This document shows positions 1 through 40,117 of a stretch of 40,117 nucleotides of DNA, one piece after another (positions within the stretch are counted from its first letter, which is position 1; the number at the start of each line of letters is the position of its first letter). Source of the DNA: Gemmatimonadaceae bacterium (lineage in GTDB: Bacteria; Gemmatimonadota; Gemmatimonadetes; Gemmatimonadales; Gemmatimonadaceae); assembly GCA_016741895.1 (NCBI GenBank), contig JACVCT010000006.1, positions 1 to 40,117 of the forward strand, written 5' to 3'. Both the position numbers and the translations under genes were made by a program. The notes under the pieces were generated by a model. That model worked only from the letters and a program-made list of their open reading frames with translations. It had not been told where the DNA came from and did no database searches.

Positions 1-19
1 CGACGCCCCCCACGCGCCA

Positions 20-109
20 TGTCAACGTTAGAAGTGCTTCATGTGGGCCTCTTGTGACACCCTTCGCGAAGCGCGGAACGTTGACCGCAGAAATGCCTTG
101 TTGTATGAG
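20..109. promoter_or_regulatory. Inverted repeat with outward -35-like hexamers
   Basis: A perfect 9-bp inverted repeat (GTCAACGTT at 21-29, AACGTTGAC at 77-85) carries a TTGAC core on each arm. On the minus strand the left arm gives a consensus TTGACA (20-25) reading leftwards out of the window. On the plus strand the right arm gives TTGACC (81-86), followed after 17 bp by TATGAG (104-109). This could be a divergent promoter or an operator. No gene begins downstream on the plus strand, so the rightward half may be inactive. Nothing else is recognisable in the first 150 bases. Confidence 0.3.
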
Positions 110-152
110 CAGCGCATCATGAAGCGCAATCAATGCAGTGATTCGTGCCGCG

Positions 153-190
153 AAAAAAACGAACGCCCCGACCACTGGTCGAGGCGTTCG
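153..190 (-). terminator. Intrinsic terminator of tRNA-Asn
   Basis: On the minus strand, 19 nt after the tRNA 3' end, there is a long hairpin (arms CGAACGCC and GGCGTTCG, with the stem extended inwards by CGACCA and TGGTCG) followed directly by seven T residues (plus-strand A run 153-159). This is a textbook Rho-independent terminator oriented for the tRNA gene. Confidence 0.9.
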
Positions 191-209
191 CGATACTGAT
201 CTGTTGCAG

Positions 210-282
210 CTCCCGGGGAGGGACTCGAACCCCCGACAGGGTGATTAACAGTCACCTGCTCTACCACCTGAGCTACCCGGGA
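210..282 (-). tRNA. tRNA-Asn (anticodon GTT)
   Basis: Reading the minus strand, a complete cloverleaf is visible. The acceptor stem TCCCGGG pairs with CCCGGGA and the discriminator is G. The D arm is GCTC...GAGC. The anticodon stem GGTGA/TCACC encloses a loop with GTT, which decodes Asn (AAC/AAT). The T arm is GGGGG-TTCGAGT-CCCTC (one G-T pair). CCA is not encoded. The gene sits between the end of uvrA and its own terminator, and has a promoter at 320-348. Confidence 0.95.
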
Positions 283-319
283 ATACTTCCGGCGCCATCC
301 GGCCGCGCCAGAGCCTCAT

Positions 320-348
320 AGTATCGCCGAGCCGTGGCCTGACGTCAA
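320..348 (-). promoter_or_regulatory. Sigma70-type promoter for tRNA-Asn
   Basis: On the minus strand a TTGACG -35 box (343-348) is separated by 17 bp from a GATACT -10 box (320-325). The predicted start lies about 30 nt before the tRNA 5' end. It lies just downstream of the uvrA stop codon (355-357), so the tRNA can be transcribed independently of uvrA. Confidence 0.7.
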
Positions 349-354
349 GCGGCC

Positions 355-3258
355 TCAGCCTGCTCCCGCATTGTGTGGCGTCAGCAGGGGGGCCAGCCAC
401 TGACCGGTGTAACTCGCCGGGACCGACACCACCTCCTCTGGCCGGCCCATGGCCACCACCCGACCCCCGCCATCCCCGCCCTCGGGGCCCATGTCGATGA
501 TCCAGTCGGCCAGCTTGATCACATCGAGGTTGTGCTCGATCAGCAGCAGGGTGTGCCCCTGGTCGAGCAGACGCTCGAACACCTCCGCCAGCTTGCGGAT
601 GTCCTCGGGATGCAGGCCGGTCGTGGGCTCGTCGAGCACGTACAGCTTGCGCGGCCCGCTGGCTTTGGCCGACGACTTGACGGCCGTGCCCCTGGGCGCG
701 GCGGCCCGACCGGAACGCGCCGTGAGCGCCAGTTCGCGCGCGATCTTGAGACGCTGCGCCTCGCCGCCCGAGAGCGTGGTGGCCGGCTGACCGAGCCGCA
801 GGTAGCCCAGGCCCACCTGCTGCACCTGCCAGAGCGCCTGCGCCAGCTTGTCCTCGCGCGGAAAGAAGCGAATGGCCTCATCCACGGTCAGCTCCAGCAC
901 CTCGGCGATGTTCCGCCCCTTGAAGCGCACCTCCAGCACGTCGGGCTTGAAGCGCTTGCCACCGCAGGCGTCGCAAGGCACGAACACATCGGCCATGAAG
1001 ACCATCTCGACTTCGAGATGGCCCGCGCCTTCGCAGGTCTCACAGCGACCTCCGGCCACGTTGAAGGAGAAATGGCCGGCGTCGAAGCCCCTGGTGCGCG
1101 CCAGCGGCTGTTCACTGAACAGACGACGGATCTCGTCGTAGGCCTTCACATACGTGACGGGATTCGAACGCGGGGAGCGGCCGATGGGGCTCTGGTCCAC
1201 GAGCACCAGATCATCCAGCCATTCCACGCCGCTCAGCTGCGTGTACTGCCCCACGGTCTCGCCGAGATGCTCCTTGGCCGAGTGCTCGCCATGCAGCGTG
1301 CGTTCGACGGCGTGATACAGCACGTCATGCACCAGTGTGCTCTTGCCGGAGCCCGACACACCCGTGACCACGGTCAGCGCTCCGAGCGGAATGCGCACAT
1401 CCACGCCCTGCACGTTGTGCGCAGTGGCGCCGCGCAGTTCGAGCCAGCGTGACCCGAGCGGACGTCGTGCGCGTGGCAGTTCGATACGGCGCGCGCCCGT
1501 GAGATACTGGCCTGTGAGCGGACTCTCCGCCACACGATTCATGGGGCCGCTGAACACCACCTGACCGCCATGCTCGCCGGCGCCGGGGCCCATCTCCACC
1601 ATGTGATCGGCAATGCGCATGGCCTCGAGATCATGCTCCACCATGATCACCGTGTTGCCCAGGTCGCGCAGCCGCTCCAGTAGAGCCAGGAGCCTGTCGA
1701 GGTCGCGCGGGTGGAGACCGATGCTGGGTTCGTCGAGCACATAGGTGGCGTCCACCAGCGCCGCCCCGAGGGCATTGGCGAGTGTGATGCGCTGCGCCTC
1801 GCCGCCGGACAGGGTGCGGGTGGCGCGATCGAGCGTGAGATAGGTGAGTCCCACATCGGCCAGAAAGCGCGTGCGCGCCCGCGCCTCACGCAACACCGTG
1901 TCTGCCACCTGCGCCTCCGCGCCTTCGAGCGCGAGGGTGTCGAGCCACGGCAGCAGGTCCCGCACCGGCAGCCGCGCCACGTCGGCGATGCTGCGACCCT
2001 GCACCCGCACCTGCAGGGCGTCGGGCTGCAACTTGCTGCCGCCACAGGTGCGGCACTCCTGCGCGCTCTGATACTTGCGAAGGAAGATGCGGATGTAGGC
2101 CTTGTAACGCTTCTCCTCGAGGTTGACGAGAAAGGGGCGAATGCCGGTGTATTGCCGCGTGCGGGCCGACATGAACTGTTCGCGCGCGCTCGCCGGCAGT
2201 TCCTGCCAGGGCGTGTCGGGATTCACGCCCAGCGTGCGCGCAAAGTCCACGACGGCGCGCCGCTGCTTTTCGTAGCGCGGTGCCGTCCACGGATCGATGG
2301 CGCCGTCGCGCACCGAACGGGCCGGGTTGGGCACGATCAGCGCGTCGTCGTAGTCGAGCGTGGCGCCAAAGCCATTGCAGGTGGGGCAGGCGCCGCGCGG
2401 ATTGTTGAACGAGAACAGCTGCGGTGTGGGCGTGGGCGCACGCCAGCCGTCATCCGGACACTCGAAGCGCTCCGTGAAGGCCAGGTGGTGCCGGGCCGTG
2501 CCCGCCTCGTCCACGCCATCGGGAAAGAGCAGCAGCAGGTCGCCGTCGCCCTCGGTGAATGCCGTCTGCACCGCGTCGGCGAGTCGCCCGCGGTCGTCCG
2601 TGGCAATGCGCAAACGATCCACGACGATGGCCACCTGCGGGGCAGTGGCGAGATCGAGGCCGCGGCTGTCCACGTCGTCGAGATGCACGATGTCCGGCGC
2701 GCCCTGCGACGGGTCGCCGATGGCGAGCCGCACGAAGCCGCGCGCCCGCAGATTGTCGGCAATCACCGCCGAGGTCACCGCTTGCGAGCGCACGAGCGGG
2801 CAGGCCACGAGCACGCGCGTGCCGGCCGGCAGGGCCAGCGCGCGATCGGTGACCGACTGCACGGTGGCCGGCCGCAGCTCACGGTTGCAGACACGGCAGA
2901 AGGTGTGGCCCACGCGGGCCCAGAGCAGCCGCAGGTAGTCGTAGATCTCGGTCGCGGTCCCCACCGTGGACCGGGACGTCCGCGTGGGGTTCTTCTGTTC
3001 GATGGCCACAGCCGGGGAGAGACCCTCCACCGCGTCCACCGCCGGTTTCTCCATGCGCTCGAGGAACTGACGGGCATAGGCCGACAGCGACTCCACATAG
3101 CGCCGCTGGCCTTCGGCGTAGATGGTGTCGAAGGCCAGCGACGACTTGCCCGATCCCGAGACGCCAGTCACCACCGTGATGGCGCGGCGTGGCAGGTCGA
3201 GATCGAACCCCTTGAGGTTGTGTTGCCGGGCTCCCCGGATGCGGATGCGGTCCTTCAT
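355..3258 (-). CDS. uvrA: Excinuclease ABC subunit A (divergent UvrA)
   Basis: UvrA is the damage-scanning ATPase of nucleotide excision repair; it loads UvrB at lesions. The 967-aa protein has both ABC modules: N-terminal Walker A GVSGSGKSS (32-40), a UvrB-binding region (about 125-250), signature LSGGEAQR with VLDEPSIGLHPRD, a second Walker A GVSGSGKST, the CETC...CDAC zinc module and a second LSGGEAQR with LDEPTTGLHPED. Two oddities. The first zinc module reads CPDD at 267-270 where CPxC is usual, leaving three of four cysteines (the CPTC at 291-294 is intact). A roughly 20-residue Ala/Lys/Ser-rich insert also separates the second signature from its Walker B. The segment before CRTCGG (KRYKAYIRIFLRKY) differs from the usual UvrA sequence there, so this may be a paralogue rather than the only UvrA. 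It is divergent from the ABC exporter. The ATG follows a TAGTTT box by 7 nt with no Shine-Dalgarno. Confidence 0.93.
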   Translation of the reverse strand: MKDRIRIRGARQHNLKGFDLDLPRRAITVVTGVSGSGKSSLAFDTIYAEGQRRYVESLSAYARQFLERMEKPAVDAVEGLSPAVAIEQKNPTRTSRSTVGTATEIYDYLRLLWARVGHTFCRVCNRELRPATVQSVTDRALALPAGTRVLVACPLVRSQAVTSAVIADNLRARGFVRLAIGDPSQGAPDIVHLDDVDSRGLDLATAPQVAIVVDRLRIATDDRGRLADAVQTAFTEGDGDLLLLFPDGVDEAGTARHHLAFTERFECPDDGWRAPTPTPQLFSFNNPRGACPTCNGFGATLDYDDALIVPNPARSVRDGAIDPWTAPRYEKQRRAVVDFARTLGVNPDTPWQELPASAREQFMSARTRQYTGIRPFLVNLEEKRYKAYIRIFLRKYQSAQECRTCGGSKLQPDALQVRVQGRSIADVARLPVRDLLPWLDTLALEGAEAQVADTVLREARARTRFLADVGLTYLTLDRATRTLSGGEAQRITLANALGAALVDATYVLDEPSIGLHPRDLDRLLALLERLRDLGNTVIMVEHDLEAMRIADHMVEMGPGAGEHGGQVVFSGPMNRVAESPLTGQYLTGARRIELPRARRPLGSRWLELRGATAHNVQGVDVRIPLGALTVVTGVSGSGKSTLVHDVLYHAVERTLHGEHSAKEHLGETVGQYTQLSGVEWLDDLVLVDQSPIGRSPRSNPVTYVKAYDEIRRLFSEQPLARTRGFDAGHFSFNVAGGRCETCEGAGHLEVEMVFMADVFVPCDACGGKRFKPDVLEVRFKGRNIAEVLELTVDEAIRFFPREDKLAQALWQVQQVGLGYLRLGQPATTLSGGEAQRLKIARELALTARSGRAAAPRGTAVKSSAKASGPRKLYVLDEPTTGLHPEDIRKLAEVFERLLDQGHTLLLIEHNLDVIKLADWIIDMGPEGGDGGGRVVAMGRPEEVVSVPASYTGQWLAPLLTPHNAGAG

Positions 3259-3265
3259 GGGGACA

Positions 3266-3271
3266 AAACTA
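3266..3271 (-). promoter_or_regulatory. -10-like TAGTTT box next to uvrA start
   Basis: TAGTTT on the minus strand lies 7 nt before the uvrA ATG. Transcription from it would begin at or within a base or two of the start codon. No purine-rich ribosome site is present, and no -35 box is evident. This is part of a pattern seen at several genes in the window. Confidence 0.45.
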
Positions 3272-3289
3272 TCGGGGGGGCCAACCGAG

Positions 3290-3295
3290 TAGATT
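3290..3295 (+). promoter_or_regulatory. -10-like TAGATT box next to ABC exporter start
   Basis: TAGATT lies 8 nt before the ATG at 3304. The whole space between the divergent uvrA and exporter start codons is 45 bp, so any upstream promoter elements of the two genes must overlap. Confidence 0.4.
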
Positions 3296-3303
3296 CGGAC
3301 CGG

Positions 3304-5208
3304 ATGGCACGATCCGTTTCCGATGCTGCACCAGCCGACGACGAGGTCGCCGGGTCTGTTTACGACGCCCGCCTGACGCGGCGCCTGCTCGCCTATGTGC
3401 GGCCCTATCGCGGGCAGGTGGTGCTGGCCCTGCTGACCCTGGCGGTGGCCTCGGCCAGCCAGCTGGTCGGCCCGCTGCTGACGCGCTGGGTCATCGACAG
3501 CGCCTGGCCGGCGCAGCGCCTTGATCTGGTGCTACGGGCGGCCATGGGCTTTGCCGCCGTGCTGTTGCTGCAGTTCGGCGCCACCTACGCGGAAACCGTC
3601 ATCACGGCGCGGATCGGGCAGCAGGTCATGCGTGACCTGCGGCTCGACGTGTTCGCACAGCTTCAGCGCTTGCCCATTGCGTGGTTTGACCGCAATCCGG
3701 TGGGCCGGCTGGTCACGCGCGTGACCAGCGATGTGGAGGCGCTCAACGAACTGTTCACCGCCGGGGTGGTGGCCGGACTCGGCGACCTGCTCACCCTCGC
3801 GGCCATCGGCGTGGCCATGCTGGTGGTGGATGCGCCGCTGGCGCTGGCCGCCTTCGTGGTCATTCCCCTGGTGCTCGGGGTCTCGCGCCTGTTCCGACGC
3901 CATGTGCGCACGTCCTACCGCGACATCCGTACACGGCTGGCCCGTCTCAATGCCTACCTCGGTGAACGACTGGGCGGCATGCGCGTGGTGCAGTTGTTCG
4001 GACAGGAAGGCCACGAGCAGGCACGCTTCGCGGCGCTGAATGATGCGCATCTGCGCGCGCATCTCGCGTCCATCCGCGTGTACGCGCTGTACTTCCCGGT
4101 CATCGAATTTCTCACGACGCTGGCGCTGGCCAGCCTGCTCGTGGCTGCAGGCTTCCAGCAGGGCGACCCGGCGCTATCCATCGGCACCCTGGCGGCATTT
4201 CTCCAGTTGGTGCGCCGATTCTTTCAGCCGCTGCAGGACCTGTCCGAGAAGTTCAATATCCTGCAGGCGGCCATGGCGGCTGCCGAGCGATTGTTTGCGG
4301 TGCTCGATACGCCGGCGGCTGCACGGCGTCCCGATGGGGCAGGGCGGGAAGATCGCGACGCGGTGGACCGTCAGGTCGCCGCCCTGCGTCGGGAAGGCGT
4401 GACCATCCGCTTCGAGGACGTCTGGTTTGCCTATGGCGCCGGTGGGGTGAGTGATGATCACGCGCACGCGGCTCCCGCGCCGGACGACACGCAGGACTCT
4501 TCCAGCGCCCGCGACACCTGGGTCCTGCGGGGTGTGAGTTTCGAAGTGGGCCCGGGGCAGTCGCTGGCGCTCGTGGGGCATACCGGCGCGGGCAAGACCA
4601 CCATCGTCAACCTGCTGCTGCGATTCTACGATCCGCAGCGCGGCCGCATTCTGCTCAATGGCATCGACCTGCGCGAACTGCCGGTGGCCGTCGTGCGCGG
4701 GGTCGTGGGCTATGTCCAGCAGGACATCTTCCTCTTTGCCGGCAATGTGGCCGACAATGTCCGGCTTTCGGCCTCCGTGCCGGAGGCGCGCCTTGAGGAC
4801 GCGGTGCGCCGTGTGGGGGCTGATCGCATCATCGACCGGCTGCCCGGGCGCTGGCAGCATGTCCTGGGGGAGCGTGGCGGGGGATTGAGCGTCGGGGAGC
4901 GTCAACTGCTCGCCTTCTCCCGCGCTATTGCGTCTGATCCCTCGGTGCTGGTGCTAGACGAGGCCACCAGCGCCGTGGACTCCTCCATCGAGGCCCAGAT
5001 TCAGACGGCCGTGGCGGCCCTCATGGCCGGGCGCACCAACATCGCCATCGCCCACCGTCTCAGCACCATTGTGGACGCCGACGAGATCCTCGTGCTCCAT
5101 CATGGCGAGGTCGTCGAGCGCGGGACGCACCGTCAGCTGCTCGACCGACGCGGCATGTACGATCGCCTGTATCGCCTTCAGGCCGGCGCGGGCCCTGTGA
5201 CTGCCTGA
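3304..5208 (+). CDS. ABC exporter, fused permease and ATPase
   Basis: This is a type IV (B-family) exporter half-transporter of 634 aa, expected to act as a homo- or heterodimer in the inner membrane. Six transmembrane helices occupy roughly residues 25-330. The nucleotide-binding domain follows, with Walker A GHTGAGKTT, Q-loop YVQQD, Walker B VLVLDEATSAVD and switch histidine in AIAHRLS. The signature is LSVGERQ rather than LSGGQ, as in MdlB/MsbA-like multidrug subfamilies. A charged, His-rich linker of about 25 residues is inserted just before the Walker A strand. The open frame extends far upstream, but those residues antisense to uvrA have no family similarity; the ATG at 3304 gives the normal N-terminus. 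Substrate unknown. No partner half-transporter is adjacent. Confidence 0.92.
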   Translation: MARSVSDAAPADDEVAGSVYDARLTRRLLAYVRPYRGQVVLALLTLAVASASQLVGPLLTRWVIDSAWPAQRLDLVLRAAMGFAAVLLLQFGATYAETVITARIGQQVMRDLRLDVFAQLQRLPIAWFDRNPVGRLVTRVTSDVEALNELFTAGVVAGLGDLLTLAAIGVAMLVVDAPLALAAFVVIPLVLGVSRLFRRHVRTSYRDIRTRLARLNAYLGERLGGMRVVQLFGQEGHEQARFAALNDAHLRAHLASIRVYALYFPVIEFLTTLALASLLVAAGFQQGDPALSIGTLAAFLQLVRRFFQPLQDLSEKFNILQAAMAAAERLFAVLDTPAAARRPDGAGREDRDAVDRQVAALRREGVTIRFEDVWFAYGAGGVSDDHAHAAPAPDDTQDSSSARDTWVLRGVSFEVGPGQSLALVGHTGAGKTTIVNLLLRFYDPQRGRILLNGIDLRELPVAVVRGVVGYVQQDIFLFAGNVADNVRLSASVPEARLEDAVRRVGADRIIDRLPGRWQHVLGERGGGLSVGERQLLAFSRAIASDPSVLVLDEATSAVDSSIEAQIQTAVAALMAGRTNIAIAHRLSTIVDADEILVLHHGEVVERGTHRQLLDRRGMYDRLYRLQAGAGPVTA

Positions 5209-5409
5209 ACCGCCCCATCCGGGACCATGACCTGCGCCCCATGCCCCGGACCCGCACTTGTCCAGTCCCCACCGTCTACACGCCGTCCATCAACATCAGG
5301 CCACGGGAAACGGCTCCTGCGCTTGCCAATGGGCAACACGCCCGGATAGCTTCGCACGTTACGTTTGGTGTCCCCCGCGTTACTTCCTGAGACGAGCCAC
5401 CCCAAACAC

Positions 5410-6192
5410 GTGCAGCTTTCTGTCGCCGCCGGCACGGATGTCGGACGCATACGGGCAGGCAACGAAGACAGCCTTTACGCCGACGCCGACCAGGAGCGGG
5501 GCCTCTTCATCGTCGCCGACGGCATGGGTGGGCACGCCGCGGGCGAGGTGGCCAGCGAGATGGCCGTGCAGATCGTCTCCCGTGAGCTCTCCGGGCTGCG
5601 CGATCTCACCCGCGACGACATCGGCCCACGCATGGCGGCGGCGCTCAAGGAGGCCAATCGCGCCATCTACGAGCGCACCATCCAGGAAGCCGACAAGCAG
5701 GGCATGGGCACCACCGCCTCCTGCCTCATGATGGGCTACGGGCGCTGGTTCATTGGTCACATTGGTGATTCGCGGGTGTACCTGCTGCGCGATGGCGTGT
5801 TCCGTCAGCTCACCAAGGATCACTCCTACGTGCAGGAGCAGGTGGACGCCGGCTTCCTCACGCCCGAGCAGGCGCGGTACCACCCGTACAGCAACGTGAT
5901 CACGCGCTGTGTCGGCGCCAACGCGGCGGCCGAGGCCGACGTGCACAGCGGCGAGTTGCAGGCCGGTGATGTCTATCTCGTGGCCTCCGACGGGCTCACT
6001 GGCATGGTCGAGGATCCGCAGCTCAAGAAGATCCTCGAAACCAGGCAGACACCGGGACGCATGGTGGACGCGATGATCACCGAGGCCAATCGTCGAGGGG
6101 GACTCGACAACATCACGGCCATCGTGGTGCAGGTCGTCAAGGTCACCGGTGTCGCGACCGGCGAAATGGCGGCCGTGCTGCCCCCGGGGTGA
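5410..6192 (+). CDS. PP2C-family serine/threonine phosphatase
   Basis: This is a metal-dependent protein phosphatase (PPM/PP2C) of about 260 aa in the short bacterial Stp/PrpC class, which removes phosphate from Ser/Thr kinase targets. The full motif set is present: RAGNED, VADGMGGHAAGE, GTTAS, GHIGDSRVYLLR, LTKDHSYV, ITRCVG, LVASDGLTGM and GGLDNITAIVV, including the metal-binding Asp residues. It has no membrane segment and no extra domain. The frame is open from TTG 5365. GTG 5410 is preferred because it yields the standard start (MQLSVAAGTDVG) and because a TACGTT -10-like box (5360-5365) would place transcription downstream of 5365. No kinase gene is nearby. The 68-aa gene follows after 16 bp. 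Confidence 0.9.
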   Translation: MQLSVAAGTDVGRIRAGNEDSLYADADQERGLFIVADGMGGHAAGEVASEMAVQIVSRELSGLRDLTRDDIGPRMAAALKEANRAIYERTIQEADKQGMGTTASCLMMGYGRWFIGHIGDSRVYLLRDGVFRQLTKDHSYVQEQVDAGFLTPEQARYHPYSNVITRCVGANAAAEADVHSGELQAGDVYLVASDGLTGMVEDPQLKKILETRQTPGRMVDAMITEANRRGGLDNITAIVVQVVKVTGVATGEMAAVLPPG

Positions 6193-6208
6193 GCGCGCCG
6201 CGTACCGC

Positions 6209-6415
6209 ATGACGACGCCGCCGACTCCCGACGCCAACACCGTGGGTGCGCTGGCCGAGTTGTACCTGGGCAACATTCTCTATGCCATCGAGAGCTGCGC
6301 CATGGCGCTCGAAGCCGACGGCAAGCCGCTCGATGCGGCGTTCTACCGGGGCATCGGACGCAAGTTGGCCGAGGCGCATGGTGCGCAGCGCGCCGAAGGG
6401 CCGGGCGCCGGCTGA
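6209..6415 (+). CDS. Small conserved-looking protein, 68 aa
   Basis: This short soluble protein has a predicted helical core (ELYLGNILYAIESCAMALE, then a GIGRKLAEAHG end). It has no signal peptide and no catalytic motif that I recognise. It starts 16 bp after the phosphatase stop codon and precedes the thioredoxin-like gene by 37 bp, so the three are probably co-transcribed. Low-complexity ends (Thr/Pro at the start, Gly/Ala at the end) flank the structured part. Function unknown; regular coding bias and spacing support a real gene. Confidence 0.6.
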   Translation: MTTPPTPDANTVGALAELYLGNILYAIESCAMALEADGKPLDAAFYRGIGRKLAEAHGAQRAEGPGAG

Positions 6416-6452
6416 CCTGCCTTCGCCCGCAATCACCGCAGAGACGACATCG

Positions 6453-7190
6453 ATGAAATCTGGCCTTTCGTGGTTCTCCTGTGCTGCGCGTCGTGGCGTC
6501 TCCCGCTCGGCCCTCGCGTGTTCGCTGATTGGCGCGCTCCTGTTCGCGTCCCGTCCGGCCGCTGCTCTGCGCCCAACCGCGGCCCTCGCCTGTGCGTCCA
6601 GCGTCAACGACAGCGTGAGCGACAGCACCCTGCTTGCCTTGCACGGCTCGGGGCAGACCTTTGCCGATTTTCTGGCGGCCACCAAGGCCCGTCGTGCCGG
6701 ATGGCTTGGCCTCGCCGACAGCGCCCGCGTCAGCGACGCGCTGTTCACCCGCGCCCGTCAAGTGGGTGGCAACTGGAAGCTGCTCGTGGTGGCGGTGGAT
6801 GCCTGCGGTGATTCCATGAATACCGTGCCCTGGCTGGCCCGCCTTGCGCAGGAGGTGCCCGGTATCGACCTGCGTATCGTGCTGCCGGCGGCTGGCCGTC
6901 CGGTGCAGGAGAGTTTCCGTTCGCTCGACGGGCGCACCGCCACCCCCACCTTTGTGCTGCTTGACGCCGAGGGTCGGGAGCGTGGCTGCATCGTGGAGCA
7001 GCCGCGTCCGCTGCGTGACTGGGCGCGTGCCAATCGCGGGGTGGTCAGTCTCGACTCCCTCCATGTCGGCATTCGCGCCTTCTATGCGGCCAACAAGGGT
7101 GAGGCAATTGTCACCGAGGCCATCGAGATGCTGGAGGCTGCCAAGGCTGGCCAGCGCCACTGCTTCACGGGCCAGGCGCCAGCGCGCTGA
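6453..7190 (+). CDS. Secreted thioredoxin-fold protein with single active-site Cys
   Basis: The 245-aa protein has a hydrophobic N-terminal signal segment (about 15-38) ending near AAALR. The middle resembles the thioredoxin-like family whose motif is WCGDC: a strand LLVVAVDA, then CGDS (118-121), a helix, a strand IDLRIVLP, and a TATPTFVLLD segment that supplies the cis-proline. The second cysteine of the usual CGDC is serine, so a dithiol redox role is unlikely. A monothiol role or loss of catalysis is possible. The ATG at 6453 is preferred over the upstream frame because it begins the signal peptide and follows a GAGACGA purine stretch. It converges on the HD gene with a 14-bp gap and no visible terminator. 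Confidence 0.7.
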   Translation: MKSGLSWFSCAARRGVSRSALACSLIGALLFASRPAAALRPTAALACASSVNDSVSDSTLLALHGSGQTFADFLAATKARRAGWLGLADSARVSDALFTRARQVGGNWKLLVVAVDACGDSMNTVPWLARLAQEVPGIDLRIVLPAAGRPVQESFRSLDGRTATPTFVLLDAEGRERGCIVEQPRPLRDWARANRGVVSLDSLHVGIRAFYAANKGEAIVTEAIEMLEAAKAGQRHCFTGQAPAR

Positions 7191-7204
7191 GCCTGGCCCG
7201 TCAG

Positions 7205-8485
7205 TCAGCTCAACAGCGGTAGGCCCCGGTCGAGCCGATCGCGAATGGCGTCGGCGTCAAGGCGCAGCGCTGTGAGTACGGCGTCCGACGGCACCGGCGC
7301 CCGGTTGGCCGTGAACACCCGCAGCCGTCGTGCGCTGCGGTAGAGTTCGTCGCTCAGGCGCGGCAGGTTGAGGGCGCCTTCAAACCCGCTGGCCGTCAGG
7401 TGCTGCACCCGCCCATCCCGACGCTGCATGGGGATGTCCACACCCAGCATCTGGGTCTTGGTCGGATAGTCGAGCAGCACCTCGCCCCGGGGCAGCCCCA
7501 GTTCGGCCGCCAATTGGTCTTCCACACGGCGCGTGAGTGCGTAGTCGCTGGCAATCCACTCACCCACGTCGTCTCCCAGCGTGGCGGCGGGACATTCGTA
7601 GGCCCGCTTGTGCAGGCGCCGCACGCGTAGCGCGTCGAGCAGTGTGCGCGCCTCGGGTACCAGGGCCGGGGTGTCGAGATGCACCAGCAGGCCTTCGTCG
7701 GTGTAGCGCGCCACGCGGTCGGCGGCCACGGCCCCGGTGTCGAGGGCCACGGCCACCAGTCGCTTGTACATGGCGGTCGCGCTGCGCACCGCGTGGTGCC
7801 AGTACACGTTCCGGTACATCTGGTACTTGGCAAACAGCAGCGACTCGAGCGCCGACAGCCCCTTTTCGTGGACGCCTATTGCGGGACGTCCCTCAGGCAG
7901 CTCAACGAGCACCAGGGAATTGAGCAGCCGGTCGACATCGATCTCGCCGTACGGCACCCCGCACATGGTGGCATCGCGCTTGAGATACTCGATCTTGTCG
8001 AGGTCAATGGATCCGGAAATGAGGCCCTGCAGGGGATGTGTGCTGACCCCGCTGATGAGGGCGAATACGGTTTCCGGTGCGTCGTCACCCAGCGCCTCAC
8101 GCAGCACGGTGCCCACGGCACCCTGTGTCACCAGCGGACGCGCCACTTCCTCGTGATCGGTGACGCCGATTTCCTCGAGCGCATGCGAAAACGGATAGTG
8201 CCCCACGTCGTGCAGCAGCGCCGCGGCACGGATGAGTTGTTGCTCGCGCGCGCCGATCCCGGCCAACGCCCCCCGCTCGTCCAGCAGACGAAGCGCGACT
8301 CCGGCCAGATGCCAGGCCCCGAGTGCGTGCTCAAAGCGGGAATGCGTGGCACCCGGGTACACCAGAAACGCCAGGCCCAGCTGCCGCACGTAGCGTAGCC
8401 GCTGCACCACTGGTGTTTCCAGAAGGGACAGAGCGAGCGGATCGAGGCGGATGTTGTTCCAGAGCGGGTCGCGGAGGATTTCCAT
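7205..8485 (-). CDS. HD-domain phosphohydrolase (COG1078/SAMHD1-like)
   Basis: The 426-aa HD-superfamily enzyme is related to dNTP triphosphohydrolases and SAMHD1. The metal site is visible in THSRFEHALG, AALLHDVGHYPFSHALE (the H-D pair) and SIDLDKIEYLKRD (the distal Asp). The N-terminal DPLWNNIRLDPLALSLLETPVVQRLR is typical of the family. The likely reaction is hydrolysis of (d)NTP or a related phosphoester, with the exact substrate unproven. It is soluble, with no membrane segment. It diverges from the TonB receptor gene and converges with the thioredoxin-like gene. The ATG follows a TATGTT box by exactly 6 nt. Confidence 0.88.
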   Translation of the reverse strand: MEILRDPLWNNIRLDPLALSLLETPVVQRLRYVRQLGLAFLVYPGATHSRFEHALGAWHLAGVALRLLDERGALAGIGAREQQLIRAAALLHDVGHYPFSHALEEIGVTDHEEVARPLVTQGAVGTVLREALGDDAPETVFALISGVSTHPLQGLISGSIDLDKIEYLKRDATMCGVPYGEIDVDRLLNSLVLVELPEGRPAIGVHEKGLSALESLLFAKYQMYRNVYWHHAVRSATAMYKRLVAVALDTGAVAADRVARYTDEGLLVHLDTPALVPEARTLLDALRVRRLHKRAYECPAATLGDDVGEWIASDYALTRRVEDQLAAELGLPRGEVLLDYPTKTQMLGVDIPMQRRDGRVQHLTASGFEGALNLPRLSDELYRSARRLRVFTANRAPVPSDAVLTALRLDADAIRDRLDRGLPLLS

Positions 8486-8491
8486 GCTCCG

Positions 8492-8497
8492 AACATA
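8492..8497 (-). promoter_or_regulatory. -10-like TATGTT box next to HD gene start
   Basis: TATGTT on the minus strand is 6 nt from the ATG of the HD phosphohydrolase. The same hexamer at the same distance precedes the ROK kinase gene. GGAG within the 6-nt gap could be a ribosome site, but it is too close to the box to be transcribed if the box is the true -10. Confidence 0.45.
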
Positions 8498-8620
8498 TCG
8501 CCCGCCGCGTCACACGGGCATCACCGAGGCGTCACCGGGGTGGCTTTCGGGCACCACGCCCGATGGAACCCCGTTAACGAACGGCGACCATCGTGCGTCT
8601 TACCCGTCGTGACTACTACC

Positions 8621-11600
8621 ATGCCCTTTTTCCGCCGCCTTCTTGGCGCGCTGGTTGTCCTCTCTGCCGCCGTGGTCGTGCCCTCCATGGCAGTGCCAAC
8701 CGTGGCCGAGGCCCAGCAGGTTGACATCATTCGCGGTCAGGTCCTCGGGACCGACTCGCTGCCCATTGCCAACGTACTGGTCACGGCCACCACGCTGAGT
8801 GGCAACGTGAGCCGGACGCAGCGCACCGATCGCAATGGCCGCTACACCATTTCCTTTCCCGGCGGGGAAGGCGACTACTGGGTGACATTCTCCGGCATCG
8901 GTCTCGCGCCGCGCCGCTACCAGGTCAAGCGCACCGCCGATCAGGAAATTCTCATCGCCAACGCGCGCATGGCGCCGGCCGCCATCACGCTCGATGCCGT
9001 GCAGGTTACGGAGCGCGCTGCGGTCTCGCGTTCCGATACCGTGTCGGATGTGAGCGGTACCGAACGCACGGTGAGCGACGAGATTGCCGGCTTCCTCAAC
9101 GCCGAGCAGATGGGCGATCTCGCCGCCATGGCCTCGGCCATTCCAGGTGTGCAGCTGCTGCTGGGCGCGGATGGTGGGGCCGATGCCTTCTCGGTGTTTG
9201 GCCTGGGTGGCGACCAGAACAACACGCAGCTCAATGGTCTCAACTTCGGTGACGCGCAGTTGCCGCGTGACGCCAATGTGATGACGTCCCTGTCGACCAG
9301 TCCGTACGATGTATCACGCGGCGGTTTCTCGGGTGGGCAGCTGCAGGTGCGCACACGAGCCGGTTCGAACTTCTCGAATCGTAGCGTGAGTTCCAACTTC
9401 GTGTCACCGCAGCTGCAGTGGGCGGACCGTGTCGGGGTGGCGACGGGTCAGCAGTATACGAACGCGTCGTTCGGTGGCGCGGCCTCCGGCCCCATCAAGC
9501 CGGACGTGCTCTTCTACAACACCTCGCTGCAGTTCGATCGCCGTCTCCAGGATTTTCAGACGGCGCTCAATACCAATGTGAACGGATTCCAGGCGGCCGG
9601 CGTGTCGGCCGACTCGGTGCGCCGCATGCTGGACATTCTGGGCACCGACAACGTGCCCTTCACGATCGATGGCTATTCGCCGCTGCGTATCCAGACCACC
9701 CTCAACACGCTGAACAGCTTTGACTGGGTGCCGCAGAACTCGTCGCGTGGCAGCACGTACTCTGTCACCCTTTCTGCCAACTACAGAAAGACCACCCCTG
9801 TCGGCAGTGGCGGTGGCGGTGGCGGTGGGTTCGGTGGCGGCGGCTTTGGCGGATTCGGCGGGAGCCTGATCACGCCAACGCGAGATGGCGAGCGTACGAA
9901 CTGGGGTGGCGCGGCGCAGTTGCGCCACAGCGGCATGGTGGGTTGGAAGGGCATCTTCACCGAAACGACTGTGGGCTACAGCACCAGCCGGAACGCGGCG
10001 GAACCCTACACGTTCTTGCCCTCTGGTGCCGTGCGCGTGAATTCGCAGTTCGCTGACGGCACCGCGTCGGTCGGCAACCTGCAGTTCGGCGGCAATCCGG
10101 CGCTCAACAACAGCAGCATCACCACGACGTTGGCCGGCAACAACACGCTTTCCTGGTTCTCCAAGGACAATCGCCATCGCGTGAAGCTCACGACGGAGCT
10201 GCGCCGTGAGGACTTCTCGAACCTGTTCAACTTCAACGAGTACGGTTCGTTCTCCTACAACACGTTGGCCGACCTGCAGGCCAATCGCCCGGCCTCGTTC
10301 ACGCGTCTGCTCTCCCCGCGCACGCGCACGGGAAGCCAGTACGTGGCGGCCATGTCTCTCGGCGATGCCTGGCGGCCCACGAACGATCTGCAGGTGCAGT
10401 ACGGTGTGCGCGTGGACGGCAACAAGTTCAACATGGGACCGCAGACGAATGCGGATGTGCGGGGCACCTTCCAGTATGACAACGCGGAAGTCCCGAATCG
10501 TCTGTATGTGAGCCCCCGCATCGGCTTCTCATGGACGCTGGGTGAAGCCGACCAGTTGGCGCTCATGCCAGGCATGATTCGTGCGCCTCGCGCCGTGGTG
10601 CGTGGTGGTTTGGGTGTGTTCCAGAACACCCCGGGCACGCAGCTCATTTCCGGCGCCATTGACAATACCGGGCTGCCCAGTGGCCTGCAGCAGCTCACCT
10701 GCGTTGGTGAAGCAACGCCCACACCGGACTGGAGCGCCTACGCGGCGGACCGTGGCGCCATCCCGACCACCTGTGCCGACGGCACCAGTGGTTCGGTGTT
10801 TGCCAACAGCAACCCCAACGTCACGTTGTTCCTTCCGGACTATCAGGCCCAGCGCTCCATTCGCGGTAACCTGCAGTGGATGGGCGCAGTGCTCAAGAAT
10901 CGCTTCGTGTTGTCGGCCGACGTGACCTATTCGCGCAACCAGCGCCAGCAGGGTGGCATCGACCTCAACTTCACCAACCAGCAGCAGTTCTCGCTCGATG
11001 GTGAGGGTGGGCGCCCCATGTTCGTCACGCCCGATGCCATTGTGTCCACCACGGGTCAGGTGGCCTGGCGACAGGCGCGTGTGAGCGACAAGTACGGTCG
11101 TGTCACGGCGCAGACCTCGTCGCTTGAGGGTGAAAGCCGTCAGCTCAACCTGAGCCTCCGCCCGACCGTCTTCAACTCGCGTTGGGGTTGGAACCTCAAC
11201 TACGTGCTTGCCGACGTGCGCGAGCAGTTCCTGGGCTTCAACAGCACCGTAGGTACTCCCGTCGGCAAGGAGTGGTCACCAGGTGGCTTCTTCTCGCGTC
11301 ATGCCATCCAGTACAGCCTGAGCTATAACGCGTGGGACGCAGTTCGGATCTCGTGGAATGGCCGGTTCAGCTCGGGCTTCCGCTACACGCCGACCATCAA
11401 CCAGGATGTGAATGGCGACAGCTACGGCAACGACCGGGCGTTCGTGTTCGACCCAAGCACCGTTTCGGATCCGCTGCTGCGCACCGGACTCGAGAGCCTG
11501 CTGGCCAACGGCACACGTGAGGCCACGGCCTGCCTGCGCAGTCAGATGGGGCAGTTCGCCGAGCGCAACTCCTGCGTCGGCCCCTGGTCGATGACCGGCA

Positions 11601-12397
11601 ACCTCAACTTCAGCCTCAACTCGCTCAAGCTGGGCCTGCCGCAGCGAGCCAATATCTCACTGCAGGTGGCCAATCCGCTCAACGGCATTGACCGCCTTCT
11701 CAACGGCGAAGACGGCCTGAAGGGCTGGGGCGCGCAGCAGTTGCCGCAGTCGCAGCAGCAGCTCCTCTTCGTGCGTGGGTTCGACCCGGTCACCCGTGCA
11801 TTCAAGTACGAAGTCAATGAGCGCTTCGGCTCCACACGGCCGCGCGAAACCACCCTGCGTTCGCAGCCGGTGATGTTCACCCTGCAGGTGCGCTATGACG
11901 TGGGTCAGTCACGCGAGCAGCAGCAGTTGCTGCAGCAGCTCGACCGCGGCCGCACGCGGCCGGGCAACAAGCCCAGCCTGCAGCAGCTGCGCCAGACGGC
12001 CAACGTGGGCATCATCAACCCCATGCAGCAGCTGCTGCAGCAGGCGGACACGCTCAAGCTGACGCGCAAGCAGGCGGACAGCCTGGCCACGCTGAATCGC
12101 CTGTATGTGCTCAAGAGCGACAGCGTGTGGACGCCGGTGGCCCGCTTCCTTTCGGAGCTCCCTGACCGCTACAGCCATGGTGACGCCTACGGTCGCTATC
12201 GCCGGGCGCGTGAAGAAACGGTGGACGTACTCATTCGCATTGTGCCGGGTATCCGTGGGCTGCTCACCCCCGAGCAGATCCGCATCCTTCCCGACCAGCT
12301 CGTCCAGTTCCTCGACAAGCGCACGCTGCAGGGCATCCGCTCCGGTACTGTTGGAAACAACCGGTTCGGCGGCGGTGGTGGCCGCATGGGCCGCTGA
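8621..12397 (+). CDS. TonB-dependent receptor with C-terminal extension
   Basis: This outer-membrane receptor has 1258 aa. Residues 1-31 are a signal peptide ending at AEA. Residues about 33-130 form a carboxypeptidase-regulatory-like beta-sandwich (IRGQVLGTDSLPIANVLV...DRNGRYTISF). A plug-like region (about 145-250, with FLNAEQMGDLAAMASAIPGVQ) and a long 22-strand-type barrel region follow. A Gly-rich stretch of about 20 residues lies near 395-415. The last barrel-like strand (VMFTLQVRYDV) ends near residue 1093. About 160 residues follow, rich in Gln and then helical, with LTRKQ and LTPEQ motifs and a GGGGGRMGR end. Ligand unknown; these receptors usually import metal chelates, sugars or peptides. 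The open frame extends to GTG 8540, but ATG 8621 gives a proper signal peptide. Probably co-transcribed with the next gene. Confidence 0.88.
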   Translation: MPFFRRLLGALVVLSAAVVVPSMAVPTVAEAQQVDIIRGQVLGTDSLPIANVLVTATTLSGNVSRTQRTDRNGRYTISFPGGEGDYWVTFSGIGLAPRRYQVKRTADQEILIANARMAPAAITLDAVQVTERAAVSRSDTVSDVSGTERTVSDEIAGFLNAEQMGDLAAMASAIPGVQLLLGADGGADAFSVFGLGGDQNNTQLNGLNFGDAQLPRDANVMTSLSTSPYDVSRGGFSGGQLQVRTRAGSNFSNRSVSSNFVSPQLQWADRVGVATGQQYTNASFGGAASGPIKPDVLFYNTSLQFDRRLQDFQTALNTNVNGFQAAGVSADSVRRMLDILGTDNVPFTIDGYSPLRIQTTLNTLNSFDWVPQNSSRGSTYSVTLSANYRKTTPVGSGGGGGGGFGGGGFGGFGGSLITPTRDGERTNWGGAAQLRHSGMVGWKGIFTETTVGYSTSRNAAEPYTFLPSGAVRVNSQFADGTASVGNLQFGGNPALNNSSITTTLAGNNTLSWFSKDNRHRVKLTTELRREDFSNLFNFNEYGSFSYNTLADLQANRPASFTRLLSPRTRTGSQYVAAMSLGDAWRPTNDLQVQYGVRVDGNKFNMGPQTNADVRGTFQYDNAEVPNRLYVSPRIGFSWTLGEADQLALMPGMIRAPRAVVRGGLGVFQNTPGTQLISGAIDNTGLPSGLQQLTCVGEATPTPDWSAYAADRGAIPTTCADGTSGSVFANSNPNVTLFLPDYQAQRSIRGNLQWMGAVLKNRFVLSADVTYSRNQRQQGGIDLNFTNQQQFSLDGEGGRPMFVTPDAIVSTTGQVAWRQARVSDKYGRVTAQTSSLEGESRQLNLSLRPTVFNSRWGWNLNYVLADVREQFLGFNSTVGTPVGKEWSPGGFFSRHAIQYSLSYNAWDAVRISWNGRFSSGFRYTPTINQDVNGDSYGNDRAFVFDPSTVSDPLLRTGLESLLANGTREATACLRSQMGQFAERNSCVGPWSMTGNLNFSLNSLKLGLPQRANISLQVANPLNGIDRLLNGEDGLKGWGAQQLPQSQQQLLFVRGFDPVTRAFKYEVNERFGSTRPRETTLRSQPVMFTLQVRYDVGQSREQQQLLQQLDRGRTRPGNKPSLQQLRQTANVGIINPMQQLLQQADTLKLTRKQADSLATLNRLYVLKSDSVWTPVARFLSELPDRYSHGDAYGRYRRAREETVDVLIRIVPGIRGLLTPEQIRILPDQLVQFLDKRTLQGIRSGTVGNNRFGGGGGRMGR

Positions 12398-12411
12398 GTA
12401 CTCACCAACCG

Positions 12412-14028
12412 ATGAACATTTCCCTCTCCGGGTTCTCTCTCATGTCAAGCCTTCGCCTGTCCCGTTGGAGCGCTGCCGGTGTGCTGCTCACGGCGGCGAC
12501 TGTACCGGGTCTCCTGTCCGCACAGGACACCGCAGCCTCTACGGCCGCCGCGGTGCCAGTGCGCGATGTCTCAGCCGTCATCGCGCGCTCGGCGCAGCCG
12601 TTCACAAGCGTCACCATGCTGCGTGGTCTGCCTGACGGCTCCGTGTTCGTCAACGACGTGCAGCGCCGGCAACTGCTCAAGCTCGACGCCAGCCTGTCCA
12701 ATGTCACCGTTGTGGCCGACACGGCGCCCGGTGCGCTCATGCCCTACGGGCAGCGCCCGCTGGGCCTCATGCCGTACCTCGGTGACAGCACCATCGTGGT
12801 CGATCCGTCCACCACGTCATTGGTGGTGCTCAATCCCGATGGACGCACGGCGCGTGTCATGGCCTCACCGCGCACCAACGACATCAACCTGCTGGCCAAC
12901 ATGAACCTGGGCACGCATGCCTTTGATGCCCAGGGTCGCATGTACTACCGGCAGTTCGGTGGCGGCCCCGGTGGTGGCATGGGTGCCATGTTCGGCAACG
13001 GCATGGACCGTGGGCGCGGTGGTGGCGGTGGCGGACAGGGGGGCAACAACAATCGCCCCAACCAGAACAATCGCGGCGGTGGCGACTTTGGTGGCCCGCC
13101 CGGCGGTGGCCCGCCGGGTGGCGGTCAGGGTGGACAGCCCTTTGGGGGCCCCGGAGGTCGCGGCTTCAATCCCAACAACCAGCCTGATTCAGTGCCCATC
13201 GTGCGCGTGGACTTCGACACGCGCAAGGCGGACACGGTCACCTTCCTCAAGGTGCCGAAGAACGAAACGCAGATGACGCGTGGCGATGACGGCACCACGC
13301 GCGTCTCCGTCAAGATCAATCCGCTGCCGCAGGCTGATGACTGGGCACTGCTGGCTGATGGTACGGTGGCCGTGATGCGCGTGCTCGACTATCACGTGGA
13401 CTACTACCGTCCCGATGGCAAGCACATGGCGTCCGAGAAGTTGCCCTTCGACTGGAAGCGCATCACCGACGACGAAAAGGTCAAGCTGGTGGACTCGCTC
13501 AAGGTGCTCGCCGAAGCGGCCATGGGCCGTCAGGGTGCGAACCCCAACAGCACGTTCCGCATGAGCTTCGAGCCCATCGCGGCCGAGCGCTTGCCGGACT
13601 ACTACCCGCCCATTCGTCAGGGCTCGAGCATCGCCGACCGTGAGGGCAACCTCTGGGTGGTGCCCACCACCTCCAATCTGTCGGCGCAGCTCGCGCAGCA
13701 GTTCATGGGGGCCGGTGGCATGGGCGGTATGCGTGGCGGAATGCCCGGACAGGCCGGTGGACGACCGGGTGCTGCGGGTGGCGCCCCCGGCGCAGCGCGC
13801 GACAGCACGCGGCAGGGCCCGCCCCCGGCGGCAGCCATGGCCATGATGGCCGGCATGATGAATCAGCCGCCGCTCGTGTACGATGTGGTCAGCCCCGAAG
13901 GCAAGCTGCAGTATCGCGTAAAGCTGCCGCCCGGCCGGCAGATCGCCGGCTTTGGTGCCAATGGCCTGATCTACCTGCAGGCCCGCGAGCAGGGGCGCAT
14001 CTTCCTCGAGACGGTGAAGCTCAACTAG
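12412..14028 (+). CDS. Secreted glycine-rich beta-propeller-like protein
   Basis: The predicted periplasmic protein of 538 aa begins 14 bp after the receptor stop. A signal peptide is clear (RLSRWSAAGVLLTAATVPGLLSAQ); ATG 12442 gives the tighter signal peptide, so the true start may be there. The body has strand repeats of the NHL/six-bladed propeller type (LRGLPDGSVFVNDVQRRQLLKLD, DDWALLADGTVAVMRVLDYHVDYYRPDGK, IADREGNLWVVPTT, YDVVSPEGKLQYRVKLP). Two low-complexity inserts interrupt it: a Gly/Asn/Pro-rich stretch of about 80 residues near 180-260, and a Gly/Met/Ala-rich one near 440-485. No catalytic residues are evident. Its position suggests a partner or substrate-binding protein of the receptor, which is inference. 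Confidence 0.75.
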   Translation: MNISLSGFSLMSSLRLSRWSAAGVLLTAATVPGLLSAQDTAASTAAAVPVRDVSAVIARSAQPFTSVTMLRGLPDGSVFVNDVQRRQLLKLDASLSNVTVVADTAPGALMPYGQRPLGLMPYLGDSTIVVDPSTTSLVVLNPDGRTARVMASPRTNDINLLANMNLGTHAFDAQGRMYYRQFGGGPGGGMGAMFGNGMDRGRGGGGGGQGGNNNRPNQNNRGGGDFGGPPGGGPPGGGQGGQPFGGPGGRGFNPNNQPDSVPIVRVDFDTRKADTVTFLKVPKNETQMTRGDDGTTRVSVKINPLPQADDWALLADGTVAVMRVLDYHVDYYRPDGKHMASEKLPFDWKRITDDEKVKLVDSLKVLAEAAMGRQGANPNSTFRMSFEPIAAERLPDYYPPIRQGSSIADREGNLWVVPTTSNLSAQLAQQFMGAGGMGGMRGGMPGQAGGRPGAAGGAPGAARDSTRQGPPPAAAMAMMAGMMNQPPLVYDVVSPEGKLQYRVKLPPGRQIAGFGANGLIYLQAREQGRIFLETVKLN

Positions 14029-14059
14029 TCCTTCGCGAGAGTCACCTGCAGCAACTGAG

Positions 14060-14139
14060 TACCACGGATGAACACAGATGGGGCGGAAACCACAGGAATC
14101 AATCCTGAAGTTTCCGCCCCATCTGTGTTTTCCGTGGTA
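14060..14139. repeat. Large intergenic palindrome (about 30-bp arms)
   Basis: The left arm 14060-14090 (starting TACCACGGATGAACACAGAT) and right arm 14110-14139 are reverse complements. Twenty bases are perfectly paired (AACACAGATGGGGCGGAAAC) and the stem continues outward through TACCACGGA with one small bulge. Inside the loop, CAGGA and TCCTG pair again. It lies between the convergent propeller gene and pckA. It may be a bidirectional terminator or a dispersed palindromic repeat of REP type. Confidence 0.85.
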
Positions 14140-14151
14140 TTCGGTTGTCCA

Positions 14152-14169
14152 GGTTGGCCGGGGCCAACC
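14152..14169. terminator. Short hairpin 3' of pckA
   Basis: A perfect GGTTGGCC-GG-GGCCAACC hairpin lies 13 bp past the pckA stop. No T run follows on either strand, so it may stabilise the 3' end or work with the large palindrome next to it rather than terminate alone. Confidence 0.35.
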
Positions 14170-14181
14170 AAGCGAGGGATG

Positions 14182-15801
14182 TTATCCCTGCGGGCCGGCG
14201 CCGAGGATGGCCGGCGAGACCGCGTCGCCGAACTTCTTGATGTTCTCGCGGAACATGCCGGCCAGCTTGCGCGCCTGCGCATCGTAGGCCGCGCCATCAG
14301 CCCAGGTGCCACGCGGGTCAAGCACTTCGGCGGGCACATCGGGCACCCAGGTGGGGAGGTGCAGACCGAACACCGGGTCCGTATTGAACGTGCTGCCATC
14401 CAGTGCGCCGGACAGCGCCGCACGCACCATGGCGCGCGTGTAGGACAGCTTCATGCGCTTGCCCGTGCCGTATGCGCCACCGCTCCAGCCCGTGTTCACC
14501 AGCCACACCTGCGAGCCGTGCTTGCGCAGCAGCTCACCCAGCATCTCCGCATACTTGGTGGGGTGCCACACGAGGAACACGGCGCCGAAGCAGGCCGAGA
14601 ACGTGGCCTGCGGTTCCGTCACGCCGCGCTCGGTGCCGGCCACCTTGGCCGTGTACCCCGAGAGGAAGTAGTACATGGCCTGCTCGGGCGTGAGCCGCGC
14701 AATCGGCGGCAGCACACCAAAGGCATCGGCGGTGAGGAACACCACGTTCTTCGGGTGCCCACCGCGGCCGCTCGGCACATGGTTCTTGATGTAATGCAGC
14801 GGGTAGGACGCGCGCGTGTTCTCGGTGATGTGCTGGCTCGAGAAATCCACCGTGCGCGACGGCTGATTGAGCACCACGTTCTCGAGCACCGTGCCGAACA
14901 TCTGCGTGGTGGCGAAGATGTCGGGCTCACTCTCCGGCGAGAGATTGATGACCTTGGCGTAGCAGCCGCCTTCGAAGTTGAAGGTGCCTTCCGCCGACCA
15001 GCCATGCTCGTCGTCACCGATGAGCCCACGCTCCGGGTCGGCCGACAGCGTGGTCTTGCCCGTGCCCGACAGACCGAAGAACAGCGCCGTGTCGCCCTCG
15101 GCGCCGATGTTGGCCGAGCAGTGCATGGACAGCACACCCTGCTTGGGCAGCAGGTAGTTCATGACGGTGAACATCGACTTCTTGAGTTCACCCGCGTAGC
15201 GCGTGCCGCCAATGAGGATGGCGCGCTCCGCCAGATTGAGCACGATGAACGTGCCGGTGCGCGTGCCATGGCGGGCCGGATCGGCCTGGAACTCCGGCGC
15301 ATGGTACACCGTGAAGTTCGGCGCAAACGACGCCAGCTCCGCCACGTCGGGGCGGATGAACATGTTGCGCACAAACGCCGCGTGCCACGCGTTGGGCAGG
15401 ATGTAACGCACGCTCAAACGCGTGGCCGGATCGGCGCCGCAGTAGAGATCCTGCACGAACAGCGTGTCGAGGCCGTTCAGGTACTGCTGCACATCGGCCT
15501 TGAGCGTGGCCCAGTGTTCGGGCGAGAGCGGCTGATTGACCTTGCCCCAGTCCACGTCGGCCTCGCTGCCCGGCTCCTTGACGACAAACTTGTCGTTGGG
15601 CGAGCGCCCCGTGTGCGGCGAGGTCACGGCCACGAAGGGCCCCATGTCGGCCAGCGTGCCTTCGCCGCGGCGGATGGCCGCCTCGATGAGTTCCGGCGCC
15701 ACGTAGTTCCAGTGGATCTGGCCGGTGGGCGCGAGGCCCTGCGGGGCGAGGCCGGCGGCGCTTTCGCGGGCAGGCGTGGACGGTGTGACCTGTGTCGCCA
15801 T
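14182..15801 (-). CDS. pckA: Phosphoenolpyruvate carboxykinase (ATP)
   Basis: ATP-dependent PEP carboxykinase converts oxaloacetate and ATP to PEP, CO2 and ADP, the first committed step of gluconeogenesis in the cytosol. The 539-aa length is normal for the ATP-dependent class. Signatures seen are [10 protein letters not shown] (63-72, with the substrate Arg), [11 protein letters not shown] (201-211, metal and substrate Lys/His region), the kinase-1a loop GLSGTGKTT (243-251), the metal-binding IGDDEHGW (261-268) and NTGWSGG for nucleotide binding. It starts at ATG 15801, preceded by a GAGAGGG purine stretch. It is a single-gene unit, separated from the upstream metalloprotease gene by a terminator-like hairpin and a 150-bp promoter region. 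Confidence 0.97.
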
Positions 15802-15916
15802 GGGTGCGACCCTCTCGGTAAGCGGACAGCTGCAACCGGCGCCGGGACAGCGCCTGGCTCAGCGAATGAACAGCGGATGCAAAGCGTGGATGCTGCGTTG
15901 GCACACGCGACCCATC

Positions 15917-15939
15917 ACGTCAGCACACAAACGTGACGT
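15917..15939. promoter_or_regulatory. Inverted repeat ACGTCA-N11-TGACGT upstream of pckA
   Basis: Perfect 6-bp half-sites (15917-15922 and 15934-15939) about 120 bp before the pckA start look like a binding site for a dimeric regulator. No convincing -35/-10 pair could be assigned around it. Control of pckA by carbon source through this site is a guess. Confidence 0.35.
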
Positions 15940-15955
15940 TGGCGTCGTGTTGGCC

Positions 15956-15994
15956 AAAAACAGCTTCGGCGCGCATTCGGGAGAATGTCGCGCC
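15956..15994 (-). terminator. Terminator-like hairpin after metalloprotease gene
   Basis: On the minus strand, 57 nt past the metalloprotease stop, a stem of GGCGCG plus CATTC pairs (15968-15994, one bulged base, GGGA-type loop). A TTTTT run (15956-15960) comes 7 nt later. The spacer makes it weaker than a classical intrinsic terminator. Confidence 0.5.
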
Positions 15995-16051
15995 AAGACT
16001 GGGGAAGATGGTGGATTTCACCACTCGCTTCAAGCGGAGACGAGTGGCCGG

Positions 16052-16723
16052 CTAGAGCGTAAACTGCGGCCGTTCCCCCAGCAGGAACTGCAGAGTCTGC
16101 ACATCGCGCCCGCTCAGGAAACGCGCGGTCGGATTGCCGAACATCACGTCGGCGGTTTCGGGGCTGTGGCCACCAATGCCGAGCGCATGCCCCATTTCGT
16201 GCAGGACCACGGCCTCGAGCACGGCCTGGCTGGCCATACCGCCCACATCGAGCCGGATGATGACCGAGACATCGGTGGGCGCCCCGCTGCTGCTCTGGAG
16301 CCGCTGGGCACGATTGCCGCTCACGCAGAAATAGGTGTAGCCGGTCGAGCCCCGGGGATCGAATGGACAGCTCGCCGCCGGTGCAAGTGGCAGCGGCGTG
16401 CTGCGGTCCACGATCACGATGTTGGCGCGCTCCAGAGACGTGGCCGATTCGAGGCGATACTCACGCAGTCGTGGCACGGCATTCCACTCCGCCAGTGCCA
16501 GCTGGGTGGCGCGGAAGACGTCTCGGGTGCTGTCGGCGGGCTGGATGTGCCAGACACGAATGGTCGACCCGCTGGACCAGCGATAGAGCTGGCCGTTGGT
16601 CAGTGAGGTGGGACTGTACGCGGCCATCGGCCGTGCCACCGTGGGGGCGTCACAGGCACTCACGAGGAGCGCGCTCAGCACCAGGGCCAGCGGTGCGATG
16701 CGGATACGAAGGCGTGGCGTCAT
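16052..16723 (-). CDS. Matrixin-like zinc metalloprotease lipoprotein
   Basis: The 223-aa protein has a lipoprotein signal (ALLVSAC, lipid Cys at 24) and should be anchored in the envelope. The catalytic zinc motif HEMGHALGIGGH (175-186) has the HExxHxxG core, with the third His one residue later than in classical HExxHxxGxxH matrixins. A downstream ADVMFG supplies the Met-turn. The domain before it (residues 40-165) fits a small metzincin fold. Its ATG overlaps the stop codon of the upstream gene (ATGA), so translation is coupled. The open frame upstream of 16723 overlaps that gene and lacks a signal peptide, so it is rejected. Substrate unknown. Confidence 0.85.
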   Translation of the reverse strand: MTPRLRIRIAPLALVLSALLVSACDAPTVARPMAAYSPTSLTNGQLYRWSSGSTIRVWHIQPADSTRDVFRATQLALAEWNAVPRLREYRLESATSLERANIVIVDRSTPLPLAPAASCPFDPRGSTGYTYFCVSGNRAQRLQSSSGAPTDVSVIIRLDVGGMASQAVLEAVVLHEMGHALGIGGHSPETADVMFGNPTARFLSGRDVQTLQFLLGERPQFTL

Positions 16724-17379
16724 CGCACGGTCCTCACACCCAGCAGCACACGACTCCCCCAACCCTCGGTGAAGCCCGCGTTGGCCGATGCACGCCCGAG
16801 GCGCAGCGTGTTGGCCCGCGCCGTGAACCACCATTCGCGGCGCCCCGCGCGCGGGGGCGCGCCCAGCGCCACGCCCGCCTCCACCGACGGTGAGATCACC
16901 GCCAACTCACTGAAGGGCAGGGCTCCATCCACCCCCGACAGCACCGCAATGCCTGCTGCGCCCTCCAGGCGCAGTGCGACGCGCTGGCCGGTATACCCGT
17001 CTACACTGGCGGTGCCCACGGCACCCACCTCGCGCAGGGAGCCCAGCGACCAGCTGGCGCCAGCCTCCGTGGCCCTGACCGGCGAAACGAGAGCCCGGAG
17101 AATCACCCCGGTCTCGAGGCGGGGCCGCACACGTCGCTGCAAGCCGATACCCAATCCTGCCCCCACGGGGCTCGAGACGGTGGCAATGCGCGGGCCTTCG
17201 AGAAATGTGCCGCTCACGGAGGCCATGGCCACCTGCGTAAAGCGCCACGGCAGCTGCTCGGGCGCGCTCTGCGCGCGCAGCGGAAGCGGGAACATCAACG
17301 CAGCCAGCAGGGTCAGCGCGGTGCGGGGCACGGGACGGGGAGAGAGAGATGCGGAGGGGGACAAACGGATCCTCGCCAT
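16720..17379 (-). CDS. Secreted outer-membrane beta-barrel-like protein
   Basis: This 219-aa protein of unknown function has a signal peptide (RTALTLLAALMFPLPLRAQ). Its body is alternating hydrophobic strands with Gly turns (VGAGLGIGLQRRVRPRLETGVILRAL, EWWFTARANTLRLG, WGSRVLLGVRTVR), the pattern of a small outer-membrane barrel. ATG 17379 is chosen because it precedes the signal peptide. It is translationally coupled to the metalloprotease gene by a 4-bp overlap, suggesting related roles at the cell surface. It starts 135 bp after the EnvC-like gene on the same strand and may belong to a separate transcript. Confidence 0.6.
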   Translation of the reverse strand: MARIRLSPSASLSPRPVPRTALTLLAALMFPLPLRAQSAPEQLPWRFTQVAMASVSGTFLEGPRIATVSSPVGAGLGIGLQRRVRPRLETGVILRALVSPVRATEAGASWSLGSLREVGAVGTASVDGYTGQRVALRLEGAAGIAVLSGVDGALPFSELAVISPSVEAGVALGAPPRAGRREWWFTARANTLRLGRASANAGFTEGWGSRVLLGVRTVR

Positions 17380-17465
17380 TGACGAAGCGTTCGCGGATGG
17401 CTGCACATTACCCGGACGGGCCAGACACGGCAAATCCTCGCCGCGCCGGGTGATCAGCAATAGCC

Positions 17466-17525
17466 GCGCTCAGCGCCTGCGCGCTCAGCACCTGCGCGAT
17501 CAGCGCCTGCGCGATCAGCGCTTGC
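17466..17525. repeat. Four 15-bp tandem repeats over the envC-like stop codon
   Basis: There are four copies of a GCG(C/A)TCAGC(G/A)C(C/T)TGC unit, at 17466-17480, 17481-17495, 17496-17510 and 17511-17525. The copy nearest the gene contains its TGA stop. Because the period is five codons, each further copy repeats that stop in frame, giving four successive in-frame stops. Confidence 0.85.
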
Positions 17526-18765
17526 CGCGCAGCCAGTCCAGCGGATCCACCGCCCGCCCCTTGGGGCGGATTTCGAAGTGCAGGTGTGGTGGCAATTCCG
17601 GATCGGCGGCACCGACGGTGCCGATGACCTGGCCCTTGGTGACCTGCTGGCCACGGCGTACGCCGATCTGCGCCAGCGAGCCATACACGGAATAGTCACC
17701 GCCGCCGTGCTGCACGATGACCGTGGACCCATACGTGCCCACATTGTCGGCCAGCACCACCTCGCCCGCGGCAATGCTGCGCACGGCGGTGCCGGCCGGC
17801 GCGCCGATGCCCACGCCGTTCCAGCGCGTTGTGGTGTTGTTGGGATTCACCACGCGGCCGAACTGATACAGCAGCGTGCCGTCCACCGGCCAATCCAGCT
17901 TGCCAAGGTCGGAGGTGCGAATGGTGGACGGCGCGGCCGGTCTCGCGTTGGGCGCCATTTCGGCGCGGCGGCGCGCGGTCTCGAGTGTGGCAATGGCGTT
18001 GGCAATGCGCGACTCGTCGCGCGCCAGCTGCTGCAGCCGTTCGCGGGCCTGCGCGGCGGAACGCTGCACGGCCGTCAGGTTGCGTTGCCGCGTATTCTCC
18101 AGCGCCGCCAGACGCCGGGCTTCGCGCTCCTTCTCCTGCCGGTTGCGACTCACGTCGTCCTGCAGCCGCACCAGCAGCAGACGCTGCGAAATGATCTGGT
18201 CACGCAGACCCTCCACACGACGCACCAGGTTGCGGTCGTTGACGGCGAGTTCGTGCAGATACTTGTAGCGGGCCACGAGGCCGGCAAATGACTGGGCGGA
18301 CAGCATGGCCTCCACGTCGTAGAGACTGCCGCGCTTGTAGATCTCCACCATGCGTCGCTGCAGCGCACCGCGGCGATTGACGAGCTCGCCCTCTGCACGC
18401 TGCAGACCACTGCTGGCCTTGATCACTTCCTCGTTGATGGTCTCGAGCTGTTTGTCGAGCGCTTCCACCAGGCGCGCCGTGGTGCGGCGCTGCGCCTCGA
18501 GATTGGCCACTTCCTCGGCTAGGGTGCGCGCGCTGCGCTGCAGCTGGTTCATGCGGTTCTCGAGATCACTGCGCTCCTTGCGCAGCTTGTCGAGTTCGCT
18601 CTGCTGCTGGCGGAGGCGCTGCTCGGCGCTTTGGGTGCCAGCCTGACCCTGCGCGTCTGCGGCCAGCAGTGCGGTGCTCAGCAAAGTCACCACACCCACT
18701 GCGGCCCCGCGAATCACCCGCGCGAGGCGATGGGGTTGCGCGGGCCGCCGCCCCGAGCCGTTCAC
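17515..18765 (-). CDS. EnvC-like murein hydrolase activator (degenerate LytM)
   Basis: The 416-aa periplasmic protein has a signal peptide (about 1-41, ending AQG). A long coiled coil rich in Gln, Arg, Glu and Leu covers residues about 45-270, followed by a C-terminal LytM/M23 domain (about 295-416). Two of the three expected zinc ligands are missing: RWNGVGIGAP replaces FHxGxDxAAP, giving Trp315 and Gly319. The YxH motif is YGS, while HLHFEI (394-399) is kept. E. coli EnvC shows the same kind of loss (RWKGMVIGAP) and activates amidases instead of cutting peptidoglycan, so this is inferred to be an activator. The gene overlaps ftsX by 4 bp, matching the known FtsEX-EnvC partnership. Confidence 0.88.
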   Translation of the reverse strand: MNGSGRRPAQPHRLARVIRGAAVGVVTLLSTALLAADAQGQAGTQSAEQRLRQQQSELDKLRKERSDLENRMNQLQRSARTLAEEVANLEAQRRTTARLVEALDKQLETINEEVIKASSGLQRAEGELVNRRGALQRRMVEIYKRGSLYDVEAMLSAQSFAGLVARYKYLHELAVNDRNLVRRVEGLRDQIISQRLLLVRLQDDVSRNRQEKEREARRLAALENTRQRNLTAVQRSAAQARERLQQLARDESRIANAIATLETARRRAEMAPNARPAAPSTIRTSDLGKLDWPVDGTLLYQFGRVVNPNNTTTRWNGVGIGAPAGTAVRSIAAGEVVLADNVGTYGSTVIVQHGGGDYSVYGSLAQIGVRRGQQVTKGQVIGTVGAADPELPPHLHFEIRPKGRAVDPLDWLRGKR

Positions 18766-19622
18766 GAGTCGCGCCAGACCTGCCGCAGATGGCGGCCCAC
18801 ACTCAACCAGCTGCCCAGCAATCCCAGCACACCACCCGCGGCAATGCCGAGCAGCACCTGACTCGGTTCAAAGAACCGGGTCTCCAACAGCGAGCGCGTC
18901 ACCAGGGTGCTGGTACCCCAGGCCAGCGCCACCGCCAGCACACCGCCCACCAGTCCCTTGAGCGCCCCATCGAGCAGGTAGGGCAGGCGCACGAACATGT
19001 TGGTGGCGCCCACCAGGCGCATGATCTCGATTTCGCGCGTGCGCGCGAGAATGGACATGCGAATGGTGGAGCCGATGATGATGACCGACACCAGCGCAAA
19101 GACGGCGCCAAGCACGGAACCGGCGAGGCCCGCCAGATTGCGAATGCGATAGAGTTTCTCCACCCACTCGCGGCCGTAGCGCACTTCCTCAACCTGCGGA
19201 TAGGTCTGCAGTCGCCGGGCAACTTCCTTGACGGTTTCCGGGTCGCGCGAGCCATCCTTGAGCCGCAGTTCCACCGAGGCCGGCAGGAAGGAGCCCTCCA
19301 TCACATCACGAAACTCCTCGAGCTCGGCGCGCGCCCGCACGAGTGCGGAGTCCGGTGATACGTAGCCGGCATCTGCCACCTGCGGCATGTTGCCGATACC
19401 CTGCATGAGCTCCTCCACCTGCGCGTCGCGCGTGCCCTCCACGAGGAAGGCGCGAATCTCCACGCGGTCCTCGATGTCACGCAGCGCCTGCCGGATGTTG
19501 AGCGCCACCAGGCCAAAGAGGCTGAAGGCGTAGAGCGAGAAGGCAATGGTTGTCACCGCCAGAACGGCCAACAGCGGCGCGCGCCGGAAGGCGAGCAGCA
19601 CCTCACGCAGCGCGAGCCTCAC
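18762..19622 (-). CDS. ftsX: Cell-division ABC permease FtsX
   Basis: FtsX is the membrane half of FtsEX, which couples ATP hydrolysis by FtsE to activation of peptidoglycan hydrolases at the division site. The 286-aa protein has the FtsX layout: an N-terminal membrane helix (about 14-40), a periplasmic domain (about 45-165, the partner-binding loop), then three membrane helices (about 168-195, 215-240, 255-275). MSILARTREIEIMRLVGATNMFVRLPYL is the typical cytoplasmic FtsX signature. It overlaps ftsE upstream and the EnvC-like gene downstream by 4 bp each, so the three are translationally coupled. Confidence 0.95.
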   Translation of the reverse strand: MRLALREVLLAFRRAPLLAVLAVTTIAFSLYAFSLFGLVALNIRQALRDIEDRVEIRAFLVEGTRDAQVEELMQGIGNMPQVADAGYVSPDSALVRARAELEEFRDVMEGSFLPASVELRLKDGSRDPETVKEVARRLQTYPQVEEVRYGREWVEKLYRIRNLAGLAGSVLGAVFALVSVIIIGSTIRMSILARTREIEIMRLVGATNMFVRLPYLLDGALKGLVGGVLAVALAWGTSTLVTRSLLETRFFEPSQVLLGIAAGGVLGLLGSWLSVGRHLRQVWRDS

Positions 19623-20329
19623 TTGCGCCCCCGCATGTCGGCGCGGAGCCGCAGCACGTCGGTGCCGTCGAACACCAGCTCCCCCTTGTCGAGTTCGAGG
19701 AAGCGCTGCTGCGCCCGCTCGATCATGGCCACATCGTGCGTGGCCATGAGCACCGCCGTACCGCGCGCGTTGATTTCGCGCAGCAGCAGGTAGATGGCAT
19801 GGGTGGCACGGTCGTCGAGATTGCCGGTGGGTTCATCCGCCAGCAGCAGGAAGGGATCGTTGGCCAGCGCCCGCGCGATGGCCACACGCTGCTGCTCACC
19901 GCCCGAGAGTTCGTGCGGATAGGCCGTGGCCCGGGACGCCAGCCCAACCTGCAGCAGCAGACGCGATACCTTGGGCGCGATCTGCGACGACGGGGTGCCG
20001 GTGACCTCGAGGGCAAAGGCCACGTTCTGCTCGGCCGTGCGATCAGGCAGCAGCCGGAAGTCCTGAAAGACAATGCCAAGCCGCCGCCGGAGATGCGGAA
20101 TCTCGCGTGGCTTGATGGAGAAGCTCGAGTAGCCCGAGACGCGCACCTCACCTGTGGTGGGACGCTCGGCCATGGTGAGCAGGCGCAGCAGCGTGCTCTT
20201 GCCGGCGCCGGAATGGCCCACGAGAAACACGAACTCGCCCTTGGCGATTTCGAAGTTCACACCACGCAGGGCCATGCCGGAGCGCGGGTACTCCTTGCTC
20301 ACGTTCGTCACGCGCACGATGCCCGACAT
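19619..20329 (-). CDS. ftsE: Cell-division ATPase FtsE
   Basis: FtsE is the ATPase partner of FtsX. The 236-aa ABC ATPase has Walker [11 protein letters not shown]-loop VFQDFRLL (FQDF is typical of FtsE), signature [15 protein letters not shown], Walker [13 protein letters not shown] and switch His in MATHD. ATG 20329 is chosen: the 17 extra residues of the longer frame overlap the upstream stop and do not look like FtsE. The gene starts one base after the PLP-like gene stops, implying co-translation with that unusual neighbour. Confidence 0.95.
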
Positions 20330-20330
20330 G

Positions 20331-21275
20331 TCAGGCCACTCCGTCGCGCAGCACGTCGCCCAGGTCGCCGATGAGCACACTGGCCTCGTCGAGCCCCACG
20401 TGCAGTCGCACCGTGTCCGGTGCTTCCGCCAGACGGATGTCCGCGCCGTGCGGACGCGCCTGCGCGGCCAGATGCCGCGTGAGACGCTGCGCCAGGCGGT
20501 CGGCGGCGTCGGCCGAGGGACACTGCAGCTGCACCACCGGCCCCTGATGTCGCAGCGCCTCGGCGGCCAGGTGGTGATCGGGGTGCGACTCGAGGCCCGT
20601 GTAGTGCACCGTCAGCCCCGCGGGAGCGGCCATGGCCACGGCCCGCGCCACCGCGTGGGCCACGTGCGCCTGATGCGCCACGCGCAGCGATAGGGTGGCG
20701 AGATCATGCAGCAGGCGCTCGGCAATGGACGGATGTGGCACGGCACCCCAGACATGCATCTTGCTCCGCACCTCGTCGATCACGGCCTCGGTGCCGCACA
20801 CCACGCCCGCCTCGGTGTCCGGAACACTGAACAGCCGCACCCGCGCGTCATGCACCACGACATCGGCCCCCGCTGCCAGGGGCGTGGCCGCCGCCGGCGA
20901 CGCACCGCTTGCATCCACCACGATGGCCACGCCCAGCTCCTGGCCCAGCGTGCGCAGCGGCTTGAGGTCCACCACCCGCCCGTGCTCGATGACCGGCGAC
21001 TCCACGAACAGCACCCGTGTGCTGCGGCGCATGTCGCGGCGCCACGCGCGCACGTCGCTGGGATTGACGTAGGTCACATCCACGCCAAGCCCCGCCAGTT
21101 CCTGCTGAAAGAAGGTGCGGGTGGACGGACGCAGCCAGGCACTCGACAGCACGTGATCGCCCGGGCGCAGCAGCGCCAGCACGGTGCAGGCGATGGCGGC
21201 CCGGCCGCTCGCGAGCACGAGCGCCGCGTCGGCCCCTTCGAGGTCAGCCAGTCGGCGGTGCAGCAGGTCAATCAC
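20331..21275 (-). CDS. Cys/Met-metabolism PLP-fold protein lacking catalytic Lys
   Basis: The 314-aa protein resembles the cystathionine gamma-synthase family: LEGADAALVLASGRAAI, LLRPGDHVLSS, LFVESPVIEHGRVVDL and the pyridine-binding Asp in VVDASGAS (121). The PLP lysine is absent: the family SATK is DARV here (143-146), within VVVHDARVRLFS. The PLP-stacking Tyr region and the N-terminal YSR...NPT segment are also missing. A PLP reaction is therefore not expected; it may be a pseudo-enzyme or a binding protein. The open frame extends to 21527 but that part overlaps the upstream gene and is unlike the family. GTG 21275 is the best in-frame start after that gene ends (no clear ribosome site). 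It directly precedes ftsE (1-bp gap). Confidence 0.75.
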   Translation of the reverse strand: MIDLLHRRLADLEGADAALVLASGRAAIACTVLALLRPGDHVLSSAWLRPSTRTFFQQELAGLGVDVTYVNPSDVRAWRRDMRRSTRVLFVESPVIEHGRVVDLKPLRTLGQELGVAIVVDASGASPAAATPLAAGADVVVHDARVRLFSVPDTEAGVVCGTEAVIDEVRSKMHVWGAVPHPSIAERLLHDLATLSLRVAHQAHVAHAVARAVAMAAPAGLTVHYTGLESHPDHHLAAEALRHQGPVVQLQCPSADAADRLAQRLTRHLAAQARPHGADIRLAEAPDTVRLHVGLDEASVLIGDLGDVLRDGVA

Positions 21276-21303
21276 GGCAGCGTGAGCAAAAGGGCGGCGG
21301 CGC

Positions 21304-21654
21304 TCAGGCGCGCGGCCGGGTATCGGTGTCGAGACGGATGATGCGTACCACTTCTGACAGCGAAGCGCCCGCGACGTCACGCAGCACCACCCCGCCGCGC
21401 GGCAGGCTGTCGTCGATTTCCAGCACGGCCAGCTCCGATCGGCGCTGCGACACCACCCGCACCAGTTCGCCCGCGTTGACGAGGCGCACCAGCGCGTCAT
21501 CCGCGCGCATGCGCACCAGCGGGCCACGCTCGGCGTCGCCCTTGCGGGTGGCGATGAACCCCACCACCTGTACCGGCGGCGCGATGCCGGTGAACATGCT
21601 CAGCTTGCGGCCGGCGCCCGGTCCGCCCAGTCCATCACGATGGTCGTTGCTCAC
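21304..21654 (-). CDS. Small beta-rich protein, function unknown (116 aa)
   Basis: This is a soluble protein without signal or membrane segments. The C-terminal half (VRMRADDALVRLVNAGEL, VRVVSQRRSELAVLEID, LPRGGVVLRDV) has the strand pattern of double-psi barrel domains such as the C-terminal domain of molybdopterin oxidoreductases. This is a weak resemblance judged by eye, with no cofactor residues to support it. It lies 10 bp after the STAS/winged-helix gene and 28 bp before the PLP-like gene, so it belongs to the same transcript. Confidence 0.6.
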   Translation of the reverse strand: MSNDHRDGLGGPGAGRKLSMFTGIAPPVQVVGFIATRKGDAERGPLVRMRADDALVRLVNAGELVRVVSQRRSELAVLEIDDSLPRGGVVLRDVAGASLSEVVRIIRLDTDTRPRA

Positions 21655-21664
21655 GGCAGAGCCC

Positions 21665-22222
21665 TCATGCGTCGCTCCAGGTGCTGCCCGGAATGCTGTA
21701 GCCCAGCGGGCCGCGCATCACGAGGCGACGGCGGTCGAGCTGGTCGAGCTGCTGCTGGGCACTGACTTCGGTGCTGGCCAGAATGGTGGCCACTTCGCGG
21801 GCGCCAATGGGCCCATGGTCGCGTACCACTTCCCAGTGCCGGAGTTCCTCGTCCGTCACATGACCGAAGAGCTCGGCCGCGCCCTCGTGCCAGGACACCA
21901 GGGCCAGCGCATGCCGCTCGAGCACCGTCTCGATGGGGTCGATGTGTCCATCACGGATGCCGCGAAACGCGAGATATCCACGCGGGCCGTCGTCGGCGGT
22001 GTAGCGCAGCAGCAACTTGGCCACGATCTCGTCGGCGCAGGAGAAATCGAGCAGGTTGACCTGCGAGAAATCGATGGTGGTGAGCACCGGCCGTTCGATT
22101 TCCCGCACCTGCTGCTCGATGGCACTTCGCACCGCCGCACCGGTGGGACGCGTGACGAGGTTGCTGTACAGATCGCAAACCGTGCCACGCAGCACGGTGC
22201 CCACATCGATGTGGACCATCAT
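21665..22222 (-). CDS. STAS-like protein with C-terminal winged helix
   Basis: In this 185-aa protein, residues about 5-115 resemble a STAS/DUF4325-type domain, with IDFSQVNLLDFSCADEIVAKLL at the place where STAS proteins carry the regulatory Ser/Asp loop. The C-terminal 60 residues (DHGPIGAREVATILASTEVSAQQQLDQLDRRRLV) look like a winged-helix module. The neighbour immediately upstream is a STAS-HATPase protein, so the two may form a kinase/antagonist pair as in partner-switching systems; this is inference. ATG 22222 is followed at once by a second ATG. Separated from its neighbours by 44 and 10 bp. Confidence 0.7.
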   Translation of the reverse strand: MMVHIDVGTVLRGTVCDLYSNLVTRPTGAAVRSAIEQQVREIERPVLTTIDFSQVNLLDFSCADEIVAKLLLRYTADDGPRGYLAFRGIRDGHIDPIETVLERHALALVSWHEGAAELFGHVTDEELRHWEVVRDHGPIGAREVATILASTEVSAQQQLDQLDRRRLVMRGPLGYSIPGSTWSDA

Positions 22223-22266
22223 GGCGTTGCCGCTCCGCGCGTTGCCGCTTCTCGAGGCGCCATGAC

Positions 22267-23205
22267 TCAGCGCCCCGTGCGGCTGCGGGGTGTCGCCGTG
22301 CGCGAGCGCACCGGGGCATCGCCCAGACGCTCGGGGATGACAATCTGCATCTGCGCACCGGGGAAGTAGGGCAGTGACTCGGTCATGGGCACATCTTCGT
22401 CCCAGTCGGGCGTGATGGCCAGACGCGCAGTGCCGCTGCGCACGGTGAGCTTGCCCTCCCAGCGACCCACAAAGCGGCGAATGCCCGCCAGACCCTGACC
22501 GCGTCCCTTGTCACCGTGTCGGAAGCGGCTGACGGCGCGCAGCACGGCGTCTTCGAGCGCCATGGCATCGTCCCATCGATCACTGTGCCGGTGACTGGGC
22601 GAACTTTCGAGCGACTTGCGAAAGCCCACACCGGCGTCGCACACGGCAATGACCACCACGCGACGGCCGAGGCGCTTGGTGTAGCGATAGGTCTGTACGG
22701 CCACCCAGCCGCCCAGCCCCGCGTGCTCGACGATGTTCTGGCAGGACTCGCTGAGGGTCATGCCAAAGGCGCCGGTGACGGCCGTGTCGAGATTGAGCTG
22801 GCCGTGCAGAATGTCGGCGGCCTTCTGCTGAATGCGGCCCACCACCCCGTGCACATCATCGGTGCGCGTGATGGGCGTGAGCTCGAGCAGCACATCGCTT
22901 TCGTGAGCCTCACGTTCCCGCGGCACGTGCCCGTGCAGGTCGTACAACTCGGCCGCATGGCGAAAGAAGCCCGTGCGTGACCAGTACGAGAGCGTGTCGG
23001 GATTTTCGGGAACGGCGAAGTCGGCACGCTCGTGGCGCGATTGCGCCACGCAGAGCAGGGCCGCAAGCCCATACGGCGACGACCAACGGGCATGCCGTGC
23101 GTCGATCAGCAGCTTCTCGCCATCCGGCACAGGCGCGAGTTGCTCGAACACCTGCTCGAACGTTTGCTCGTCGAGCGACGGCGGCACGGCGATGACGGTC
23201 GTCAC
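22267..23205 (-). CDS. STAS-like plus HATPase (anti-sigma-type) protein
   Basis: In this 312-aa soluble protein, residues 1-115 are STAS-like (LLIDARHARWSSPYGLAALLCVA...YWSRTGFF). Residues 125-295 are a GHKL ATPase with N-box ESCQNIVEHA (153-162), G1 CDAGVGF (189-195) and G2 GRGQGLAGI (234-242). There is no dimerisation/phospho-His domain or sensor, as in RsbW/SpoIIAB-type serine kinases, so the target is probably a protein rather than a response regulator. The basic tail (SRTATPRSRTGR) is unstructured. GTG 23205 overlaps the PfkB stop by 4 bp. The neighbouring STAS protein is the obvious candidate partner. Confidence 0.8.
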   Translation of the reverse strand: MTTVIAVPPSLDEQTFEQVFEQLAPVPDGEKLLIDARHARWSSPYGLAALLCVAQSRHERADFAVPENPDTLSYWSRTGFFRHAAELYDLHGHVPREREAHESDVLLELTPITRTDDVHGVVGRIQQKAADILHGQLNLDTAVTGAFGMTLSESCQNIVEHAGLGGWVAVQTYRYTKRLGRRVVVIAVCDAGVGFRKSLESSPSHRHSDRWDDAMALEDAVLRAVSRFRHGDKGRGQGLAGIRRFVGRWEGKLTVRSGTARLAITPDWDEDVPMTESLPYFPGAQMQIVIPERLGDAPVRSRTATPRSRTGR

Positions 23206-24257
23206 GTGATGCTGAGCTCTCCGCGAAGGTGCTGGGCGAGGCCGGAGGCCCCGCGATGTTCGACGTTGCGTGACGCGGCCCGATTGGCGGCGGCGATCGC
23301 ATCCGTCAACATATCACCGGCGAGCAGCCGAGAGAAATGGGTGGCGCCCCACACATCACCGCAGCCGGTGGGATCACCGGGCCCATCGACGCGCGCCGGC
23401 ACCGCCGGAACCAGCGCCGTGCGCACCGCGCCCAGGGCACCGGCACCGCCACGCGGTGATGTGGACAGCGCGGAGTTGTGACCTCGTCGCTCGGGGATGT
23501 CACGGAGTTTCTCTATCCCCGGCGCAGCAAAGTAGGCCGCGCCGCGCTTGCCCAGCTGCACAAAGAGCACCGACACGCCGGCAGCCATGGCGGTGGCGGC
23601 CAGCGCCATGGCGTCAGGGGCCATGAGCTGCAACTCGTCTTCGTTCACCTGCAGCACGTCGAAACAGGCGCACCACGCCGCCACATCGGGCAGGGGGCGC
23701 GGCGTGCGCAGCCCATCGGCCTGCACGGCCATCACGAGCATGTGCAGGTCGCAGTAGATCGGACCCTGGAAGTGTGCGCGAATGAGTTGCGTGGTCTCGA
23801 GATCGAGTTCCCAGCCGCTCAGGAAGTTGATGTACAGCGCGTCGAGCCGCGCCGCATCGAGCACCGGCTTGAGGCCCAGCCAGGTCCAACCCGGCACACC
23901 GCCGCTCAGGTGTTCACTGCGGCGCTCGTCATCGAGATAGCGCAACTCCACGCGATTGTTGCGATAGGGCACGCCAATGAGCTCGGCGTCGGGCGCCATG
24001 CGCCGGAGACTGCGACAGAACAGCCGCGCGCGGTCCACGAGATCGTCACCCACCTTGGCGAGTGGCACCAGTTCCCAGTCATCAGGCAGCGCGGCGTCGA
24101 GCGCTGACAGGGAGTAGGTGATGCCACCCCATTCCTCGATGGGCACGCTGCGGCCGTCGCGGCCGTGCAGCACATCCCACACAAACGAGCCAATGACGCC
24201 AAGGCGCTTGCGGCGCGGTGTTGACGTGTGGTCGTTGGATTCGGTCGTGGAGTTCAA
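23202..24257 (-). CDS. PfkB-family carbohydrate kinase
   Basis: This is a ribokinase/PfkB-fold sugar or nucleoside kinase of about 351 aa. Seen are the first strand LGVIGSFVWDV, the GG-containing loop EEWGGITYSLSALDAAL, and the C-terminal anion-hole and catalytic motif DPTGCGDVWGA, where the catalytic Asp is kept but the usual GAGD is GCGD. The substrate cannot be assigned. TTG 24257 is chosen: it gives the normal N-terminus, lies 25 bp after the ROK gene and has a GAAGAG stretch upstream; the longer GTG frame (24341) runs into the ROK coding region. Its stop overlaps the STAS-HATPase start. Confidence 0.85.
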   Translation of the reverse strand: MNSTTESNDHTSTPRRKRLGVIGSFVWDVLHGRDGRSVPIEEWGGITYSLSALDAALPDDWELVPLAKVGDDLVDRARLFCRSLRRMAPDAELIGVPYRNNRVELRYLDDERRSEHLSGGVPGWTWLGLKPVLDAARLDALYINFLSGWELDLETTQLIRAHFQGPIYCDLHMLVMAVQADGLRTPRPLPDVAAWCACFDVLQVNEDELQLMAPDAMALAATAMAAGVSVLFVQLGKRGAAYFAAPGIEKLRDIPERRGHNSALSTSPRGGAGALGAVRTALVPAVPARVDGPGDPTGCGDVWGATHFSRLLAGDMLTDAIAAANRAASRNVEHRGASGLAQHLRGELSIT

Positions 24258-24282
24258 GACTACGCGGTACTCTTCATTCTCT

Positions 24283-25299
24283 TCAGGCCGGCGGACGGCC
24301 CGTGGTCTGCGCGATGTAGCTGGCCACCGCACCCACCACACCGGCGGTGCCCGGCAGCGTGCCCGGCACGATGCGACAGGTGTCGGTCACGCTCTTGAAG
24401 GCGCGGCGACGCACTTCGGTGCGCAGCGGCGTGAAGAGATCATCGCCGGCCTGGGTCACGCCACCCGCGATGACCACCACGTCCGGATTGAAGATGTTGA
24501 GCAGGTTGGCGATGCCGGCGCCCAGGAACTTCGCGGTGTCTCGCACGATCTCGAGGGCCACCGCGTCGCCGTCGGCAGCGGCCTGATACACCAGCGCCGC
24601 CGTGACCTGCGACAGATCGCCGTTCACGAGCGCGAGCAGCGTGCTGGTTTCGTCGTGCTCCAGTGCTTCGCGCGCACGGCCGGCAATGGCACTGCCCGAG
24701 GCGTAGGCCTCGAGGCAGCCGTAGTTGCCGCATCCGCAGCGCCGGCCGGTGGGGTCGATGGTGATGTGCCCGATTTCGCCGGCCGCATCGCTGGAGCCGT
24801 GATAGAGTTGCCGGTCGATGATGATGCCACCGCCCACGCCGGTGCCGATGGTGACGCCAATGACGTTGGTGCCACCACGCGCTGCGCCCAGCCACCACTC
24901 GCCGTAGGTGGCGCAGTTGGCGTCGTTGTCGATGCGCACCGGCAGCCCGGTGAGGGCCGTCATGCGCTCCGTCAGCGCGTAGTTGGACCAGCGCAGGTTG
25001 GGTGCAGCCAGCACGAGCCCCTGCTTGCGATCCACGGTGCCGGGAGCGCCAAGGCCCACACCAAGCACCGCCTCACGCGGCACGCCCGTTTCCTCCACCA
25101 CCGTGTCGATGGTGCGTGCGACCATCTGCGCCATGCGCTGCACAACCGACTCGGCACCTTCAGCGGCCAACGTGGGCGCCGTCTGCTGCCCCAGCAGTCG
25201 CGTTCCGTCCAGCGACATGGCCGCGACGACAATGTTGGTGCCGCCGAGGTCGACGCCAATGATGAATGAGGACGCGGGGGAATTGGTGGAGGTCGCCAT
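24283..25299 (-). CDS. ROK-family sugar kinase (glucokinase-like)
   Basis: The 338-aa ROK protein has the ATP-binding strand IIGVDLGGTNIVVAA (13-27), sugar site DNDANCATYGEWWLGA, IGTGVGGGIIIDRQLYHG, and the zinc motif GHITIDPTGRRCGCGNYGCLE with its three Cys and one His. There is no N-terminal DNA-binding domain, so it is a kinase rather than a ROK repressor. The likely role is phosphorylation of glucose or a related hexose. It is the first gene of the minus-strand run leading to ftsEX. The ATG lies exactly 6 nt after a TATGTT box. Confidence 0.9.
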   Translation of the reverse strand: MATSTNSPASSFIIGVDLGGTNIVVAAMSLDGTRLLGQQTAPTLAAEGAESVVQRMAQMVARTIDTVVEETGVPREAVLGVGLGAPGTVDRKQGLVLAAPNLRWSNYALTERMTALTGLPVRIDNDANCATYGEWWLGAARGGTNVIGVTIGTGVGGGIIIDRQLYHGSSDAAGEIGHITIDPTGRRCGCGNYGCLEAYASGSAIAGRAREALEHDETSTLLALVNGDLSQVTAALVYQAAADGDAVALEIVRDTAKFLGAGIANLLNIFNPDVVVIAGGVTQAGDDLFTPLRTEVRRRAFKSVTDTCRIVPGTLPGTAGVVGAVASYIAQTTGRPPA

Positions 25300-25305
25300 G
25301 GCCCA

Positions 25306-25311
25306 AACATA
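25306..25311 (-). promoter_or_regulatory. -10-like TATGTT box next to ROK kinase start
   Basis: TATGTT on the minus strand ends 6 nt before the ATG at 25299, with no ribosome binding site between. This would be the promoter of the predicted nine-gene operon. No -35 hexamer is visible at 16-18 bp. Confidence 0.45.
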
Positions 25312-25342
25312 ATGCCGTCCCGCCCCGGAGCGACCGTGCGGC

Positions 25343-26464
25343 TCAGTAGGGAATCGCCCGCCGCAGCCGTTGCCAGAGTTGCTCGTCGAAGGTGCTCACC
25401 GCGAGCGGATTGCCGGCCGACACGTCCGCTTCGGCGCCGTGCCGCACCATCACGAGGTCGAGGCTGGGGATCACATAGATCTTCTTGTCGCCCCTCCCCA
25501 GCGCCGCCACGAGATCGCGTGGCGCCGAGGGCACCAGCATGCCTGGCTGGGTGGGGAACCAATACGGACCCGGGACACGCACCCCGCTGCTGCCATTGAG
25601 CCACCAGAGCAGGCCATAGGCTCCGTTGTCCGGCGGCCCCGGGCGCCACATCTGGGTGATCCAGGTCGAATCCACGACAGGCGTGCCGTTCCAGCGTCCA
25701 CGGGTCAGCATGAGCAGCCCGAAACGCGCCATGTCCCGCGCGGTGCAGCTGAGGATGAACCCCGGCTCCCCGGTGTCCACGTTGAAGCGCCAGGTGCCGC
25801 CCATGCCAATGGGCGCGAGCAGGCGCGTGCGCGTCGCGGTGTTGATGTCCTGACCCGTGACACGGGTCACGAGCGCGAAGAGCTGGTAATACGCCGGATT
25901 GTTGTAGTAGAACCGTGTACCGGGCGCCACGACTGCCTGCAGGGAGTCGTTGAGGCCCGACGTCATCTGCAGCAGGTGTCGCACGGTGATGCGGGCTTCG
26001 GTCGACGGACTGCGCGACCAGCCCGGACCAAGGTATTGGCTTGCCGGTGCGTCGAGACTCACGCGTCCCTCAGCCTGCAGCTGCCCCACCAGCGTGGCGA
26101 GTACGCTCTTGCCGGCCGAGGCAATGATGCTGTCCGTCTCGGGCGTCCAGCCGCGCCAGTAGCGCTCGGCCACGACACGCCCTCGCCACGCAATGAGCAT
26201 GGCAGTGGTCTGCTGCGTCCCCGCCCATTCGAGGGCAGCGTTGAGCGCCGTGCTGTCCCACCCCAGAGCCGCCGGTGCGATGGAGGCCCAGGCACCGGTA
26301 CTCGGCGGAAACACCAACGGCAGCGACCTGACATCCGTCACGGGTGGCGGCGTGGTCGGCGCCGTGGGCGGCGGGGGAGCCACGACGTCCCCGCCTCCGC
26401 TGCTCCCGCAGGCACTGACGACCAGCAGCAGCGCAATGATCGGACCCACGCGCATGATGACCAT
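25343..26464 (-). CDS. Serine hydrolase lipoprotein (beta-lactamase/PBP-like)
   Basis: The 373-aa protein belongs to the class C beta-lactamase/esterase superfamily. It begins with a lipoprotein signal (IALLLVVSAC, lipid Cys at 19), then a Gly/Pro/Thr-rich linker (about 20-45), then the catalytic domain. The SxxK motif is SAGK (116-119), YxN is YNN within RFYYNNPAYYQ, and MVRHGAEA supplies the third (H/K-x-G) element. Such proteins act on D-Ala peptides or esters; true beta-lactamase activity is not implied. ATG 26464 and 26455 are both possible starts; the longer upstream frame lacks a signal peptide. It lies 68 bp after the GT9 gene on the same strand. Confidence 0.85.
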   Translation of the reverse strand: MVIMRVGPIIALLLVVSACGSSGGGDVVAPPPPTAPTTPPPVTDVRSLPLVFPPSTGAWASIAPAALGWDSTALNAALEWAGTQQTTAMLIAWRGRVVAERYWRGWTPETDSIIASAGKSVLATLVGQLQAEGRVSLDAPASQYLGPGWSRSPSTEARITVRHLLQMTSGLNDSLQAVVAPGTRFYYNNPAYYQLFALVTRVTGQDINTATRTRLLAPIGMGGTWRFNVDTGEPGFILSCTARDMARFGLLMLTRGRWNGTPVVDSTWITQMWRPGPPDNGAYGLLWWLNGSSGVRVPGPYWFPTQPGMLVPSAPRDLVAALGRGDKKIYVIPSLDLVMVRHGAEADVSAGNPLAVSTFDEQLWQRLRRAIPY

Positions 26465-26532
26465 GCTCGGAAGACGCAGCAAGCTCCCGCGCGTTAACCT
26501 TGCGGTCTCGCGCGCGACTAATGAGCGGCGAA

Positions 26533-27570
26533 TCAGCCGTGCAGCGCGTGCGCGGCGCCGGCCACCTGTGCCGGTGACAGCTCGCGCATGCAGCGGAAGT
26601 GGCCCAGCGGGCACTGCGCGGGCCCATGCGCATGACAGGGACGGCAGTCCAAGCTGTTGTGCTCGACCACCGTATGCCGTTCGGCCAACGGGCCGAAACC
26701 AAAGGCGGGCACGGTCGGGCCAAACAAAGCCACCGTGGGCGCATTCATGGCGCTGGCCAGATGCAGGGGTGCCGAATCGTTGGTGACGAGCACACGACAG
26801 CGCCCAAGCAGGGCCGCCGATCCCAGCAGCGACAACTGGCCGGTGGCGTCCACAACCGGTGCACCGCCCGCCTCGAGAGCCGCGCTGGCAATGGCCGCCG
26901 CCAGCGGTGCATCACCTGCGGCACCCAGCACCACGATGCGCTCGCCCCTGTGTCCAATGGAACGAACAAGTTCTGCTGCCAGCGCTGCGTAGTGTGGCCA
27001 TCGCTTGGTGGCCCACACACTGCCGGGGGCGAGGGCAATCAGCGGTTCCTGCGCGGACACACCGGCGCGGTCCAGCAGCGCCTGCACCGAGGCGTGATCG
27101 GCCGGGCCGGGATGCAGCGAAGGCCTGAGTGGCGGCGGTACGTCATCGCGCCCCGCTGCATTCCCCAATTGCCACAGACGCGCGGCGTGATGCAGGTCGC
27201 GGCGATACGGCACGCGGCGCGTGGTGAAGAGGCGGCCGCCGCTGGTATCGAAGGTGATGCGCTCGGGAATGCCGGCCATCCATGCCAGGGCCGCGGTGCG
27301 ACTCGAGCCCTGCGCCAGCAACGCGCGGTCAGCCTTGATGCGGCGCAGTCGCTGGGCCATACGCCGCAATCCGCCCAGACCGCGATCGGCGCCACGCTTG
27401 TCGAAGACCAGTACACCGGCCACCGCAGGGTGATTGGCCAGCACGCCGGCATTGGCCGGCGTGGCCACGACATGCACCGGACCCTCGGCCGCCAGCCGCT
27501 CGATGAGCGGCGTGGTGAGGATCATGTCGCCGAGGAAGCTGGTTTGGAGGACAGCCGAAACCACGGGCAT
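26533..27570 (-). CDS. GT9 glycosyltransferase (LPS heptosyltransferase-like)
   Basis: The 345-aa glycosyltransferase family 9 (GT-B fold) protein is similar to WaaF/RfaF, which adds heptose to the LPS inner core. Seen: N-terminal QTSFLGDMILTTPLIERL, the mid-protein APGSVWATKRWPHYAALAAEL, and the donor-binding TNDSAPLHLASAMNAPTVALFGPT. Several cysteines near the C-terminus (DCRPC, QCPLGHFRCM) are shared by many WaaF-like proteins. It acts at the cytosolic face of the inner membrane. ATG 27570 directly abuts the palindromic repeat, so its promoter must lie in or beyond that repeat. Precise donor and acceptor are unproven. Confidence 0.85.
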   Translation of the reverse strand: MPVVSAVLQTSFLGDMILTTPLIERLAAEGPVHVVATPANAGVLANHPAVAGVLVFDKRGADRGLGGLRRMAQRLRRIKADRALLAQGSSRTAALAWMAGIPERITFDTSGGRLFTTRRVPYRRDLHHAARLWQLGNAAGRDDVPPPLRPSLHPGPADHASVQALLDRAGVSAQEPLIALAPGSVWATKRWPHYAALAAELVRSIGHRGERIVVLGAAGDAPLAAAIASAALEAGGAPVVDATGQLSLLGSAALLGRCRVLVTNDSAPLHLASAMNAPTVALFGPTVPAFGFGPLAERHTVVEHNSLDCRPCHAHGPAQCPLGHFRCMRELSPAQVAGAAHALHG

Positions 27571-27672
27571 CTGAACAGATCAGTTTCGAGTAGTGAGTAA
27601 GCGTCCCGGGTCTTGAGTCGAGACAACCCTGAACTCGAAACTCGAACTCATGACCCGGAACTGATCGGTTCA
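27571..27672. repeat. Palindromic repeat pair 3' of lepA
   Basis: A roughly 100-bp element has inverted ends CTGAAC(A/C)GATCAGTT (left from 27571, right ending 27672). Each end carries one core: AACAGATCAGTT at 27574-27585 and AACTGATCGGTT at 27659-27670, 85 bp apart. The interior (GGGTCTTGAGT, ACTCGAAACTCGAACTCA, GACCCGG) matches the repeat units at 29573-29830. It fills almost the entire gap between lepA and the GT9 gene. Confidence 0.8.
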
Positions 27673-27686
27673 GCCAGCCCTTCCTG

Positions 27687-29483
<1,797 letters not shown>

Positions 29484-29535
29484 CGGACGGCCTTGCTGGG
29501 GTTACCGGGCCGGGTCCATTCCCGGCTAGCCCTGA

Positions 29536-29541
29536 AAAATA
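29536..29541 (-). promoter_or_regulatory. Possible -10 box (TATTTT) of lepA
   Basis: TATTTT on the minus strand is the only AT-rich hexamer in the lepA upstream region outside the repeats, about 50 bp before the TTG start. No good -35 box lies at the usual distance, so the call is tentative. Confidence 0.3.
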
Positions 29542-29572
29542 GGGGAGGGCGGGGGGCAAACGGCACTGGGGG

Positions 29573-29830
29573 CGTTTCGAAACCCAAGACTCGAAACTCG
29601 AACTCAAGACCCGGAACTGATCAGTTCTGAGCTTTGAGTTCAAGTTTTGAGTTTGGAGTCACTTACGACCCGGAACTCGTACTCAGGACCCGGAACTGAT
29701 CAGTTTCGAGTTCTGGGTTCAGGTTTCGAGTGCTTGGTCACCTGCAACCCGGAACTCGTACGCAGGACCCGGAACCGATCAGTTTCGAGTTCTGGGTTCA
29801 GGTTTCGAGTCCTGAGTCTACCCGCCGAGT
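29573..29830. repeat. 79-bp palindromic tandem repeats upstream of lepA
   Basis: Cores AACTGATCAGTT (29615-29626), AACTGATCAGTT (29694-29705) and AACCGATCAGTT (29773-29784) recur at exactly 79-bp spacing. Each core sits in an imperfect inverted repeat (left arm ACTCGTACTCAGGACCCGG, right arm TCGAGTTCTGGGTTCAGGT). The first copy is preceded by a half unit and the third trails off near 29830. Together with short flanks this fills the 418-bp space between the divergent lepA and DUF58 genes. An open frame runs through it but has no protein-like composition. The remainder (29831-29889) holds nothing recognisable. Confidence 0.9.
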
Positions 29831-29889
29831 CCTGGGTTCACCCCGCCGCGCCTCGGCCCACCCCGCGAGCAATTCCCGGGCCCCCCGCG

Positions 29890-29895
29890 TATTCT
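29890..29895 (+). promoter_or_regulatory. -10-like TATTCT box next to DUF58 gene start
   Basis: TATTCT ends 6 nt before ATG 29902 with no Shine-Dalgarno between them, the same geometry as at the HD, ROK and surA genes. Confidence 0.45.
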
Positions 29896-29901
29896 CCCCA
29901 C

Positions 29902-30810
29902 ATGAGCACCCCGCGCGCCGACCAACTCGATCCCGCCGTCCTTGCCGCCTTAGGTCACCTGGAGCTGGTGGCCCGCTGGGTGGTGGACGGTTTCATCACC
30001 GGCCTGCACCGGTCGCCGCGCAAGGGGTTCAGCGTGGAGTTCGCCGAGCACCGCCCGTACATCGCCGGCGACGATCTGCGCTACCTGGACTGGCGCATCG
30101 CGGGCCGCGCCGACCGCTGGGTGGTCAAGCAGTTCGAGGAAGAGACCAACGCCCGCGCCATGCTGGTGCTGGACGTCAGCGCCTCCATGCAGTGGACGGG
30201 CGACCCGGCCCGGCTCACCAAGCTGGCCTACGCCGAGCGGCTGGCCAGCGCCATGGCCCTGCTGCTGCTGCGTCAGCGCGACGCCGTGGGCTTGGTGCGC
30301 TTCGATGCCGGTCTCAAGAACCTGGTGCCGGCCCGGGCCCAGCGGGCCCAGTGGCGCCGGCTCATGGCGGCCTTCACCGCGCCTGGCGGCGGCCGCGATT
30401 CCGATGTGGCGGGCGCCCTGCTGCAGGCCGGCCGCATGGTGCGGCGTCCGGGCTTCGTGGTGCTGCTCTCCGACCTGCTCACCGATGCCGCGCCCGTTGC
30501 CGACGCCGCCCGCACGCTGCGCGCGCGGGGGCACGAGGTGCTGGTGCTGCACATCATGGATCCGGCCGAGCGCGATTTCCCGGACAGTGGCGAAGCCCGC
30601 TACCGGGACCCGGAGTCGCTCAATGAAGTGCCGGCCAGTCCGGGTGACGTGCGCAGCACCTACCAGACCACGGTGCAGGAGGCGCTCGCCGACTGGCGCT
30701 CTGCGCTGGGCCGCGCCGGCGCGCGCTACGCGCTGGCCTACACGAACGAACCCTTCGGGCGGCCGCTGCGGCATCTGGTGGGTGTGAACGGACGCGGGGC
30801 GATGGTGTGA
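29902..30810 (+). CDS. DUF58 / VWA-like protein
   Basis: The 302-aa protein shows DUF58 hallmarks: HRSPRKGFSVEFAEHRPYIAGDDLRYLDWRIAGRADRWVVKQFEEETNARAMLVLDVSASM, where LDVSASM is a MIDAS-like metal site. Members usually work with a MoxR AAA+ ATPase and BatA/BatB-type membrane proteins, possibly as metal-ion chaperones or assembly factors. The BatA-like gene follows after 49 bp, but no moxR is present in the window. The open frame upstream of 29902 runs through tandem repeats and is not coding. No signal peptide is seen. Confidence 0.88.
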   Translation: MSTPRADQLDPAVLAALGHLELVARWVVDGFITGLHRSPRKGFSVEFAEHRPYIAGDDLRYLDWRIAGRADRWVVKQFEEETNARAMLVLDVSASMQWTGDPARLTKLAYAERLASAMALLLLRQRDAVGLVRFDAGLKNLVPARAQRAQWRRLMAAFTAPGGGRDSDVAGALLQAGRMVRRPGFVVLLSDLLTDAAPVADAARTLRARGHEVLVLHIMDPAERDFPDSGEARYRDPESLNEVPASPGDVRSTYQTTVQEALADWRSALGRAGARYALAYTNEPFGRPLRHLVGVNGRGAMV

Positions 30811-30859
30811 TGCCGCGTCCTGCCCATCCTCTCGCGTCACGCACGAAGTACAACAACTG

Positions 30860-32752
30860 ATGGCCTTCCTCGCTCCCGCCTTTCTCGCGCTGGCCGCTCT
30901 GGCCGGCGTGCCGCTGCTCGTGCACCTGCTGCGGCGGCGCATCGGGCGCACCGTCGACTTTCCCGCTGTGCGCTATCTGCTGCGCATGGAGCAGGAGCAC
31001 AGCCGCGATCTCAAGCTGCGCAATCGGCTGCTGCTCATCCTGCGGCTCATTGCAGTGCTGGCGCTGGCATTGGCGGCGGCGCGTCCCATTGCGGCCTTGT
31101 TCGGCACCGGGCACGCGCCCATTGCCGTGGCCGTGGTGCTCGACAACTCCATGAGCAGCGGCGTCGTGCAGGATGGACGCCCGCGTCTCGACAGCCTGCG
31201 GGCCGCGGCGCGTTCGCTGCTGCAGGAACTCACCAACGACGACCGCGGCTGGATTGTCACCGCCGACGGTCGGGTGCTGGGTGGAACGCCGGCCAGTCTC
31301 GAAGCGGGCCTGCGTGATCTCGCACCCCTTGGCGGCCGCGGCGATCTCGCGGCGGCCACGCAGCGCGCCCTCGGCTTGGCCCGCAGAGGCGCACCACGTA
31401 CACCCGTCGTGGCCCTCGTGTCTGACGGTCAGCCCTCCGCGTTCCGCGCCGACAGTGTGCTGGATGCAGCCGATGTGCCGGTGCTGCTGCTCACCGTACC
31501 CGCGGCCATGACGGCCAATCGCGCCGTGCTGCAGGCCACGCCCGAACCCACACGCTGGACACCTGGCGGCGCGGTGTCGCTGGCTGTGGCATCGCCCGAC
31601 TCCACAAGCTGGCGGCTCGCGCTCGACGGGCGCACCGTGGCCCGCGGTGACGTGTCGCCGGCCACCATCGATGCGCCGGCCCGCGTCACCCCACGACTGG
31701 CCAGCGCCACCAGCGGCTGGGTGCGCGGTAGTGTGGAGCTCGACGCCGATGCCCTGCGCGCCGACGACACGCGGTACTTTGCCGTGCGCGTTGCGCCGCC
31801 GCCGGCCATTGCCGTACGCGGTGAGGGCGGCCCCTTCCTCGCCGCCGCGCTGTCCACGCTGGTCGATGAACAACGCCTCGCACGTGGCCGCGAGGGCGAG
31901 ACCGGCGTCGTCACCATCGGCAGTGCCGACGCCGCCGACACCCGCAAGCCGGTGTTGCTCACTGCGCCGCGCGACCCCGTGCGTGTGGGCGAGGCCAACC
32001 GCCAACTCGCGCGGCTCGGCATTCCCTGGCGTTTCGGCGCCATTGCCCGCGCCACCGTGTTGGCCCGCGTAACCGGCGCCGCATCGGCCGACACCAACGC
32101 CGCATCCACGCGTGCCTTTGACGGGGCGCCAGTGCGCTTGCGCTACCCCTTGCTCTACTCGCCCGGCGAAAACGCCGCCGGTGCCGATCGCCCCGACACC
32201 ATTGCCACCGCCGGCGGCGCGCCCTGGGTGGTGGCCGGCGCCGACTACGTGCTGCTTGGTTCTCCACTAGATCCCGAGGCCACTGACCTTCCGCTGCGCG
32301 CGGCCTTTGTACCCTGGGTGCTCGAGGCCCTCGCCCGCCGCCTGGGTGACGAAGGTCGCCTGCTCACCGCCGCACCGGGCGCCACTCTGAGCGGCCTGCG
32401 CGATCTCACCGCGCTCGAGGCGCCGGACGGGAGCCTGCTGCCGCTTTCCGGCGATCGGGCAACCGTTCCGGCCACCTCAGGCGTTTACTTTCTACGCAGG
32501 CAGGCGGCGCGGGTGGGCGCACTGGTGGTGAACCCGGAACCCGAGGAATCGGCGTTCGAGCCCATGCCCGCCGGCGGTGCGGAGGCCCTTCTGGCGCGCA
32601 TGCTGCGCGGACAGGATGTGGCGGCTGCGTCGTCAGTGGCCGAGTGGCAACGGGCGGTGTTCTCGCGCGCGGCCGGTCAGGCCTTGCTGTTGCCGCTGGT
32701 GGCACTGGCTCTGCTGGCCCTCATGGCGGAAGCCTGGGTCAGCCGCCGCTAG
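30860..32752 (+). CDS. BatA-like membrane protein with VWA domain
   Basis: The 630-aa protein begins with the BatA N-terminal region: a membrane helix FLALAALAGVPLLVHLLRRR (about 7-26), then a second helix LLLILRLIAVLALALAAARP (55-75). A VWA-type domain (AVAVVLDNSMSSG, MIDAS DxSxS) covers about 90-220, and a long Ala-rich beta domain carries to a C-terminal membrane helix (LLLPLVALALLALMAEAWV). It is anchored at both ends, with most of its mass probably periplasmic. It follows the DUF58 gene by 49 bp and precedes mfd by 58 bp. Exact role unknown; the pair resembles MoxR-associated operons lacking the ATPase. Confidence 0.85.
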   Translation: MAFLAPAFLALAALAGVPLLVHLLRRRIGRTVDFPAVRYLLRMEQEHSRDLKLRNRLLLILRLIAVLALALAAARPIAALFGTGHAPIAVAVVLDNSMSSGVVQDGRPRLDSLRAAARSLLQELTNDDRGWIVTADGRVLGGTPASLEAGLRDLAPLGGRGDLAAATQRALGLARRGAPRTPVVALVSDGQPSAFRADSVLDAADVPVLLLTVPAAMTANRAVLQATPEPTRWTPGGAVSLAVASPDSTSWRLALDGRTVARGDVSPATIDAPARVTPRLASATSGWVRGSVELDADALRADDTRYFAVRVAPPPAIAVRGEGGPFLAAALSTLVDEQRLARGREGETGVVTIGSADAADTRKPVLLTAPRDPVRVGEANRQLARLGIPWRFGAIARATVLARVTGAASADTNAASTRAFDGAPVRLRYPLLYSPGENAAGADRPDTIATAGGAPWVVAGADYVLLGSPLDPEATDLPLRAAFVPWVLEALARRLGDEGRLLTAAPGATLSGLRDLTALEAPDGSLLPLSGDRATVPATSGVYFLRRQAARVGALVVNPEPEESAFEPMPAGGAEALLARMLRGQDVAAASSVAEWQRAVFSRAAGQALLLPLVALALLALMAEAWVSRR

Positions 32753-32810
32753 CTCGGGCGGGCGTCACGCAGGAATTCACCGCAGGATCTGCAGGATACA
32801 ACGGGCAGGT

Positions 32811-35800
32811 ATGGGATTACCGCGTTTGCTGGACGCGCTCGCCGGGCTGCAGGCCTGGGAGCGCACATTCAAGGCGCTCCCGGAACCGGGAGCGTCGCTG
32901 CGTTTGGGGGGACTCGCCGGCTCCAGTGATGCCGTACTGGTGGCGTCCCTCGCGCGCGCCATGCCGCATCGACTCGTGGCGGTCATCACCGATCAGCTGG
33001 GTGACGCCGAACGCTGGCTGGCCGACCTGCAGTCGCTGGTGGATGACGTGCCGGTCGCGCTCTATCCGCCGCGCGAGGGCTTTGGTGAAGTGGAGCCGCA
33101 CGCCGAGGTGGCCGGTGAACGCGTGGAAACGCTCGAGCAACTCGGCCGAAGTGGTGTGCGCATTCTGCTCACCACCGCGCGCGCCGTGCTCGAGAAAACT
33201 GCACTACCCACCGCGCTCGCTGGCGCGCGGCTCGAGCTGCGCAAGGGCGATGTGCGTCGCCCCGAGGAACTCGCCGCGCATCTCGAGTCCATTGGGTTCG
33301 AGCGTGTGCCGATGGTCGAGGACGTGGCCCAGTTCTCCGTACGCGGCGGCATCTTCGACATCTATTCGTTCGGCATGGCCGAACCGGTGCGCCTCGAGTT
33401 CTGGGGTGATGACATCGTCGAGCTGCGGCACTTCGACCTCAACACGCAGCGCAGCACACGCGACGCCGAGCTGGCACTGGTGCTGCCGGTGGATGGCCGC
33501 GTACAGGCGGTGGAGGAGAACGGCGAACGTGTCTCGCTGCCCGACCTCTGGCCATCGGACACGCTGGTGGTATGGCCGGCCGGCAGCAGCGTGCTGCCCG
33601 AACTCGTGCGCACCTGGGACGAGGCCGCGCATCACATTGAATTGGCCAAGCGGCGTGGCGAAGACTGGGTCTCGCGCGAACAGCTCTTTGTCGCGCCGCC
33701 CGTGATGGCCAGCACGCTGGCGCGCTTCGGTACGGTGAAGCTCAACCCGCCGCCACAGCGCGCCGCCAGCGCCAGTGCGGCCGATCTCGCGCCCACCGGT
33801 CCCGAGCCGGACATTGCCTTCCCCACGCGGCCACCGGAGAGCATCTCGCGCGACCTGCGCGTGCTGCGCCGCCTGCAGCGCGACGGCCTGCCCACGCTCA
33901 TTCTTTGCGACAACGCGGGGCAGGCGGAACGTCTCGAGGAACTGCTGGGTGAAGACGGACCGGTGAGCGCCGCGCTGGCCATTGGAGTGCTGGGCGGCGG
34001 CTTCGTGATTCCGGGCGCCGTGCGTGTGCTCACCGATCACGAGATCTTCCGCCGCGATCGCCGGCTGCGCCGCACGCGCAAGTATGGCACGGGTGCGTCG
34101 CTCGACACCCTGGGCGCACTCAAGCCCGGCGACTTCGTGGTGCATCTCGAGCATGGCATCGGCATCTATCGCGGCATCGAAAAGGTGTTCGTGCGCGAGG
34201 CCACCATTGAAAGTGCGGTCATCGAGTACGAGGGCGGCGATCGGCTGAATGTGCCGCTGTATCGCATCGATCAGATCGAGCGCTATCGCAGCGCCAGCGA
34301 TGTGAGCAGTGATGCGCCGCCGCCGCGCCTGCACAAACTCGGTGGCAAGCAGTGGAAGGCGCAGCGCGAAAAGACGCGCATGGCCATCCTCGAGATGACG
34401 CAGGAACTCCTGCAGCTTTACGCGCGGCGCAAGGTCTCCACGCGGCCGCCACACGGCGCCGACAGTGCCTGGCAGCGGCAACTCGAAAGCAGCTTTCTCT
34501 TCGAGGACACGCCCGACCAGCGCAAGGCCACCGAGGATGTAAAGCGTGACCTCGAAGGCGAACGGCCCATGGACCGTCTGCTCGTTGGCGACGTGGGCTA
34601 TGGCAAGACGGAAATCGCCATCCGCGCGGCCTTCAAGGCGGTGCAGGGCGGACGGCAGGTGGCCGTGCTGGTGCCAACCACCATTCTCGCCGAGCAGCAC
34701 GCGCGCAGCTTCGGCGATCGTCTGGCCGACTTCCCCGTCACCGTCGAAGTCATGAGCCGCTTCCAGACCGCCAAGGAACAGGCGGCGGTGGTGGACAAGC
34801 TCAAGAAGAAGCAGATCGATATCGTCATCGGCACGCATCGTCTGCTCAGTCCCGACGTGGTCTTCGCCGACCTCGGGCTCATCATCGTGGACGAGGAGCA
34901 TCGCTTTGGCGTGAAGCACAAGGAACGCCTCAAGCAGCTCAAGGTGTCCACCGACGTGCTCACGCTCACGGCCACGCCCATTCCGCGCACCCTGCACCAG
35001 TCGCTGGCAGGCCTGCGCGACCTCACGCTCATGCAAACGCCGCCGCGCGATCGCTCGCCGGTGCTCACGTTTGTCGAGCCCTTCGATGACGCGCTCATCG
35101 AGGAGGCCATTGCCCGTGAGCTGGACCGCGGCGGCCAGGTGTTCTTCGTGCACAATCGCGTGGAGACCATCGAGGCCATTGCCGATCATCTGCGGCGCAT
35201 CGTGCCGCGGGCGCGTGTGGGCGTGGGGCACGGCCAGATGAAGGAGCGCGACCTCGAGGAGGTCATGCGCCGCTTCGTGGAGGGGGAGCTCGACATTCTC
35301 GTGTCCACGCTCATCGTGGAGAGCGGGCTCGACGTGCCCAATGCGAACACGATGTTCGTCAACCGGGCCGACCACCTGGGTCTGGCCCAGCTCTACCAAC
35401 TGCGCGGGCGGGTGGGACGTTCGCACCGCCGCGCCTACTGCTATCTGCTGGTGCCCGATCGGGTGGACGAGGACGCGGAGCGCCGTCTGGCGGATCTGGA
35501 GCACCACACCGAACTGGGCGCCGGCTACCGGGTGGCGCTCAAGGATCTCGAGATGCGCGGCGCCGGCAACCTGCTGGGTCCCGAGCAGTCGGGCTTCGTG
35601 CACGCGGTGGGCTTTGACCTTTATCTGCGGCTGCTCGACGAAACCGTGCGGCAGCTCTCGGACGACGGGGGCCAGAAGGCCTGGATGCCGGCCGATGTCA
35701 CGCTCGACTTCCCGAGCTTCCTGCCCGACGACTACATCGCTTCGCAGGAAGCCAAGCTGGACGTGTATCGCCGCCTCACGGCGCTGCGCGACCCGGCGGC

Positions 35801-36122
35801 CATCGCGGCGCTGGCCCAGGAGGTCCGGGACCGCTTCGGGCCGCTGCCGGCCCCGGCCCAGGCACTCTTTGGCCAGGCCATGCTGCGGGTGCTGGGGGCC
35901 CTGCTCGGGGTGGAGGGGGTGCTTGTGCGCGCCTCCGAGGCCCGTATTACTTTCAGGGCTGACGCTGTTCCGCGCCTCAAGGGGCTGTCCGCTGCGTTCC
36001 ACGACGTCCAGTTCCAGGTGGACGTGCGCCGGGCGCAGCCGCTGGCTCTCAAGCTGACCCGCTTGGGTGGCGCGGAGATGCTCGAGGGGCTCATCCGCGC
36101 CCTCCGGGCGCTCGTCGTCTGA
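32811..36122 (+). CDS. mfd: Transcription-repair coupling factor Mfd
   Basis: Mfd removes RNA polymerase stalled at DNA damage and recruits UvrA. The 1103-aa protein shows the UvrB-like N-terminal domain (about 1-350), the RNA polymerase-interacting CarD-like domain (about 430-510, KPGDFVVHLEHGIGIYRGIEK), the RecG-like motor with Walker A VGDVGYGKTE (about 592), DEEHRFGV (about 693), TATPIPRT (about 720) and RGRVGRSHRRAYCYLL, and the C-terminal TRCF domain (about 950-1085). ATG 32811 is chosen; the longer frame overlaps the BatA-like gene in another frame. The 58-bp leader holds two direct GCAGGAT copies (32782-32788, 32791-32797). Confidence 0.96.
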   Translation: MGLPRLLDALAGLQAWERTFKALPEPGASLRLGGLAGSSDAVLVASLARAMPHRLVAVITDQLGDAERWLADLQSLVDDVPVALYPPREGFGEVEPHAEVAGERVETLEQLGRSGVRILLTTARAVLEKTALPTALAGARLELRKGDVRRPEELAAHLESIGFERVPMVEDVAQFSVRGGIFDIYSFGMAEPVRLEFWGDDIVELRHFDLNTQRSTRDAELALVLPVDGRVQAVEENGERVSLPDLWPSDTLVVWPAGSSVLPELVRTWDEAAHHIELAKRRGEDWVSREQLFVAPPVMASTLARFGTVKLNPPPQRAASASAADLAPTGPEPDIAFPTRPPESISRDLRVLRRLQRDGLPTLILCDNAGQAERLEELLGEDGPVSAALAIGVLGGGFVIPGAVRVLTDHEIFRRDRRLRRTRKYGTGASLDTLGALKPGDFVVHLEHGIGIYRGIEKVFVREATIESAVIEYEGGDRLNVPLYRIDQIERYRSASDVSSDAPPPRLHKLGGKQWKAQREKTRMAILEMTQELLQLYARRKVSTRPPHGADSAWQRQLESSFLFEDTPDQRKATEDVKRDLEGERPMDRLLVGDVGYGKTEIAIRAAFKAVQGGRQVAVLVPTTILAEQHARSFGDRLADFPVTVEVMSRFQTAKEQAAVVDKLKKKQIDIVIGTHRLLSPDVVFADLGLIIVDEEHRFGVKHKERLKQLKVSTDVLTLTATPIPRTLHQSLAGLRDLTLMQTPPRDRSPVLTFVEPFDDALIEEAIARELDRGGQVFFVHNRVETIEAIADHLRRIVPRARVGVGHGQMKERDLEEVMRRFVEGELDILVSTLIVESGLDVPNANTMFVNRADHLGLAQLYQLRGRVGRSHRRAYCYLLVPDRVDEDAERRLADLEHHTELGAGYRVALKDLEMRGAGNLLGPEQSGFVHAVGFDLYLRLLDETVRQLSDDGGQKAWMPADVTLDFPSFLPDDYIASQEAKLDVYRRLTALRDPAAIAALAQEVRDRFGPLPAPAQALFGQAMLRVLGALLGVEGVLVRASEARITFRADAVPRLKGLSAAFHDVQFQVDVRRAQPLALKLTRLGGAEMLEGLIRALRALVV

Positions 36123-36209
36123 AGGCGTCCCGGTATGCCTGCTGGACCGACGCGCACCCACCCGTGGCAACCACTCGGCGGCCATCGGGGTCCTACCTAT
36201 CCACACCTC

Positions 36210-36225
36210 ACTCCGTGGGCGGAGT
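36210..36225 (+). promoter_or_regulatory. Hairpin sequestering ribosome site of parvulin lipoprotein
   Basis: A perfect 6-bp stem, ACTCCG and CGGAGT around a TGGG loop, lies just before ATG 36233. The GGAG in the 3' arm (36221-36224) is the ribosome binding site, at 8-nt spacing. Folding would hide it, so translation may be opened by heat, a protein or upstream translation. Confidence 0.5.
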
Positions 36226-36232
36226 CTGCCTG

Positions 36233-37660
36233 ATGAAATCGTACCGTTTGACCGTGCTCAGTGCCGTCGCGTTTGCCGTCGCCTGTGGCGCGGCATCCAA
36301 CCCTGACGTGGCGGCCAAGGCCGGCAATCAGCAACTCTCGACTGCCAAGCTCGCCGAGATCCTTGGCCAGTCCCAGGCTCCGCTGGAGAAGGACGTGGCC
36401 CGGTCCATCGCCGAGCTGTGGCTCAACTACCAGCTGGTGGGCGTGGCGGCCGCCAAGGGCGACTCGCTCAACGATCCCAAGGTCATGCAGGACGCGCTGT
36501 GGTCGAACATCGACAACATCCGCGTCAAGAAGTTCTATGACGCCGTCTCGGCCGGTTGGGCGGACAAGGCGCCGGGCACCGACGAGGAGCGCTACAACAG
36601 CGGCGAGGCCTTCGCGGCCCGTCACATCCTCGTGAAGGTCGATCCGGGCGCCACGCCCGAGCAGAAGGCGGCCGCCAAGACCAAGGCCGAGGGCATCCTC
36701 AAGGAAGCCACGCCGGCCAACTTCGCGACCCTCGCCGCCAAGAGCGACGAACCCAACGCCAAGGAACGCGGCGGCAACCTCGGCCTCTTCGGCCGCGGCA
36801 TGATGGTGCCCGAGTTCGAGAAGTGTGTGGTGGATACCAAGGTCGGCGAAGTCTCGCCCACCGTGTGTGAGACCTCCTTCGGCTACCACGTCATCTACCG
36901 CTCGCCCTTCAAGGACGTGGCGGCGGAGTTCGGCCCCATTGCCAAGCAGCGCAACGTGGCCATCGCCGAAAGCACGTACCTCGCCACGATGGAAACGGGC
37001 AACGACGTGAAGGTGGAGAACAACGCCACCGTGAAGGCCAAGGCGATTGCCAAGAACCCGTTCGGCTACACCAAGGACAACGGTGCGCTGGCCTCGTACA
37101 AGGGTGGCAAGCTGACCGCCGCGCGTTTCGCCGAGTGGGTGTCGGCCTATCCGCCGCAGTCGCAGATCCGTCCGCAGCTGGCCGCGGCCGCCGACACGCT
37201 GGTGGACAAGTTCATTCGCCAGATCGTGCGCAACGAGCTCGTGCTGCGTCAGGCGGACAGCGCCAAGTTCGTGATCGACACGGCCGAGATGAGCAACCTG
37301 TTCCTCAACTTCAAGAACGCGGTCACGCAGACCTGGTCGCAGCTGGGTGTGGAGCCGGGCAAGCTCACCGACAGCACGGGCAAGGAGACGGACAAGGAGA
37401 AGATCGCCGGTGCGCGCATCGACGAGTACTTCTCCAAGCTCGTGAAGAACGAGGTGCCGCTGGTGGAAGTGCCGTATCCGCTCTCGCGCGCCCTGCAGTC
37501 CAAGTATCCGTTCTCGATCAACGAGGCCGGTCTCGATGCGGTCATCGAGAAGGCCAAGTCGGTGCGGGCCACGGCGGACTCGCTCAAGGCGCAGCAGGCG
37601 CCGCCCGCCGGCGCTCCGCCGGCCGGTATGCCGCCGATGCCGGACACCACCAAGAAGTAA
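36233..37660 (+). CDS. Parvulin-type peptidylprolyl isomerase lipoprotein
   Basis: The 475-aa protein starts with a lipoprotein signal (VLSAVAFAVAC, lipid Cys at 18). A parvulin rotamase domain lies at about 125-225 (ARHILVKVDPGATPEQKAAA, LAAKSDEPNAKERGGNLGLFGRGMMVPEFEKC, GYHVIYR). The long alpha-helical C-terminal region and Pro/Ala-rich tail (QAPPAGAPPAGMPPMP) have no clear homologue. It is probably a periplasmic, membrane-anchored folding factor like PrsA or PpiD. ATG 36233 has GGAG at 8 nt upstream, within a hairpin. A strong terminator follows, so it can be expressed separately from surA. Confidence 0.88.
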   Translation: MKSYRLTVLSAVAFAVACGAASNPDVAAKAGNQQLSTAKLAEILGQSQAPLEKDVARSIAELWLNYQLVGVAAAKGDSLNDPKVMQDALWSNIDNIRVKKFYDAVSAGWADKAPGTDEERYNSGEAFAARHILVKVDPGATPEQKAAAKTKAEGILKEATPANFATLAAKSDEPNAKERGGNLGLFGRGMMVPEFEKCVVDTKVGEVSPTVCETSFGYHVIYRSPFKDVAAEFGPIAKQRNVAIAESTYLATMETGNDVKVENNATVKAKAIAKNPFGYTKDNGALASYKGGKLTAARFAEWVSAYPPQSQIRPQLAAAADTLVDKFIRQIVRNELVLRQADSAKFVIDTAEMSNLFLNFKNAVTQTWSQLGVEPGKLTDSTGKETDKEKIAGARIDEYFSKLVKNEVPLVEVPYPLSRALQSKYPFSINEAGLDAVIEKAKSVRATADSLKAQQAPPAGAPPAGMPPMPDTTKK

Positions 37661-37673
37661 CGCCGGTCCACGA

Positions 37674-37705
37674 GCGCCCCGGTCGGCTTCCGATCGGGGC
37701 GCTTT
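37674..37705 (+). terminator. Intrinsic terminator after parvulin lipoprotein gene
   Basis: A 13-bp stem (GCGCCCCGGTCGG paired with CCGATCGGGGCGC, one mismatch-like G-T) with a CTT loop is followed by TTT, 14 bp past the stop. The short T run makes it moderately strong. Confidence 0.7.
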
Positions 37706-37730
37706 GGCAACCCTCCCGGGTCTTCCCGGG

Positions 37731-37736
37731 TACTTT
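37731..37736 (+). promoter_or_regulatory. -10-like TACTTT box next to surA start
   Basis: TACTTT ends 6 nt before ATG 37743, just after the terminator, giving surA its own promoter. There is no purine-rich ribosome site in the gap. Confidence 0.45.
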
Positions 37737-37742
37737 ACAGGC

Positions 37743-39149
37743 ATGATGCATCTCTCAACTCGATTCGCCCGGCGTTGCGCGGCGACTGCCGTGGCACTGA
37801 TTCCGGTGCTCGTTCCGTCGTCCGCGGCATTGCGCGCGCAGGACGTGCCGGCGCAGAAGGTCAAGGCGGACAGCGTCAAGGGGCTGCCCATCGATGGCAT
37901 CGCCGCCATTGTGGGTGACAAGGTGGTGCTCGTGTCCGAGGTGCTTTCGGGCGTGAATCAGGCCCGTGCCCGCGGCGCGCCAGTCACCAATGCCAAGGAG
38001 CTGGCCAAGCTCGAGGCGGACGTGCTGCAGCAGCTCGTGGATGTGGAACTGCTGGTGCAGAAGGCCGAGCTGGAAAAGGTCGAGGTGAGTGACCTCGAGA
38101 TCCAGAATCAGGTGGACGACACCGAGCGCAAGGCGCGCAGCAACTTCAAGTCGGAGCTGGAATTCCGCACGGCGCTGCGCGAAGCGGGCTTCGGTTCCAT
38201 CGACGAGTGGCGCAAGATGCAGGCCGACGAGGCGCGTCGTGTGAAGCTGCAGCAGGGCATCATGCAGAAGCTGCAGCGCGACGGCAAAGTCACGGCCGTG
38301 AATGTGTCGGAGTCGGAGATCACCGAGGCCTACGAGGCGTTCAAGGACAAGCTGCCGCGCAAGGAAGCGCGGGTGGGCATGCGCCAGATCGTCGTGGCCA
38401 CGCAGCCGTCGGAGGCTGCCAAGGCCAAGGCGCGGGCCAAGATCGATTCCATTCACGCTGAACTGGTCAAGCACCCCGAGGATTTCGAGAACATCGCCAA
38501 GCGCGAGTCCATGGACCCGTCGAACCGCGAACTGGGCGGCGACCTGGGCTGGAATCGCCGTGGGCGCATGGTGCCGGAGTTCGACCGCATGATGTTCGCC
38601 CTCAATCCGGGTGTCATCAGCCCGGTGGTGGAAACGAGCTTCGGCTTTCACATCATTCGCGTCGATCGCGTGCAGCCGGCGGAGGTGAAGGCGCGGCACA
38701 TTCTCATTCGCCCGTCGGTCGATTCCACCGACGAGGCGCGCACGCGGTTGCTGGCGGACAGCATTGCCAAGGTCTGGCGCGCCGGTGGCAGCTATGACTC
38801 ACTCAGCGTCAAGTTCCACGACGATGCAGGCGGTGAGGACAAGTCCATTCCGGAGTATCCGCGCAATGAGCTGCCGGAGGCGTACCGCAACGCGCTCGAC
38901 GAGGCCAAGCTCAATGAGATCGTGGGTCCGTTCCCCATCCCCGATCCGGGCTCCGGCGTGAACAAGTTCGTGGTGGCGCAGGTCACCTTCCTCGATGAGG
39001 CGGGTGAGTACACCTACGCCGAGTACCGCGATCGCATTCGCGATCAGCTGGCCGAGGAGCGCAAGATGCGCCGGCTCATCGATTCGCTGAAGAAGCAGAC
39101 CTACGTTTCGGTGCGCTACGACCCGGTGGCGCAGGTCATCACACCCTGA
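37743..39149 (+). CDS. surA: Periplasmic chaperone/isomerase SurA
   Basis: SurA escorts outer-membrane proteins across the periplasm. The 468-aa protein has a signal peptide ending near ALRAQ, a SurA N-terminal domain (about 45-190, IDGIAAIVGDKVVLVSEV), a first parvulin domain (about 205-305, GMRQIVVATQPSE ... GGDLGWNRRGRMVPEFDRMMFALNPGVISPVVETSFGFHIIRV) and a second, weaker one (about 310-420, KARHILIRPSVDSTDEAR). ATG 37743 and 37746 are both possible; the longer upstream frame overlaps the preceding gene and terminator. pdxA follows after 10 bp, as in enterobacteria. Confidence 0.92.
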   Translation: MMHLSTRFARRCAATAVALIPVLVPSSAALRAQDVPAQKVKADSVKGLPIDGIAAIVGDKVVLVSEVLSGVNQARARGAPVTNAKELAKLEADVLQQLVDVELLVQKAELEKVEVSDLEIQNQVDDTERKARSNFKSELEFRTALREAGFGSIDEWRKMQADEARRVKLQQGIMQKLQRDGKVTAVNVSESEITEAYEAFKDKLPRKEARVGMRQIVVATQPSEAAKAKARAKIDSIHAELVKHPEDFENIAKRESMDPSNRELGGDLGWNRRGRMVPEFDRMMFALNPGVISPVVETSFGFHIIRVDRVQPAEVKARHILIRPSVDSTDEARTRLLADSIAKVWRAGGSYDSLSVKFHDDAGGEDKSIPEYPRNELPEAYRNALDEAKLNEIVGPFPIPDPGSGVNKFVVAQVTFLDEAGEYTYAEYRDRIRDQLAEERKMRRLIDSLKKQTYVSVRYDPVAQVITP

Positions 39150-39159
39150 CCACGCTCTC

Positions 39160-40104
39160 GTGATCCGACTCGGCATCACGCTCGGCGATCCGCGGGGCAT
39201 CGGTCCGGAGATTGTCGGCAAGGCGCTCAACGACCCGCGGATTGCGGCGTTGGGCGCTTCGTGGTTTGTGCTGGGCCCCTCGGGGACCGGGGTGGCCGTG
39301 GACGACGATCTGGGGCCCTGGGTGCCCGTGGCGCCGGATGCCTTGAACACGGAGGCTGTCGTCACACGGGCGGGGGCGCTGGCTGGTGAGGCGGTGGAGC
39401 GGGCGGCGCGCCTGGCCCTGGCTGGCAGGTTGGCCGGCATCGTCACGGCCCCGCTCGACAAGTACGCGCTGCGGGCGGGCGGCTTTGACTACCCCGGGCA
39501 TACCGAGATGCTGGCGGCGCTGGCCGGCGTGCCCGTGGCCATGATGCTGGCAAGCAGCAGGCTGCGCGTGGTACTCGCCACCACGCACATTGCGCTGCGT
39601 GAGGTGCCGGAGGCCGTGACGCGCGACGCGCTCACGCAGGCCTACCAGACCACGGCGCGCGGTCTGCGTGAGGACTTCGGCATTGCCGCCCCGCGCATCG
39701 CGCTTTGCGCGCTCAATCCGCATGCCGGGGATCACGGACGATTCGGCCACGAGGATGACGAGTTGCTGACGCCCGTCGCGCGTGAGCTCGGGATGCACGG
39801 GCCGTTTCCCGCCGACACGGTCTTCGTGCGCGCCATGCGTGGCGAGTTTGATGCCGTGATTGCGCCCTACCACGACGTGGGCATGACGGCCATCAAGGTG
39901 GCCAGCTTCGGCAGCGCGGTGAATGTGACGTTGGGGCTGCCGTTCATTCGCACGTCACCCGATCACGGGACGGCGCTGGACATTGCGGGGCAGGGAGTGG
40001 CGTCGGCGGAGAGCATGGTGCAGGCGATGGAGCTCGCGTACGCTCTGGCGCTTCGGCGGGGATCCCGGGGGCCGCGGGATCCCGTGGGCCGCGGAGCCCT
40101 GTAA
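39160..40104 (+). CDS. pdxA: 4-hydroxythreonine-4-phosphate dehydrogenase PdxA
   Basis: PdxA oxidises 4-phosphohydroxy-L-threonine in the DXP-dependent route to pyridoxal phosphate. The 314-aa protein shows the family motifs: GDPRGIGPEIVGKAL, TAPLDKYAL, YPGHTEML (metal His), ALNPHAGDHGRFGHED (metal His), APYHDVGMTAIKV (metal His; Val where Gln is common) and LGLPFIRTSPDHGTALDIAG. It starts at GTG 39160, 10 bp after surA. The last 13 bases of the window (GAGAGGGG-rich) may be the ribosome site of a further gene, possibly rsmA by analogy with the surA-pdxA-rsmA order. Confidence 0.95.
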   Translation: MIRLGITLGDPRGIGPEIVGKALNDPRIAALGASWFVLGPSGTGVAVDDDLGPWVPVAPDALNTEAVVTRAGALAGEAVERAARLALAGRLAGIVTAPLDKYALRAGGFDYPGHTEMLAALAGVPVAMMLASSRLRVVLATTHIALREVPEAVTRDALTQAYQTTARGLREDFGIAAPRIALCALNPHAGDHGRFGHEDDELLTPVARELGMHGPFPADTVFVRAMRGEFDAVIAPYHDVGMTAIKVASFGSAVNVTLGLPFIRTSPDHGTALDIAGQGVASAESMVQAMELAYALALRRGSRGPRDPVGRGAL

Positions 40105-40117
40105 ACGAGAGGGGTGG

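Follow-up and report, generated by a model that had tools for sequence, protein, structure and literature searches.

Apparent late addition of ftsE-ftsX-envC to a sugar-kinase and STAS–HATPase gene cluster in the Gemmatimonadales

In the 40,117-nucleotide stretch of a Gemmatimonadaceae draft genome analysed here (the window), the division genes ftsE, ftsX and envC close a minus-strand run of nine genes, and comparison of gene order across families indicates that they were added late to an older cluster of signalling and sugar-kinase genes. We lean towards the reading that an operon for a partner-switching-like serine kinase and a STAS–winged-helix regulator acquired ftsEX-envC as transcriptional passengers. 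The older cluster, module A, consists of (lepA)-ROK-PfkB-HATPase-STAS, often with a pyridoxal phosphate (PLP)-type gene; its core would be a two-gene signalling unit of a STAS–HATPase serine kinase and a STAS–winged-helix substrate. The HATPase would phosphorylate Ser61 in the STAS domain of its partner. This modification would determine whether the winged helix of the partner is held on DNA or released, and the pair would most likely act on gene expression. Module B, ftsE-ftsX-envC, is the ordinary amidase-activation complex; it left its place behind pdxA in the ancestor of families f1–f3 and now follows the last gene of module A, with which it probably shares a message whose promoter lies at ROK or lepA. 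On this reading neither the HATPase nor the STAS protein would have to contact FtsEX directly.

The nine-gene run and its division trio

The earlier note had described a closely packed run of nine genes from ROK to envC, and the coordinates bear out this run with every overlap and gap given for it; its genes are ROK, PfkB, HATPase, STAS-like, small-protein, PLP-like, ftsE, ftsX and envC (Table 1). Overlaps of 4 bp join PfkB to HATPase (23202–23205), ftsE to ftsX (19619–19622) and ftsX to envC (18762–18765); the ftsE ATG (20329) lies 1 bp from the PLP stop (20331), and the widest gap, between HATPase and STAS, is 44 bp. The span of 20331–25299 under which the run had been reported does hold six of the nine genes, but the run itself ends at 17515. 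The ROK protein scores 251.5 bits against TIGR00744, slightly below the cut-off of 260.35, and the GDPTGCGD and NEDE motifs of the PfkB protein are kept in 49 homologues. The start of the PfkB gene is uncertain, as its open frame extends to 24341.

Table 1. Features of the nine-gene run and of related loci in the window
Feature	Position	Strand	Basis
ROK-family sugar kinase, glucokinase-like	24283–25299	−	PF00480, 240 bits
PfkB-family kinase	23202–24257	−	PF00294, 40 bits (cut-off 25.8)
STAS–HATPase fusion	22267–23205	−	Invariant N, G1 and G2 boxes; predicted and compared fold
DUF4325-like STAS with C-terminal winged helix	21665–22222	−	Invariant residues in 32 homologues; fold match
Small protein resembling PF01568 (Molydop_binding)	21304–21654	−	Homologue profile matches
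PLP-fold protein, Cys/Met family, N-terminally short	20331–21275	−	PF01053, 159 bits
ftsE	19619–20329	−	TIGR02673, 279.7 bits (cut-off 264.85)
ftsX	18762–19622	−	PF18075 and PF02687 above cut-off
EnvC-like amidase activator, coiled coil and degenerate LytM/M23 domain	17515–18765	−	PF01551 above cut-off
lepA, first gene of the class-wide lepA-ROK-PfkB-HATPase-STAS cluster	27687–29483	−	Same order in f1–f7 and f9
pdxA, ancestral upstream neighbour of ftsE, here without ftsE	39160–40104	+	Comparison across families
Promoter-like block TATGTTTG	25304–25311	−	Immediately upstream of the ROK ATG

The identification of the trio as FtsEX-EnvC, also made in the earlier note, proved genuine: the FtsE and FtsX models score above their cut-offs (55 bits against 23.5 for the FtsX extracellular domain, PF18075), the LytM domain is degenerate, and two Amidase_3 loci above cut-off are present in the genome. 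In the EnvC-like protein the positions of the first metal-ligand His and Asp are occupied by N and G, and the ligand positions are replaced across the aligned Gemmatimonadota homologues; the LytM domain of Escherichia coli EnvC likewise lacks catalytic residues (PMC7668044). The complex thus resembles that of E. coli in its FtsE equivalog, its FtsX extracellular domain and an EnvC with a coiled coil and a degenerate LytM domain. It differs in that the trio stands here in one run behind module A and in that the EnvC sequence scores below the E. coli-based cut-off (best NCBIfam match, EnvC PRK11637, 117 bits against 270).

Two modules of different age

The earlier note had made its proposal depend on these neighbours being shared beyond very close relatives. 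The order of module A followed by the trio is kept far beyond them, in 29 of 29 loci from 24 genera of f1–f3, the families of the window's order, Gemmatimonadales, and the proposal therefore stood up on this point. All 72 contigs of sufficient length from these families join the two modules, with junctions mostly between −4 and +4 bp. Such constancy of order on one strand, together with the tight junctions, makes it scarcely credible that independent transcription units merely lie close together, even in genomes of high gene density.

Beyond this order the two modules part. The order lepA-ROK-PfkB-HATPase-STAS is class-wide, being common to families f1–f7 and f9, but module A is followed by ftsEX-envC in none of 21 loci in the remaining families of the class. 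Instead, the trio stands behind pdxA there and in the sister class, or behind surA in family f8; ftsE comes after pdxA in all 14 loci of f4, f5, f6, f7 and f9 and in all five of f11. The comparison places the ancestral site of ftsE-ftsX-envC behind pdxA, in a separate cluster. Each module also occurs without the other. Genus g62 keeps module A and has lost ftsEX-envC (PF18075 is absent from 10 of 10 genomes), and its pdxA is followed by holB and moaC. Families f8 and f11, conversely, have ftsEX-envC and no such HATPase; a sensitive profile search of the HATPase-lacking genomes, run without a positive control, found none. Lineages with and without ftsEX thus offer clean natural contrasts for testing.

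A single inversion was considered as the origin of the join and rejected. The gene that follows PLP or STAS elsewhere is not seen after pdxA in the window, nor are holB and moaC seen after envC. Because both predictions failed, we prefer a relocation of the trio, or else more than one rearrangement.

The earlier note had proposed that the HATPase and STAS proteins gate division hydrolases by nutrient state. Stated fully, the sugar kinases and the HATPase/STAS pair would sense carbon or energy and directly control the activity of FtsEX-EnvC within the Gemmatimonadales. Adjacency across the order, overlapping or near-zero junctions and the two Amidase_3 loci are in keeping with such control, as is an ATP-driven FtsEX with a degenerate LytM activator (PMC7668044). 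However, either half occurs by itself, as other families and genus g62 show, the pair occurs on plasmids without adjacent division genes, and the winged helix of the STAS partner suggests a DNA output. With no joined locus among the 21 outside f1–f3 and dissociation of both halves, gating of division by the pair is not supported, which leaves common transcription in a single order; we regard direct control as improbable, and a nutrient switch dedicated to division as rather unlikely. Acquisition of ftsEX-envC as passengers has a difficulty of its own, as a join kept order-long with tight junctions exceeds what neutral neighbours would need. Order-wide conservation of an operon can nevertheless stem from relocated division genes, which calls for caution when function is inferred from gene order.

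A putative serine kinase and its STAS–winged-helix partner

Two STAS proteins had been proposed in the run, but only one separate STAS-like protein is present, the other STAS domain being fused to the HATPase. The fusion comprises an N-terminal STAS domain (approximately residues 1–90; profile match to the STAS structure 4hyl, E 0.0013) and a HATPase of the SpoIIAB/RsbW type (approximately residues 105–290), in which no HisKA is found by Pfam. Comparison of homologues shows invariant residues in the N box (S152, E153, N157, E160 and H161), the G1 box (D190, G192 and G194) and the G2 box (R235, G236 and G238). Its AlphaFold model (pLDDT 89) matches SpoIIAB (1tid, TMt 0.65) and also SiaB. The gene at 21304–21654 was rejected as a STAS candidate, as all 19 of its homologues examined gave a match to PF01568 (best E 3e-7) and none to a STAS model.

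For the separate protein, no match was obtained when a profile of its STAS domain by itself was run against PDB sequences, and a fold search was therefore required; the predicted structure (pLDDT 94) matched RsbS and the winged helix of CggR in Foldseek. The protein gives no Pfam match to DUF4325 (PF14213), and three of 32 homologues match it weakly (best E 0.009), none reaching the gathering score. Residues T24, R25, T27, G28, R32, D59, S61, C62, A63, D64 and E65 are invariant in the 32 homologues. The putative phospho-acceptor is Ser61 (codon 22042–22040), within the site D-x-S-C-A-D-E; it is also invariant in both pairs from outside the phylum, and we take it to be the counterpart of SpoIIAA Ser58.

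By their boxes, conserved serine and folds, the two proteins resemble a kinase/substrate pair, which supports this part of the earlier note's reading. As in SpoIIAB-SpoIIAA, RsbW-RsbV and SiaB-SiaC, a HisKA-less HATPase is accompanied by a STAS partner with an invariant hydroxyl residue at a helix start. In contrast to those systems, the kinase bears its own N-terminal STAS domain, the substrate is a DUF4325-type STAS domain fused to a winged helix, and the operon is without sigma factor, diguanylate cyclase or phosphatase. The lack of a SpoIIE/PP2C phosphatase within the operon counts against a mechanism like partner switching; a Stp1-type PP2C (5365–6192) and a SpoIIE (contig C212) are encoded elsewhere in the genome. 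The known cases of partner switching mostly involve sigma factors and c-di-GMP enzymes, and the STAS protein here may itself be a transcription factor. The invariant serine at a SpoIIAA-like position, the weak likeness of the HATPase to RsbW/RsbA and its SpoIIAB-like fold would also suit an anti-sigma system, in which a SigB/F-type sigma factor is held by the HATPase, with the STAS protein acting as anti-anti-sigma factor. This is unlikely, since the draft genome, 91% complete, contains no sigma factor above the SigBFG cut-off (TIGR02980) and the STAS protein bears its own winged helix.

All relatives of the pair beyond the phylum were drawn from plasmid and phage records; a scan of genome contigs, judged by titles, gave close Gemmatimonadota alone. 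Pairs on plasmids of other phyla (Janibacter and Nostoc) have no adjacent division genes and keep the motifs T-R-x2-G and S-x2-D-E. The pair of Janibacter melonis (plasmid NZ_CP046475), uncharacterised and outside any lepA/sugar-kinase/ftsEX operon, also shares the gene order and the STAS and winged-helix architecture; its DUF4325 protein passes PF14213 (27.8 against 23 bits), whereas the Gemmatimonadota proteins fall below the Pfam cut-off. Overall, the plasmids that carry relatives include conjugative ones, Gordonia phage Phishy has a relative too, and a PADLOC DrmA model covers the two proteins in matching order (weakly for the STAS part, E 0.016). These records might point to the capture, from mobile elements, of a module for conflict or defence, which we consider very unlikely: the pair is class-wide, nearly always single-copy and in the same housekeeping cluster, purifying selection is strong, and no effector gene accompanies it. 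The pair is thus near-universal in the class and plasmid-borne too, with no described function, and DUF4325 is scarcely mentioned in the literature searched.

Transcription, output and accessory genes

No minus-strand terminator-like or sigma-70-like site was found in any intergenic junction of the run, and a single shared message is likely from the sequence. The block TATGTTTG belongs to a TTATnTT-like block found in most upstream sequences of the same genus. The Bacteroidota-like promoter TANNTTTG has three exact sites in the window, all near gene starts and one upstream of ROK. As a general element it was rejected, as relatives show no enrichment of the motif; the block upstream of ROK alone was therefore kept, as suggestive.

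The modelled winged helix suggests a DNA output for the STAS protein; that this rests on fold resemblance counts against its role as a regulator, and the alignment of sequences upstream of ROK contains no obvious operator. There is a small chance that the relocation in the Gemmatimonadales created a regulon tying septal amidase activation to the carbon or energy state, through action of the STAS–winged-helix protein on its own operon or through direct contact, possibly with a dead PLP protein as ligand sensor in one genus. Such a regulon, if true, would bear on the unexplained variable placement of the division plane in the phylum.

The small protein is found in family f1 only, with a dN/dS of 0.085 against L089. 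In the PLP-like protein, the catalytic Lys is replaced by Val (codon 20840–20838); the Schiff-base Lys is missing from all sequences of the window's genus that cover the site and, with one exception, is kept outside it. The protein of this genus has thus lost its catalytic Lys yet stays under purifying selection, with a dN/dS of 0.058 against L089. The PLP-like gene starts at 21275 or farther upstream.

A gene run kept across the order

The nine-gene operon (ROK, PfkB, HATPase, STAS-like, small-protein, PLP-like, ftsE, ftsX and envC genes) is real and order-wide. The nine minus-strand genes, with their overlaps and gaps, match the gene coordinates as the earlier note described them from the sequence, and Pfam and NCBIfam models identify ROK, PfkB, HATPase, PLP Cys/Met, FtsE, FtsX and M23/coiled-coil proteins in the run; the window is part of contig C22 in the 4.2 Mb draft assembly of a Gemmatimonadota bacterium. 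The HATPase protein was found in 281 of 298 genomes of the phylum, and ~5-17 kb around its gene were compared in 50 further genomes. In these, the class-wide order is lepA-(heptosyltransferase)-ROK-PfkB-HATPase-STAS (the module), often with the PLP gene next. In the three families of the window's order (f1-f3), ftsE-ftsX-envC (the trio) follows on the same strand at 29/29 loci (24 genera, window counted), with junctions mostly of -4 to +4 bp; gene order, which the earlier note had left to be compared in related genomes, is thus kept order-wide. Among a further 80 public contigs, all 72 with enough sequence carry the join, and four of these show ftsE but stop before ftsX would be visible.

No terminator-like or sigma-70-like minus-strand sites were found at the gene junctions of the run, and co-transcription of the module and the division genes is likely. 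The gene between heptosyltransferase and ROK is reversed in several relatives (L090, L091, L150-L152), and a short TTATnTT-like block lies upstream of ROK in most sequences compared from the window's genus (g1); together, these features make a promoter at ROK likely in the genus relatives with the reversed gene.

Features of the window
Feature	Position	Strand	Remark
Stp1-type PP2C Ser/Thr phosphatase	5365-6192	+	NF033484, 250 bits, above cut-off
Cys/Met-family PLP protein	20331-21275	minus	Schiff-base Lys site 20840-20838
Small protein resembling PF01568 (Molydop_binding)	21304-21654	minus	between STAS and PLP genes
STAS-like protein proper	21665-22222	minus	C-terminal winged helix
Beta-lactamase-like gene (by eye)	25343-26614	as neighbours	between heptosyltransferase and ROK
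pdxA	39160-40104		retained, no ftsE behind

Origin of the join and the gating proposal

In families f4, f5, f6, f7 and f9, the trio follows the module at 0/21 loci; there, ftsE lies directly behind pdxA, closing a DUF58-BatA-mfd-surA-pdxA cluster (14/14 loci) that is divergent from lepA wherever one stretch holds both clusters. The sister class (f11) also has ftsE behind pdxA (5/5 loci), and family f8 has surA then ftsE (2/2). Judged from gene order, the position behind pdxA is the ancestral site of the trio, which joined an older cluster of signalling and sugar-kinase genes late, as a passenger. A simple inversion fails to explain its relocation.

Neither part requires the other, since genus g62 (family f5) keeps the module without the trio, and f8 and f11 have ftsEX-envC without such a HATPase (in f11, a single weak match in one genome was not confirmed by the profile). 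In two g62 genomes whose genes were read one by one, holB and moaC come after pdxA, and ftsE, ftsX and envC are absent there; two further genomes gave no trio match behind pdxA, and the FtsX extracellular domain was not found in 10/10 g62 genomes. The trio is lost from behind pdxA at L272, L273, L274 and L275.

The earlier note had proposed that the HATPase/STAS pair could gate division hydrolases by nutrient state. Support for this stops at likely co-transcription, and module and trio are separable in other lineages; functional gating is conceivable solely as an innovation of the window's order. The EnvC-like LytM domain lacks ligand residues in aligned Gemmatimonadota homologues, like that of E. 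coli EnvC (PMC7668044), and the window's genome has two Amidase_3 loci. Gemmatimonadota cells divide by FtsZ-based fission with variable division planes, in a study whose main text does not mention FtsE, FtsX or EnvC (PMC11271474).

The HATPase/STAS pair

The small protein, counted in the earlier note as a second STAS protein, is not one: its 19 homologues all give PF01568 matches, and outside family f1 it was not found. The HATPase protein has its own N-terminal STAS domain and invariant N, G1 and G2 boxes. Invariant in the STAS protein are T24, R25, T27, G28, R32 and D59-x-S61-C62-A63-D64-E65; S61 starts a helix following a core strand in the predicted structure, a position that corresponds to that of the phosphorylated serine of SpoIIAA. 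The same two-gene order occurs outside the phylum on plasmids of Janibacter melonis (annotated DUF4325, above the Pfam cut-off) and Nostoc linckia, both pairs keeping T24, R25, G28, S61, D64 and E65, and Gordonia phage Phishy carries a HATPase relative. Characterised HATPase/STAS pairs without HisKA, such as SiaB-SiaC (PMC8457831), are Ser/Thr kinases acting on STAS proteins (PMC9239204). No SigB/F-type sigma factor scored above cut-off in the window's draft genome.

The PADLOC DrmA model PDLC02567 matches the HATPase and STAS proteins in the order in which they are encoded, the STAS match being weak; the N-terminal part of its 1750 positions appears HATPase/STAS-like, which suggests either DrmA fusions with such a pair or a mixed model. 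Elsewhere in the genome (contig C212, 1297-3215), a SpoIIE phosphatase adjoins another HATPase match; the two may form a separate partner-switching locus of a more canonical type. The Stp1-type gene lies 11 kb past envC, with a TANNTTTG block at its start.

Lysine loss in the PLP protein

Every g1 sequence covering the site (window; L010-L023, L090, L091, L147-L159) has V, A, L, E, H, R, T, F, G or M in place of the Schiff-base Lys, which is kept in all other lineages seen, with one exception (T in L038/L176). The reading frame is still open despite this loss. A comparison with the window's closest relative gives a dN/dS of 0.058, close to the values of neighbouring genes; at longer distances within g1 the ratio is 0.39-0.51, above the 0.08-0.24 of most neighbours. 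The g1 protein looks like a retained pseudoenzyme, and five Cys/Met-family loci elsewhere in the window's genome match the family better.

Follow-up and report, generated by a model that had tools for sequence, protein, structure and literature searches.

Pseudoenzymes are well studied in kinases. In active enzymes of the Cys/Met metabolism family of PLP-dependent enzymes (PF01053), a tyrosine and an arginine of the N-terminal arm serve the phosphate of the neighboring subunit. Residues Tyr114, Ser340, and Arg375 of methionine gamma-lyase (MGL), as well as a Gly/Met/Ser/Thr/Lys set, are discussed in the accessible part of one paper (PMC9865163). Proteins of the wider fold without the PLP lysine are known. 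LCB1/SPTLC1, a subunit of serine palmitoyltransferase, is devoid of this residue and pairs with an active subunit (PMC3794620, accessible part). In the sugar 3-dehydratases ColD and E1 a fixed histidine replaces the catalytic lysine and does the chemistry (PMC8987622, accessible part).

The window analyzed here is the whole stretch of 40,117 nucleotides at positions 1 to 40,117 of contig JACVCT010000006.1, from a Gemmatimonadaceae bacterium of the order of Gemmatimonas, a bacterium of soil and freshwater. Upstream of ftsE it encodes a PF01053 protein without the catalytic lysine. This gene encodes a derived, lineage-specific pseudoenzyme; its location before ftsE dates back to the base of the order, and intact enzymes hold the same place. 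Literature searches, in a collection without most subscription journals, turned up no publication about this gene or about a Lys-less PF01053 protein.

Gene, Reading Frame, and Neighborhood

Table 1. Features of the window and residues of the PLP-fold protein, with their positions in the stretch.
Feature	Position	Strand	Basis or remark
tRNA-Asn (gtt)	209-282	minus	
Block from ROK kinase to EnvC	17515-25299	minus	syntenic order-wide; sugar kinases, HATPase, and STAS-like precede ftsEX
EnvC-like M23 peptidase with coiled coil	17515-18765	minus	profile matches
ftsX	18762-19622	minus	profile matches
ftsE	19619-20329	minus	TIGR02673, 279.7 bits, cut-off 264.85
Junction TGA-C-ATG: stop of PLP-fold gene, one base, start of ftsE	20327-20333	minus	TGA 20331-20333; C 20330; ATG 20329-20327
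Lys-less PF01053 protein, 314 aa	20331-21275	minus	ORF, Pfam, and model; GTG start at 21275
Codon 290, Arg (MGL Arg375, substrate carboxylate)	20406-20408	minus	kept in 22/24 readable genus copies
Codons 143-146, D-A-R-V replacing S-A-T-K; Val146 at the former catalytic lysine	20838-20849	minus	alignment
Codon 121, Asp (MGL Asp186)	20913-20915	minus	alignment; kept in 28/28 Lys-less copies
Codon 49, Arg replacing the cofactor-stacking Tyr (MGL Tyr114)	21129-21131	minus	alignment
Codons 22-28, A-S-G-R-A-A-I loop (SGMxAI in family)	21192-21212	minus	alignment
116-aa ORF upstream (orf116)	21304-21654	minus	conserved in family, without confident family assignment; sub-threshold Pfam match, Molydop_binding, 20.9 bits vs 26.8
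STAS-like protein	21665-22222	minus	named by inspection; no Pfam match
HATPase-domain protein	22267-23205	minus	

The first-pass annotation had placed the gene 1 bp before ftsE, and base 20330 alone does intervene; both genes lie on the minus strand, which had been left unstated (Table 1). It had also reported no sign of a frameshift, in agreement with the closest relative, G001 (94% identical), which has the identical reading frame. The 124 nucleotide differences between the two are distributed 20/5/99 on codon positions 1/2/3 and thus concentrate at the third position; frame and substitution pattern together rule out a frameshift or a pseudogene. In G001 the frame is open for only nine codons upstream of the aligned start, supporting the short N-terminus of the window protein.

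The order of nine genes, namely ROK kinase, PfkB kinase, HATPase, STAS-like, orf116, PLP-fold gene, ftsE, ftsX, and envC, is kept in the genus of the window and in the family; elsewhere in the order it recurs without a detectable orf116. The Lys-less gene adjoins ftsE wherever ftsE is readable. The gap between the PLP-fold gene and ftsE is near zero in most genomes and the junction is tight in most members of the genus, with 8 to 23 bases before the aligned ftsE start in three genomes (G021, G022, and G025). About 1.1-1.3 kb separate an intact PLP gene from ftsE at six loci (L065, L066, L069, L080, L081, and L087, in G049, G056, G031, G042, G043, and G038, respectively). A fusion of the PLP enzyme with FtsE in G048 was considered and discarded, a TAA stop being present.

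Fold and Active-Site Residues

The protein matches PF01053 with 159.3 bits (E 1.3e-46, cut-off 27) over residues 3-261, corresponding to only profile positions 55-314 of 381, since the N-terminal arm is missing. Its best NCBIfam match, O-succinylhomoserine sulfhydrylase, reaches 166.5 against a cut-off of 522, and the protein scores under each NCBIfam equivalog cut-off shown. An AlphaFold2 monomer model built from a 35-sequence alignment (pLDDT 92.9, pTM 0.91) has methionine gamma-lyases as its top Foldseek matches and aligns to one of them, 5dx5_B, with a Z of 39.6 and an rmsd of 1.7 A over 307 residues (VIA-align). Across family structures Z is 37-40, so the model has the fold type I structure of MGL/CGS. 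The structural comparison suggested in the first-pass annotation therefore finds the fold kept, and in the monomer model this fold tolerates the loss of the residues described below.

Residues were aligned to methionine gamma-lyase of P. putida (1gc0), in which HSATKYL corresponds to HDARVRL here. For Asn161, Asp186, Lys211, and the N-terminal Tyr/Arg we assume the MGL numbering, their positions being set by the alignment. The motifs read in the first-pass annotation were recovered in sequence and alignment: the SG-x-AAI loop (S23 G24 R25 A26 A27 I28), the GDHVL strand (residues 39-43), and the pyridine-binding Asp121 are retained. So were the losses that it listed, since residues 142-149 are HDARVRLF versus HSATKYLN in the family (SATK being DARV), Arg49 occupies the position of the stacking tyrosine, and the Y-x-R-Y-G-N arm of Lys-bearing orthologs is missing. 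The phosphate-binding Ser/Thr pair is also missing, with Asp143 and Arg145 at those positions. In sum the protein has lost the stacking tyrosine and Asn161 as well as the phosphate cup, the N-terminal arm, and a C-terminal active-site loop. A relocated catalytic lysine was considered and rejected, because K105 and K172 are the only lysines of the protein and K172 is also found in most Lys-bearing orthologs inspected.

Distribution in the Order and Residues Lost, Kept, and Newly Fixed

Among 100 genomes of the order, the positional gene could be read from the loci in 92, with lysine in 64 and without it in 28; it is absent in six, the neighbors being joined (G012, G027, G054, G066, G088, and G094, all of which retain ftsE-ftsX-envC), and unreadable in two (G003, with no ftsX match, and G039, whose contig has 342 bases ahead of the ftsE match). 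The 30 genomes of the window's genus comprise 26 Lys-less copies (those of G023 and G011 read from truncated genes), one with lysine (G007), two absences, and one unreadable locus. Other genera of the family (n = 30) contribute two Lys-less copies (G040 and G047), 26 with lysine, one absence, and one unreadable locus, and other families of the order (n = 40) 37 with lysine and three absences. A match at a contig end with SATK (L137, in a MAG named Gemmatimonas phototrophica) was judged a different paralog and excluded from these counts. A PF01053 homolog at 9001-9978 of L173, in a Tissierellia MAG, has an internal stop at residue 22 of the match.

Intact positional orthologs share about 36-47% identity with the window protein. 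The first-pass annotation had regarded orthologs with lysine at this site as evidence against its reading; such orthologs do occur, outside the genus and in G007 (64 of the 92 readable copies), and they show that the loss is derived but do not make the window protein an enzyme. It had also raised the conservation of Val146 and its neighbors. Position 146 itself is not conserved, being V, A, L, T, M, E, H, F, R, or G without pattern, in motifs such as DARV, DARE, DATV, DARL, SASA, SASM, TASL, DAAF, DARH, SAST, ASTT, and others; the neighboring His142, on the other hand, is present in all 28 Lys-less copies.

A comparison of pocket residues in 46 Lys-bearing and 26 Lys-less genus copies revealed that Tyr114 (45/45 vs 0/26), Asn161 (46/46 vs 1/26), Ser208 (46/46 vs 5/26), Thr210 (46/46 vs 7/26), and Lys211 (46/46 vs 0/26) distinguish the two groups. 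The same is true of the N-terminal arm motif (42/46 Lys-bearing vs 0/28 Lys-less; the four exceptions are G007, at a contig end, G055, G091, and G078) and of the C-terminal loop motif SxPRxTSH (37/46 vs 0/28). Lysine, Tyr114, Asn161, Ser208/Thr210, the N-terminal arm, and the C-terminal loop have thus been lost together in 26 members of the genus, which upholds the assignment as a pseudoenzyme made in the first-pass annotation. Kept in both groups are Gly89 (44/45 Lys-bearing, 26/26 Lys-less genus copies), the Asp186 equivalent (46/46 and 26/26, or 28/28 with G040 and G047), and the Arg375 equivalent (46/46 and 22/24, the other two having His). In a further 18 Lys-bearing genomes Tyr, Asn, Asp, Ser, Thr, and Lys were found in 18/18, with Arg readable in 16.

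Lys-less copies have in addition acquired residues of their own, Ala26 (for Gly), Thr31 (Ala), Arg49 (Tyr), Phe55 (Leu), Ala178 (Gln), and His181 (Asp), as seen when the 26 genus copies were thinned to 18 for comparison. Ala26, Arg49, Ala178, and His181 are nearly fixed, the main clade comprising 22 species. Arg49 is paired with His181 in 19 copies and Arg25 with Asp143 in 10/10, counts that are shared by descent and thus do not represent independent events. Asp181 is retained in the early-branching Lys-less lineages G002, G008, G010, G019, G040, and G047.

History of the Loss

In a tree built from eight neighbor genes G007, which has the lysine, groups with G010 and adjoins G002, both Lys-less; with this placement and an irreversible loss, four losses would have occurred in the genus, in addition to those of G047 and G040. 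The G007 genome is 79% complete with 5% contamination, and the contig starts within the PLP gene. The tree of the PLP gene itself matches the neighbor tree in its main lines. The neighbor genes reject a group of all the Lys-less members of the genus that excludes G007 (p 1.5e-50, with G007 represented by FtsE, FtsX, and EnvC only), whereas the own-gene tree minus the catalytic columns does not reject a single loss in the genus (p 0.27). As the two data sets disagree on a single loss, the lysine was lost 1 to 4 times in the genus, and G040 and G047 represent two independent losses outside it. The lysine of G007 may possibly have been regained by recombination.

The 110-base gap before ftsE in G027 encodes two C-terminal pieces of the PLP-fold protein that end at the shared stop, which indicates that the deletion within the Lys-less clade is recent.

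Evolutionary Rate and Selection

Pairwise dN/dS (Nei-Gojobori) was 0.01-0.34 in 14 Lys-less pairs (ftsE 0.01-0.12 in the same pairs) and 0.05-0.21 in four Lys-bearing pairs, ranges that overlap, so that dN/dS alone cannot separate the two groups. The rate relative to the eight neighbor genes was 1.74-4.29 in 12 Lys-less pairs and 0.39-0.88 in 13 Lys-bearing pairs, some genomes being counted in two pairs, and that of the mixed pairs was 2.87 (G010-G007), 2.30 (G034-G040), and 0.96 (G053-G047). In 7/7 close Lys-less pairs the amino-acid differences fell under all 300 neutral simulations matched to the observed number of nucleotide changes, with a narrow margin in G005-G016 (41 differences vs a simulated minimum of 42). 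A stop-free outcome was also obtained in 20 to 101 of 300 neutral simulations and is therefore weak evidence. The constraint on the Lys-less copies is relaxed but real, evidencing purifying selection; part of this signal could also come from selection for clean folding of a protein that is translated but useless.

Paralogs and the Probable Loss of Catalysis

The genome of the window contains five intact relatives, namely OSHS-like, CGS/CGL-type, and MGL-like proteins, a cystathionine gamma-lyase that passes its cut-off (NF005758, 464 bits vs 440), and an O-acetylhomoserine sulfhydrylase that also passes (538 vs 495). The cystathionine gamma-lyase is present in 28/30 genomes of the genus vs 2/70 others, its gain being one event on one branch, and the OSHS-like paralog in 26/30 vs 7/70. 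The CGS/CGL-type paralog was detected in 95/100 genomes and the O-acetylhomoserine sulfhydrylase in 34/100. In the genus, the most likely course is that cystathionine gamma-lyase replaced the enzyme, which then lost catalysis. Such a replacement accounts for the genus at most, as G040 and G047 lost the lysine while lacking the gamma-lyase, and G007 carries the lysine and the gamma-lyase together.

Proposed Function and Alternative Explanations

Based on sequence comparison, it can be proposed that a former PLP enzyme lost catalysis in the genus after takeover by paralogs and is now probably maintained for binding or scaffolding without catalysis. By position, the gene descends from an intact enzyme of the trans-sulfuration type, encoded directly upstream of ftsE-ftsX-envC throughout the order. 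Loss of the lysine occurred 1 to 4 times in the Gemmatimonas lineage and also in two lineages elsewhere, and the cofactor-holding residues went with it; the fold is kept, the coding sequence is under purifying selection, and several lineages have deleted the whole gene. Catalysis may have become dispensable in the genus when cystathionine gamma-lyase, with other paralogs, took over. The present protein would perform no PLP chemistry and may act through its old cleft, where Asp121 and Arg290 are kept and Arg49, Ala178, and His181 are new. Against this proposal stands the fact that the gene is dispensable, being missing from G012 and G027 of the same genus. A binding or sensing role is possible; a more specific version, rather improbable at present, would be that the PLP pocket was rebuilt as a non-covalent ligand site for sensing amino acids or anions. 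Asp121 and Arg290 would hold a sulfur amino acid by its ammonium and carboxylate groups, Arg49/His181 (joined in the clade of the window by Arg25-Asp143) would occupy the space of the cofactor, and the sensor would perhaps feed the neighboring HATPase/STAS-like regulator or else the FtsEX operon. The dead state has arisen repeatedly in the order.

The gene might instead be a slowly decaying and functionless relic, embedded in an operon where its translation feeds ftsE, with frame and foldability maintained against polarity and misfolding until in-frame deletions eventually remove it. The relaxed rate, the shrinking N- and C-terminal segments, the six clean absences and one remnant, the tight ftsE junction in most of the genus, and the want of a fixed replacement at position 146 are consistent with such a relic. 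Nevertheless, the result of the neutral simulations in all seven pairs speaks against it, the invariance of Asp121 and His142 in 28/28 copies and the fixation of Arg49, His181, Ala178, and Ala26 in the 22-species main clade exceed what foldability needs, and intervals of 8 to 23 bases before the aligned ftsE start are tolerated; the relic is therefore a serious but rather unlikely alternative. A role in division, with the pseudoenzyme as a binding partner of FtsE that modulates FtsEX-EnvC, is in line with the structural or sensing function beside the division ATPase suggested in the first-pass annotation and draws on the adjacency to ftsE-ftsX-envC at mostly near-zero gaps. This suggestion does not hold up well, since 64 genomes have the same neighborhood with an intact enzyme, interrupted in six of them by the 1.1-1.3 kb mentioned above, and ftsEX persists without the gene in six others; synteny and presence/absence over the 100 genomes yielded no tie between the PLP-fold protein and FtsE, and a division protein is thus very improbable. 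Under the proposed explanation, nearness to ftsE would reflect inherited operon order and not be evidence of a division function. Retention of the Asp186 and Arg375 equivalents, and the existence of Lys-less enzymes in the wider fold (PMC8987622, accessible part), would suit a protein that is still an enzyme, with another residue or chemistry in place of the lysine, as His in ColD and E1, or with use of PMP. This is the least probable of the readings, given that the replacing residue is patternless, that the phosphate cup and N-terminal arm have gone too, and that just two lysines are left in the window protein.

Irrespective of the function, one conserved chromosomal place shows a bacterial PLP enzyme in three states, active, Lys-less yet selected, and deleted, and the repeated independent losses constitute a natural experiment on the passage from a metabolic enzyme to a non-catalytic protein. 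Some cultured strains appear to carry Lys-less copies, which makes the function directly testable. Annotation as a trans-sulfuration enzyme would mislead for this genus.

Comparison with Known Systems

The window protein has in common with the MGL/CGS family (PF01053) its sequence family and fold, the SG loop, and the Asp186, Arg375, and E157 positions, and differs from it in the loss of Lys211, Tyr114, Asn161, Ser208/Thr210, and the N-terminal arm as well as in a shortened C-terminal loop. The intact orthologs in other genera of the order occupy the same place among the same neighbors, with a complete active site and N-terminal arm, and evolve more slowly than their neighbors. Like LCB1/SPTLC1, it is a fold type I descendant that has been retained as a protein minus the PLP lysine (PMC3794620, accessible part); however, LCB1 keeps residues thought to be catalytic and has an active partner, whereas the window protein has lost both the lysine side and the N-terminal arm side of the shared active site. 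An LCB1-like subunit would form a heteromer with an active paralog, and the genome of the window has five intact ones. With ColD and E1 it shares the replacement of the catalytic lysine in a PLP-fold protein (PMC8987622, accessible part), but histidine stands at the lysine position in just 1/28 Lys-less copies, the site being unconstrained in this lineage.
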